A stretch of DNA of 49,589 bases, taken from the NCBI GenBank assembly GCA_947259645.1, contig CAMYND010000011.1, positions 1 through 49,589 of the forward strand. Direction: 5' to 3'. Both the position numbers and the translations under genes were made by a program. Numbering within the stretch: the first letter of the stretch is position 1; the number at the start of each line of letters is the position of its first letter. Under the pieces are notes generated by a model. It saw nothing but the letters and a program-made list of their open reading frames with translations, was not told the origin of the DNA and did no database searches. The stretch comes from Thermodesulfovibrionia bacterium (GTDB lineage: Bacteria > Nitrospirota > Thermodesulfovibrionia > UBA6902). Below, piece after piece: positions 1-49,589 of the stretch.

Positions 1-642
1 GTTGAAGCCCGTGTTCTGGGATCCCTTATTGAAAAGGAAAGGACCACCCCTGATTACTATCCCATGACGCTGAATTCTCTGACAAACGCCTGCAATCAGA
101 AATCTAACCGATCTCCTGTTGTTGCTTTTGATGAAACAACAGTGGTCCGGGGGCTGGAAAGCCTGCAGGAAAAGGGCCTTTCAGAGAAACTCTACAGGGC
201 TGAAAGCCGTGTGCCGAAATACCGGCACCTCTTTGATAAAGAACTCAACCTAACTCCGCCTGAGGTAGCGGTCATGTGTGAACTGATGCTCCGCGGCCCT
301 CAGACAACAGGTGAGCTCAGGAGCCGGGGGGAGAGGATGTACAAGTTTGGAGGTCTGCAGGAAGTCAAAGAAGTCCTCAGCGGACTGATGGACCGTGAGC
401 AGCCCCTTGTGATAATGTTTCCCCGCCAGGCCGGAAGAAAAGAAAACCGCTATGCCCACCTTCTTTCAGGTACACCGGAAACATCGGACATGGAGTTGTC
501 AGTACCGGATGAGCCTGCCACGATTGCCGTGCGTACTGAAAATGAGAGAATAGCCAAGCTTGAGAATGAGCTTGCAGCACTCCGGAATGAGTTCGATGCT
601 TTTATGGATGAATTCCGGAAATTCAAATCTCAATTCGAATAA
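1..642 (+). CDS. YceH/UPF0502 (DUF480) family protein, 5' end cut by window
   Basis: The frame is open from base 1, so the gene starts upstream and only 213 residues are seen. The visible N-terminus reads R-V-L-G-S-L-I-E-K-E followed by T-T-P-D-Y-Y-P and L-T-N-A-C-N-Q-K-S-N-R, the hallmark of the DUF480 (UPF0502, E. coli YceH) family. A second signature, L-M-L-R-G-P-Q-T-T-G-E-L-R-S-R, lies near residues 90-105. The family folds as two winged-helix domains and has no firmly established biochemical role, so a DNA-binding or regulatory job is inference. The last 30 residues form a charged heptad-like helix (E-R-I-A-K-L-E-N-E-L-A-A-L), probably a coiled coil. The internal ATG at 64 is not the true start, because conserved family sequence lies before it. 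Confidence 0.9.
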   Translation, partial: VEARVLGSLIEKERTTPDYYPMTLNSLTNACNQKSNRSPVVAFDETTVVRGLESLQEKGLSEKLYRAESRVPKYRHLFDKELNLTPPEVAVMCELMLRGPQTTGELRSRGERMYKFGGLQEVKEVLSGLMDREQPLVIMFPRQAGRKENRYAHLLSGTPETSDMELSVPDEPATIAVRTENERIAKLENELAALRNEFDAFMDEFRKFKSQFE

Positions 643-707
643 TGTTTGCAACGATTATCCTGATCAGTGCTCGGTTCTGACTGACACCCTGTTCATTTTA
701 TCACCAT

Positions 708-721
708 ATGACATATGTCAT
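708..721. promoter_or_regulatory. Perfect 14-bp palindrome, CRP/FNR-like operator candidate
   Basis: ATGACATATGTCAT is a perfect palindrome 46 bases before the msrAB start. It fits ATGAY-N4-RTCAT, a pattern found at four other intergenic sites in this window. The TGA-N6-TCA core resembles CRP/FNR-family operators. A TATAAT hexamer lies at 751-756, but it is so close to the ribosome binding site that it may be coincidental. Confidence 0.45.
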
Positions 722-767
722 GGTATGTGACGGTGGATCTCGCCTATCCTTATAATAGGAGTTGATA

Positions 768-1847
768 ATGATGAGAAGAACCGTGTTGAACGTTTTATCG
801 GGTTTATTAATAGCATCGGTCTGCCTTTGGGGAGGTTCCATAGCCGCCGCTGCTGAACCGGAAAAAGCCACTTTTGCCGGGGGTTGTTTCTGGTGTATGG
901 AGCCTCCCTATGAAAAACTGGACAGTATCGAGGATGTTGTCTCCGGCTACACAGGGGGCCATGACAGTGATCCTACGTACAGAGAAGTGTCAGCAGGAAC
1001 AACAGGACACTATGAAGCTATTCAGTTCAGCTACGATCCATTGAAAATCTCATACAGGGAACTTCTTGATATTTTCTGGAGACAGATTAACCCTACTGAT
1101 GGAGAAGGGCAGTTCGGGGACAGGGGTTCTCAATACAGGACCGCTATCTTTTACCACAGCGAAGAGCAGAAAGAGCAGGCTGAGCAGTCCAGGGCAGAAC
1201 TTGAAAAAACCGGGAGATATGATTCCCCTATTGTAACGGAAATACTTCCTGCTGTACATTTTTACACAGCAGAAGAGTACCATCAGGACTATTATGTGAA
1301 GAACCCTATACGGTATAAAGTGTACCGCTACTATTCAGGACGTGACAAGTACCTGGAAAAGATATGGGACAGGGATGAGAAAATGATTTCCCATAAGAGG
1401 AGTGAAAAATTCATGAAACCGTCAGATAAAGAGATCAAGGAAAAACTGACCCCGCTTCAGTATCAGGTAACCCAGGAAGACGGGACAGAAAGGGCCTTTG
1501 ATAACGAGTACTGGAACAACAAAAGCGAAGGCATATACGTGGACATTGTCTCGGGTGAGCCCCTTTTCAGTTCAAGGGAAAAGTACGAATCAGGCACGGG
1601 GTGGCCCAGCTTTACAGCGCCGATTGAGCCGGACAATGTCGTTGAAAAAGAAGACAAAGGCCTGTTTATGAAAAGAACTGAAGTTCGGAGCAGGCACGGG
1701 GATTCCCATCTGGGCCATGTATTCCCCGACGGGCCTGAACCAACAGGACTGCGATATTGCCTGAACTCGGCTTCACTTCGCTTTATCCCTCTGAAAGACC
1801 TGGAAAAAGAGGGATATGGGAAATATGTAACGCTCTTTAAAAAATAG
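768..1847 (+). CDS. msrAB: Secreted bifunctional methionine sulfoxide reductase MsrA-MsrB
   Basis: This 359-residue fusion repairs both S- and R-methionine sulfoxide. Residues 1-29 form a signal peptide ending near A-A-A-A-E, so it should act in the periplasm or be membrane-anchored. The MsrA domain (about 33-190) carries G-G-C-F-W-C with catalytic C40. The MsrB domain (about 210-350) has [18 protein letters not shown] and R-Y-C-L-N-S-A-S with catalytic C331. The MsrB part lacks the zinc-binding CxxC pairs, so it is the non-zinc form. ATG at 768 is chosen because AGGAG lies at 757-761; a TTG at 762 would have no spacing. The catalytic residues are ordinary cysteines, not selenocysteine. The next gene encodes a membrane thiol relay that could reduce it. 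Confidence 0.95.
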
Positions 1848-1888
1848 AGACCAGAAGCGGAGCAACCGCTCTCCCTGGATGAAGCCTG

Positions 1889-4447
1889 ATGGTAAACTCA
1901 AAAAGAGTTACTGCACTCCTCGGAGTGCTTATCTGCATTCTTTTATTTTTCTCGCAGGCAGCTGCGGAGAAGGAATACTCGCGGGAAAAAGCGGAAGAGC
2001 TCTTTCATTTAATCCAGTGGCATGAATACCGGCTGGAGACCTTTCAAAAGGCTCTGGACGAGCAAAAACCTCTTTATCTTGTTCTTTCAGCGCCTGCATG
2101 GTGTTACTGGTGCCATGTGTACGAAAGTGAAGATTACCTCTATCACCCTGACCTCTATCCCTACATCAATAAAAACTTCATCGCAATTTTTATTGATTCT
2201 GATAAAAGACCTGACCTGACGAAAAAATATATTGAGGGCGGGTGGCCATCCACAACGATACTTACGCCTGACTTAAAAAGGATTAACGGGTTTTCCGGTC
2301 CTGTAGATCCTTCCCAGCTGAAGGACTATCTTGTCCGTATTGTTGATTTCCTGAAAGACAAATCATTTTATGAGGCGGACAAAGAGGTGACATACCGGGA
2401 AGTTGAGCCGAAGGTCCCGGAGGAAAAACATCTTGATGAAATAGAAAATGCCTTTTTGGAGCAGGCAGAGTCAGTGTATGACAGCACCTACGGGGGATTT
2501 ATTCAGGGTGGAAGCGGGCAGAAATTCCCGACAGGTCTTACCTATACGTATCTCCTGGAAAAGTATGAAGAGACAGGGAGAGCAGAGTATCTTCAGATGG
2601 TACAAACCTCATTCGACAACCAATATACAGATATTTCAGGTCTCAAAGACAAGTACAGACTATATGATCCAATAGAGGGCGGGTTTCACCGTTACAGCAC
2701 CAAAGAGGACTGGAGCATTCCCCATTACGAAAAAATGCTTGGTGATCAGGCAAAGTTACTGAGGGCTTATGCCCATTTGCTCAAGCTGACCGGAGAGAGC
2801 AGGGTTCAGAAATCTGTTGACGGCACAGTTTCTTTCATAAGAGAAAAATTCTTTGATGAAAAGGGCGGTTTCTATAGTTCCCAGGATGCCTACCTTGAAG
2901 AAAACTATTATGGATTAACAGAAGAGGAGAGAGCGGATTTGCCGCCTCCATACATCGATAAAACGAGAACGATCGATGCCAATGCCCTCATGGTGGGGAC
3001 ATTTCTCTCCTTGCATGAACTGTTTGGGAATGACAGCTACCGGGAGATTGCGGAAAGAAGCCTTGATTTTCTGAACAGCTCAATGATCGGGAATGACGGG
3101 GCATATTATTACTATGACTATGCTGAGGATAACCCCCGTCTGACAGGGCAGGCCCTTTCAAATTCATGGGCAATGCTTGCCTTCATTGAAGGATATTCTC
3201 TCCTGAACAAGAGAGAATATCTGGTAGCTGCTCAGAGGATCGCAGAGTATTCCCTGAACAATCTGTATGACTGGAATTCCGGGGGTTTTTTTGAAAGAAA
3301 CAGCAGCGACAGTGAATTTTATGCTCCCTTTGAACAGATTGACTTAACAAAACCTTATGGGGAAAACGCCGTATTTTCTTATGGTTTTCTCCGCCTGCAC
3401 CAGCTGACAAAAAAACTTGAATACCTGGAAAGCGGGCTGAAGACCCTGGGGTATATTCTCGGGGCCAGCCCTCCGGGAATGGAGGATGTATATTATGTTA
3501 TCAAGGCTGCCCGGCTGGTAAAAAAAGATGGTCTTCTCAGTGTGTATGAACAGAATCTCGGGGAAATAGCCCTGATTGCGGACAAGGGGAAATCAAATTT
3601 TTTTCTTTTCCGGAAATTTATGACCAGACAGGAGAGTCCCGCGCCTGAGGAGGCTCCTGTGCTGAAAGACGATGTTGCGTCTGCGGGGTTTGTCGTTCTT
3701 GCTGTCCTTGCATTTCTGGCAGGCATACTGAGTTTCCTCTCACCCTGTACTTTGCCTATACTGCCGGCATACTTTGCACAGGGTTTTCATGCGGGCAAGG
3801 GTGAGATTTTAAAAAATACGGTCTTTTTCTTTTTAGGGCTGGCAACGGTATTTTCCCTCTTCGGGATGGGAGCAACAATAGTCGGCGGGTTTCTCAGGGA
3901 ATATATGGATATATTTACGAAAGCAGCGGGGATACTGATCATTGTGCTCGGGACGCTCGAGATTTTTGGAAAGGGGTTTTCCGGGCTGAATATTTACCTC
4001 AAGGGGAATCACAAAACACCTCTGGGCTCCTATATTTTCGGATCTTTTTTTGCAGTTGGCTGGAGTGCCTGCATAGGACCTGTTCTGGCATCCCTGCTGT
4101 TGCTGTCCGCTGCCTCCGCGACAGTACTGAAAGGCACATCACTGTTGTTCATATATGCTCTGGGGCTGGCTGTTCCTTTAATGGTGGTGTCGCTCTTTTT
4201 TGACAGGATCCGGAGCAACAGGTTCTGGGAGTTCATGAAGGGGCGGGAACTCTCTTTTTCTCTTTTTAACAGGCAAATGGTTTTTCACTCAACATATCTG
4301 ATATCAGGGGTCATACTCATTCTGCTGGGGATCTTTATCTATAATGACTATCTCTACAAATTAAATCAGTTCACACTTAAAACAGAGTATGTGCAGGAAA
4401 TTATTATTAAAGGAGAGGAGTTTTTGAAAAAACTCTTTGTGAGATGA
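1889..4447 (+). CDS. DUF255 thioredoxin-like protein fused to CcdA-type membrane domain
   Basis: This 852-residue protein has a signal-like N-terminal hydrophobic segment (residues 7-25). Next comes a DUF255/YyaL-type thioredoxin fold with W-C-Y-W-C-H (C72 and C75), then a long helical-barrel region (about 180-560) with G-G-F-H-R-Y and P-H-Y-E-K-M-L, as in SPATA20/YyaL proteins. The C-terminal part (about 590-830) is a multi-pass CcdA/DsbD-beta domain with its two signature cysteines, S-P-C-T-L-P (C620) and G-W-S-A-C-I-G-P (C728). CcdA domains move electrons from cytoplasmic thioredoxin across the membrane. Sitting 41 bases after msrAB, it is a good candidate for the reductant supply of that enzyme; this pairing is inference. 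The architecture is larger than either parent family. Confidence 0.85.
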   Translation: MVNSKRVTALLGVLICILLFFSQAAAEKEYSREKAEELFHLIQWHEYRLETFQKALDEQKPLYLVLSAPAWCYWCHVYESEDYLYHPDLYPYINKNFIAIFIDSDKRPDLTKKYIEGGWPSTTILTPDLKRINGFSGPVDPSQLKDYLVRIVDFLKDKSFYEADKEVTYREVEPKVPEEKHLDEIENAFLEQAESVYDSTYGGFIQGGSGQKFPTGLTYTYLLEKYEETGRAEYLQMVQTSFDNQYTDISGLKDKYRLYDPIEGGFHRYSTKEDWSIPHYEKMLGDQAKLLRAYAHLLKLTGESRVQKSVDGTVSFIREKFFDEKGGFYSSQDAYLEENYYGLTEEERADLPPPYIDKTRTIDANALMVGTFLSLHELFGNDSYREIAERSLDFLNSSMIGNDGAYYYYDYAEDNPRLTGQALSNSWAMLAFIEGYSLLNKREYLVAAQRIAEYSLNNLYDWNSGGFFERNSSDSEFYAPFEQIDLTKPYGENAVFSYGFLRLHQLTKKLEYLESGLKTLGYILGASPPGMEDVYYVIKAARLVKKDGLLSVYEQNLGEIALIADKGKSNFFLFRKFMTRQESPAPEEAPVLKDDVASAGFVVLAVLAFLAGILSFLSPCTLPILPAYFAQGFHAGKGEILKNTVFFFLGLATVFSLFGMGATIVGGFLREYMDIFTKAAGILIIVLGTLEIFGKGFSGLNIYLKGNHKTPLGSYIFGSFFAVGWSACIGPVLASLLLLSAASATVLKGTSLLFIYALGLAVPLMVVSLFFDRIRSNRFWEFMKGRELSFSLFNRQMVFHSTYLISGVILILLGIFIYNDYLYKLNQFTLKTEYVQEIIIKGEEFLKKLFVR

Positions 4448-4471
4448 TAGCTGGCAGGATACAAGTAAATC

Positions 4472-7099
4472 TTATTTCTTGTCCTTTCGTATACACACTG
4501 CGCCGTCAAGATATTTCATTATTTCATCATAATCTTTTTTAGACTTTTCATACATCGTGGCATTTTCAATTGCTATGCCGCTCTGTTCCGCGAGGGAGGC
4601 TGCAAAGTCGATCTCCTGCTCGGCAAATTCCCTGTGTTCGGCTGTGAGCAATCTTAATATTCCGAGCACCTTGCCCCTTGCTACCACAGGGAGAGTAAGC
4701 ATACTTTTTATGCCTTCTTCCTGAGCTTCCTTCTGGTACTGGATCCTGCTGTCAGTTGTTACGTCATAGATCGCGACCGGTTTTTCTCTCAATGCCTTGA
4801 TAACATTTGCTTCAGTGTCAACCGGGCCTTTGTCCAAATATTTCTGGCTGAGACCATAGGTAGCGGCAAGATTCAGTTTTTTTCCGGTTGAATCAAGGAG
4901 CCGTATAGTGGCTGCCTTGAGGTTCATGACTTCAGGTATTTTGCTCACCACCATCTTCAGGACTTCATCAAGTTCAAGAGATGAACTGACCGCTCGTGTA
5001 ATTTCCTCAAAAAACCTGAGGTACTCTTTTTCCTTTGAAATTTCTTTTTTGAAATGTGTTGCATTTACGATCGCTATGGCTGTCTGTTCCGCGATTCCGG
5101 CCATGAACCTGCGGTCTTCCTCTTTGCATTGTATTTCTTTGTCCGTGTACAGTCTCAGTACACCCATGACATCATTCTGGTAGCGCATCGGAATAGACAA
5201 AATACTCCAGATACCTTCCTCAACTGCCTCCCGGTAATACCTGGAGTCCTTATGGTCAAGAATGTCGTATTTTGAAACCTCTTTCCCGGCCTGCGCGTCC
5301 TGAATGCTCTGATCATAGGAGACCGGCCCCTTGTTTGCGTATTTGTCGCTGATACCATAATAGGCAGCCAGTTCAAGCTGCTCCTTCTCTCTGTCCAGAA
5401 GCCGGAGGGAGCACCCCTTCAGTCCCATGACTTCAGGTATCTTTCTGACAATTAAATTGAGCATTTCATCGATATCAAGGGTTGAGCTTACGGCTTTTGT
5501 GATCTCTTCAAAAACCCTGAGGTACTCCTTTTCCTTTGACAGTTCTTTTTCAAAGTGTTTCGCGTTTACTATCGCAATAGCTGTCTGCTCAGCAATACCT
5601 GACATGAACCTGAGGTCTTCGTCTTTATACGTGATGGACTTGTCGTTATAGAGCCTGAGAACCCCCATGACCTCATTCTGGAAGCGCATTGGTACGGACA
5701 AAATACTTTTTATCCCTTCCTCTATGGCTTCCTTGTAATATTTCGAATCCTTATGTTCTGTCACGTCATACTCTGAGACAGCCTTGCCCGCGAGGGCGTC
5801 GTCAATGCTCTGGTCATAGGATACAGGACCCTTATTGGCATATTTCTGGCTGAGTCCGTAATGGGCGACCAGTTCAAGCTGTTTTTTGTCCTTATTCAGT
5901 AGCCTCAGTGATCCCGCTTTTATACCCATAACCTCAGGAATCTTTCTGACGATCATATCAAGCACTTCATTAAGGTTCAGGGAGGAGCTGACCGCTTTGG
6001 TTATTTCTTCAAAAACCCTGAGGTACTCTTTTTCATTCGATACTGCTGCCTCAAAGCGTCGTGCGTTTACTATCGCAATCGCAGCCTGTTCTGCCAGAGC
6101 TGATATGAACTTTAAGTCATCTTCAGTATATTTGACAGGTTCGGCGGTGTACATTCTCAGTACACCGATAACCTCTTTTTCAAACCTCAGCGGGATAGAG
6201 AGGATAGTCCTGATTCCTTCTTCTATGGCCTCTTTGTAATAGGGTGAATCCTCATGTTCAGTTATGTCATACACGGAAACGGGTTCACCGGCCAGGGCGT
6301 CATCTATGCTCTTGTCATATGAGACAGGGCCTTTATTGGCATACTTTTCACTGAGCCCGTAATAGGCTGCTATCTCCAGCTGCTGATTGTCCCTGTTCAA
6401 AAGACGAAGAAGGCTTGCCTTGACGCTCATTACCTTGACAACATTGGTTGTGATCAGCTGCAGGACTTCATCAATCGATATGCTGGCGCTTATTTCCTTG
6501 CATATCTTCTGGTAGCTTTCGAGGTAGACCTTCTTTTCAAATATCTGTTCAGCGCAGGAAGGGCACATGCCGTGGGTAAATATGCCAAACCCTTCATTGG
6601 TGAGAAAAGTCTCCAGCTGTTCCCAGTAATTGTCATCACTTCGTATTTTCTTGCACCATCCGCATATCGGGATCAGCCGTTCTTTTTTTTCTGTGAGCAA
6701 ATTCTGTTTTACTCTCTGGACGCACCCTGATATATCCTTGAAATTGACGATCACTCCGGTCATTTTCCCGTTATCAAAAACAGGGTTGGCACACTCTTCT
6801 ACAGGAATTGTGTTCTTGTCATCTGCCCGGAACAGGAAAAACCTGGTTACCGCCTTTTTTTCCTGGAAACAGAGGGCTACAGGATATTCAAATGGTTGAA
6901 TGGCACTTCCGCTTTCATCTTCATACTGAATGTAGTTTCCATTTACTGGTTTGCCTGTCATTTCAGCTGCGCTCAGACCGGTCATGCTTTCTGCCGCTTT
7001 ATTCCAGAAGCGTATCTTCTGGCTGCCGTCGACAAAATAGACCCCGTTTGTCATGTTATCGAGAATCTGGAGATATTGCTTAGTCTTTCGGCCGAACAT
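4472..7099 (-). CDS. PAS / zinc-motif / four tandem GAF domain sensor protein without output domain
   Basis: This is an 875-residue cytoplasmic signalling protein. Residues about 8-125 form a PAS domain (F-W-N-K-A-A-E-S-M-T-G-L). Residues about 143-190 hold a C-x2-C...C-x2-C segment (P-I-C-G-W-C-K-K-I-R and M-C-P-S-C) that often follows PAS in such sensors. Four GAF units then start near 195, 360, 527 and 694, with an exact 167-residue (501-base) step between the E-K-E-Y-L-R linkers of the first three. GAF1-3 share K-Y-A-N-K-G-P-V-S-Y-D and E-A-I-E/V-E-E-G-I; GAF4 is more diverged. No histidine kinase, GGDEF, EAL or HTH domain is present, so it must act through a partner. The GGDEF gene 112 bases upstream on the same strand is the obvious candidate. 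The ligand is unknown. Confidence 0.85.
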   Translation of the reverse strand: MFGRKTKQYLQILDNMTNGVYFVDGSQKIRFWNKAAESMTGLSAAEMTGKPVNGNYIQYEDESGSAIQPFEYPVALCFQEKKAVTRFFLFRADDKNTIPVEECANPVFDNGKMTGVIVNFKDISGCVQRVKQNLLTEKKERLIPICGWCKKIRSDDNYWEQLETFLTNEGFGIFTHGMCPSCAEQIFEKKVYLESYQKICKEISASISIDEVLQLITTNVVKVMSVKASLLRLLNRDNQQLEIAAYYGLSEKYANKGPVSYDKSIDDALAGEPVSVYDITEHEDSPYYKEAIEEGIRTILSIPLRFEKEVIGVLRMYTAEPVKYTEDDLKFISALAEQAAIAIVNARRFEAAVSNEKEYLRVFEEITKAVSSSLNLNEVLDMIVRKIPEVMGIKAGSLRLLNKDKKQLELVAHYGLSQKYANKGPVSYDQSIDDALAGKAVSEYDVTEHKDSKYYKEAIEEGIKSILSVPMRFQNEVMGVLRLYNDKSITYKDEDLRFMSGIAEQTAIAIVNAKHFEKELSKEKEYLRVFEEITKAVSSTLDIDEMLNLIVRKIPEVMGLKGCSLRLLDREKEQLELAAYYGISDKYANKGPVSYDQSIQDAQAGKEVSKYDILDHKDSRYYREAVEEGIWSILSIPMRYQNDVMGVLRLYTDKEIQCKEEDRRFMAGIAEQTAIAIVNATHFKKEISKEKEYLRFFEEITRAVSSSLELDEVLKMVVSKIPEVMNLKAATIRLLDSTGKKLNLAATYGLSQKYLDKGPVDTEANVIKALREKPVAIYDVTTDSRIQYQKEAQEEGIKSMLTLPVVARGKVLGILRLLTAEHREFAEQEIDFAASLAEQSGIAIENATMYEKSKKDYDEIMKYLDGAVCIRKDKK

Positions 7100-7211
7100 A
7101 ATCAGGTGCGGGGCTTTCCCCTCTCAAGGTTTTATCTGAATAAGATTCAGGCATAATCAAGCTTGCCTGTGATTGTAATGCAAAAAAATAATTTCAAGAA
7201 GATACAGTCCC

Positions 7212-8618
7212 TTATGCCAAAGATTCCTGTGCCGCAAAGACCACATTCTTAGTAGAAAATTTGCCATGATACATTGCGCTGTCAGCAAGTTTAAGCAGTG
7301 TGTCCTTGTCCTTTGCGTTGTCAGGATAGGATGCGATCCCAAAACTTGCGGTAAGCTTCAGGGACAGGTTTTCTCCTGTAATGAAACTATGTTTTTCTAT
7401 CGCTGTTCTCAACCGTTCAGCAACGAGGAAACTTGCCTCTCGCGAAGTGTGAGGCAGAATTATAACAAACTCGTCACCTCCATACCGTGATATGACATCA
7501 ACTTTTCTCAGGCATTCTCCGAGAAGCTGCGACATTTCAATCAGGACCCTGCTGCCCACAAGATGCCCGTGCTTGTCATTCACTTTCTTGAAATTGTCTA
7601 TATCCATAAATATGAGTGAAAACATGGACTGGTAACGCCGCGCTTTTTCTATTTCAATCTCTATTGCCTGGTCCAGGTATCTGGCATTGTAGACGCTTGT
7701 CAGGTCATCAGTAATAGATATCTCCTCTATTCTGTAATAGAGCAGGGTCCGCTTCAGGGTCATCGCGATATAGTGGGAGGCGCTGATCAGGATATTCATA
7801 TCAAACTCGGTAAATCTGCGGCCACCTTTTTTGTTAATCAGCTCGGTGGCCCCAATTACATTATTGTTCAGCTTCAAGGGAGCACAGATGAGAGAATGTA
7901 ATTTAATCCTCGAATATTTATCAGCTTTTTCATTGTAGCGCTTTTCCTCTGATACATCATGGACAGCCAGGGTTGTCCCTTTTTCCATAACCCAGCGGAT
8001 GAGACTCATGCGCCTGTCATATTTCACCCGATATATATTTTTTGAATCACGTACCGGTTTTATTTCACTGAGGACAGCATCATTGAGCAGAATGAACCCT
8101 GTCCTGGCCCCCGTCATCTCAGCTGCTTTCTTTAAAATCGAGTCAAGGTTCTTTTCCAGGTCTGAAGTGGCGTTGATCTCTTTTGTTATGTTGTCAATGA
8201 ACTCAAGTTCTTTCTCTTTTATGGTGAGCTCTGTCCTCAGGGCTTTCATGTCATGCTCCAAGGTTTTGTTCTGCAATATTTTTGCTGTCCATGAGTTAAA
8301 TTCTTTAAAGGAAAGCTGACTGGAAACCGGGTAGGCTGACCTGTCGTCGAGCCAGAGGCAGCTGCCCTCTGAACCTTCATGACTGGTCAGAATAAGTTTT
8401 GGTATATCCTTGGCAGCCACGGAGAATGTTTTGGACGAGCAGAAAGAGCGGGCAAGAGAACTATCAATTACAAGCAGCTCGAGGTTATTCTTCTGTATAA
8501 TGGCAAGAGCCTTTTTGAGACTTTTTTCATGAATCAGGCGAAACCCTCTGACAGTGAGTGATTTTTTGAAACCGTGAATAGAAGAGTCGCCCTTGTCTAT
8601 GAGGAGGATATTACGCAT
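7212..8618 (-). CDS. Receiver-like / GAF / GGDEF diguanylate cyclase
   Basis: This 468-residue protein probably makes cyclic di-GMP. The N-terminal 115 residues ([10 protein letters not shown]) look like a receiver domain without a clear phospho-acceptor pattern. A GAF domain follows (about 150-300, with [11 protein letters not shown]), then a GGDEF domain with intact R-Y-G-G-D-E-F near residue 380. The R-K-V-D just before it fits the RxxD inhibitory I-site, so product feedback is likely. The frame is open further upstream to 8741, but ATG at 8618 is preferred: it overlaps the secA stop by eight bases (ATGCGTAA), and the longer version would sit wholly inside secA coding sequence. The overlap suggests translational coupling to secA. 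Confidence 0.88.
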
Positions 8619-11289
8619 TTGTTCCACAACATTTTTTATACTTTTTCCCGCTTCCGCAAATACATGGCTCATTTCTGCCGACTTTTTTGTCTTTGACCAC
8701 GGTCTTGGGTTTTGCGCTTTCTGTTCCGCTGCCCCTGCCAAAGGTCATCGATGAGGGCTTTGGTGCGTACTGCCGCTGAATGTCATCTTCCCGCGCGATC
8801 TGGATCCTCATCAGTCTGGCTATTGTTTCGGATGAGACCCTGCTGCTCAGGTCGGCAAATATTTCAAAAGCCTCTTTTTTGTATTCAATAAGGGGGTCTC
8901 TCTGTCCGTATCCGCGCAGGCCGACTCCCTCTTTTAAGTGGTCCATACTTAACAGGTGGTCTTTCCACTGTGTGTCGACGACCTGGAGGAGGACCATCTT
9001 TTCAAGGTACCTGAAGGTCTCCTGCCCTATTTCCTGTTCTTTCATATCATAGGCCTGGATGACCTGGGACAGCAGTTTCTCACGGAGATCCTCGAAGGTT
9101 TCTATCTCAAATTCAGAATAAAAGGCGAACTGACCGTACAGGGCTTCTTTCAGGGCCTTTTCATCCCACTCCTCCGGATGCTTGTTTTCAGGGCAGTAAA
9201 TCGACAGAGTATCATCAAGGACGTTTTCAGCCATCTCCAGAAGCCTGTCCCTGAGATTATCACTTGTCAGAATTTCCCTCCTGAAGGAATAAATTTCTGT
9301 CCGCTGTTTATTGTTTACATCATCATATTCTATCAGGTGTTTTCTGATGTCAAAGTTGTGCGCCTCAACCCGTTTCTGTGAAGTCTCAATTGCCTTTGAC
9401 ACCCACTTGTGTTCAATCGGCTGGTCTTCCTCCATCCCGAGCTTGCCCATGAGCCCCGAGATCCTGTCAGAGCCGAAAATTCTCATGAGATCATCCTCAA
9501 GAGAGAGATAAAACCTCGATGAACCGGGATCGCCCTGACGCCCTGACCGTCCCCTGAGCTGATTGTCTATGCGGCGGGCCTCATGCCGTTCAGTGCCGAG
9601 TATGTGAAGGCCTCCGGCTGCCAGAACTTTTTCCTTGTCTTTAGCGCAGGTTTCCCGGGCCTTTATCAGGGTCTTTTCATAGTCGTCGTCTGTGTAGTCC
9701 TTTTTGTCCCTGAGCATGTCTTTCGCGAGTCCCTCGGGGTTGCCTCCAAGGACGATATCCGTTCCACGGCCTGCCATATTAGTGGCTATGGTAATTGCGC
9801 TTCTTCGTCCGGCCTGAGCCACTATCTCAGCTTCATTTTCATGGTATTTGGCGTTCAGAACAGAATGGGGTACTTTTTTCTTCTTCAGCAGGGAGCTCAG
9901 AAGTTCAGACTTTTCAATTGAAATGGTGCCGACCAGAACCGGCTGCCCCCGTTCATAGCAGTCCGCAATATCATCGATAGCAGCATTGAACTTCGCCCGT
10001 ACTGTCTTATAGATCACATCAGGATTGTCAGCTCTCACCATAGGCATGTTTGTCGGGATTACCAGAACATCAAGATTATAGATTTTGCCAAATTCAGCAG
10101 CCTCGGTATCAGCTGTTCCTGTCATGCCTGCGAGCTTGTTGTACATCCGGAAATAGTTCTGGAATGTAATTGTCGCGAGTGTCTGGTTTTCGTTGGCTAT
10201 CTTAACGCCCTCCTTAGCTTCGATGGCCTGATGCAGACCGTCAGACCAGCGTCTTCCGGGCATGAGGCGTCCGGTAAATTCATCGACGATGACGACTTCA
10301 TTGTCCTTCACAATATAGTCCACATCTCTTTGAAACAGGGCGTGCGCCCGCAGCCCCTGATTGACATGATGGACCAGCTCTACATTAGCAGGATCATAGA
10401 GGTTGCCGACTTCGAGAAGTTTTTCAACTTTCAGATTCCCCTCTTCAGTGAGGATGGTGTTTTTCGCCTTCTCATCAACGGTATAGTCTTCTTCTATTTT
10501 CAGCCTCGGAATAATCTTGTTTATTTTGTAATATTTGTCTGTTGATTCCTCAGAGGGCCCTGAGATGATAAGGGGGGTCCGCGCTTCATCAATCAGGATG
10601 CTGTCTACTTCATCGACAATTGCATAGTTCAGTTCCCTCTGAACATAGTCATTCATGTGATACTTCATGTTGTCCCTGAGATAGTCGAATCCGAACTCAT
10701 TGTTGGTTCCGTAGGTTATGTCGGCGCCGTAGGCTTCTTTTCTCTCAACAGGCCTCAAGTGCTTAAGCCTGCTGTCTTCAGAATGATATGAGGGGTCAAA
10801 GATGAAAGAGCTGTCATGCTGTACTATCCCGATTGTGAATCCATGAAATGCATATAAGGGCGCCATCCACTGGGCATCCCTTTTCGCGAGATAATCATTT
10901 ACTGTAATGATGTGGACCCCTCTGCCGTCGATAGCATTCAAATATACAGCAAGCGTTGCCATCAGGGTTTTTCCTTCACCGGTTTTCATTTCAGAGATAG
11001 TGCCTCTATGCAGAGCGACGCCTCCGATCAGCTGCACGTCGAAATGTCTCATCTGAAGTGTTCTCTGGGATGTCTCTCTGATAACAGCAAATGCTTCGGG
11101 TAAGATGTCATCCAGGCTTTCGCCCTCTTTAATCCTGCGGCGAAAATCCTCTGTCCTTTCCTTGAGACCCGCATCGTCAAGTGACGAGACAGACTCTTCC
11201 AGGTTGTTGATTTTCTCAACCTCTGACCAGATTTTCTTGATTTCCCGGTCATTTTTTGTGCCTATTATTTTTGTTATAAATCCGAGCAT
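8611..11289 (-). CDS. secA: Preprotein translocase ATPase SecA
   Basis: SecA drives Sec-dependent export by binding preproteins and hydrolysing ATP at SecYEG. Visible signatures are Walker A (M-K-T-G-E-G-K-T), the DEAD-type box within [26 protein letters not shown] in the second nucleotide-binding domain, and a C-terminal SEC-C zinc tail ([16 protein letters not shown]). The frame extends to an ATG at 11328, but family members begin M-L-G-F-hydrophobic-T-K, which matches the ATG at 11289 and gives 892 residues. Neither start has a convincing ribosome binding site. The gene overlaps the downstream GGDEF gene by eight bases and is divergent from the penicillin-binding protein gene. Confidence 0.97.
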
Positions 11290-11430
11290 AGCTAATATTA
11301 TAACAAAATCTATATCTATAAAATCCATGTTCTGAAAATAGTCAGTTGCCCCTGTTTTTCTCTATACCTCATTGAAAGGGGATAAAGGTTCCGATGGCAC
11401 CTGAAATATAACCAAAGATCTCTTCTATAA

Positions 11431-11459
11431 GCTGAACCCTGACCGCTGATGGCTGATCG
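11431..11459. repeat. GCTGA-type short intergenic repeat
   Basis: The sequence contains GCTGA units (gctgaaccctgaccgctga, then tggctgatcg) in the secA/PBP divergent region. A related set in reverse orientation lies at 33406-33431. Repeats of this look occur between genes in many genomes; no function can be read from it. Confidence 0.3.
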
Positions 11460-11513
11460 TAATCATCTGTTGAAATTGACAGTTCAGATGCATCGTTACT
11501 ATAATTTGTTCAT

Positions 11514-13880
11514 ATGAAGTGGATTATTGTCAGATTATTATTATTTATTGTAATCCTGGGCTCAGGTATTCTTTTCGGAGGATTCTTTGCGCTTACAAAA
11601 GGGGTTCCCCAACTGGAAGAGATTAAAGGGTATGTGCCTGTCAACGGGACCAGTGTGTATGCTGATGATGATACCCTCATCGGTGAGTTCAGGGTAGAAA
11701 AAGGGGCGTATGTCCCGATTGAGAAAATCCCCGAATCAGTAATCAGAGCTGTAGTCTCGGTAGAAGATTCACGGTTCTGGATGCATAAAGGCCTGGATTA
11801 TATAGCCATTATCCGGGCATTAACAAAAGACATCAGAGCCGGTCGAATCAAAGAGGGCGCCAGCACGATTACCCAGCAGCTCGCAAAAGTTGTTTTCCTT
11901 TCACCTGAGCGGACCATTGTGAGGAAGTTGAAGGAAGCGACACTCGCCTACCGGCTGGAGAAACATCTGACAAAAGAAGAGATTATGGAGCTCTACCTCA
12001 ATAAAATATATTTCGGCCATGGTGCCTATGGCATTGAAGCGGCAGCGAGGGCCCATTTTGGCAAGTCTGTTTCAGATCTGACTCTGGCAGAATCAGCATT
12101 GTTGTGCGGCCTGGTGAAAGCCCCCAGCAGATATTCTCCCTATGTCAATCTCGACAAGGCAAAACAGCGGCAGCATATAGTCCTGAGGCGTATGCATGAA
12201 CTGAACTATATAACGGAGGAGCAGGCGGAAAAGGCCTATGAAGAGCCCCTCTACCTCTCCAGCACGAGACATGAGAAATTTAAACCGGACTACTTTCTTG
12301 AATATATCAGGAGTTACCTGGAAAACACGTACGATGCCGAGATGATCTACAAAGGTGGAATGAAGGTTTATACCACGCTGAACAGGAACATCCAGGTTGC
12401 TGCCAGAGGGGCGCTGAAAAAAGGGTTGCTGGAACTCGACAAGAGGCAGGGTTTCAGGGGCCCCCTGGGGCACAAAGATATTGATGTGAATGAGGAACTC
12501 CAGGAAAAGGAGCATTTCCAGAAGATTGAGATGAGGAAAGGCGACCTGCATACCGCAACAGTCCTCAAGGTGTCTTCGAATGAAGCCACGGTAAAGGCAC
12601 GGGGAATCTTGGGGAAGCTTACCGCAAAGGACACGAAGTGGGCCAGAAAGGTTGTCGATGCTAAGGGCAATTTAATTAAAAAGCATTCAAAACTGAAGCT
12701 CAATACTATACTCAAACCCGGTGATGTCATAACAGTCATGGTGACCGGTTTAAGCGGTAAAATCCCGGAATTTAAACTGGAGCAGGAGCCTGTTGTCCAG
12801 GGAGCTGTTGTGTCAATAGAGCCTTCCACGGGCTACATCAGGGCGATCGTGGGGGGGTATGATTTCAAAAAAAGTGAATTTAACCGGGCAGTGTATGCAA
12901 AACGGCAGGCAGGTTCAGCGTTTAAACCTTTTGTTTTTGCTGCTGCCATGGAACATGGCTTCACCCCTGCGAGCATCATAGTGGATGAGCCGCTACTCTT
13001 TGAGAGCAAGGAGTATGGGGAATGGACGCCGGAAAATTATGACGAAAAATATCATGGGGCGACACGGCTCAGGGACGCGCTTGTTCATTCAAGGAATATT
13101 GTTACCATACGGCTTCTCGAAGAAGTAGGAATCGGGAATGTCATAAATTTTTCCCGTGCCGTCGGCATCAAAGGGCCTTTTCCGCAGGACCTGACACTCG
13201 GGCTTGGGAGTATGAGCACGACACCCCTTGAACTTACAGCAGCGTTTTGTGTTTTTGCGCAGGGCGGAGCGCGGACTGAACCGATCGCGATTAAATACAT
13301 ACTTGACCAGCAGGGTAATGTTCTTGAAAATAACCGCCCCCGGCCCCAACAGGTGATAAGCCCCGAGGCAGCGTATCTCGCGACATCAATGCTTGAAGAC
13401 GCTGTCAAACACGGTACTGGCTGGCGCGCAAAGGCCCTGGGCAAGCCTGCTGCGGGAAAAACCGGCACAACCAATGACTACGTGGACGCATGGTTTATCG
13501 GCTATACCCCTGAACTGAGTTCAGGAGTCTGGGTCGGTTATGATAATGTGAGAACACTTGGAAAAAAGGAAACCGGCTCCAGGGCCGCGGCCCCCATATG
13601 GGTTTCCTTTATGAAGGAGGCACTTGAAGAGATTTCACCCTTTAACGGAAAGGCTGACAAGAAGCACAAGAAGAGATTTTCCATTCCTGCAGGGGTGGTA
13701 ACAGCGGTCATTGATCCTCTTACCGGACTGCTGGCAACAGGGGAGAGCGGAAAAATGGTTGAGTTTTTTAAGGAAGGGACTGTTCCCACAGTATACTCTA
13801 CAGAACTGCACCGGGACCTTATTCTCCAGCAGAAGGAAGAGCTCAGTAAGATTGAGGTAAAGAAAAAAGGTGAGAATTAA
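11514..13880 (+). CDS. Class A penicillin-binding protein (PBP1A family)
   Basis: This 788-residue inner-membrane enzyme polymerises and crosslinks peptidoglycan. An N-terminal membrane anchor (residues 5-27) precedes a GT51 glycosyltransferase domain (about 50-230) with E-D-S-R-F-W-M-H-K-G, G-A-S-T-I-T-Q-Q-L and E-L-Y-L-N-K-I-Y-F-G. The transpeptidase domain has S-A-F-K (nucleophile S468, K471), S-R-N and K-T-G-T-T. The stretch between the two catalytic domains (about 310-430) contains an OB-like insert typical of PBP1A. It is known in this family as ponA or mrcA; I leave the symbol open because paralogs cannot be excluded. It is divergent from secA. No strong ribosome binding site is seen before ATG 11514. 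Confidence 0.95.
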   Translation: MKWIIVRLLLFIVILGSGILFGGFFALTKGVPQLEEIKGYVPVNGTSVYADDDTLIGEFRVEKGAYVPIEKIPESVIRAVVSVEDSRFWMHKGLDYIAIIRALTKDIRAGRIKEGASTITQQLAKVVFLSPERTIVRKLKEATLAYRLEKHLTKEEIMELYLNKIYFGHGAYGIEAAARAHFGKSVSDLTLAESALLCGLVKAPSRYSPYVNLDKAKQRQHIVLRRMHELNYITEEQAEKAYEEPLYLSSTRHEKFKPDYFLEYIRSYLENTYDAEMIYKGGMKVYTTLNRNIQVAARGALKKGLLELDKRQGFRGPLGHKDIDVNEELQEKEHFQKIEMRKGDLHTATVLKVSSNEATVKARGILGKLTAKDTKWARKVVDAKGNLIKKHSKLKLNTILKPGDVITVMVTGLSGKIPEFKLEQEPVVQGAVVSIEPSTGYIRAIVGGYDFKKSEFNRAVYAKRQAGSAFKPFVFAAAMEHGFTPASIIVDEPLLFESKEYGEWTPENYDEKYHGATRLRDALVHSRNIVTIRLLEEVGIGNVINFSRAVGIKGPFPQDLTLGLGSMSTTPLELTAAFCVFAQGGARTEPIAIKYILDQQGNVLENNRPRPQQVISPEAAYLATSMLEDAVKHGTGWRAKALGKPAAGKTGTTNDYVDAWFIGYTPELSSGVWVGYDNVRTLGKKETGSRAAAPIWVSFMKEALEEISPFNGKADKKHKKRFSIPAGVVTAVIDPLTGLLATGESGKMVEFFKEGTVPTVYSTELHRDLILQQKEELSKIEVKKKGEN

Positions 13881-13929
13881 AGATAGACCATTTATAATAG
13901 GAGTAAATAAACCTGTCCGGGAGGTTGTT

Positions 13930-14217
13930 ATGAAGCGAACGTTTCTTACACTGGCGATTATAGCCTTGCTGTCATTTTCATTATGCTGGGCCGGGGTGTC
14001 GCCTGTTGAAAATGCCTATTCCCTTTATTACCAGGGCAAGGCAGAGAAGGCTATTGAACTGATGGAGGCGTATGTGGAGAACAACCCTGACGCGGGAGCA
14101 TATTACTTTTTAGGATATGCTTACTACGAGATGGAGCAGATGGACAAGGCCATGGATTATTTTAAAAAGTCCTTCGAGATTAAGAATTTTTACAGTCCCA
14201 TTGAGAACGAAAAATAA
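13930..14217 (+). CDS. Small secreted TPR protein
   Basis: This 95-residue protein has a signal peptide (M-K-R-T-F-L-T-L-A... to C-W-A) followed by about two TPR helical pairs (N-A-Y-S-L-Y-Y-Q-G-K-A-E-K-A-I-E-L-M and A-Y-Y-F-L-G-Y-A-Y-Y-E-M). TPRs mediate protein contacts, so a periplasmic adaptor role is likely but the partner is unknown. ATG at 13930 is chosen because GGGAGG lies six bases upstream. A longer frame starting with GTG at 13870 overlaps the PBP gene and lacks a signal peptide. It is 49 bases after the PBP gene and may share its transcript, which suggests a cell-envelope role. Confidence 0.75.
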   Translation: MKRTFLTLAIIALLSFSLCWAGVSPVENAYSLYYQGKAEKAIELMEAYVENNPDAGAYYFLGYAYYEMEQMDKAMDYFKKSFEIKNFYSPIENEK

Positions 14218-14257
14218 CTGTCAGGTGGCCCGTGATGTTCTGTTCCTGACACGCGCT

Positions 14258-14302
14258 CCGGAGGTGTGGTAATCCTGGGAGCCCTCCGGAATATCTTTTT
14301 TA
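14258..14302 (+). terminator. Rho-independent terminator after TPR gene
   Basis: CCGGAGG (14258-14264) pairs perfectly with CCTCCGG (14283-14289) across an 18-base loop, followed by a T-rich run (atatctttttta). It lies between the convergent TPR and nadB genes and fits termination of the plus-strand transcript. Confidence 0.6.
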
Positions 14303-14309
14303 TTAGTGA

Positions 14310-15890
14310 CTAATCAGACCACTGCGGTTTATTCCCGATTTGGCACACAGTGTGCATTTTCCAGTTTCCCTTTTTCTTTTTAAAATCAGATCGAAAGTGC
14401 GCCCCGGCGCTGTTTTTCCTCAGGATTGACGCGTCCGTAACCAGGGTTGCAACGGTTAGCATATTGATTAACTCATATTCTCGTCTGTCTTTAAAGCGAC
14501 CATCTAATATTTTCTCATACTTTGAGAGCCATTTTTTTGCTGCCATGAGCGATTTTTCGCATCGTATAATTCCTACTTTCTCCCACATTACCTGTCTGAG
14601 AGAGCTCCTGATTTTTTCCAGGTCAACTCCTGATAATGAAGAGGGACCGGTCGTCTCCTCCTGGCAGGTTTCTCCTGATGTAACGCTGACCTCTGCTGTA
14701 GCAGCGTATTCCACAGCGCTTTTTCCGGTTAAAGCCCCATAAACGAGGCCTTCAAGGAGGCTGTTTGAGGCAAGGCGGTTCGCTCCATGAACTCCTGTGC
14801 ATGCCACTTCACCTGCAGCAAAGAGGCCTTTCACGCTTGATTCACCTCCAAGGTCTGTTTTTACCCCGCCCATTACATAGTGTACTGCCGGACATACGGG
14901 AACCATATCCTCTGTTATGTCAATATCATATTGAAGGCATGTGGCGTAAATCTGGGGGAACCTTTTTTTCGTGAAATTGGTATCAAGATGAGTTAAGTCC
15001 AGGTAGACATGACGTGACCGTGTCTTGACCATTTCAGAAACGATAGCTCTCGTCACTGCATCGCGGGGGGCAAGTTCAGCCATTTCATAGTAGTCAGGCA
15101 TAAACCGGTAACCCTTCACATTTTTCAGCACTGCGCCTTCACCCCTCATCGCTTCGCTTAAGAGGAAATGTGGTGCACCGGGAGAATAAAGTGTAGTCGG
15201 GTGGAACTGGATGAACTCCATATCCATAATGCGGGCCCCCGCCCTGTAGGCTATTGCAATACCGTCTCCGGTTGAGATCATCGGATTTGTTGTCCTTGAA
15301 AAGAGCTGCCCGGCCCCTCCTGTGGCGAGTATTACCGCCCTGGCGAAAATCTTAATGATCTTGTCATGTCTGAGAACAGTTGCTCCTTTGCAGATGCCCT
15401 GTTCAATGATCAGGTCAAGGGTAAAGGCGAAATCATACCGTGATATGGAACTGAAAGAGCGGGCCTTCTTGATTAATACTCGTTCAATCTCTTTGCCCGT
15501 GGAGTCACCCTTTGAGTGAAGTATCCTTCTTCTTGAGTGGGCTGCCTCCCTTGTATAGGAAAGACTGGTCCCATTTTTATCGAATTGAGCTCCCCAGGAC
15601 ATCAGTTCAAGTAAATAGTCGGGACCCTTTTCGACCATAACTTGCACAGCCTCTTCATTGCACAGCCCGTCCCCTGCTTTTATTGTATCGTCGTAGTGGA
15701 CACAGACTTCATCCTCGTCACTGAGGGCAACGGCGATCCCCCCCTGGGCATATCCGGTCGTGCTCTCGGTGGCTTTATCTTTGGTGAGGACTATGATGCT
15801 TCCTTCAGACGCGAGTTCAATGGCTGCCCGTAAACCTGCTACCCCGCCTCCAATCACCAGGAAGTCAACGGTTTTTGTGGTCGGCTTCAT
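14310..15890 (-). CDS. nadB: L-aspartate oxidase
   Basis: NadB oxidises L-aspartate to iminoaspartate with FAD, the first step of de novo NAD synthesis; it can use oxygen or fumarate as acceptor. The 526-residue protein shows the FAD-binding V-I-G-G-G-V-A-G-L-R at the N-terminus, T-G-Y-A-Q-G-G-I-A-V-A, H-S-K-G-D-S-T-G, Q-F-H-P-T-T-L and the late S-N-S-L-L-E-G-L-V-Y-G. Succinate dehydrogenase and fumarate reductase flavoproteins are relatives, but the T-G-Y-A-Q-G-G-I and S-N-S-L-L-E-G combination and the length mark NadB. nadA and nadC are not nearby. It is divergent from the M23 peptidase gene. Confidence 0.93.
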   Translation of the reverse strand: MKPTTKTVDFLVIGGGVAGLRAAIELASEGSIIVLTKDKATESTTGYAQGGIAVALSDEDEVCVHYDDTIKAGDGLCNEEAVQVMVEKGPDYLLELMSWGAQFDKNGTSLSYTREAAHSRRRILHSKGDSTGKEIERVLIKKARSFSSISRYDFAFTLDLIIEQGICKGATVLRHDKIIKIFARAVILATGGAGQLFSRTTNPMISTGDGIAIAYRAGARIMDMEFIQFHPTTLYSPGAPHFLLSEAMRGEGAVLKNVKGYRFMPDYYEMAELAPRDAVTRAIVSEMVKTRSRHVYLDLTHLDTNFTKKRFPQIYATCLQYDIDITEDMVPVCPAVHYVMGGVKTDLGGESSVKGLFAAGEVACTGVHGANRLASNSLLEGLVYGALTGKSAVEYAATAEVSVTSGETCQEETTGPSSLSGVDLEKIRSSLRQVMWEKVGIIRCEKSLMAAKKWLSKYEKILDGRFKDRREYELINMLTVATLVTDASILRKNSAGAHFRSDFKKKKGNWKMHTVCQIGNKPQWSD

Positions 15891-15994
15891 GATTTTAAGA
15901 CTATAATGTATTTAAAGGGTTAAGTCAATTTTCGGATAACGTACGATTTTTCTTGATTTTATTATGTGGGCACGGTATATTATACGGCCCTCAT

Positions 15995-16008
15995 ATGATA
16001 AAAATCAT
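15995..16008. promoter_or_regulatory. CRP/FNR-like inverted repeat
   Basis: ATGATAAAAATCAT, extended to TATGAT-AAAA-ATCATA at 15994-16009, is a perfect six-base inverted repeat with a four-base spacer, close to the FNR consensus TTGAT-N4-ATCAA. It is 45 bases before the M23 peptidase start. A TATAAA at 16032-16037 sits at about the distance expected for class II activation. It could also act on divergent nadB. Confidence 0.5.
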
Positions 16009-16053
16009 ACCCATTGTCCCTGTGATCAGGTTATAAAAGAGAGAAAACATATT

Positions 16054-17397
16054 ATGAGTAAATACAACAGAAATGGTTTTGGACGGCTCGGCCTGATTTT
16101 AGTGCTGCCCTTTATCATTCTGGTTATATCTTATTTGATTTATAAGCTTTTTTTGGTTGCTGACCCGGTTGTCACCGGTATTGAGGCCTTTGAACTGCTC
16201 TCTGCTGACAAGACAGTCACGATTCATGGTGAGAACATAAAAACCATTGAAATTACCCTGTTTCAGGACGGACAAACAGTAGAGCTCCTCAAAGACGCTC
16301 CGGAAAACACGCAGAAAACATATGTTCTGCCGGTAAAACCAAAGGAATTAAAGTTGAGAGACGGCTCAGCCGTTATGAGTATAAAGGCAACAGCCGGTTT
16401 TCTAAAGGAAATAAGTCACGAACTTCAGGTCTTCATCGATACGGTGCCCCCGGTCCTTGAGATACAGAGAGCACCTACTGTTATTCAGCAGGGGAGCGCG
16501 GGGTTTGCAGTGTTACGGGTAAAAAATGCTGATGATGTGTATATCAAGCTCAATGACCTGAGGTTTCCGGCATTTAAGGTAGCAACTGACAAAAAGGAAT
16601 CAGACAAGCCGGATCAGGAAGGGAGTATCGAGCAGAAAAAGAACGAATTTGAAATATATCGTGTTTTCTTTCCAGCCCCCTTTGACATAAAAAAAGGCAG
16701 TATATTTTATGCGATGGCAGAAGATAAAGCGGGTAATGAGAGAGTCAGGTCCCTTTCGACCAGACTTAAAATGAAGGATTTTAAGAGTTCATCTATCACA
16801 ATCGATGATGTATTTATCCAATCAGTGGTCACCCCGCTGCTCAATGTGGCAGAGATATCAGACCCTGTTGAAGCCTTCAGGACAGTAAATGAACAGTGGA
16901 GAAAAGAGAGCGTGGAGAAAATTATAGAGATCGCAAAGACAACAGAAAACGAAGTCTTGTGGAAAGGACGTTTTCTGCAAATGAGGAACAGCAAAGTTAT
17001 GGCCCGTTATGGAGACAAACGGAAATATGTGTACACCGGAAAAGTTGTCAGCCGGAGTGCTCACCTGGGGTATGACCTCGCCTCCTATAGGCATGCCCCT
17101 ATTCAGGCCGCGAATAGCGGAATCGTGCGATATGCCAGTGAACTCAGCATCTATGGGAATACCGTAATTATTGATCACGGTCTCGGTCTGATGAGCATTT
17201 ACGGGCATTTATCCGAACTTGCCGTGAAAGAGGGTTGGCAAGTGGAGAAGGGTGAAATAATAGGGAAGACAGGAGCAACAGGTCTTGCCGGAGGAGATCA
17301 TCTTCATTTTGGTATTCTGGTGCATGGATATGAAGTATCTCCACTGTACTGGTGGGACACGAAGTGGATAACTGTACATGCGGCAACTGATAATTAA
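16054..17397 (+). CDS. M23-family (LytM-type) metallopeptidase, membrane-anchored
   Basis: This 447-residue protein has an N-terminal transmembrane anchor (about residues 12-35), a long beta-rich extracytoplasmic region and a C-terminal M23 peptidase domain. The zinc-site elements are visible: H-L-G-Y-D-L (HxxxD type), Y-G-H-L-S-E-L and H-L-H-F. The catalytic histidines therefore look intact, which argues for active peptidoglycan endopeptidase rather than an EnvC-like activator; this is inference. The frame runs upstream to 15964, but ATG 16054 is preferred because it has GAGAG nearby and directly precedes the anchor. A CRP/FNR-like box lies just upstream. Confidence 0.88.
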   Translation: MSKYNRNGFGRLGLILVLPFIILVISYLIYKLFLVADPVVTGIEAFELLSADKTVTIHGENIKTIEITLFQDGQTVELLKDAPENTQKTYVLPVKPKELKLRDGSAVMSIKATAGFLKEISHELQVFIDTVPPVLEIQRAPTVIQQGSAGFAVLRVKNADDVYIKLNDLRFPAFKVATDKKESDKPDQEGSIEQKKNEFEIYRVFFPAPFDIKKGSIFYAMAEDKAGNERVRSLSTRLKMKDFKSSSITIDDVFIQSVVTPLLNVAEISDPVEAFRTVNEQWRKESVEKIIEIAKTTENEVLWKGRFLQMRNSKVMARYGDKRKYVYTGKVVSRSAHLGYDLASYRHAPIQAANSGIVRYASELSIYGNTVIIDHGLGLMSIYGHLSELAVKEGWQVEKGEIIGKTGATGLAGGDHLHFGILVHGYEVSPLYWWDTKWITVHAATDN

Positions 17398-17470
17398 CAA
17401 TCAGTGATACATGCTTAATTGCCAGATATAAACAAACTAAAAAAATAGTATAAAAGGAGCATAAGTAAAT

Positions 17471-17749
17471 ATGGATCGTCAAGTAAGAAAAGAAGATGTA
17501 CCGTCATACGAAATAGTTGAAGAGAAAATTAAAGAGATTGACGGCTCAATAATCGTTTTTCGAATCTTTTATATCTTCATGCAGATAGCATACAAGTTTC
17601 AGCTGATAAAGAATGATAAGCTCTGCACAGTGCAGATTCCGAGGAAGCTCCTTGAAGGCCTTAATGCCAGGAACATGATGAAGGAAGCGGAACTGAACAA
17701 GATACTGGAATCATACCTGGTGCAGACTGATTGCTGGAATAAAGTATAA
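17471..17749 (+). CDS. Hypothetical 92-residue protein
   Basis: I do not recognise a family. The protein is charged at both ends, with a hydrophobic centre around I-I-V-F-R-I-F-Y-I-F-M-Q-I-A-Y-K-F-Q. This could be an amphipathic or membrane-associated helix. A late segment (N-M-M-K-E-A-E-L-N-K-I-L-E) looks helical. It has a strong ribosome binding site (AAAGGAGC, about 10 bases before ATG), which supports a real gene. It lies 73 bases after the M23 peptidase gene on the same strand and may be cotranscribed. Confidence 0.65.
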   Translation: MDRQVRKEDVPSYEIVEEKIKEIDGSIIVFRIFYIFMQIAYKFQLIKNDKLCTVQIPRKLLEGLNARNMMKEAELNKILESYLVQTDCWNKV

Positions 17750-17817
17750 TTCACATTTGCGTCAGTGCCCCTCAAGAATGTGAGAGGACTATTGAAGAGG
17801 ATCTATAACGGGGTGAG

Positions 17818-18570
17818 TCAGTCATTCCTGACGCACATATTACCGCCCTGATCCCTTGCCTCCATGACCGCATGAGTTGTCTCGGCAATCAGTTCTTCGA
17901 TCCCTATGGTGTTTGTTGTAAAGTTGAAAGCGGACGAAATGCCAATGCTGAAGGTGCGCCCTGCCTTTTTTCCGGAATTAGCTGTTTTATCCTTCACGGA
18001 AAAAGTTTTTTTCTGAAAGGCCGTGCGTATTCTCTCGCCAACTATATAGGCAAGTGTGAGATCAGTTTCAGGGAGTATGACAATACACTCTTTCGCGCTG
18101 TACCTGAACGCGCGGTCAAACTTTCTTATATTTTTCTTGATAAGTGCCCCGGCGTAGCTCAGCATCATATCTCCTGCTTTATACCCGAAGGACTCATTAA
18201 AGCTCTTGAAGTTGTCAATATGAATCATCATAAGTGAGAGAGAGTGGCCGTACCTCTGACACCGGCCAATTTCATCTTCCAGCAGAGGCGTCAGTTGATA
18301 TCGGTCAAAGAGACCGGTCAGTCTGTCAGTTATTATCATTTCCTGGAATTCCTTGTCCTGTTTATTGAGCTGTTCCAGCGTTGTTGTGAGCTCTTTGTTC
18401 AGGAGTTCAATTCGTTCCTTGTCCTGCAGCATGCCCTGGTTCTGTTTTTTTAACAGGAAGACCATATTGTTAAAGTGCTCACCGATTACGGTGTTATCAA
18501 TTAGAGGTATTATTTCCTCTTGCAATCGTTTTATGAGCTCGGCCAATTCAGTTTTGGGGTCAGATCCCAT
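17818..18570 (-). CDS. Degenerate GGDEF-domain protein, probably not a cyclase
   Basis: The 250-residue protein has a helical N-terminus (about 1-80, probable coiled coil L-L-N-K-E-L-T-T-T-L-E-Q-L-N-K) and a GGDEF-fold domain (D-R-L-T-G-L-F-D-R, H-I-D-N-F-K-S-F-N-E). The catalytic signature is replaced by S-A-K-E-C (residues 158-162) in R-Y-S-A-K-E-C-I-V-I-L-P, so cyclic di-GMP synthesis is unlikely. R-K-F-D (149-152) is at the I-site position, so it may bind cyclic di-GMP as an effector. ATG 18570 is chosen because GAGG lies eight bases upstream; a TTG at 18582 is an alternative. It is convergent with the preceding small gene. Confidence 0.8.
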   Translation of the reverse strand: MGSDPKTELAELIKRLQEEIIPLIDNTVIGEHFNNMVFLLKKQNQGMLQDKERIELLNKELTTTLEQLNKQDKEFQEMIITDRLTGLFDRYQLTPLLEDEIGRCQRYGHSLSLMMIHIDNFKSFNESFGYKAGDMMLSYAGALIKKNIRKFDRAFRYSAKECIVILPETDLTLAYIVGERIRTAFQKKTFSVKDKTANSGKKAGRTFSIGISSAFNFTTNTIGIEELIAETTHAVMEARDQGGNMCVRND

Positions 18571-18793
18571 AAATTGCCTCAATCTGCTGCTGTTGAAGTG
18601 TTCCTGTTTCGACTGTCAGCGATACGTTCTTTTTTATATGGATGTATCTCATAGGGTCAGTAGTGCTTTGCTCCGCGCTTAACTATTTAAAATGATGCGA
18701 TATAACCTTCGCAGCATGCCAGTCACTGCGTTATATCTCTATCGGCATGGCAACAGAATAAGTTAAGAAAAATATGATACAATCCTCTGAATT

Positions 18794-18807
18794 ATGACCC
18801 ATATCAT
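18794..18807. promoter_or_regulatory. CRP/FNR-like inverted repeat
   Basis: ATGACCCATATCAT fits ATGAY-N4-RTCAT with one imperfect base pair. It lies 34 bases before the zinc-ribbon gene. A TATAAT hexamer at 18833-18838 is close to the ATG, so if it is the -10 element the mRNA would be nearly leaderless. Confidence 0.4.
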
Positions 18808-18841
18808 AGACTATCGGGAGAATCCATCTTAATATAATGAT

Positions 18842-19096
18842 ATGAGTTTATTTAAAAATGAATGTCCGGGCAGCCAAGACATAAAAAGTCCCAGTCCCGA
18901 AGAAATCGAATGCCGTAAGTGCGGTGCATCAGTGGAAATCTGGACAGATGAAGCTGAGACAACGTGCAAGTCCTGCGGAAGTGCTGTAACAAGAATACTG
19001 GGTCCTACCTGCATTGACTGGTGCGCCTTTGCCAAGGAATGTGTTGGTGAAGATAAATACAGGAAGATAAAAACCGGGGGCCGGGGTAAAAACTGA
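18842..19096 (+). CDS. Small zinc-ribbon protein
   Basis: The 84-residue protein carries C-R-K-C-G and C-K-S-C-G separated by 14 residues, a clear four-cysteine zinc ribbon. A cysteine-rich second half follows (G-P-T-C-I-D-W-C-A-F-A-K-E-C-V-G). Three extra cysteines in C-x3-C-x5-C spacing might bind a second metal or a cluster. The exact function is not recognisable. It stands alone between a divergent GGDEF-like gene and the convergent tat genes, with a CRP/FNR-like palindrome upstream. Confidence 0.75.
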   Translation: MSLFKNECPGSQDIKSPSPEEIECRKCGASVEIWTDEAETTCKSCGSAVTRILGPTCIDWCAFAKECVGEDKYRKIKTGGRGKN

Positions 19097-19106
19097 CAGC
19101 CGGCTG

Positions 19107-19901
19107 CTACTCCCCTTCCTTGCTCTTCTCCTTCTCAGTCCGTTTTTTTCTGTTCAGTATTCTTGACGCCCAGATTCCCGCTTCATAGAGAATAATAATA
19201 GGGACAGCCATGAGCGTCTGGTTAAAGGCGTCAGGTGTTGGTGTCAGCAATGCTGCGGCGACGAATGCGATCAGAACAGCATATTTCCTGTTCTTTGCAA
19301 GAAAATCAGGGGTAACGATCCCCATTTTTGTAAGAAAAACAGAGACTACCGGGAGTTCAAAGATCGCCCCGAACGCTATGATGAATTTCAGACAGAAGTC
19401 CATATACTTGCCGACAGATATCATCGGCTGCAGGTTCTCAGTCTTATAGGTGAGAAGAAAATTCATCGCAAAGGGAAGAACAATAGCAAAACAGAAAAAG
19501 GTCCCGATTAAAAAGAGAGATGTTGTGGTGAAGACAAAAGGCAGGGCATATTTCTTTTCTTTTTCAAGGAGGCCCGGCGAGATAAATTTCCAGATTTCAA
19601 AAAAAAGGATGGGCGAACTGATTATAAATGCGCTGATAAAAGATATTTTAATATGCATCCACAATGCCTCTGCCGGCGCAAGGAATACGAGGTTTAAATC
19701 TGGGTTTTTACCGGCGATATAGGAAAGGTAAGGGCTCTCAAGAGAAAACTTGAGAGTGAAATGCAGCGGCGCTGTCAGTAAACGAAAGATGTGTTCAGAG
19801 AAATAAAAAGAGCCGGCAAAAGCGATGAGAACGACGACCAGGGATACGACAATTCTGTTCCTTGCTTCGACCAGGTGCTCTGTGAGAGGGGCTTTATCCA
19901 T
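19107..19901 (-). CDS. tatC: Twin-arginine translocase subunit TatC
   Basis: TatC is the polytopic inner-membrane receptor for folded proteins with twin-arginine signal peptides. The 264-residue sequence starts M-D-K-A-P-L-T-E-H-L-V-E-A-R-N-R, the conserved TatC N-terminus (normally H-L-x-E-L-R-x-R). About six hydrophobic segments follow, with F-E-I-W-K-F-I-S-P-G-L, E-K-K-Y-A and F-G-A-I-F-E-L-P-V in the expected order. ATG 19901 is preferred over the extended start at 19931 because it overlaps the tatA stop (ATGGATAA, eight bases), which indicates coupling. Confidence 0.95.
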   Translation of the reverse strand: MDKAPLTEHLVEARNRIVVSLVVVLIAFAGSFYFSEHIFRLLTAPLHFTLKFSLESPYLSYIAGKNPDLNLVFLAPAEALWMHIKISFISAFIISSPILFFEIWKFISPGLLEKEKKYALPFVFTTTSLFLIGTFFCFAIVLPFAMNFLLTYKTENLQPMISVGKYMDFCLKFIIAFGAIFELPVVSVFLTKMGIVTPDFLAKNRKYAVLIAFVAAALLTPTPDAFNQTLMAVPIIILYEAGIWASRILNRKKRTEKEKSKEGE

Positions 19902-20241
19902 CCTTGTCCATTTCTTTTTTCTCTTTATCATCCTCCCCTGCAGTTACAGGACCTTTACCCTCGTCATCATATTTTGCCGTTTTCTTTGCATCATCCCCCG
20001 TTGTTGTGGAATCAAGTGTCTCGGCAATGGACTCTTCCAGGCTGTTTTTGGCTTCCCTCAGTTCGTTCGTCACATCTGAGCCTGCATCTTCAAATGACTC
20101 TGTAATGCCGCGCATGGCTGTCTTGAGCTCCCTGAGACCCTTTCCGATAGTCCTGCCGAGTTCCGGCAGTTTTTTTGGGCCGAATACAAGAAAGGCAACG
20201 ATAAATATTAAAATAAGTTCCTGTGTGCCGAGATCGAACAT
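19894..20241 (-). CDS. tatA: Twin-arginine translocase TatA/TatB-family subunit
   Basis: The 115-residue protein has an N-terminal transmembrane helix (I-L-I-F-I-V-A-F-L-V), the hinge F-G-P-K-K-L-P-E-L-G-R and an amphipathic helix (G-K-G-L-R-E-L-K-T-A-M). A long acidic, charged tail follows (rich in D, E, K and T). TatA forms the protein-conducting assembly with TatC. The start M-F-D-L-G-T-Q-E-L looks TatB-like, while F-G-P-K-K-L-P-E-L-G-R is common to both. As the only small Tat subunit seen here it may serve both roles. It is translationally coupled to tatC. Confidence 0.9.
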   Translation of the reverse strand: MFDLGTQELILIFIVAFLVFGPKKLPELGRTIGKGLRELKTAMRGITESFEDAGSDVTNELREAKNSLEESIAETLDSTTTGDDAKKTAKYDDEGKGPVTAGEDDKEKKEMDKDG

Positions 20242-20427
20242 TGGGTGATTGCTAATCCTTTTTTGTCGAAGGTTATGAGTTTCCTCTTCTTTTAACGTTC
20301 TGTTTCTGACTGCTTTGTGTAACCATTGAAGGAGTCCTCTGCTTGTGATGACTGAATATGGTATATTGTTTTTGCTTACATTGAAAATATCAGAAAGACC
20401 GGACAGCTGTCAATTTCGCATTTTTAC

Positions 20428-20456
20428 TTGACCTTAGTTTCAGGTATGCCATAAAC
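20428..20456 (+). promoter_or_regulatory. Possible dapA promoter
   Basis: TTGACC (20428-20433) and ATAAAC (20451-20456) are spaced by 17 bases, 40 bases before the dapA start. The -35 match is good and the -10 is weak. An alternative A/T-rich -10 (TATATC) follows slightly downstream. Confidence 0.3.
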
Positions 20457-20495
20457 TTTATATCTTATATAAATCTCATTTTCAGAGGAGGAAAC

Positions 20496-21368
20496 ATGTT
20501 TCAAGGATCGATGGTAGCTGTAGTTACCCCATTTAAAAATAATAAGCTGGATGAAAAGGCGTTAACTGATCTGATCGAATGGCACATTGCCGAGGGGACA
20601 GACGCAATTATACCCTGCGGCACCACAGGAGAGTCAGCCACTCTGGAGTATGAAGAGCACTACAGGACAATAGAGCATACAGTACAGGTTGTGAACGGAA
20701 GGATCCCTGTAATAGCAGGTACAGGCGCGAACTCAACGAGCGAGACGATAATGATGACCGGGAAGGCAAAAGAGATAGGTGCTGATGGTGTGCTTCTGGT
20801 TGCCCCGTATTACAACAAGCCAACCCAGGAAGGCATATACAGGCATTATAAAGCGGTTGCCGAAGCAGTGGATATTCCCCAGGTTCTGTATAATGTTCCC
20901 GGCCGTACCGCCGTTAACATGCTGCCAAAAACAGTTCAGAGGCTTGCTGAATTAAAGAATATCGTTGCAATTAAGGAAGCAACCGGCAGTATGGCCCAGG
21001 TAAGTGAAGTGATACGGCTCTGCGGTGATAAAATAACAGTCCTGTCAGGAGATGATTTTACAACATTCTCATTAATGCTGCTCGGAGGAAAAGGAGCAAT
21101 CTCTGTTACCGCGAACGTTGCCCCCGGGGACGCATCCGCAATGTGCAGGGCTCTGCTGGATGGGAACATTGATAAAGCTCGAGAGCTGCACTACAAACTG
21201 GAACCGCTGAATAAGGGGATGTTTATAGAGACAAATCCCATAAGTGTTAAAACAGCACTGAGTTTAATGGGAAAGATTCAGGAGGAAATGCGGCTTCCTC
21301 TCTGCCCGATGAGCAGCGAGCATAAGGCTGAATTAGCAAATATCCTTAAAAATTATGGACTTATTTGA
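20496..21368 (+). CDS. dapA: 4-hydroxy-tetrahydrodipicolinate synthase
   Basis: DapA condenses pyruvate with aspartate semialdehyde in the lysine/diaminopimelate pathway, feeding both protein and cell-wall synthesis. The 290-residue protein has G-T-T-G-E-S-A near residue 45, Y-N-V-P-G-R-T (catalytic tyrosine near 132) and the Schiff-base lysine K160 in A-I-K-E-A-T-G-S. The length and motif order are those of DapA rather than N-acetylneuraminate lyase. A strong ribosome binding site (GAGGAGG) precedes the ATG. It is followed by the 6S RNA gene in a non-coding gap. Confidence 0.95.
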   Translation: MFQGSMVAVVTPFKNNKLDEKALTDLIEWHIAEGTDAIIPCGTTGESATLEYEEHYRTIEHTVQVVNGRIPVIAGTGANSTSETIMMTGKAKEIGADGVLLVAPYYNKPTQEGIYRHYKAVAEAVDIPQVLYNVPGRTAVNMLPKTVQRLAELKNIVAIKEATGSMAQVSEVIRLCGDKITVLSGDDFTTFSLMLLGGKGAISVTANVAPGDASAMCRALLDGNIDKARELHYKLEPLNKGMFIETNPISVKTALSLMGKIQEEMRLPLCPMSSEHKAELANILKNYGLI

Positions 21369-21400
21369 GCTCAGGAGCTGAGTGCAGCAAAGTAATTTAC

Positions 21401-21430
21401 TTGCTAATTTGATTCATTTTCTGTTATAAA
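21401..21430 (+). promoter_or_regulatory. Promoter candidate for 6S RNA
   Basis: TTGCTA (21401-21406) and TTATAA (21424-21429) are separated by 17 bases. The predicted start, near 21436, lies just before the closing stem of the 6S RNA. Confidence 0.4.
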
Positions 21431-21439
21431 AGAAAAAAA

Positions 21440-21625
21440 AGGGAGGATCGCCTGCCTTGTTTGTGATAGGAATCAAAACTTTTTCCGACATTCGAGAATT
21501 AGGGAGCCAGCGTAAAGTAAGTGTTGTGCGCCCGAAAGGGATTAGGCCTGATCTTACTTTCAAGGCACCCACCTGTTTTTACAGGGATTGAAGTTTTATT
21601 CTACACGGCAAGGTGGGTATTTAAG
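21440..21625 (+). ncRNA. ssrS: 6S RNA
   Basis: 6S RNA mimics an open promoter and sequesters housekeeping RNA polymerase. The sequence folds into the family's long hairpin. CCTGCCTTG (21451-21459) pairs with CAAGGTGGG (21609-21617) as the closing stem. AAAGTAAG (21514-21521) pairs perfectly with CTTACTTT (21553-21560). An apical CCC-GAAA-GGG hairpin follows, and CCTG (21572-21575) pairs with CAGG (21582-21585) on the 3' side of the central bubble. The AAGGCACCCACCTG stretch on the 3' side resembles many 6S RNAs. Its place just upstream of rarA also fits, since 6S genes lie near rarA in other bacteria such as Bacillus. The ends are approximate. Confidence 0.8.
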
Positions 21626-21915
21626 ATTCGCAGCAGAGAAATCAGACATTATTTATTGCTTAGACGATCAAGGCTGAATGGGTATGGATAATCATAATAA
21701 TACAAATCAACCACTACTGCTTCTTAATAAATTAAATGTCTTTTTAACGCATTCACCGGTACTTAAGTCATTTAAGAGTTTGACAGAGGCTGAACATACA
21801 GGTTTAGGATTATCACGGATATTTTCTTCACCACCCATTTAGAATTCCTTTATTTATAAGCAGTTCCATGTCGTCTGCTCTCTGCGGATAGAACCGGGCA
21901 AAACCCGGAATCAAA
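21626..21915. other. A/T-rich gap between 6S RNA and rarA
   Basis: This stretch is clearly A/T-richer than neighbouring genes. Apart from one possible 54-codon frame (21678-21842) I see no terminator, repeat or RNA structure in it. Confidence 0.5.
21678..21842 (+). CDS. Possible 54-residue small ORF
   Basis: An ATG preceded by AAGG at a good distance opens a 54-codon frame ending in TAG. The predicted peptide begins M-G-M-D-N-H-N-N-T-N-Q-P and ends F-S-S-P-P-I, with no cysteines, signal peptide or recognised motif. A frame this long can occur by chance, and the A/T-rich composition differs from nearby genes, so this is a weak call. Confidence 0.2.
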   Translation: MGMDNHNNTNQPLLLLNKLNVFLTHSPVLKSFKSLTEAEHTGLGLSRIFSSPPI

Positions 21916-23184
21916 ATGGAACTATTTAAGATCAACAGAAAGTCACCGCTTGCCTGGAGGATGCAGCCCCGTAACCTGGACGATTTTGTGGGGCAGTCCC
22001 ATATCCTTGCCATTGGCAAGCCCCTGAGAGAGGCGATTGAGAGGGACTCTATTGTTTCATTAATTCTCTATGGTCCTCCCGGAACAGGGAAAACAGCACT
22101 TGCCCATATTATTGCCAAAAAGACAGAAGCGCTCTTCATTTCCTTAAATGCGGTCACATCCGGAATCGGAGATATTAAGGACGCTCTCAAAAAAGCCAGT
22201 GAGGTACCGAGGGCTATTCTGTTTATCGATGAGATTCACCGTTTTAACAAGCTTCAACAGGATGCCCTGCTGCCTGATGTGGAAAATGGAACAGTAACCT
22301 TAATCGGGGCTTCGACGCAGAACCCTTTTTTCTCTATTATTCCCGCCCTCTCATCGCGGTCAATCATTTTTCAGTTGAATCCGTTAAGCACCTCTGATAT
22401 TGAAGTCGTGTTGACAAGGGCTATTACGGACGAAAAAAAGGGAATCGGCGGGAGCGGTATCACTGTGGAAGCGGAGGCAATGGAATTTATCGCTGTAGCA
22501 TGCGAAGGTGACGCGAGAAAGGCCCTGAATGTACTGGAACTGGGTGTCTTTATGCTCGAAAGCACGAGCAGCACCGCATATAACATTGAACTTGCACGGG
22601 AAGTTCTCCAGAAAAAATCATTGTATTACAGTGAGGATGAACACTTTGACACGATCTCGGCCTTCATAAAAAGCATGAGAGGCGGGGATCCTGATGCTGT
22701 ATTGTACTGGCTGGCAAAGATGATCGAGGCTGGTGAAGACCCCCTTTATATTGCCCGCAGGCTTGTTATCTGTGCTTCTGAAGATGTGGGCAACGCAGAC
22801 CCCCGGGCATTGCAGTTGGCAGTGTCTGCATATCATGCTGTTGAGTCTATCGGGATGCCTGAGGGACGGATTCCCCTGGCACAGGCATCACTGTATATCG
22901 CGATGGCGCCCAAGAGCAATGCATCATACATGGGGATTGATAAAGCATTATCAAGTGTCAGAGAGGAAAGGATTTCCCCTGTCCCATCTCACCTGAAAAG
23001 CACCGGTTACAAAGGGGCTTCCCGTCTTGGGTCAGGTATTGGATACAAATATCCTCATGACTATGAGGACCATTATGTAGAACAAAAATATTACAAAGAA
23101 AAGAGGACGTTTTTTTCCCCTTCTGAACAGGGGTTTGAGAACATTTTCAGGAAAAGGTTAGGTAAAAGGAGGAGCAGACAATGA
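21916..23184 (+). CDS. rarA: Replication-associated recombination protein A (AAA+ ATPase)
   Basis: RarA (MgsA) is a clamp-loader-related AAA+ ATPase that acts at stalled replication forks. The 422-residue protein has [12 protein letters not shown] near its start, Walker A G-P-P-G-T-G-K-T, Walker [12 protein letters not shown], sensor G-A-S-T-Q-N-P-F-F, and the C-terminal R-M/K-A-K-S-N-A-S-Y family region ([10 protein letters not shown]). Its stop overlaps the rny start (ATGA), so the two are translationally coupled. Confidence 0.95.
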
Positions 23185-24746
23185 TTAGCGCCATGAATCA
23201 GTACGTTTTTCTCGTTGTTGGTCTTGTAGCCGGGTTCGCTTTATCTCTCTTTTATTATAAAGTCAGTATGAGCAAAAAACTAAAAGAGGTTGAGCAGAAG
23301 GCTGAGACTGTTTTACACGATGCGAAAAGAGAAGCAGCATCTATAAAAAAGGAAGCAGTTCTGGAAGCAAAGGATTCAACGCTTCTTATCAAAACCGAAG
23401 CGGAAAAGGAGTTAAGGGAAAGACGGACAGAGTCAAACCAGCTTGACAAGAGGCTGCGTCAGAGAGAGGAAATGTTTGACCGGAAGTTAGAGCAGTTTGA
23501 TAAAAAGGAGTACCACTTTGGTAAAAAAGAGCGGGAGATGAACAACCGTGAAAAGTCATTAAAACAGAAAGAGCAGAACTCTGATGAGCTCCTGGTCAAA
23601 CAAAAGGAAACACTTGAGAGGATTTCAGGTTTAAGCAGTGAAGATGCCAGGTCAGAGATCCTGAAAAAGATCGAGGAAGAGTCGAAGTTTGAGGCGGCAA
23701 AGATAGCAAAACGTGTTGAGGAAGAAGCTCTGGAAAATGTTGACAGAAAATCAAAGGGTGTATTAAGCCTGGCCATTCAGCGCTACGCCAGCGAGTATGT
23801 AAGTGACCACACAATCTCTACGGTGAGCCTTCCCAGCGATGAGATGAAGGGAAGAATCATCGGCAGGGAAGGAAGAAACATCAGGGCCCTTGAAGCCGCG
23901 ACCGGTGTTGAGTTTATTATTGACGATACCCCTGAGACTGTTCTGCTTTCCTGCTTTGATCCTGTCAGGAGGGAGATAGGCAGGCTTTCATTGGAGCGCC
24001 TGATCAGTGATGGCAGAATACATCCGACACGGATCGAGGAGATTGTGGAAAAGGTCAAAAAAGAGATTGACTCCACGATAAAAGAAGAGGGAGAAAAAGC
24101 TGTCTTTGACCTTGGCCTCCATGGGATACATCATGAACTGGTAAAGCTTATCGGAAGACTCAAATACAGAACCTCGTATGGACAGAACGTACTGGAGCAT
24201 TCACGGGAGGTTGCCTACCTTGCCGGTATGATGGCGGGTGAACTCAGGACTGACCAGAAGCTTGCAAAGAGAGCTGGTATTCTTCATGACATAGGAAAGG
24301 CCATCGACCATGAAATGGAAGGCTCTCACCAATCTATTGGCGCATCAATGGCAAAGAAGTACGGCGAGAATCACAAGGTAGTCAACGCTATTGAAGTGCA
24401 TCATGGCGAAGGCGACCCCGCAACCGTTGAAGCCTCACTGGTCGCAGCTGGAGACGCGCTTTCCGCGGCACGGCCCGGAGCGAGAAAAGAGACCCTGGTG
24501 GATTATATAAAGAGGGTGGAAAAACTGGAGGAGATAGCAACTTCAGTTGAAGGAGTGAACAAATCCTACGCTATACAGGCCGGACGGGAAGTAAGGGTCA
24601 TCGTGAAACCAGAGGAAGTGAGCGATGAAGTATGTGCCCAGATATCACGTGACATGGCAAAGAAGATTGAATGCGAACTTACCTATCCGGGACAGATCAA
24701 GGTTACGGTGGTAAGAGAGTCCAGATATGTGGAATATGCCAAGTAA
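23181..24746 (+). CDS. rny: Ribonuclease Y
   Basis: RNase Y is a membrane-anchored endoribonuclease that starts mRNA decay in bacteria lacking RNase E or alongside it. The 521-residue protein shows an N-terminal transmembrane helix ([15 protein letters not shown]), a long charged coiled coil (about 35-200), a KH domain ([15 protein letters not shown]) and an HD domain (H-S-R-E-V-A and H-D-I-G-K-A-I-D-H). Family proteins start close to M-x-hydrophobic, so the first M or the M-N-Q-Y four codons later are both possible. It overlaps rarA by four bases and is followed after 15 bases by ymdB, a common partner. Confidence 0.96.
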
Positions 24747-24761
24747 GCTGATACCTGAAGA

Positions 24762-25544
24762 ATGAAAGTTCTCTTTATCGGAGATATTGTTGCGCGGCCC
24801 GGAAGAAGGGCGGTTAAGCTGGGGCTTCCTGATCTTGTCAATAAACTCAAGATCGATTTTGTCATAGCAAATGCTGAAAACGCGGCAGGTGGATTCGGGA
24901 TAACCCGTGCGGTATGTGAAGAAATCTTTTCCACCGGAGTCGATGTTATTACGTCGGGGAACCATGTGTGGGACAAAAAAGAGGCGGTCACGTATATCCC
25001 GAAGGAGAACCGTGTATTGAGACCTGCCAATTACCCACGGGAAGTTCCAGGGGAAGGGAGCATTGTTATGAAGACTTCCGGGGGTGAGAAAGTCGGTGTG
25101 CTGAACCTCTCGGGCAGGGTCTTTATGCAGCCCCTTGACTGTCCTTTCAAGGCAGCGGAGAGAGAAGTTGCTGAACTGAAGGAGCAGACCTCTGTTATCA
25201 TTGTTGATTTTCATGGTGAGGCAACTTCAGAAAAATCTGCTTTGGGCTGGTATCTTGATGGAAAAGTGAGCGCTGTCCTTGGAACACACACGCATGTGCA
25301 GACAGCCGATGAAAAAATCCTTCCCAGAGGCACAGCCTTCATTACTGATGCCGGAATGACAGGACCTGTCGATTCAATCATCGGGGTAAGAAAAGACCAG
25401 ATCATAAATAAATTTCTCACCCAGATACCAACGCGATTTGAAACAGCACGGGGTGAAACAATGCTCTCCTGCGTTGTCCTTGATATCAACGCAAAGACCG
25501 GCCTGTCTACTGATATACAGCGCCTGCAGATCAGATTTCCCTGA
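24762..25544 (+). CDS. ymdB: YmdB-type metallophosphoesterase (TIGR00282)
   Basis: The 260-residue protein begins M-K-V-L-F-I-G-D-I-V and carries N-A-E-N-A-A-G-G-F-G, S-G-N-H-V-W-D-K-K-E, D-F-H-G-E-A-T-S-E-K and G-T-H-T-H-V-Q-T-A-D, which together form the di-metal site of the YmdB family. Bacillus YmdB is a cyclic nucleotide phosphodiesterase that affects biofilm and motility and interacts functionally with RNase Y. The rny-ymdB adjacency here matches that known association. The substrate in this organism is not shown by sequence. Confidence 0.93.
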   Translation: MKVLFIGDIVARPGRRAVKLGLPDLVNKLKIDFVIANAENAAGGFGITRAVCEEIFSTGVDVITSGNHVWDKKEAVTYIPKENRVLRPANYPREVPGEGSIVMKTSGGEKVGVLNLSGRVFMQPLDCPFKAAEREVAELKEQTSVIIVDFHGEATSEKSALGWYLDGKVSAVLGTHTHVQTADEKILPRGTAFITDAGMTGPVDSIIGVRKDQIINKFLTQIPTRFETARGETMLSCVVLDINAKTGLSTDIQRLQIRFP

Positions 25545-25616
25545 ACGATCAATAAGCGCTTGCCCGATGAGTGTTTATCCAGAAAAGCGTTCTATGATAT
25601 ACAAGGGAGGAATAAG

Positions 25617-25661
25617 AAAATCTCAAGAGGCATAATGATAGTAATGACCCCTTGAGATTTT
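25617..25661. terminator. Bidirectional terminator between ymdB and HU gene
   Basis: AAAATCTCAAG (25617-25627) pairs perfectly with CTTGAGATTTT (25651-25661), and the stem extends inwards with one mismatch. An A-rich left flank and T-rich right flank allow termination in both directions. It separates the convergent rarA-rny-ymdB and HU transcripts. Confidence 0.8.
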
Positions 25662-25675
25662 ATTGTAAAACGTGT

Positions 25676-25948
25676 TTATTTAATTCCGAGTTTGAGAGCT
25701 TTACCGGCAGAAAATTTCGGCAGTTTTGCTGCAGGAATTTTTATTGCTTCGCCTGTTCTTGGATTACGACCCTTTCTTGCCTTTCTCTTTGTTGTAGAGA
25801 ATGTGCCGAATCCTACAAGTGTAACCTTGTTATTTTTCTTCAAGGTCTTGGTAATGGCAGTTATCATGCTGTCAAGAGCTTTTCCGGCGGCAGCTTTTGA
25901 TATGTCAGCTCCGTCAGCCATTACTTCAATAAGTTCTGATTTTGTCAT
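25676..25948 (-). CDS. HU-family DNA-binding protein
   Basis: This 90-residue nucleoid protein bends and compacts DNA as a dimer. It starts M-T-K-S-E-L-I-E, has V-T-L-V-G-F-G-T-F, then the DNA-binding arm [13 protein letters not shown], and ends with [21 protein letters not shown] 25948 is chosen because GAGGAGG sits just upstream. Length and motif fit HU rather than IHF, although the two overlap. Its transcript ends at the bidirectional hairpin at 25617-25661. Confidence 0.93.
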
Positions 25949-26119
25949 GAATTTCCTCCTCAAAAATCATTTCAGTTAAATGTTAAAAAACATTAATGAT
26001 GAAAGATACCAGCAGGAATGGGCCTTTGTCAATAGATTTATAAAAATTTTCCATTATTTATTTTGATAATTTAATCTGGTTTCAGTATTAATCATGCACG
26101 ATAAATGAATCCGCACATG

Positions 26120-27052
26120 TTACGGTAGCGTGATGTCTATAACTTTCCCGTAAGGACCAAGGAGGCCAAGGTCTTTGTTGTTGAGGACAAGTTTTGTAGC
26201 ACCTGCATTTCCGACTTTCACATCAAGAGTTTCATCTGCTGTTATGGTTATGACGCTGCCCGGTCTGATAAGCCACTCCTTTGGCGCTGATCCGTCTATC
26301 TTTACTGATACCCACGTAAGCTCCTCAGATGTAATCCTCAGTGACAACGTGTCCTGTTCCGCAGGAGCCTGGCGTTGAGAGATATCTTCTCCTTTTGCAC
26401 TATCAGGTTCTATTATAATGGGCACTTGAACTTCAGGGTTTGCCGCAGCAGGAGTCCTGACGGGAGCAGCAGGATTACGCATCTTTTCCTGTGCTGATCT
26501 GTCAGGCGGTTGTGATTCCGACACCTGAATATCAGGACGTGATGCACTGAGAGTCTTTGCAGGAGTCAGGGGTTTGCGAATAGTGTCTGTTATGTCTGTA
26601 TCAGGCACGGCCCTGTCCGGCTCCTGAACAGAAATGATCTCTGCTGTCTGAGCAGTCCGCTCTTTTTTCTGTATTGCAAAGAGGACCAGTGATACAAGCG
26701 CAGCCACAGCTATGAGAACTGTCAGTATGGTTTTTTTAGAAATTTTAGGGGGAGGCTCTTTCTTTACGCATGAGCGAAGAGCAGTAATTGCCTCAGGAAC
26801 GGGCCTGTCCGGGCTCTTTTCTTTATCCCGATTGTTGTAAAGCTCCACTATGTGGTTTGGTTCAATGCCCAGTGTTTCAGCATAATGACGGAGGTAGGCT
26901 TTTAAAAATATCTCCGGAGGAAGCGTCTCATAGTCATCATTTTCTATGGCCTTCAGATACTTGAGACGAACCTTTAACGATTTCTCGATATCTGCAAGCG
27001 ATTTTTTCTGCTTTTCTCTTTCTGTTCTTAATATGCTGCCTGGTGTATTCAT
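26120..27052 (-). CDS. RodZ-like membrane protein with N-terminal helix-turn-helix
   Basis: The 310-residue protein has a cytoplasmic HTH_25/Xre-type domain (residues 1-70, with L-A-D-I-E-K-S-L-K-V-R-L-K-Y-L-K-A-I-E and L-R-H-Y-A-E-T-L-G). A single transmembrane helix follows (about 105-125, T-I-L-T-V-L-I-A-V-A-A-L-V-S-L-V-L-F), then a proline-rich spacer (130-225) and a C-terminal DUF4115 beta domain (W-V-S-V-K-I-D-G and L-V-L-N-N-K-D-L-G). This is the RodZ architecture. RodZ links MreB to the cell wall synthesis machinery and sets rod shape. mreB is not in the window. Confidence 0.85.
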   Translation of the reverse strand: MNTPGSILRTEREKQKKSLADIEKSLKVRLKYLKAIENDDYETLPPEIFLKAYLRHYAETLGIEPNHIVELYNNRDKEKSPDRPVPEAITALRSCVKKEPPPKISKKTILTVLIAVAALVSLVLFAIQKKERTAQTAEIISVQEPDRAVPDTDITDTIRKPLTPAKTLSASRPDIQVSESQPPDRSAQEKMRNPAAPVRTPAAANPEVQVPIIIEPDSAKGEDISQRQAPAEQDTLSLRITSEELTWVSVKIDGSAPKEWLIRPGSVITITADETLDVKVGNAGATKLVLNNKDLGLLGPYGKVIDITLP

Positions 27053-27156
27053 ATCTCGTAAAATGTTGTCAGGACTATAACTGCGTAATAGTCTCCGGTG
27101 AACTACGGCTTATGCGCCGTTCATTTATCTTTCCAGGCAACAAAAAAATAATTATG

Positions 27157-27960
27157 CTATTTAAATAGTTTTATATACTCTGCCGCCTCGACGCTTCTCT
27201 CTGTATTTTTTTCGTTTTCCGCAACAATCTTCAAATGTATCAGGGCGTTCTTGCTCTGGCCGGACCTGAGATATGCATTGCCAAGTTCCCAGTGTGCGTC
27301 AAGATAATCAGGAAGAACGCCTATTGCATCTTTGAAGCTCGAAATCGCGGCAGCGTCATTCTCGGTGTCAACATAAACCAGCCCCAGAATGTACAGTGCT
27401 TGAGGGAAGACAGGATTTCTGAGAATGGCCTCATTCAGGGCCTTTTCGGCATTTGTATAGTCTGCTTTTTTATAGTAGGCGAACCCCATATTTGAATAGG
27501 CATATGCCGGTGAATGATAGAGCGGATTAACCAGGGCAGATTTGAAATTGGCAATAGCCTGGTCCCATTCTTTCATCTCGGCATAGACAACACCAAGATT
27601 GTTTATGGCATCAGCGTAACCGGGATCTATGGATACGGCCCTCTTGTAGTAGGATATCGCATCCTCCATTTTACCGTACCGTGAACTGACATAACCAAGA
27701 TAATTCAGTGTTTCCGCGTTTTCGGGATTCAGCTTAAGCGCTTTTTGCAGTTCTACATGGGCCTCATTCAGCTGGTTGTTATTCAGGTAGGATAAAGCAA
27801 TTTTATTATGAACTTCAGCTCGTTTGACAGCGTCTATGTTCGGCACTGTTGCACATGAAGAGATCAAGAGCAGGAGAATGACAGTACAGAGAGGAGACAC
27901 AGATCTGGTGATTCTTTCAAACAATGAGTCAACCATGTAATTCTTTGTTGCCCTGAGCAT
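27157..27960 (-). CDS. PilF/PilW-like TPR lipoprotein
   Basis: The 267-residue protein has a lipoprotein signal ending L-I-S-S-C (C36) and then about six TPR units (Y-L-N-N-N-Q-L-N-E-A-H-V-E-L..., N-A-E-T-L-N-Y-L-G-Y..., Y-A-D-A-I-N-N-L-G-V-V-Y-A). It resembles PilF/PilW, the pilotin for type IV pilus secretin assembly, but no pil genes are nearby, so the role is open. In other genomes a RodZ-type HTH gene often follows such a TPR gene, as here. AGGAGGG lies eight bases before ATG 27960. Confidence 0.8.
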   Translation of the reverse strand: MLRATKNYMVDSLFERITRSVSPLCTVILLLLISSCATVPNIDAVKRAEVHNKIALSYLNNNQLNEAHVELQKALKLNPENAETLNYLGYVSSRYGKMEDAISYYKRAVSIDPGYADAINNLGVVYAEMKEWDQAIANFKSALVNPLYHSPAYAYSNMGFAYYKKADYTNAEKALNEAILRNPVFPQALYILGLVYVDTENDAAAISSFKDAIGVLPDYLDAHWELGNAYLRSGQSKNALIHLKIVAENEKNTERSVEAAEYIKLFK

Positions 27961-28115
27961 TGAAGTAAACCCTCCTGATAGGCTAACTTACCAGAAACTA
28001 TTGAAGAATTCAACTGGAGGAGATGAGCAGAGCAGTCTCTTTTCCCGTGCTTCCGTGCTGATGATTATCCTGAATCAGTAGTCGGTAGATGAGTGACAAC
28101 GGACAACGGGTCACG

Positions 28116-28781
28116 TTACCGGAATTTAGTGACCCCAACCTTATCACAGAAATCTTCAATAGAACATCTGCTGCACCAGGGAGAGATTGGTTTGCATATG
28201 CCCTGGCCGAACGCAACAAGGAGGCCGTTTATTTCCAGCCAGAACTTCTGTGGCAGCTTTTCTCTTAAGGCAAATTCTGTTTTATCCGGATTTTTCGTAT
28301 CTACAAACCCCCATCTGTTCGTAATTCTGTGCACATGTGTATCAACACATATACCAGGTTTTTTATAACCAAGAGTGCGGACCAGGTTTGCGGTTTTTCG
28401 TCCGACTCCCTTGAGCTTCAGCAGTTCATCAAGGTCATCAGGGACTTTTGCGTTGTAGTCAGCAATGAGAACTGTGCAGAGGTCCAGAATAGTTCTGGCC
28501 TTGTTTCGGTAAAAGCCAACAGGGTAGATTATCGGCTCAATCTTTTTAACTGAAAGCATTGACATTGTTTGTATGTCAGGTGCTATCTTGAATAGTCGTT
28601 CTGATGCTTCCCCCGTGGTTTTGTCCTGCGTTCTCAGGCTCAGGATACAGGAAATAAGTACTTTGAAAGGGTCCCTTCGTGTAAGGGTGTTGTGGACGAG
28701 ATTTTCCAGCCACGGGAGGGCAAGGCCGTTCACCTGTTTTCTCAGCAGCGGAAAGACCGTATGCAGTTCACTGACAGTCAT
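28116..28781 (-). CDS. nth: Endonuclease III (base-excision DNA glycosylase/AP lyase)
   Basis: Nth removes oxidised pyrimidines and nicks the abasic site. The 221-residue protein shows the helix-hairpin-helix L-K-G-V-G-R-K-T-A-N with catalytic lysine, V-D-T-H-V-H-R with catalytic aspartate, and a 4Fe-4S loop of C-x6-C-x2-C-x5-C spacing (C-K-P-I-S-P-W-C-S-R-C-S-I-E-D-F-C). Length is typical. It lies 155 bases after the TPR lipoprotein gene and 28 bases before the DUF72 gene on the same strand. Confidence 0.92.
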   Translation of the reverse strand: MTVSELHTVFPLLRKQVNGLALPWLENLVHNTLTRRDPFKVLISCILSLRTQDKTTGEASERLFKIAPDIQTMSMLSVKKIEPIIYPVGFYRNKARTILDLCTVLIADYNAKVPDDLDELLKLKGVGRKTANLVRTLGYKKPGICVDTHVHRITNRWGFVDTKNPDKTEFALREKLPQKFWLEINGLLVAFGQGICKPISPWCSRCSIEDFCDKVGVTKFR

Positions 28782-28809
28782 TGTTCATCAGTAGAGGTGT
28801 TCAGGTTTG

Positions 28810-30015
28810 CTATTTGCGTTTTTTTGCAGCTTTTTTCGGGGTCTTTGCAACGGCTTTTTTCTTTGTCTTCACAGCGGCTTTCTTCTTGACCTTTGCAACG
28901 GCTTTTTTCTTTGTCTTCACCACGGCTTTCTTCTGGACCTTTGCAACGGCTTTTTTCTTTGTCTTCACCACGGCTTTCTTCTGGACCTTTGCAACGGCTT
29001 TTTTCTTTGTCTTCACCACGGCTTTCTTTGTGATCTTTGCAACGGCCTTTTTCCTGGTCTTCACCACGGCTTTCTTTGTGATCTTTGCAACGGCCTTTTT
29101 CCTGGTCTTCACAACAGCCTTCTTTGTGACCTTTGCAACGGCTTTCTTTGCGATCTTTGCAACGGCTTTCTTCGTGGTCTTCTTCGGACTGATCTTCTTT
29201 GTTTTTTTGCTGACCGCCTTGACCTTTAACGGCTTGATTATCGGCTCTTTTTCCTTCAGCAGTGATTTTGGAAGAGTGTTTTTCAGGATAGTATTGAGCT
29301 CGAGCGCGTTTTTCGGAGCAAATGCAAATGCATCATTATTGAAATAATAATATACGTCTTTCCCGAGTTTTAAATACTCCTTGATTCTTTTTGCATCGTT
29401 TTTCAACTGCTCAGTCGTATAGTTTGTGGAGTAGCTTCCGCCTTCACCATGCCTGAGAATGTAGACAAAATCCGCAGTAAGCGGCAAATCATCGATAAAG
29501 GGAGGCCAGTCAGCGATGCAGACAGCTATGTTCGCGTCAGAAAGGAGATTAAAAACCTTTTTGGTAAGCCAGCTCTTGTGCCTGAACTCAAAGACATGCC
29601 TCACAGGATATTGCTTGAGGTTTGCAACAAAGTCCTCGAGGTTTTTCATGTTCAGCTTCAGATTGGGCGGCAACTGCCAGAGGACTACATTCAGTTTATC
29701 AAGGAGCGGTGCGGTGGCATTAAAAAACGTTGAGAGAGGAAGCTCCACGTCTTTCAGTTTTTTAACGTGCGTAATAAAACGGCTGCCCTTGAGGCTGAAG
29801 GTAAATTCCGGAGGGGTTTCTTTATACCATCGTTCGAATGCTTCTTTTTTCAGGAGACGATAAAATGTTACATTGATCTCAACGGTTTTGAGCTTTTCCA
29901 TGTAAAAGGAAAGCCACCTCTTATGAGGCAAATCATCAGGGTAAAAAGCTCCCTTCCATGAGTCATATAAAAACCCGCTGCATCCGATTCTGTATTTTGG
30001 CATTTCGGAATACAT
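28810..30015 (-). CDS. DUF72 protein with histone-H1-like lysine/alanine repeat tail
   Basis: The 401-residue protein joins two unlike parts. Residues about 1-250 are a DUF72 (YecE-type) TIM-barrel domain: Y-R-I-G-C-S-G-F-L-Y-D-S-W, F-Y-P-D, V-E-I-N-V-T-F-Y-R, E-F-R-H-K-S-W and Y-Y-F-N-N-D-A-F. Residues about 285-401 are a very basic tail of roughly 14 octad repeats alternating K-K-A-V-A-K-V/I-x and K-K-A-V-V-K-T-x. At DNA level this is a 48-base tandem repeat (about 28850-29200). Such tails resemble AlgP and histone H1-like proteins that bind DNA. DUF72 function is not well established. The start may be ATG 30015 or ATG 30003; neither has a strong ribosome binding site. Confidence 0.88.
   Translation of the reverse strand: MYSEMPKYRIGCSGFLYDSWKGAFYPDDLPHKRWLSFYMEKLKTVEINVTFYRLLKKEAFERWYKETPPEFTFSLKGSRFITHVKKLKDVELPLSTFFNATAPLLDKLNVVLWQLPPNLKLNMKNLEDFVANLKQYPVRHVFEFRHKSWLTKKVFNLLSDANIAVCIADWPPFIDDLPLTADFVYILRHGEGGSYSTNYTTEQLKNDAKRIKEYLKLGKDVYYYFNNDAFAFAPKNALELNTILKNTLPKSLLKEKEPIIKPLKVKAVSKKTKKISPKKTTKKAVAKIAKKAVAKVTKKAVVKTRKKAVAKITKKAVVKTRKKAVAKITKKAVVKTKKKAVAKVQKKAVVKTKKKAVAKVQKKAVVKTKKKAVAKVKKKAAVKTKKKAVAKTPKKAAKKRK
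28840..29205. repeat. 48-bp tandem repeat coding for the K/A-rich tail
   Basis: Unit boundaries can be followed through recurring gcaacggctttttt, separated by about 48 bases and alternating with accacggctttctt. Copies diverge by only a few bases and contract to 8-codon half units near the left and right ends. It lies inside the DUF72 gene and encodes its tail. Confidence 0.85.
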
Positions 30016-30067
30016 TATACACTGAAAAGTTAAAAAATTAAATAAAAATAGTTTGTTTAAGAAAATC

Positions 30068-31126
30068 TTACATAATAATTCCTCCGCCTAAAACCCTGTC
30101 CCCATCGTAAAATACCGCACTCTGTCCTGGCGCGGGAGCCCATTGAGGCATATCAAATTCAACAATGACATGCTCCTGTTCCGGATAAAGCATGGCCGGG
30201 ACCTCTCTCATTGTTGACCTGATTTTAACGCCGGCTCTTTCAGGATTCTCAAGGGACTGAACAGATATCCAGTTTAAGTCCTTAACTTTTATTGATTTTC
30301 TTAATGCGTCCTCCCGCGCGCCAATGACTATTGTATTGGTAGTGCGCTCAATATTCGCCACGTACCGCGGCACAGAAGACTGGATCCCGAGGCCCTTTCT
30401 CTGGCCAATGGTATAAAAGGCTATTCCCTTATGCTCGCCTACAACGGTCCCCTCCCTGTTAACAATAGGACCCGGTCGGAGCGCATCAGGGGAAAATTCG
30501 CGAATAAAATTTTCATATCTATCATCTCCGACAAAGCAGATTTCCTGGCTTTCAGCCCTCAGGGCAGTTGCAAGACCAAGCCTTCCTGCGATCTCCCTGG
30601 TCTCATCCTTGTTCATTTTTCCCAGGGGGAAGCTCGTCTTTGAAAGTTCCTGCTGGCTCATCACATACAGGACATATGACTGGTCTTTTACGGGATCAAG
30701 GCCTTTCCGTAAAAGCAGCCGGTCTGAATCATCAGACTTTTCAGCGATGGCGTAGTGGCCTGTTGCTATCACGTCAGCGCCCAGTTGCTCTGCTTTTGCA
30801 ATGAGAAAATCAAACTTGATGTGCTTGTTGCACGATATGCAGGGATTTGGGGTCGTGCCCGAGAGGTATGACTCACAGAACTCCTCAATAACATGCGTAT
30901 AAAAGGCGTCCCGAACATCGACAGTATAATGGTGTATGCCAAGTCTGTCCGCCACTGATTTGGCAAGCCTGATCGTTTCTATCGAACAGCACACAGTGGA
31001 CTGTGCAACATCTCGTCTGTCCCATAGTTCAAAACTAACCCCAACAACATCGTAGCCCTCTTCTTTCAGCAGATAGGCAGCAACAGAAGAGTCTACGCCA
31101 CCGCTCATTGCGACAATAGCTTTCAT
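30068..31126 (-). CDS. mnmA: tRNA-specific 2-thiouridylase MnmA
   Basis: MnmA makes 2-thiouridine at wobble position 34 of Lys, Glu and Gln tRNAs, using ATP and sulfur relayed as persulfide. The 352-residue protein shows the PP-loop S-G-G-V-D-S-S, N-P-C-I-S-C (catalytic C96), E-I-C-F-V (C197) and G-Q-R-K-G-L-G in the middle domain. 2-Thiouridine is also the substrate for selenouridine formation in some bacteria, but no selU (mnmH) gene is seen here. It is on the same strand as the DUF72 gene, separated by 52 bases. Confidence 0.95.
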   Translation of the reverse strand: MKAIVAMSGGVDSSVAAYLLKEEGYDVVGVSFELWDRRDVAQSTVCCSIETIRLAKSVADRLGIHHYTVDVRDAFYTHVIEEFCESYLSGTTPNPCISCNKHIKFDFLIAKAEQLGADVIATGHYAIAEKSDDSDRLLLRKGLDPVKDQSYVLYVMSQQELSKTSFPLGKMNKDETREIAGRLGLATALRAESQEICFVGDDRYENFIREFSPDALRPGPIVNREGTVVGEHKGIAFYTIGQRKGLGIQSSVPRYVANIERTTNTIVIGAREDALRKSIKVKDLNWISVQSLENPERAGVKIRSTMREVPAMLYPEQEHVIVEFDMPQWAPAPGQSAVFYDGDRVLGGGIIM

Positions 31127-31210
31127 GATGGTCTATTCTATCACAGATTCAGGGGCACGGTTCCCGGGCTGTTCAGGGAATGTGTGGAGTCTCCGAGCAT
31201 TCAAGCCAGG

Positions 31211-32236
31211 CTAATCAAAGGTGACCAGAACCTTCAGGGACTCACCTGCTTCGGCCACTTTTCTGTAGGCTTCTGCAGTTTTTTCCAAGGGGTACCTGTG
31301 TGTCACGACCATCTCAGCCCTTACGAGACCTCTCTCAATAAACTCGAGGGATGATCTCGTATCATCCGGACCGCAGGAGTAGCTCGTTATGATATTTATG
31401 TCTTTAAAATAGAGCTTGTTGGGATCTACTGTAAGGGTCTCGGCAGGTTTTGCAGGGGCAAAAAAGAGTACTGTTCCTCCCGGTGCGGCGCACTCTATGC
31501 CCGCCTTCATTGCCTCAGCGCTGTCAGGGCCGACAATTACTATCTCCGCTCCTCTACCGCCGGTCAGCGCGTGAAGGGACTCCCTGAGCGGATTCCGAAG
31601 AACATCAATGAGTTCATCCGCCCCCAGTAACCCGGCTTTATTTAGCCGGTACTGTACCTTGTCGGCCCCGATTATTTTTCCGGCACCAAAGTGCCGCGCA
31701 AGGAGCACGTGGATAATTCCCATTACTCCGAGACCGATAATCAAGACAGTGTCTCCTTTTTGAATTCCGGAACGCTTGAATGACTTGACAGCACAGGCAG
31801 CAGGTTCTACGAGGGCCCCGTCTTCATAGCTGATACTGTCCGGCAGAATAAGGGTGTCATTTTTCAGATTCACTTCCGGGACAAGTATATATTCCGCAAT
31901 GCCTCCGGGGATGATCCTTGATTCCCGCCATGTTGAGCACTGAACATGATCTCCGCGCATACAGAAACCGCATGCCATGCATGGTGCATGATGATGTACA
32001 AAGACCCGGTCGCCTTTGCGAAATGAAGATACCTTCTTACCCAGCTGTACAATCTCCCCAGCTGGTTCATGGCCAAGAACCAGGGGGGCTTTTTTCTCTA
32101 TATACCAGGGCATCACATCTCCGGAGCAGATGCCGGAGGCTTTTACCGCAACGAGGGCCTCCCCGAAACCGACTTCAGGAACGGGCATCTCCTCTATTCT
32201 TATGTCATGGTAGCTGTATAATTTGGCGACTTTCAT
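31211..32236 (-). CDS. Zinc-dependent alcohol dehydrogenase (MDR family)
   Basis: The 341-residue protein is a medium-chain dehydrogenase of the sorbitol/threonine dehydrogenase type. It has the catalytic-zinc elements C-S-G-D near residue 38 and G-H-E-P-A-G-E, the structural-zinc C-M-A-C-G-F-C-M-R-G-D-H-V-Q-C, and the Rossmann motif G-L-G-V-M-G. The substrate cannot be read from sequence. ATG 32236 is preferred to an adjacent TTG. There is no visible ribosome binding site, and a long inverted repeat begins only 12 bases upstream. It is the downstream member of a same-strand pair of related dehydrogenases. Confidence 0.85.
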   Translation of the reverse strand: MKVAKLYSYHDIRIEEMPVPEVGFGEALVAVKASGICSGDVMPWYIEKKAPLVLGHEPAGEIVQLGKKVSSFRKGDRVFVHHHAPCMACGFCMRGDHVQCSTWRESRIIPGGIAEYILVPEVNLKNDTLILPDSISYEDGALVEPAACAVKSFKRSGIQKGDTVLIIGLGVMGIIHVLLARHFGAGKIIGADKVQYRLNKAGLLGADELIDVLRNPLRESLHALTGGRGAEIVIVGPDSAEAMKAGIECAAPGGTVLFFAPAKPAETLTVDPNKLYFKDINIITSYSCGPDDTRSSLEFIERGLVRAEMVVTHRYPLEKTAEAYRKVAEAGESLKVLVTFD

Positions 32237-32247
32237 CAAATTTTTTT

Positions 32248-32331
32248 AACCACGGAGACACAGAGACACGGAGATTTAAAAATATCAATACGTAATTAAT
32301 TCTTTCTCTGTGCCTCTGTGCCTCCGTGGTT
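32248..32331. repeat. Imperfect 27-bp inverted repeat (stem-loop element)
   Basis: The left arm (32248-32274, starting aaccacggagacacagag) and right arm (32305-32331, ending cctccgtggtt) match at 24 of 27 positions, with a 30-base A/T-rich loop. The CACGGAG/CACAGAG pattern is a familiar dispersed element in environmental bacterial genomes, resembling a MITE or mobile hairpin. No transposase or target duplication is evident. It fills almost the whole gap between two dehydrogenase genes. Confidence 0.75.
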
Positions 32332-32375
32332 TATTATAGAGGGTTTATATTTCGCGGGACAACAGGATTCTGCGC

Positions 32376-33392
32376 TCAGGGTTTTAGGGCGTACTTTATT
32401 CCTTTTCCTTCTTTTAACAGGGAAAATGCTTTCTCAATCTCTTTTAACAGGAATTTTCCGGTAACGAGCAGGGACAGGTCTACCAGTTTATAGGCAAGTA
32501 TATGGTATGCGTCTTTAACATCCTGCGGGGTATAATGAAAAGAACCGAGAAGGGTCAACTCATCATAATGGATTCTATATGTATCATGGCTTGCTAAGGT
32601 CCCTGCCGGACAGCCCCCGAAAAAAACAATGGTGCCTCCCCTTCTCACAAAGTTCAGGGAGTTTTCCCATGCCTTGATCTGGCCGGTACACTCTACGATG
32701 AGATCTGCGCCGGTGTTATCTGTTTCTTCCGCTATGGTCTCTGCAATATTATGTGGGATAACGGTCCTGTCCGCGCCCATTTTCTCAGCTATCGCCAGTC
32801 TGTCGTCAAAATAATCAGAGACAATGACTTTTATCCCCTTTGTCTTCATATATGCAAGGTGCATAAGACCTATTGGTCCGGCGCCAATGACAACAGCTGT
32901 ATCTATTTCATTTAGCCGTAACCTGCTATATGGATGAATAACACAGGAAAAGGGTTCAAGGAGGGCAGCCTCATCAAAGCTGATATTCTGGGGTTTATGA
33001 AACAGGTTCTGGCTGACTATAGGAGCCGGCAGAAGTATATACTCAGCAAATGCACCGAGCACCTTCTGTCCCATGATTTTTTCACAAAGATTTTCAAGAC
33101 CCTTTTTGCAGTACTGACAGGTCTGGCACGGAGCGCTGTGCACACCCATTATACTGTCACCTTCCTTGAATACCCCCACACCTTTCCCTGCTTTTGCTAT
33201 GACTCCGGAGTATTCATGCCCAAAGGGCCCGGGCATCGGGATCAGACTGTGGCCTCTTATATAGGCCTTCATGTCTGTGCCGCAGGTGAGGGCGGATGAG
33301 ACCCTCACAAGAACCTCTCCCTCTCCAGGCTCAGGCACAGGAACGTCCCGCAGTTCAATTTTACCGGGTGCTGCAAGTATGATTTGCTCCAT
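32376..33392 (-). CDS. Zinc-dependent alcohol dehydrogenase (MDR family), second paralog
   Basis: The 338-residue protein has the same architecture as the gene that follows it: catalytic-zinc C-G-T-D and G-H-E-Y-S-G-V, structural-zinc C-Q-T-C-Q-Y-C-K-K-G-L-E-N-L-C, and the nucleotide motif G-A-G-P-I-G. The two proteins are clearly diverged, so this is not a recent duplication. Substrate specificity is unknown; polyol or sugar-alcohol oxidation is typical of the group. The gene is upstream of the other dehydrogenase, separated by the inverted repeat. Confidence 0.85.
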   Translation of the reverse strand: MEQIILAAPGKIELRDVPVPEPGEGEVLVRVSSALTCGTDMKAYIRGHSLIPMPGPFGHEYSGVIAKAGKGVGVFKEGDSIMGVHSAPCQTCQYCKKGLENLCEKIMGQKVLGAFAEYILLPAPIVSQNLFHKPQNISFDEAALLEPFSCVIHPYSRLRLNEIDTAVVIGAGPIGLMHLAYMKTKGIKVIVSDYFDDRLAIAEKMGADRTVIPHNIAETIAEETDNTGADLIVECTGQIKAWENSLNFVRRGGTIVFFGGCPAGTLASHDTYRIHYDELTLLGSFHYTPQDVKDAYHILAYKLVDLSLLVTGKFLLKEIEKAFSLLKEGKGIKYALKP

Positions 33393-33676
33393 GATAAAAA
33401 AGCTCTCAGCCTTCAGTGTTCAGCGATCAGCACGAGACATGCTGTCTCACAGGCCGCACCATACAACTGTAAGGTCTACTGTTTATTAGTTTCCTGCGTG
33501 AAGCAGTCAGGCCTTTAAATTTATAAAAGAAACGTCAAGAGATATTTATATGGTACCACAGCTGAAAACTTTAGTTAGTGAAAAGAGCGGTTTAGCAGTG
33601 ATTTTCTCTTGCGATAATGGGCAGCTATGGGCAGCGAACCTTGACCGGGCCTTGTTGCTTAATGTATAAATAACAG
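33393..33676. other. Divergent intergenic region before selA
   Basis: This 284-base gap separates the dehydrogenase pair from selA. It contains GCTGA-like repeat units at 33406-33431 (TCAGC, TTCAG, TTCAGC and ATCAGC in series) and a short direct duplication of GGGCAGC near 33618-33640. No RNA gene or clear promoter was identified. Confidence 0.4.
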
Positions 33677-35071
<1,395 letters not shown>

Positions 35072-35298
35072 AGTTTTTCATCTGGACGGAACATACGAAC
35101 AATAATGTCAACTATCAAAGTTCACATGCCAAATGAATGCCTCATGATTTAATGACAAAATTTTTTTGACAGCTGCACTTTGATTTTTATTTGATATTTC
35201 GGTTTCGGAATTTGACATTTATACATACTATCTATCGTAATTAATATCAGTTGGCAGTACTGCAATTTAATTAATAGTTATATTGATTTCCTGAAAAT
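35072..35298. other. A/T-rich gap between selA and selB
   Basis: The region is much richer in A/T than the flanking genes. TTGACA hexamers occur at 35166-35171 and 35212-35217, either of which could be a -35 element for selB, but no well-placed -10 stands out. No tRNA-like T-arm or cloverleaf was found, so it does not hold selC. Confidence 0.45.
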
Positions 35299-37191
35299 AT
35301 GGATCGTTACGTTATTCTCGGCACAGCCGGACACATTGACCACGGAAAGAGTGCCCTTGTGCATGCTCTTACCGGCACAGACCCTGACCGTCTCAAAGAG
35401 GAAAAAGAACGAGGTATAACCATTGACCTTGGCTTTGCTGATCTTGCCTACCCTGATGGCCTGAAAGTCGGGATCGTTGATGTTCCCGGGCATGAACGGC
35501 TCATCAAGAACATGCTTGCAGGAGCAGGCGGCATCGATATTGTCCTCATGGTCATTGCCGCGGATGAAGGGATCATGCCTCAGAGCCGGGAGCACCTTGA
35601 TATATGCAATCTTCTCAAGGTAAAACAGGGCATCATCGTGATAACAAAATCTGACCTTGTGGAAGAGGACTGGCTCGAGCTTATCAGCGATGAGATAAGA
35701 AGTTTTGTAAAAGGCACATTCCTTGAAGACGCGGTTATCATGCCCGTATCGTCAGTAACAGGGCAGAACATGGATCTGCTGAAAGAAGAAATACATACGC
35801 TTGCCCTTGAAGTTGACCCCAAACCAATAAGCGGGATCTTCCGGCTTCCTGTTGACCGGATATTCACCCTGAAAGGGTTTGGTACTGTTGTTACAGGCAC
35901 AGCAATTTCCGGAAGCATATCCCTTGACGCAACTGTTGAGATCATACCCGGTGGGCTCAGGACAAAGGTGAGGGGCCTGCAGAGTCACGGTGAGACATTA
36001 AAAAAGGCCTTTGCCGGACAGAGGGTAGCCATGAACCTCCAGGGAGTGTCAAAAGAGGAAGTCCGGAGGGGTGATGTCATAACTGTCCCGGAAAAAATAA
36101 AGACCGCCCTTGTAATCGATGCTGACCTGGAGATGTTGAAGGACTCAGCTATTAATGCCCTCAAAAACAGGAGCCTTGTCCATTTCCATACCGGCACAAC
36201 TGAACTGGTGGCCAGAATTGTGATGTATGACAAAGAACTGTTAAAACCGGGAGAGCGTGCATATTGCCAGTTCCGCTTTAAGACGCCCGTTGCTGTAATG
36301 GCAGGCGACAGGTACATTATAAGAAGGTTTTCTCCTCTCTTAACGATTGGGGGAGGAGAGATCCTTGACACCTCGCCAAAACGAAGGAAAAGGGATGAGA
36401 GGATAAAGGACCTTGAGGTTTTTGAACAGGGAAGCCTCCGGGAAAAGCTTGCGATAAAAATAATGCAGAGTGGTTTGCATGGTATTTCCGAGGCTGAACT
36501 GGCAGGCTGGATCAAACAGGAACTGCCGGAAATAAAAAGCACGATCAAAACGCTGCTGAAAGAAGGTGAACTAATCCAGTGTGAAGGAAGGCTCTTGCAT
36601 AAGGTTGTCCGCGATGATTTTTCAATCAGGATAACAGCGGAGCTTGGTGAATTTCACAGGGCTCACCCGCTCAAACCGGGCTTATCCAAAGAGGTGCTGA
36701 AGAATGAGTTCAGGGGGGTTGAACCCAGAATAGTGGAGACACTGACCCGCATGACAGAGGGGGTTGTACAGGAGAAAGAGCTGCTCAGGCTTGAATCCTT
36801 TAAAATATCTCTCAGTGAGGACAAGATGCAGTTGAAGGGTAAAATAATGAAAGTCCTTGAAGATGCAAAGTTCCAGCCCCCATCTAAAGATGAGCTTGCC
36901 TCCACAATATCGATTAACAAAGAGGAGGCCGGCGAACTCCTGAAAATCATGGCGACTGAAAAGAGCCTCGTCAGAATAAACGACTCTCTCTATATATCAA
37001 TGTCAAACCATTCGGAGATGATGGAAAACCTGAAAACTTTTTTTTCTGAGAAGAATGAGATGACTGTCGGCGATTTCCGTGACATTCTGGGGACCTCCAG
37101 AAAGTATGCCATCCCTTTCCTTGAGTACCTGGACAGCAACAAGATCACACTCCGCGTCGGGGAAAAGAGAAAATTACTCTCCAAGAAGTAA
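35299..37191 (+). CDS. selB: Selenocysteine-specific elongation factor SelB
   Basis: SelB carries Sec-tRNA(Sec) to the ribosome at UGA codons marked by a SECIS hairpin. The 630-residue protein starts with an EF-Tu-like GTPase domain ([31 protein letters not shown]). Beta-barrel domains and about four C-terminal winged helices (from about residue 370) follow; the winged helices bind the mRNA hairpin. Full length suggests a functional decoder. Two genes nearby have in-frame UGA codons and are its likely clients. Confidence 0.97.
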
Positions 37192-37249
37192 GGGCCTGCC
37201 GCGAAAATCCAACGTGCTACATGAGTCGTGTTTATGGCACAATAGAAGA

Positions 37250-38311
37250 ATGAGTGAGATCACCTCCATTGCCGCCCAGGTGAAGCACAACTGCAACATT
37301 TCAGACGCCAGATACTGGGGTTTTTATTCGCCCTGCGGTCTTTTGCTGAGAATGAGAGACCTTTATAAGACAGAACAGGGGATAAGACCCTGGGGAGACG
37401 TTAGCCACAAGGCCATAGGTGACTGGTTAGAGAAGAGGGAAGGCTTGTGGCACTCACTTGAAAACCGGGAATACCGGGAGATTCAGGTGAAGGGAAAGAG
37501 CTATGATCCCTTTGATGTAAAGGCTGTAAATAGATCCCTTTCTGAAGAGGGCTACTTTTACGGTGCCGGATTAGGAAACATGCTGAAGCCGGTATTTATT
37601 CTGGGGAAGTTATCTGATCAGAAGTTAAAAGGGCGGTATCAAATTTTTATTCTCGAAAGTGAAATTGCCCGTGATCTTTCTACCTCACCGGCCATGATAC
37701 AGGGAAACACAATTATAGCTCGGCAGGAAGCCATGGAGATTTTTTTATGGGGCAAGTATGAAGAAATGAAGTCAAGAAAATGCGCGGGTTCATTGCATGA
37801 TGCATTTTCTGAATATGGAATGACCGGTGACAGCGAAGGTAATTCAGTAGAAGATATGCTGTCAGATATCGTCCGGGAGGAGCTTCGCACCTACATCTAT
37901 CACGAGCTTGGTGAAGCAGCGCAGAGGCGGGTCCTTGGAACATGGTGGAAAAAACTGCTTCTGAAAATCCCCTACAGCAGGGCAGAGCTTTTCACCAGGG
38001 GCCTCAAGGACATAATGTCTGACACCTGCTCATCCGGGATGCTTGCCTATATCATTAAAAAGCGGAAAAGAGGATCCCTTAGCTTTTATGTCTCGCTGCT
38101 GAGCGGTTACCGCAAGATCATCTTCCCGGGCATCATCACCGCCTACAGGGAATTCAGAAATACGGAAAACTGGGATGTAATAGAACATGCCAGATCAGAT
38201 GGGTACAAAAAGGCAGGGGATTATGTGAGACAGCTCAAGGAAATGTTTGATAAGGGCAATGCCACAGCGGAAACAATAGAACGGGAACTCCTTGCCGGGA
38301 TCACTCAATAA
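37250..38311 (+). CDS. Uncharacterised 353-residue protein in the sel locus
   Basis: I do not recognise the family. The protein has no signal peptide or clear membrane span. The N-terminal half has C-N-I-S-D-A-R-Y-W-G-F-Y-S-P-C-G-L-L-L-R-M-R-D-L-Y, a tidy motif with two cysteines, and W-L-E-K-R-E-G-L-W-H-S-L. A central segment reads G-A-G-L-G-N-M-L-K-P, and the C-terminal half is helical and basic. ATG 37250 is chosen because the longer frame from 37079 would overlap selB by over 100 bases. It lies 58 bases after selB and 18 before the peroxiredoxin-like selenoprotein gene, on the same strand. A role in selenium or redox metabolism is only suggested by position. Confidence 0.75.
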   Translation: MSEITSIAAQVKHNCNISDARYWGFYSPCGLLLRMRDLYKTEQGIRPWGDVSHKAIGDWLEKREGLWHSLENREYREIQVKGKSYDPFDVKAVNRSLSEEGYFYGAGLGNMLKPVFILGKLSDQKLKGRYQIFILESEIARDLSTSPAMIQGNTIIARQEAMEIFLWGKYEEMKSRKCAGSLHDAFSEYGMTGDSEGNSVEDMLSDIVREELRTYIYHELGEAAQRRVLGTWWKKLLLKIPYSRAELFTRGLKDIMSDTCSSGMLAYIIKKRKRGSLSFYVSLLSGYRKIIFPGIITAYREFRNTENWDVIEHARSDGYKKAGDYVRQLKEMFDKGNATAETIERELLAGITQ

Positions 38312-38329
38312 GGAGGTACAGGAGAAATT

Positions 38330-38872
38330 ATGACCAACAATTATGACAAAGCTTTCGACTCAGAAGTTCTTTTTTCTGACAATTCATCCCAGCTTCTGAG
38401 CAGCTGGTGGGAGAGGAAGCCGTTGCTTCTCGTGTTTCTGCGCCACTTCGGTTGACCCTTCTGCCGCGAGCAGGCCGTGCAGTTGCACAAGGCAAAAGAG
38501 CGGATTGAAGGGGCAGAATTTCAGGTTATCCTTGTCGGCATGGGGACCCCTGAGAATGCTGAAGAATTCAGGAAGAAATATGCTTCTTCCTTCCCCATTA
38601 TCTGCGATCCTGAAAAAAAACTATACAGCGCATTCGGCCTGGGAAGGAGTTCTGTCACATCAATGGCATCACCCTCTGTTCTTGTCAAAAGTCTGAGGAC
38701 AATGATGGAGGGCAACCTGCCCGGAATACCCAGAGAAGATGTTAAGCAGATGCCCGGTGTCTTCATGATTGACAGAGAAGGAACTATACGTTATTCATAT
38801 TATGCTAAGGATGTGTCAGACAATCCTTCGGTTGAGGAACTGATTTCTTTAAAGACGCTCATCAATACGTAG
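38330..38872 (+). CDS. Peroxiredoxin-like (AhpC/TSA, SelL/SelU-type) selenoprotein, UGA = Sec42
   Basis: Reading from ATG 38330 (GGAG about six bases before, AGGAGG further up), the frame runs 180 codons to TAG 38872 and is interrupted only by TGA at 38453-38455. Around it the protein reads L-V-F-L-R-H-F-G-U-P-F-C-R-E-Q-A. In thioredoxin-fold Prx-like proteins this position is the first cysteine of a C-x-x-C site, so the UGA very probably encodes selenocysteine at the redox centre. Downstream are I-L-V-G-M-G-T-P-E-N-A, I-I-C-D-P-E-K-K-L-Y-S-A-F-G-L and G-V-F-M-I-D-R-E-G-T-I-R-Y, typical of the family. A likely role is thiol-dependent peroxide or disulfide reduction in the cytoplasm. A plain annotation would wrongly start at 38477 and miss the active site. 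It lies directly behind selA-selB and the unknown gene. Confidence 0.9.
38453..38493 (+). promoter_or_regulatory. Candidate bacterial SECIS element
   Basis: About 21 bases after the UGA, GCC-GTGC pairs with GCAC-(AA)-GGC around the loop AGTT (38481-38484). The loop lies roughly 26-30 bases from the UGA and has G as its second base. This agrees with the bacterial SECIS description: a short stem, a G within the first two loop bases, and a loop about 16-37 bases from UGA. The fold was made by eye only. Confidence 0.55.
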
Positions 38873-38915
38873 GGGCAGGCGGCTGCGCGCCCTGACCATA
38901 AATACAGTCATTGAA

Positions 38916-40757
38916 TCAGGCCCCTGAGCCGAGAGCCCGGTCAAGGTTAAAGGCAGCGCTGATGAGCGCGAGGTGTGTAAAGGCCTGGGGAAAATTGCCG
39001 AGGGCTTCACCGCTATGGCCGGTCTCCTCAGCGTACAGTCCTGTGTGGTTTGCAAATCCGAGCATACGTTCAAACATCATCCGCGCCTCATCCAGAAGGG
39101 TGGGAGAAAACCGTCCCGCCCTGGTGAGGGCCTCAACCAGCCAGAAGGTGCAGATGTTAAATGTCCCCTCTTCTCCGGAAAGTCCGTCTGGTGTTTCATG
39201 GGCATTGTAGCGGTATACGAGGTTGTTTGCTACGAGACCGCCCTTTTCCGGGGGCATGAGAACAGCCTCGAGTGTTTTCAGCATCCTCGGATCAGTGGGT
39301 GAAAGATAAAAGACCAGCGGCATAATCAGGTTCGCGGCGTCAAGCACGTCGCTTCCGTAGTATTGAACAAAGGCCTGACGCGACGTACTCCACCCCTTTT
39401 CCATAATTTCCTGATAAATCATGTCTCGTGTCTTAAGCCACCTGTCCCTGTCTGCCGGAAATGACCGCTTGTCAGCGAGCCTCAGTCCCCGGTCTAGGGC
39501 GACCCAGCACATAAGCTTCGAGTACACAAAATGCTGTTCACCGCTGCGCACTTCCCAGACTCCCGCATCCTTTCTCTGCCAGTTGTCGCACACCCAGTCA
39601 ACGAGCTGCCGCAGAGAAAGCCAGATGTCGTAAGATATGGGAGTGCCATATTTATTAAAGAGATAGGCAGCGTCGAGAAGTTCTCCGTAGATATCAAGCT
39701 GCAGCTGTGAGTATGCCGCATTCCCGATCCGTACCGGTTTTGACCCCATATACCCCTCAAAGTGATCAAGGGTCTCTTCACTGAGTTCTGTCCGGCCGTC
39801 AATACCGTACATAATCTGCAGCGGGGAATCACTGTTTGAACAGGCAGTGCAAATAGTTGTAAGAAAATTCATGAACCGACCTGCTTCCTCGGTGAATCCG
39901 AGCCGCATAAAGGCGTAAATGGTAAAGGCTGAATCCCTGATCCATGTGAAGCGGTAGTCCCAGTTTCGTTCCCCGCCTATGCCTTCGGGCAGGCTCGTAG
40001 TGGGAGCAGCAACAATGGCCCCGGTGGGCTCATAGGTGAGAAGTTTCAGGGCAAGGGCTGAACGATGCACTATTTCACGCCACCGTCCAGTATAGCGGCA
40101 TTTCGAGAGCCACCTTCTCCAGTACTGAACCGTGTTTCTGAACATCAGCTCTGCTTCCTCTTCAAAGAGACATGCCCCGCATCCGCTGCCGGGCAGCACC
40201 TCACGAAGGACAAATACAGCGGTTTCTCCCTCATTCAGGGTGAAGCGTGAAAGGACTCCTCCACTATCAACATTAAGCGGAGTATGTGCTGTAAGTCCAA
40301 GCTTGAGAGCTTCAGTCTCAAAGGTGGCCCCGTCTTCTTCTATTTTCAGATCATGCTTTGTTCGTGCGTAATTGAAAGCCGGCCGGCATTCCATTTCAAA
40401 TTCAATGTTCCCGCGCACTGCTGTAAGGCGCCGCAGGAGCTGATGACTGTGCTTCCCAGTAGGATTTTCTGAGCCGACGGGCATAAAATCAGTCAGTTCT
40501 GCAGCACCATGGGGGGCAAGAAATCTCGTGATAAGTACGTTTGTTTCAGGCCAGTAAAACTGCTTGTATGTCACCTTATTGTCAACAGGGGCAATGCGGA
40601 AGCGTCCCCCCTTTTTATCATCAAGGATCGCGGCAAAAACACTGGGTGAATCAAAATGAGGGATACAGAGCCAGTCTATTGAACCATTGATACCGACAAG
40701 GGCGACGGTATGCATGTCACCGATCATCGAGTAGTTTTCAATGGGTTGGTAGGCCAC
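38916..40757 (-). CDS. Glycoside hydrolase family 15 (glucoamylase/trehalase-like)
   Basis: The 613-residue protein begins [19 protein letters not shown] and [16 protein letters not shown], the N-terminal signature of GH15 bacterial/archaeal glucoamylase- and trehalase-like proteins. Conserved [13 protein letters not shown] lies in the (alpha/alpha)6 barrel. GH15 enzymes hydrolyse alpha-glucosides such as maltodextrin or trehalose; which one applies cannot be told. There is no signal peptide, so it is probably cytoplasmic. It has a GTG start, 10 bases after the cytochrome gene, and may share its transcript. Confidence 0.92.
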
Positions 40758-40767
40758 GTGACTCGCG

Positions 40768-41169
40768 TTACTGAAAAGTCTTCAGTATGTATTCTCCTAT
40801 CGCCAGTGCGTCTTTGTCAGAAACTTTGGTATCATCAAATTTCGGCATACCTTTTCCCGGATTCCGCATGTTAGAGACGATGTCTTCAGGGGTCCTTATA
40901 TTATTAGAGGACAGTACATCTTTATAGAGAGTCTTTTCGGGTCTGATAATATTGCCGCCATTTTTATGGCACTTTTTGCAGTGCTGCATAAAAAGATTTT
41001 CACCTGTTAACAGAGCCTGAGGCGCTACCTGCGCATTTACCGGGGTTGGCTGCACCGCCTGCGTTGTCACCTGCTTTTCCTTCATCGCAGGCTGTTCTGA
41101 TGATGAGCAGTTAATAACCATGAATAACGAGATCAGGATCAAACTGTACAGCATGAAATATTTTTTCAT
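40768..41169 (-). CDS. Lipoprotein c-type cytochrome (monoheme)
   Basis: The 133-residue protein has a signal peptide with lipobox V-I-N-C (C21), a spacer rich in Q, P, A and T, and one heme c site C-K-K-C-H (C64, C67, H68). M-P-K-F near residue 109 probably supplies the axial methionine. It resembles small c6/c552-like electron carriers tethered to a membrane. Partner oxidoreductases are not adjacent. It lies upstream of, and may be cotranscribed with, the GH15 gene, an unrelated function. Confidence 0.88.
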
Positions 41170-41318
41170 TTTTCACCTTCCTTTTTATCTTTAAGTGGTT
41201 TCCTTTTCTCTCATGAGTAAGGGTACTAAGACGGCTGCGGACATGCATGTTTCGTCCTTGCCGGCGTCTTTCCTCTATTGTATTTTATATTGCTTAAATG
41301 TCAAGCTTTTTATGGAAA

Positions 41319-41332
41319 ATGATTTATATCAT
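41319..41332. promoter_or_regulatory. CRP/FNR-like inverted repeat
   Basis: ATGATTTATATCAT matches ATGAY-N4-RTCAT. It lies in the divergent gap between the cytochrome c gene (start 149 bases away) and the TIGR01777 epimerase gene (108 bases away), so it could act on either. Confidence 0.45.
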
Positions 41333-41440
41333 AGATTATTTATTTCTTTACCCTGAATATTGTAAGTAGATTGCTGGATCATTTCTGTAAGATGACAGAA
41401 TGGAACAGATATATCATTAAAAACCATAAGGAGATTTTCA

Positions 41441-42313
41441 ATGAGTGGCACCAAACAGAGAGTCGCTATGAGCGGGGCATCAGGTTTTGTCGGGTCTCAC
41501 CTGGGCACAGTCTTTGAAGAACTGAACTGGGACGTGGTCAGACTGGGGAGAAATGATTTTCAGGGCGGTGTTCAGAAACTTGCGGAACGAATCGCCGGAG
41601 CTGATATCATTGTAAACCTTGCCGGCGCCCCTGTAATCGGACGCTGGACAGAGGCATACAAAAAAACTATGTATGAGAGCAGAATTCATGTTACGAAAAA
41701 CCTGGTAGCAGCCTGTTCACAGTTGGAGAAAAAACCAGAGGTCTTCATCTCCACGTCAGCGGTTGGCTATTACGCCGCTGGAGGACCGCACACTGAAGAG
41801 AATCACACACGGGACAGCGGATTTCTGGGGAACCTTGCTCGTGACTGGGAAAAGGAGGCCCTTGAGGCCAATGCACTGGGTATACGGACAGTCATATTCC
41901 GGTTCGGTATAGTTATTGGAAAAGGCGGCGGTGCCCTTCAACAGATGCTGACTCCTTTTAAAATGGGACTTGGCGGGACAATCGGTGACGGGTCACAGGG
42001 TTTTTCCTGGGTGCATATTAAGGATCTTTCCCGGGCCTATGAAGAAGTCATCGGTGATCCATCTTATGAGGGTATCTACAATCTTACCGCGCCCAACCCG
42101 ACAACCAATAAGGGGCTCACCGATGCCCTCGGGCAGGCGCTGAACAGGCCAACGCTGCTACGTATCCCGAAGTTTGTGCTTCAGATGCAGTACAGCGAAG
42201 GGGCCCAGGTCCTGGCCAGCGGCCAGAAGGTTCTTCCCGAACGGCTCCTTGAGAAGGGGTTTCGCTTTACCTATTCAGAGATAGAGGAAGCGGTCAGAGA
42301 CTGCGTTTCCTGA
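41441..42313 (+). CDS. TIGR01777-family NAD(P)-dependent epimerase (YfcH-like)
   Basis: The 290-residue protein is an extended short-chain dehydrogenase: N-terminal M-S-G-A-S-G-F-V-G-S-H-L, then I-V-N-L-A-G-A-P-V-I-G-R-W-T, S-T-S-A-V-G-Y-Y and G-I-V-I-G-K-G-G-G-A-L. These are the TIGR01777/YfcH signatures. The substrate is not established for this family. It has a good ribosome binding site (AAGGAG) before ATG. A perfect nine-base hairpin overlaps its stop codon. The second SDR-type gene at 43.4 kb is from a different subfamily. Confidence 0.9.
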   Translation: MSGTKQRVAMSGASGFVGSHLGTVFEELNWDVVRLGRNDFQGGVQKLAERIAGADIIVNLAGAPVIGRWTEAYKKTMYESRIHVTKNLVAACSQLEKKPEVFISTSAVGYYAAGGPHTEENHTRDSGFLGNLARDWEKEALEANALGIRTVIFRFGIVIGKGGGALQQMLTPFKMGLGGTIGDGSQGFSWVHIKDLSRAYEEVIGDPSYEGIYNLTAPNPTTNKGLTDALGQALNRPTLLRIPKFVLQMQYSEGAQVLASGQKVLPERLLEKGFRFTYSEIEEAVRDCVS

Positions 42314-42326
42314 GATGCAGGAAACG
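42304..42326. terminator. Hairpin at the end of the epimerase gene
   Basis: CGTTTCCTG (42304-42312) pairs perfectly with CAGGAAACG (42318-42326) around a five-base loop. No T-run follows, so it may be an mRNA-end stabiliser or Rho-dependent stop rather than a classical terminator. Confidence 0.4.
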
Positions 42327-42379
42327 GGCATATCACGTTAAGGACAAAGGGCGGTCCACCCCTGTCAAGGTACGAATGA

Positions 42380-42865
42380 TTATCCCTCGACAATACTGTG
42401 GTCATCCCACATAAACCAGTTTCCGGTGTCACTGAGATAGGAATGGGTGTTAGAGAATATGCGAAAGTGTTCTTCCTCTTCAGCGGCCAGCCGGGCAAAG
42501 AGCGTGCGTTCAGCTTCACTTTCCGCTTCCGCGGCTTCTTTGTTGTAAAAGTCAACGCACTCCTTTTCCATGTCCATCGCGATCTTGAAGGCCTCCATGT
42601 CATCCAGGGAGCAGGCTGTCTGGACTCTCATCTGGTCTTTTATGGTTTCCAGAGATGTCTTAACATTATGAATAGGGGTAAGCTTGGCCATATCTATATT
42701 CATATCCTTGACCGCCTGTTTCAGGCTCTCAAGGTGATGCTTTTCGTCCTCAAGGATTGTGAGGAACATTTGTTTGCCGGCCGGGTGGTCGCACCTTTCC
42801 GCGGCGTTCTGATAAAAATTTACCGTGTCTGTTTTCATCTTGATGGCAGTTTCAACAGAATTCAT
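42380..42865 (-). CDS. Rubrerythrin-like ferritin-superfamily protein
   Basis: The 161-residue all-helical protein carries two halves of a diiron site (T-I-L-E-D-E-K-H-H and A-A-E-E-E-E-H-F-R) plus further glutamates in A-M-D-M-E-K-E-C-V-D-F-Y. It lacks the C-terminal rubredoxin domain of classical rubrerythrin. Such proteins reduce peroxide in anaerobes using outside electron donors. It follows the rhodanese selenoprotein gene by 26 bases with its own AAGGAGG, so the two look like an operon. That supports an oxidative-stress or sulfur-redox context for the pair. Confidence 0.88.
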   Translation of the reverse strand: MNSVETAIKMKTDTVNFYQNAAERCDHPAGKQMFLTILEDEKHHLESLKQAVKDMNIDMAKLTPIHNVKTSLETIKDQMRVQTACSLDDMEAFKIAMDMEKECVDFYNKEAAEAESEAERTLFARLAAEEEEHFRIFSNTHSYLSDTGNWFMWDDHSIVEG

Positions 42866-42891
42866 CCATGCCTCCTTGATATTTACATAGG

Positions 42892-43209
42892 TTATTCCAG
42901 CGGGAAGCCAGCTTCTTTCCAGCCTGTTACGCCTCCAGCGAGGGCCTCTGTTCTGTTAAATCCGGCGTCTCTGTACTTTGCTGCCTGACCGACAGCGCTT
43001 CCTTCATTCGGTCAGGCGCAGTAAAAGATTATTTCCTTGTCTTTTAAAAGCGAAGAGGACTTTGCCTGAAAGCCGCTGAGAGAAATTGCACCATCGAGGT
43101 GCAAACTTCTGAACTTTTCCTCGTTGTCATAGGCACAGACAAGAAGCGCTGCGCCGGACTGGACCTTCTCCCTGGCCAGTTGGGCTGATATACGTACAAT
43201 ATCGTCCAT
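42892..43209 (-). CDS. Rhodanese-domain selenoprotein, UGA = Sec66
   Basis: The frame from ATG 43209 (AAGGAG eight bases upstream) runs 106 codons to TAA at 42892, broken only by TGA at 43014-43012. The junction reads E-I-I-F-Y-C-A-U-P-N-E-G-S-A-V-G-Q-A-A-K-Y, then A-L-A-G-G-V-T-G-W-K-E-A-G-F-P-L-E, the normal end of a single-domain rhodanese. Related rhodaneses have Y-C-A/S-C-P-N-E, so the UGA falls on the second cysteine of C-x-C and probably encodes selenocysteine, next to the active-site cysteine (C64). It probably transfers sulfur or selenium, or reduces a thiol. A plain annotation would stop at 43012 and lose the C-terminal third. It is upstream of the rubrerythrin-like gene. Confidence 0.9.
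42983..43017 (-). promoter_or_regulatory. Perfect 10-bp hairpin spanning the UGA, SECIS candidate
   Basis: On the minus strand GCCTGACCGA (43017-43008), which contains the UGA, pairs perfectly with TCGGTCAGGC (42992-42983) around a 15-base loop. Having the UGA at the base of a stem-loop recalls E. coli fdhF. The loop begins closer to the UGA than usual for a bacterial SECIS, so a refolded inner hairpin may be the true element. Confidence 0.55.
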
Positions 43210-43301
43210 AGTGTATCTCCTTATGATTCATCCTGCATTGTGGTTTGTTCTGCCTTGTTTTTCCTGTAGCACTACTATAATTCATGCGATCCGATCATAA
43301 C

Positions 43302-43315
43302 ATGATGCATATCAT
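43302..43315. promoter_or_regulatory. CRP/FNR-like inverted repeat
   Basis: ATGATGCATATCAT matches ATGAY-N4-RTCAT in the divergent region between the rhodanese selenoprotein gene and the SDR gene. A minus-strand TTATAG at 43276-43281 lies about 30 bases from its centre, consistent with a class II activation site for the rhodanese operon. It is 41 bases from the SDR start. Confidence 0.45.
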
Positions 43316-43356
43316 ATTGCGACACGCCTGTATCCATATCGAAGTTCAGATTAAAT

Positions 43357-44343
43357 GTGTGGTATTATTTATTTGTGAGCGAGCTTGCGTTACAAAAAGA
43401 GGACAGAGTTCTTGTCCTTGGCGGCACAGGGTTTATCGGCAAGAGACTGGTCAAAAAGCTTGTTGAGGATAATATTAGGCTGCGGCTCCTTGTCCGCACC
43501 CCTTCCCGGGCTTCCGAGCTTATTCCCGGGGGAGCTGACGCGGAAATCCTGCAGGGAGATCTGACAGACCCGCACAGCCTTGAGAAGGCCCTTGAGGGAA
43601 TTCACTCAGCGTATTATCTTGTACATTCCATGGGCGGCAGTAGCCTGTTAAAAAATACGGAATTTGCTGAAAAAGACAAGGCAGCTGCGAACAATTTTAT
43701 CAGTGTTGCAGATAAGGCAGGCCTGAAGCGGGTAATCTACCTCGGAGGCCTGGGCGAGAAAGGGGAAGGTCTTTCAGAGCACCTCCTCAGCAGGGCTGAA
43801 GTGGGCAGTATACTGTCATCGGGTAAAGCCGCGGCAACAATCCTCCGGGCGGCGGTGATAATCGGGGCGGGCGGTGCATCCTATGAAATGCTCCGCTACC
43901 TTGTGGAACGCCTCCCTGTAATGACCTGCCCGAAATGGATTAACACCCGAATACAGCCCATCGCGGTGAACGATGTTATCAGTTACCTTGCGGGATGTCT
44001 GAAGAACCCGGAGACAGCCGGCCAGACCCTTGACATCGGGGGGCCTGAGATAATGACATACAAGACTATGATGCAGGGATATGCCGAGGCCCGGGGTCTT
44101 GCAAAGCGGATCATTATAGATTTGCCCTTCATTACTCCTGCATTGTCAGCATACTGGGTCGATCTTGTGACTCCGATTCCATCAGGGATTGCTCATCCCC
44201 TGATCGAGGGGATGAAGAACGAGGTCATCTGCAGGGACAATCGGATCAATGAATTTGTCCCGATTAAAAGGACTTCCTTCAGGGAGGCTGTTGAAGCTGC
44301 CTTTGCCGAGGAGAAATCAGGCCCGGGGGTGACCGGATTTTAA
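43357..44343 (+). CDS. NAD(P)-binding SDR/NmrA-like protein
   Basis: The 328-residue protein has a Rossmann fold with V-L-V-L-G-G-T-G-F-I-G-K-R-L and then Q-G-D-L-T-D-P, Y-Y-L-V-H-S-M-G and V-I-Y-L-G-G-L-G. This matches atypical SDRs of the NmrA/DUF2867-associated type. The substrate is unknown. A GTG at 43357 or 43375 may be the start; neither has a good ribosome binding site. Its stop is immediately followed by the ATG of the SRPBCC gene, so the pair is one operon with the YbgA-like gene after it. Confidence 0.82.
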   Translation: MWYYLFVSELALQKEDRVLVLGGTGFIGKRLVKKLVEDNIRLRLLVRTPSRASELIPGGADAEILQGDLTDPHSLEKALEGIHSAYYLVHSMGGSSLLKNTEFAEKDKAAANNFISVADKAGLKRVIYLGGLGEKGEGLSEHLLSRAEVGSILSSGKAAATILRAAVIIGAGGASYEMLRYLVERLPVMTCPKWINTRIQPIAVNDVISYLAGCLKNPETAGQTLDIGGPEIMTYKTMMQGYAEARGLAKRIIIDLPFITPALSAYWVDLVTPIPSGIAHPLIEGMKNEVICRDNRINEFVPIKRTSFREAVEAAFAEEKSGPGVTGF

Positions 44344-44781
44344 ATGAAAATAGAGCATTCGGTCACCATACATGCTGATCTGGACAGGGTATGGGACATA
44401 TTTACTGATCTGACCTGCTGGAAAGACTGGAGTTCTGTTCTCCGTAACAGTTCATCAACGCATGACAGGCTGACAGAAGGCAGGAGCTTCACATTGTCAA
44501 TCCGTCCCTTTTCCATTCCCATGCAGATTATGCCTGTTGTTGAAGAGGTTGTCCCGGGCAAACGGATTGTCTGGGCCGGGAGTAAATGCGGGATTCAGGC
44601 GCGTCATGAATTTATCTTTTCCGCTGAGAGCGGAGATGTTATCCTTACAAGCAGGGAATATTTTACACTGGGCTTTCTCAGAAGGATCTTATTTCATGTC
44701 CCGAAGAGGAAGCTTCATCAGCTTTCTGTTCAGATGCTCAGAGAGCTGAAGACAGCAGCGGAAGCAGAACGAAAGGAATGA
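44344..44781 (+). CDS. SRPBCC (START/polyketide cyclase-like) domain protein
   Basis: The 145-residue protein shows the SRPBCC pattern: N-terminal H-S-V-T-I-H-A-D-L-D-R-V-W-D-I-F-T-D-L and W-K-D-W-S, beta strands, and a long C-terminal helix (Q-L-S-V-Q-M-L-R-E-L-K). These folds bind hydrophobic ligands. The start abuts the stop of the SDR gene, indicating coupling. Such SDR-SRPBCC neighbours suggest action on a shared lipid- or quinone-like ligand, which is inference only. Confidence 0.8.
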   Translation: MKIEHSVTIHADLDRVWDIFTDLTCWKDWSSVLRNSSSTHDRLTEGRSFTLSIRPFSIPMQIMPVVEEVVPGKRIVWAGSKCGIQARHEFIFSAESGDVILTSREYFTLGFLRRILFHVPKRKLHQLSVQMLRELKTAAEAERKE

Positions 44782-44791
44782 CTGGATTGTG

Positions 44792-45742
44792 ATGGGTGAT
44801 AAAATTAAAATCGGTATCAGTTCCTGTCTCCTGGGAAACAGCGTCCGCTATGACGGAGGACATAAGCTCGACCATTACCTCGCCGATACCCTGGGAAAGT
44901 ATGTTGAATGGGTCCCGGTCTGCCCTGAAGTTGAGTGCGGGCTTCCAATACCGAGAGAGGCGATGAGACTTGTCGGTGATCCGGACGCTCCCCGCCTTGT
45001 GACGAGAAGAAGCGGAATTGATCATACGGACAGGATGAAAACGTGGGTCAGAAAACGGCTTAAGGATTTGGAAAAAGAGAACCTGTGCGGATTCGTCTTC
45101 AAGAGCAAGTCTCCCAGTTCAGGCTTGCTCCGGGTGAAAGTGTACGGCCAGTCAGGAATTCCCTCAAATAAAGGCGCTGGAATTTTCGCGGGGGCCTATG
45201 CAAAAGAGTTCCCCCTTGTCCCTGTTGAAGAAGACGGGAGAATTCATGATCCGCAGCTGCGGGAGAACTTTATCGAGCGGATATTTATTTTTCAACGCTG
45301 GAAAGAGCTTCTCAGGGAAAACGCAAAATCAGGAGGCCTTGTAACCTTTCATTCAACGCATAAACTGCTCCTGATGTCCCACAGCCAGAAACACTATTCC
45401 CTTCTCGGGCGCCTGGTGGCGGGGACAAAAAAGCAGGACAGGGGAGAGTTATTCAATCAGTACATAACAGTTCTCATGGACGGCCTGAAGCTTATCGCAA
45501 CAAAGAAAAAGAACACCAATGTTCTGATGCATATTGTGGGCTACTTTAAGAAAAATCTGACTTCAGATGAAAAAGAGGAACTTCTTTCTGTGGTTAACCG
45601 GTATCATGACGGCCTCATCCCCCTGGTGGTGCCGGTGACCCTTCTGAACCACTATGTCCGGAAGTATGACCAACCCTACCTGAAGCAGCAACACTACCTC
45701 AGCCCCCATCCCCATGAACTAATGCTGAGGAACCACGTTTAG
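44792..45742 (+). CDS. DUF523-DUF1722 protein (YbgA family)
   Basis: The 316-residue protein fuses DUF523 (I-G-I-S-S-C-L-L-G-N-S-V-R-Y-D-G-G-H, C-P-E-V-E-C-G-L, K-S-K-S-P-S-S-G) to DUF1722 (F-H-S-T-H-K-L-L-L-M-S-H-S). E. coli YbgA corresponds to the second domain and lies next to photolyase phrB, but no photolyase gene is seen here. The three cysteines in DUF523 (C-L-L-G and C-P-E-V-E-C) could bind metal or a cluster. ATG 44792 is preferred to a GTG one codon earlier. Function is not established. It follows the SRPBCC gene closely. Confidence 0.88.
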   Translation: MGDKIKIGISSCLLGNSVRYDGGHKLDHYLADTLGKYVEWVPVCPEVECGLPIPREAMRLVGDPDAPRLVTRRSGIDHTDRMKTWVRKRLKDLEKENLCGFVFKSKSPSSGLLRVKVYGQSGIPSNKGAGIFAGAYAKEFPLVPVEEDGRIHDPQLRENFIERIFIFQRWKELLRENAKSGGLVTFHSTHKLLLMSHSQKHYSLLGRLVAGTKKQDRGELFNQYITVLMDGLKLIATKKKNTNVLMHIVGYFKKNLTSDEKEELLSVVNRYHDGLIPLVVPVTLLNHYVRKYDQPYLKQQHYLSPHPHELMLRNHV

Positions 45743-45824
45743 GGGCATTCTTCACAGTATATTCACATTTTTGCCGTATAATAAATTAACGATGTCCAGA
45801 GGAAAGGGAGGCTGCTGTCATTAA

Positions 45825-46922
45825 ATGTTGATGTTATTTCTCAAGGAAGTAAGGCACCGGTGGATGATTCACCTTCTCATCGGCCTCCTTATGGCATTCA
45901 TCATATCCATCCTCGTTATCCAGAGTTCCATTAACAGTTCAGCTGAAGAAAAAATAAAAGAGCTTTCCCATGATCTTGGCCGCGGTATGCTTGTTGTGCC
46001 TGAGGGGACTGACCTGGAGTCTTTCTATTCCATGAAGTACGGTCCTGAAGTTATGCCCGATGATTACGGCGACCGGATCAAGGCATCTCCTCTGGGAGAG
46101 CATGCAGGCAAGATCGAACCAAGGCTCTACGGTAATATAACCCTCAAGGGCACAGACCTGATTCTTGCCGGATACAAGAGTCGCTCCAATCGCGCACAAT
46201 ATTCCGGGTCCGCACCGGTCTCAATAGGAAGCGGTGCAGCCAGAAGCCTTGGATTAAAGAAAGGTGATACGCTGCAGATAAAGGGTGAGCAGTTTACTGT
46301 TTCCAGGGTCATGGACCCACCGCCCAAAGGGTATGACATGGCACTGTTTGTTCCCCTGGAGCGAGCTCAGGCGATCCTGGACAAACCAGGAAAGATTAAT
46401 GCCCTCAACATGGGAGGGTGCTGGTGCAAGCTGGACATCCCGGCCTTTGCAGCCAGTGTGGAAAACACCCTTCCCGGTACGATGGCCATTACTGTTGACG
46501 GTATGGCACAGGCCCAGATGCAGATCAATGATATCATGAAACAGTACTCTTCGGCCTTATGGATAGCAGGTACTGTTATCGTTGTCGGCAGTCTCGTCTT
46601 TCTCATTTTCTATATGATCCGGAAAGGCGAACGGGAGATCGGCCTTCTGCTGAGCATAGGTATTTCACCCGCAAAAATTATCATCAAAAATATAGTCATC
46701 GCCGTTGTCACTGCGGTCGGAGCAGCTTTGATTGGGCATGCATTGAGTGTGCCGCTCATGTCCTGGTTCGGCAAGGCATTTATGCGCGTCAGTCTGGTCC
46801 CGTCATGGGATTATTTGCCTCAATTTCTTATTGCGGCAGTTGCGATAGCGCTTCTTTCTGCATCGCTGCCGTCCTGGTTTGTGACGAGGCTGGATCCGAC
46901 CAGACTTTTGAGAGAGGAATAA
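45825..46922 (+). CDS. ABC transporter permease, MacB/FtsX type (first)
   Basis: The 365-residue protein has an N-terminal transmembrane helix (about 16-33), a large extracytoplasmic domain and three C-terminal helices (from about 245) with G-E-R-E-I-G-L-L-L-S-I-G in the cytoplasmic loop. This is the MacB/LolC/E fold. The extracytoplasmic domain has a G-G-C-W-C-K motif, an unusual pair of cysteines. Mechanotransmission transporters of this type move lipoproteins, peptides or drugs across the periplasm. It overlaps nothing and is followed at once by the ATPase and a second permease. Confidence 0.85.
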   Translation: MLMLFLKEVRHRWMIHLLIGLLMAFIISILVIQSSINSSAEEKIKELSHDLGRGMLVVPEGTDLESFYSMKYGPEVMPDDYGDRIKASPLGEHAGKIEPRLYGNITLKGTDLILAGYKSRSNRAQYSGSAPVSIGSGAARSLGLKKGDTLQIKGEQFTVSRVMDPPPKGYDMALFVPLERAQAILDKPGKINALNMGGCWCKLDIPAFAASVENTLPGTMAITVDGMAQAQMQINDIMKQYSSALWIAGTVIVVGSLVFLIFYMIRKGEREIGLLLSIGISPAKIIIKNIVIAVVTAVGAALIGHALSVPLMSWFGKAFMRVSLVPSWDYLPQFLIAAVAIALLSASLPSWFVTRLDPTRLLREE

Positions 46923-46923
46923 T

Positions 46924-47595
46924 ATGCTCGAACTAAAAGAGGTAGCAAAGGAATTTACCAACAATAAAAAGGAAGATGTTGTCGGCCTTGCAGATATCAA
47001 TCTGAAGGTGGAAGAGGGAGACTTTATTTCCATTGTCGGCCCCAGCGGGAGCGGTAAAAGCACACTCCTGTTTATTATCGGCGCTCTTATGAACCCGACA
47101 GAGGGGCAGGTGCTGATGAGGGATGAGGACATGTACGACTCAACACCGTCATACAGGTCAAAGCTTCGGCTCCGTGAGATCGGTTTTGTGTTTCAGACAT
47201 TTAACCTGATCCCCTACCTGAGCGCGTTGGACAATGTTGCAGTTCCGGCAATGCTCACCACAACATTCAGGAATGAGGCTGTCCAGCGGGCGGAAGACCT
47301 GCTCAACCGTTTTGGACTCGGGGCCAGGCTTAACCACAAGTTTGCTGAGCTCAGTGTGGGTGAGAGGCAGAGAGTTGCCCTCTGCAGGAGCGTAATCAAT
47401 AACCCGGGCCTGATTCTGGCAGATGAGCCAACGGGCAATCTGGACCCTAAAATGACTCACGAAGTAATGGCCCTTTTTCAGGAGCTCAACAGCAACGGTC
47501 ACACAATAATCGTTGTAACTCATGAAGAAGATGTGGCTGCCTACGCAAAGAAAGTGCTCCACCTCCAGGACGGAAAGTTTACTAATGGGAAGTAA
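46924..47595 (+). CDS. ABC transporter ATP-binding protein (LolD/MacB type)
   Basis: The 223-residue ATPase has Walker A G-P-S-G-S-G-K-S-T, Q-loop F-Q-T-F-N-L-I-P, signature L-S-V-G-E-R-Q-R-V-A-L and Walker B L-I-L-A-D-E-P-T-G-N-L-D, with T-H-E-E as the H-loop. The signature is L-S-V-G-E where LolD usually has L-S-G-G-E, a small variation. It starts one base after the first permease gene and overlaps the second permease, forming a three-gene transporter. The substrate is unknown. Confidence 0.93.
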   Translation: MLELKEVAKEFTNNKKEDVVGLADINLKVEEGDFISIVGPSGSGKSTLLFIIGALMNPTEGQVLMRDEDMYDSTPSYRSKLRLREIGFVFQTFNLIPYLSALDNVAVPAMLTTTFRNEAVQRAEDLLNRFGLGARLNHKFAELSVGERQRVALCRSVINNPGLILADEPTGNLDPKMTHEVMALFQELNSNGHTIIVVTHEEDVAAYAKKVLHLQDGKFTNGK

Positions 47596-48763
47596 GGCTG
47601 TCGAACGTCGTGCGCTCGACGTCGGACATGAAGAAACAAACAGCGCACAGCGCACGATGGCATTCAGCCTCTGGCTCTCATGGCGGGAGTTGAATGGCCG
47701 CAAGGTTGTCTTTCTCATCAATGTAATTCTCGTTGCCCTTTTTATAGCCCTTCCCGTTTCCCTCGACTTTGTCGGAAATGCGAGAAAGAATTCGATCGGT
47801 ACACGGATTGACTACATGGGTCCCTCTTTGATCCTCGCGCCCAAAGGGGTGATATCGTCAGACCTGGTAACAGCTCAGCTGAAGGGAAGCTCTTTTTCTG
47901 CATCAGCCCTTGATAGAGTGAGGCAAGACTTTTTACCCTACCTGAGAAGCGTGGAGGCCCGGTTGATCGAGAGGATCCGGATTGAGGGCAGGGAGCTGTC
48001 CGTTATGGGCATAGACTTTGAAAATGTTTACTCCTACCCCTTCAAGGAATATTCAATCAAGAGCGATGAAGTCCTCCTCGGCACCATCGCTGCCGAGAAG
48101 CTGGGAAAGGAAAGGGGAGATTCCCTCAAGGTGGCAGCGGAGAGATTTACCGTTGCGGGCGTCATTGCCACAACAGGGAGTATTGAAGATGCCTCAGTCT
48201 TTTTCCCTCTCGAAGCACTGCAGGGCATAACAGATAAAGAGGGCCGTATTAACGAGATACGTCTCTTTCCTGAATCTGTGTCATCTTATGAAAAGCTCAA
48301 GCCTCTCCTTCAGAAATACTCAGGAGAGCTGAACATAATTGATGCATATCGGGGCGATACCGCTGAAAAGGGCGTAGATTCCACCTTGCTCAATTATCAG
48401 AAGGCCCTCTATACTGCGGGATTTATTCTGATCGCCTTCTGCATCATGATCAGTACATACATAAACCTTGATGCCCGGAAAGCAGAGGTCTCAACAGTCT
48501 CAACGCTGGGGGCTGCTCAGGGGGTCATTTTTCAGGTTCTCATCCTCCGGACTATCTGGATAACTCTTCTCGGTTCTGCTGCCGGACATATCATTGCCAT
48601 TGTCATTGCCTCTCTTCAAAGTGACAATGTTCCCCTTCGTCTGATCTGGTCCACCTCTTCATTTATTCAAGTTACATCCGCAACGATCGGGCTTGGTGTC
48701 CTGGTGACGATTCCTTTTGCTTTGTATTCGGTGTATAAACGGGATACTATTAAGGACCTTTAA
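47585..48763 (+). CDS. ABC transporter permease, MacB/FtsX type (second)
   Basis: This 392-residue partner of the first permease has a transmembrane helix near residues 43-62 (V-V-F-L-I-N-V-I-L-V-A-L-F-I-A-L), an extracytoplasmic domain and three C-terminal helices (L-Y-T-A-G-F-I-L-I-A-F-C-I-M-I-S). R-K-A-E-V-S-T-V-S-T-L-G fits the cytoplasmic loop. ATG 47585 overlaps the ATPase gene by 11 bases; a frame from 47522 would overlap much more. The charged first 25 residues contain no family signal, so ATG at 47657 (M-A-F-S-L-W-L) is another possible start. The two permeases form a heterodimer by analogy. Confidence 0.82.
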   Translation: MGSKAVERRALDVGHEETNSAQRTMAFSLWLSWRELNGRKVVFLINVILVALFIALPVSLDFVGNARKNSIGTRIDYMGPSLILAPKGVISSDLVTAQLKGSSFSASALDRVRQDFLPYLRSVEARLIERIRIEGRELSVMGIDFENVYSYPFKEYSIKSDEVLLGTIAAEKLGKERGDSLKVAAERFTVAGVIATTGSIEDASVFFPLEALQGITDKEGRINEIRLFPESVSSYEKLKPLLQKYSGELNIIDAYRGDTAEKGVDSTLLNYQKALYTAGFILIAFCIMISTYINLDARKAEVSTVSTLGAAQGVIFQVLILRTIWITLLGSAAGHIIAIVIASLQSDNVPLRLIWSTSSFIQVTSATIGLGVLVTIPFALYSVYKRDTIKDL

Positions 48764-48778
48764 ATCAATAATAAATCA

Positions 48779-49369
48779 TTAATTTTTGTGATCCGTCTGC
48801 GCAACCTTTACAATCCCCACAAGGTCATTTATTTTCTCTTTTAACATAGAAGGAGCCATCAGCGGAAACCCGGCATACAGGAATGATATGCTTCCTTCTT
48901 TGTTAACCATAACCGTGGACGGAAGGACATTCACTCCGTACTCCTGAAGCAGCTGCCCGCCCTTGTCAATGAGAATAGGGAATTTTATGTTGTACTCTGA
49001 GACAATGGATCTCACTTTTGAGAGCTCTTCTTTTGAAGCTCTGTTGTCAGCAAGAGACCGGTAAAGGGCAAATATTTCAAGTCCATATGCTTCATGATAC
49101 CTGTCGTATAATCTGCTGAGAAACTTCAGCTCATCTAATGAGTAATCGATAAAACTTTTTTTGTCTGTCATTTTCCAGAAGACGATAATTACAGGGTTGT
49201 TTTCAAATGACTCTGAGACATTCACTGCTTTTCCCGTGATGTCCTGCAGCATAATATTGCCCGGAACGTCTCCTTCCTTTATTCCCATAAATGCGTGGGA
49301 TGTGCAGAGGAGTACCAGGGTGTGAAAAAGTAAAATAAGAGATGCGAGTCTTCCTGAGAGTTTTAGCAT
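48779..49369 (-). CDS. Secreted thioredoxin-fold protein lacking redox cysteines
   Basis: The 196-residue protein has a signal peptide (about 1-27, L-I-L-L-F-H-T-L-V-L-L) and an AhpC/TlpA-like thioredoxin fold: G-N-I-M-L-Q-D-I-T-G-K, I-I-V-F-W-K, I-K-F-P-I-L-I-D, V-L-P-S-T-V-M-V-N-K-E-G. Where TlpA has W-C-x-x-C the sequence reads F-W-K-M-T-D-K-K-S, so neither active cysteine is present. The only cysteine is in the signal peptide. A binding or structural role is therefore more likely than thiol oxidoreductase activity. It is convergent with the transporter operon. Confidence 0.83.
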   Translation of the reverse strand: MLKLSGRLASLILLFHTLVLLCTSHAFMGIKEGDVPGNIMLQDITGKAVNVSESFENNPVIIVFWKMTDKKSFIDYSLDELKFLSRLYDRYHEAYGLEIFALYRSLADNRASKEELSKVRSIVSEYNIKFPILIDKGGQLLQEYGVNVLPSTVMVNKEGSISFLYAGFPLMAPSMLKEKINDLVGIVKVAQTDHKN

Positions 49370-49451
49370 GGGGTGTTTCCCCCATATATGAAGAGTAATT
49401 TTTCGGCATTAAATTTACCCATAATTATATTATCGGCACATATGTATATAA

Positions 49452-49466
49452 ACTTTACAGTAAAGT
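49452..49466. promoter_or_regulatory. 15-bp palindrome upstream of thioredoxin-fold gene
   Basis: ACTTTAC-A-GTAAAGT is a perfect palindrome with a single central base, about 83 bases before the gene start. It could be an operator, but its family is not recognised. Confidence 0.35.
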
Positions 49467-49524
49467 GTAAATAATGTTTATTATTTTTTGGAGAGGGGAT
49501 GAGTAGAATTTTTGTTATTATATA

Positions 49525-49540
49525 TGGGGTTTCGACCCCA
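49525..49540. terminator. TGGGGT-TTCG-ACCCCA hairpin
   Basis: A perfect six-base stem with a TTCG tetraloop occurs near the window end. It may belong to a transcript from the neighbouring region; no gene is seen beside it inside the window. Confidence 0.3.
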
Positions 49541-49549
49541 AACGACGAG

Positions 49550-49579
49550 TTCATTCTTTTTTACGCAAAAAAGAACGAA
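49550..49579. repeat. 13-bp inverted repeat at the window edge
   Basis: TTCATTCTTTTTT and AAAAAAGAACGAA match at 12 of 13 pairs around the loop ACGC. Its poly-T/poly-A form can act as a terminator in both directions, or it could be a dispersed repeat. Confidence 0.35.
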
Positions 49580-49589
49580 CCAAGAAAAA

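Follow-up and report, generated by a model that had tools for sequence, protein, structure and literature searches.

The stretch of DNA analysed here (49,589 nucleotides, referred to below as the window) carries the gene of a short rhodanese-fold protein whose in-frame UGA is, judging from sequence comparison, very probably decoded as selenocysteine (Sec). Rhodanese selenoproteins with a Cys-x-Sec (CxU) motif were already known, and the gene belongs to a distinct variant subfamily of them (clade A below) that includes members with two Sec residues. The reading frame starts with the ATG at 43209 on the minus strand, passes through the UGA at 43014-43012 and ends with the TAA at 42894-42892 (Table 1). 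The 105-residue read-through product contains the sequence EIIFYCAUPNEGSA and scores 31.5 bits against the Pfam Rhodanese profile (PF00581), above the gathering cut-off of 22.2, and the match extends past the UGA to the last profile position. A hidden rhodanese selenoprotein with a Cys-Ala-Sec motif had been predicted from this DNA, and the UGA, the frame and the conserved C-terminus down to the TAA were all confirmed; of the two results that were to refute the prediction, homologs with a true stop at this UGA and the lack of any Cys at the aligned position, neither was found.

Table 1. Positions of the rhodanese gene, its key codons and signals, and related genes in the window
Feature	Position	Strand	Observation
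Sec-containing rhodanese gene (predicted)	42892..43209	minus	105 aa through one UGA; same UGA in 20 homologs
RBS-like AAGGAGA 5′ of the ATG	43216..43222	minus	read from sequence
Cys25 (TGT)	43135..43137	minus	conserved without exception in the subfamily; terminates the strand bearing the conserved Asp in other rhodaneses
Cys64 (TGC), usual rhodanese catalytic position	43018..43020	minus	UGA (Sec) in 9/21 subfamily members
Sec66 (in-frame UGA)	43012..43014	minus	UGA in 45/45 subfamily and clade B sequences
bSECIS-type hairpin	42980..42996	minus	6-bp stem, loop GGUCA; third-codon covariation in homologs
Rubrerythrin-like ferritin-fold gene	42380..42865	minus	161 aa; 26 nt past the rhodanese stop; own RBS-like AAGGAGG
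SelA, L-seryl-tRNA(Sec) selenium transferase	33677..35071	plus	615 bits vs cut-off of 268
SelB, Sec-specific elongation factor	35299..37191	plus	370 bits vs cut-off of 242

Purifying selection acts on the frame 3′ of the UGA: pN/pS is 0.14, 0.19, 0.23, 0.37 and 0.38 for the five most closely related pairs, and 189 of the 190 pairs have a value below 1. The bSECIS-type hairpin, whose register relative to the UGA is fixed, shows a UGA-to-loop spacing of 21 nt and an energy of −10.4 kcal/mol over a 48-nt stretch, and it satisfies the published bSECIS rules (loop of 3-9 nt, G in the first two positions, spacing of 16-37 nt, MFE <= −7.5 kcal/mol; PMC13188914). When the codon before this stretch was included in the folding, a longer helix taking in the UGA appeared instead (−20 kcal/mol). 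Pairing between third codon positions was compared with that in shuffled sequences, where the shuffles leave sequence relatedness in: the pair 20-32 was formed in 95% of the 21 clade A sequences vs 65% in the shuffled set (none of 2000 shuffles reached the observed value), occurring as U-A, C-G, A-U and G-C, and the pair 23-29 in 100% vs 87%. This excess was absent from 16 Cys homologs (44% vs 56% shuffled for 20-32, and 75% vs 78% for 23-29). In the members with Sec-x-Sec, the first UGA lies 6 bases 5′ of the second, so that the hairpin is 27 nt from the first, within the range of 16-37 nt. An Rfam search at the UGA gave nothing meaningful.

The Sec machinery (SelA, SelB, SelD and tRNA-Sec) is complete in this genome, itself 3.41 Mb in size and 99.6% complete. 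The tRNA-Sec scores 72.4 bits and has a UCA anticodon; selA and selB are found in the same window, 6-8 kb from the rhodanese gene; and the selenophosphate synthetase SelD (G000 contig C94:2026-2940, L106) scores above its cut-off and contains one in-frame TGA, being probably a Sec-containing protein itself. Among the same-phylum genomes bearing the subfamily (n=15), SelB was above the cut-off in 13. A subfamily genome without SelB above the cut-off, G084 (74% complete), does have a tRNA-Sec; in G350 (91% complete), the genome of the Sec-x-Sec member L014, neither SelB nor tRNA-Sec was detected among the tRNA candidates scored. The tRNA-Sec search scored part of the candidates, and absences in several genomes carry no weight; the lack in G350 is probably due to missing contigs or the limited search. 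The presence of SelB was also considered as a correlate of the subfamily and discarded as uninformative, since almost all genomes of the class (206 of 230) contain it.

Homologs were collected from 396 same-phylum genomes and from a wider set of 84,980 species genomes. All close relatives (about 44-60% identity) have TGA at the Sec66 codon, and a 17-member profile gave 38 matches (E <= 1e-12) in the 230 genomes of the same class, each with one or two TGA codons. After removal of duplicates, clade A comprises 21 sequences including the window protein. They are short, devoid of a signal peptide and carry the invariant Cys25 within C-A/G-Y, and they keep the frame and the UGA across three phyla (the window's own, Thermodesulfobacteriota and Planctomycetota). 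Cys-x-Sec occurs in 12/21 and Sec-x-Sec in 9/21; in the NF041203-side relatives (clade B, n=24), many of which have signal peptides or lipoprotein signals as judged by eye, the numbers are 17 and 7, respectively. Thus, position 66 is Sec throughout both clades, while position 64 alternates between Cys and Sec, with 9-10 changes on the tree. The count of Cys vs Sec at position 66 proposed earlier came to 0 Cys and 21 Sec in the subfamily, Cys being found solely in distant rhodaneses fused to DedA. The Sec-x-Sec rhodaneses have their two UGAs one codon apart (L012-L018, L057, L081; L022, L059, L061, L064, L069, L072, L084). Two of them, L013 and L015 (L094, L099), are fused to a C-terminal YHS-like domain, which in the one fusion of the two that was tested scored 29.3 bits, just below the cut-off of 30.3. 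On the tree, a moderately supported branch (87/77; recovered in 88% of 200 bootstrap trees) separates clade A from the remaining sequences, and the long-branched clade B sequence L060 is the nearest neighbour of clade A. Plasmids yielded only ordinary rhodaneses, with less than 60% identity.

The known CxU family is described by NCBIfam NF041203 ('rhodanese_LYCAU'), the predicted rhodanese-like selenoprotein form 3 (PMC13188914, PMC9312934), which dates to Zhang and Gladyshev 2005, as cited in PMC13188914. The window protein has the Y-C-x-U motif of this model (FYCAU) and matches it over the C-terminal half with 53.3 bits; because this is below the model's own threshold of 115, we consider the protein a relative rather than a member. 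Three other clade A members scored 51-64 bits, and three clade B controls reached 167 and 172 (CxU) and 159 (Sec-x-Sec). Like NF041203, the window protein has a rhodanese domain, a Sec at the second position past the catalytic Cys and a SECIS-type hairpin in the same place; unlike it, it lacks a signal peptide or lipoprotein N-terminus and bears Cys25 on a DVR-type strand. In the motif tables of the reviews, NF041203 has one Sec, and a Sec-x-Sec rhodanese is absent. A literature search combining 'UxU', rhodanese and selenoprotein gave no match, the absence being unproven as the Haft papers defining some NCBIfam models lay outside its scope. Sec at the catalytic-Cys codon is the new element here, and it occurs in clade A as well as in the NF041203-side relatives.

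More distant systems share single traits with the window protein. The DedA-fused rhodaneses with CACPNE (e.g., L023, L025, L026) have a matching loop in which both positions are Cys, and the Cys counterpart motif quoted in the original prediction is indeed real (FCACPNE); in contrast to the window protein, they are membrane fusions with about 30% identity to it and show no SECIS covariation. One DedA-rhodanese fusion, L083, carries Cys-Thr-Sec, in a family that is otherwise Cys-x-Cys among the sequences examined. TsoB (NF045694), a rhodanese/DsbD fusion with UxxxxU, is also rhodanese-related and, like the Sec-x-Sec relatives, has two Sec, but it is a large fusion with another Sec spacing, and the window protein scores 10 bits against its model. 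SelL and other Prx-like selenoproteins have a thioredoxin-type fold and differ in the spacer, which consists of two residues. With their UxxC or UxxU motifs, they set a diselenide precedent for a nearby Sec pair (Shchedrina 2007, as cited in PMC2398784).

The predicted structure of the window protein is a rhodanese fold (pLDDT 90.5, pTM 0.85), and its closest solved structures, with TM up to 0.80, include a beta-lactamase/rhodanese fusion (3tp9), a persulfide dioxygenase-rhodanese fusion (5ve3) and GlpE (1gmx). The canonical rhodanese active-site loop is the Arg-bearing C-R-x-G-x-R, which is not obligatory for every member of the Rhodanese-domain family. Inspection of the window protein sequence revealed no such loop: its CAUPNE retains the Cys, and the Arg and Gly are missing. 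In the model, the strand 59-63 runs into Cys64-Ala-Sec66 and the central strand 21-25 terminates at Cys25; Cys25 may lie spatially close to the 64/66 loop. The back-door Cys of Cdc25 sits on the strand matching that of Cys25. Cdc25 proteins differ in being phosphatases without Sec, and Cys25 aligns one residue before the conserved Asp position, not after it. By analogy with this back-door Cys (PMC4351059) and with SelL-type diselenides, Cys25 is a possible resolving residue.

Because Sec66 is constant, residue 64 swaps between Cys and Sec, and Cys25 is invariant in clade A, residues 64 and 66 are likely to act as a redox pair that Cys25 may resolve. On balance, we favour a single-domain rhodanese-fold selenoprotein that works as a persulfide/thiol-selenol reductase over a plain sulfurtransferase. 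After decoding of the UGA by SelA/SelB/SelD/tRNA-Sec as directed by the downstream hairpin, Cys64, the usual rhodanese nucleophile, would accept sulfane sulfur or an oxidising equivalent. Sec66 would then attack the loaded Cys64, so that sulfide or water leaves as the reduced product and a selenenyl-sulfide forms (in the Sec-x-Sec relatives, a diselenide). The 64/66 pair would be reset by Cys25, an external thiol or both. Given the rhodanese fold, the best guess for the substrate is a persulfide or similar sulfane sulfur; we infer both chemistry and substrate, and no conserved gene neighbour pointing to the latter was seen at the 21 loci. More tentatively, one may suppose that the essential chemistry has moved to an obligatory Sec66 within a three-chalcogen centre (Cys25, Cys/Sec64, Sec66) of a persulfide/polysulfide reductase, which in the Sec-x-Sec form would use a diselenide, with one SECIS for two UGAs. 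The earlier suggestion that a selenenyl-sulfide pair shifts the chemistry to redox is plausible, in view of the constancy of Sec66 and the switch at 64.

Several other explanations should be weighed. A standard ORF listing terminates the gene at the UGA, after residue 65, as would be expected if the UGA were a true stop in a decaying or truncated rhodanese and the downstream similarity a relic; yet the recurrence of the same UGA in the homologs, the purifying selection beyond it, the conserved SECIS-type hairpin and the full Sec machinery make this extremely improbable. A better case can be made for a selenoprotein that remains an ordinary sulfurtransferase, where Cys64 or Sec64 carries the persulfide and Sec66 merely tunes or speeds the transfer. 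The protein keeps both the fold and the customary place of the nucleophile, and Sec rhodaneses of other forms are known with UxxS and UxxG motifs (PMC13188914). However, it is Sec66 and not residue 64 that stays constant, the canonical Arg-rich anion loop is missing, and there is an additional invariant Cys25, so that we rate this reading as possible but rather unlikely.

The location of selA and selB in the window could point to selenium handling, with the protein serving as a selenide/perselenide carrier for SelD or in protection against selenite, and a review (PMC9369223) links rhodaneses to selenium transport. The linkage to sel genes is, however, not conserved, and since the subfamily is confined to a small minority of same-class genomes while SelB is nearly universal there, it is no general part of Sec synthesis. 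A selenoprotein required for making selenoproteins would also be circular, although a Sec-containing SelD is a precedent; altogether, we find this role improbable. Still less probable is a peroxide-defence enzyme partnered with the rubrerythrin-like product of the next gene, as the operon had originally suggested. The two genes lie on the same strand with a 26-nt gap and are likely co-transcribed in this genome, and Sec-Cys pairs of other protein families react with peroxides. Nevertheless, the function of the neighbour's ferritin-like/rubrerythrin domain is uncertain, and the adjacency was seen in the window's own genome alone when its recurrence was checked: a tblastn search across the collected loci (1.5-4 kb flanks) with the rubrerythrin-like protein as query gave no other match, and all-against-all clustering of neighbours at 21 loci with wider flanks placed its gene in no shared cluster. 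The link was rejected as a general feature, and the peroxide-defence claim is left unsupported. No partner is common to the whole subfamily at these loci, and clade-specific recurrences are small; for example, five loci from the window's family share an SRPBCC-like gene.

Other features were noted in the window. A peroxiredoxin-like, SelL-related gene at 38330-38872 (+) has an in-frame UGA giving LRHFGUPFC and is probably the other hidden selenoprotein of the original prediction: its truncated ORF (38477-38872) scores 112.9 vs a cut-off of 120 for NF040769, and the read-through form scores higher (63.5 vs 40.4 bits for Pfam AhpC-TSA). A 2-thiouracil desulfurase (DUF523)/DUF1722 protein with SSCLLG, at 44789-45742 (+), may be the Cys counterpart of the DUF523-type selenoprotein form carrying SxSUG (PMC13188914). 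A 6S RNA is found at 21446-21623 (+), with 65 bits vs a gathering score of 46.4.

CxU rhodaneses are predicted selenoproteins, and because the subfamily falls below the NF041203 cut-off, annotation probably records its genes as coding for truncated proteins. The natural switch between Cys and Sec at position 64 beside a constant Sec66 is a ready-made experiment on the contribution of selenium to rhodanese chemistry, and two UGAs one codon apart 5′ of a single hairpin offer a clean test of one SECIS serving two Sec codons.
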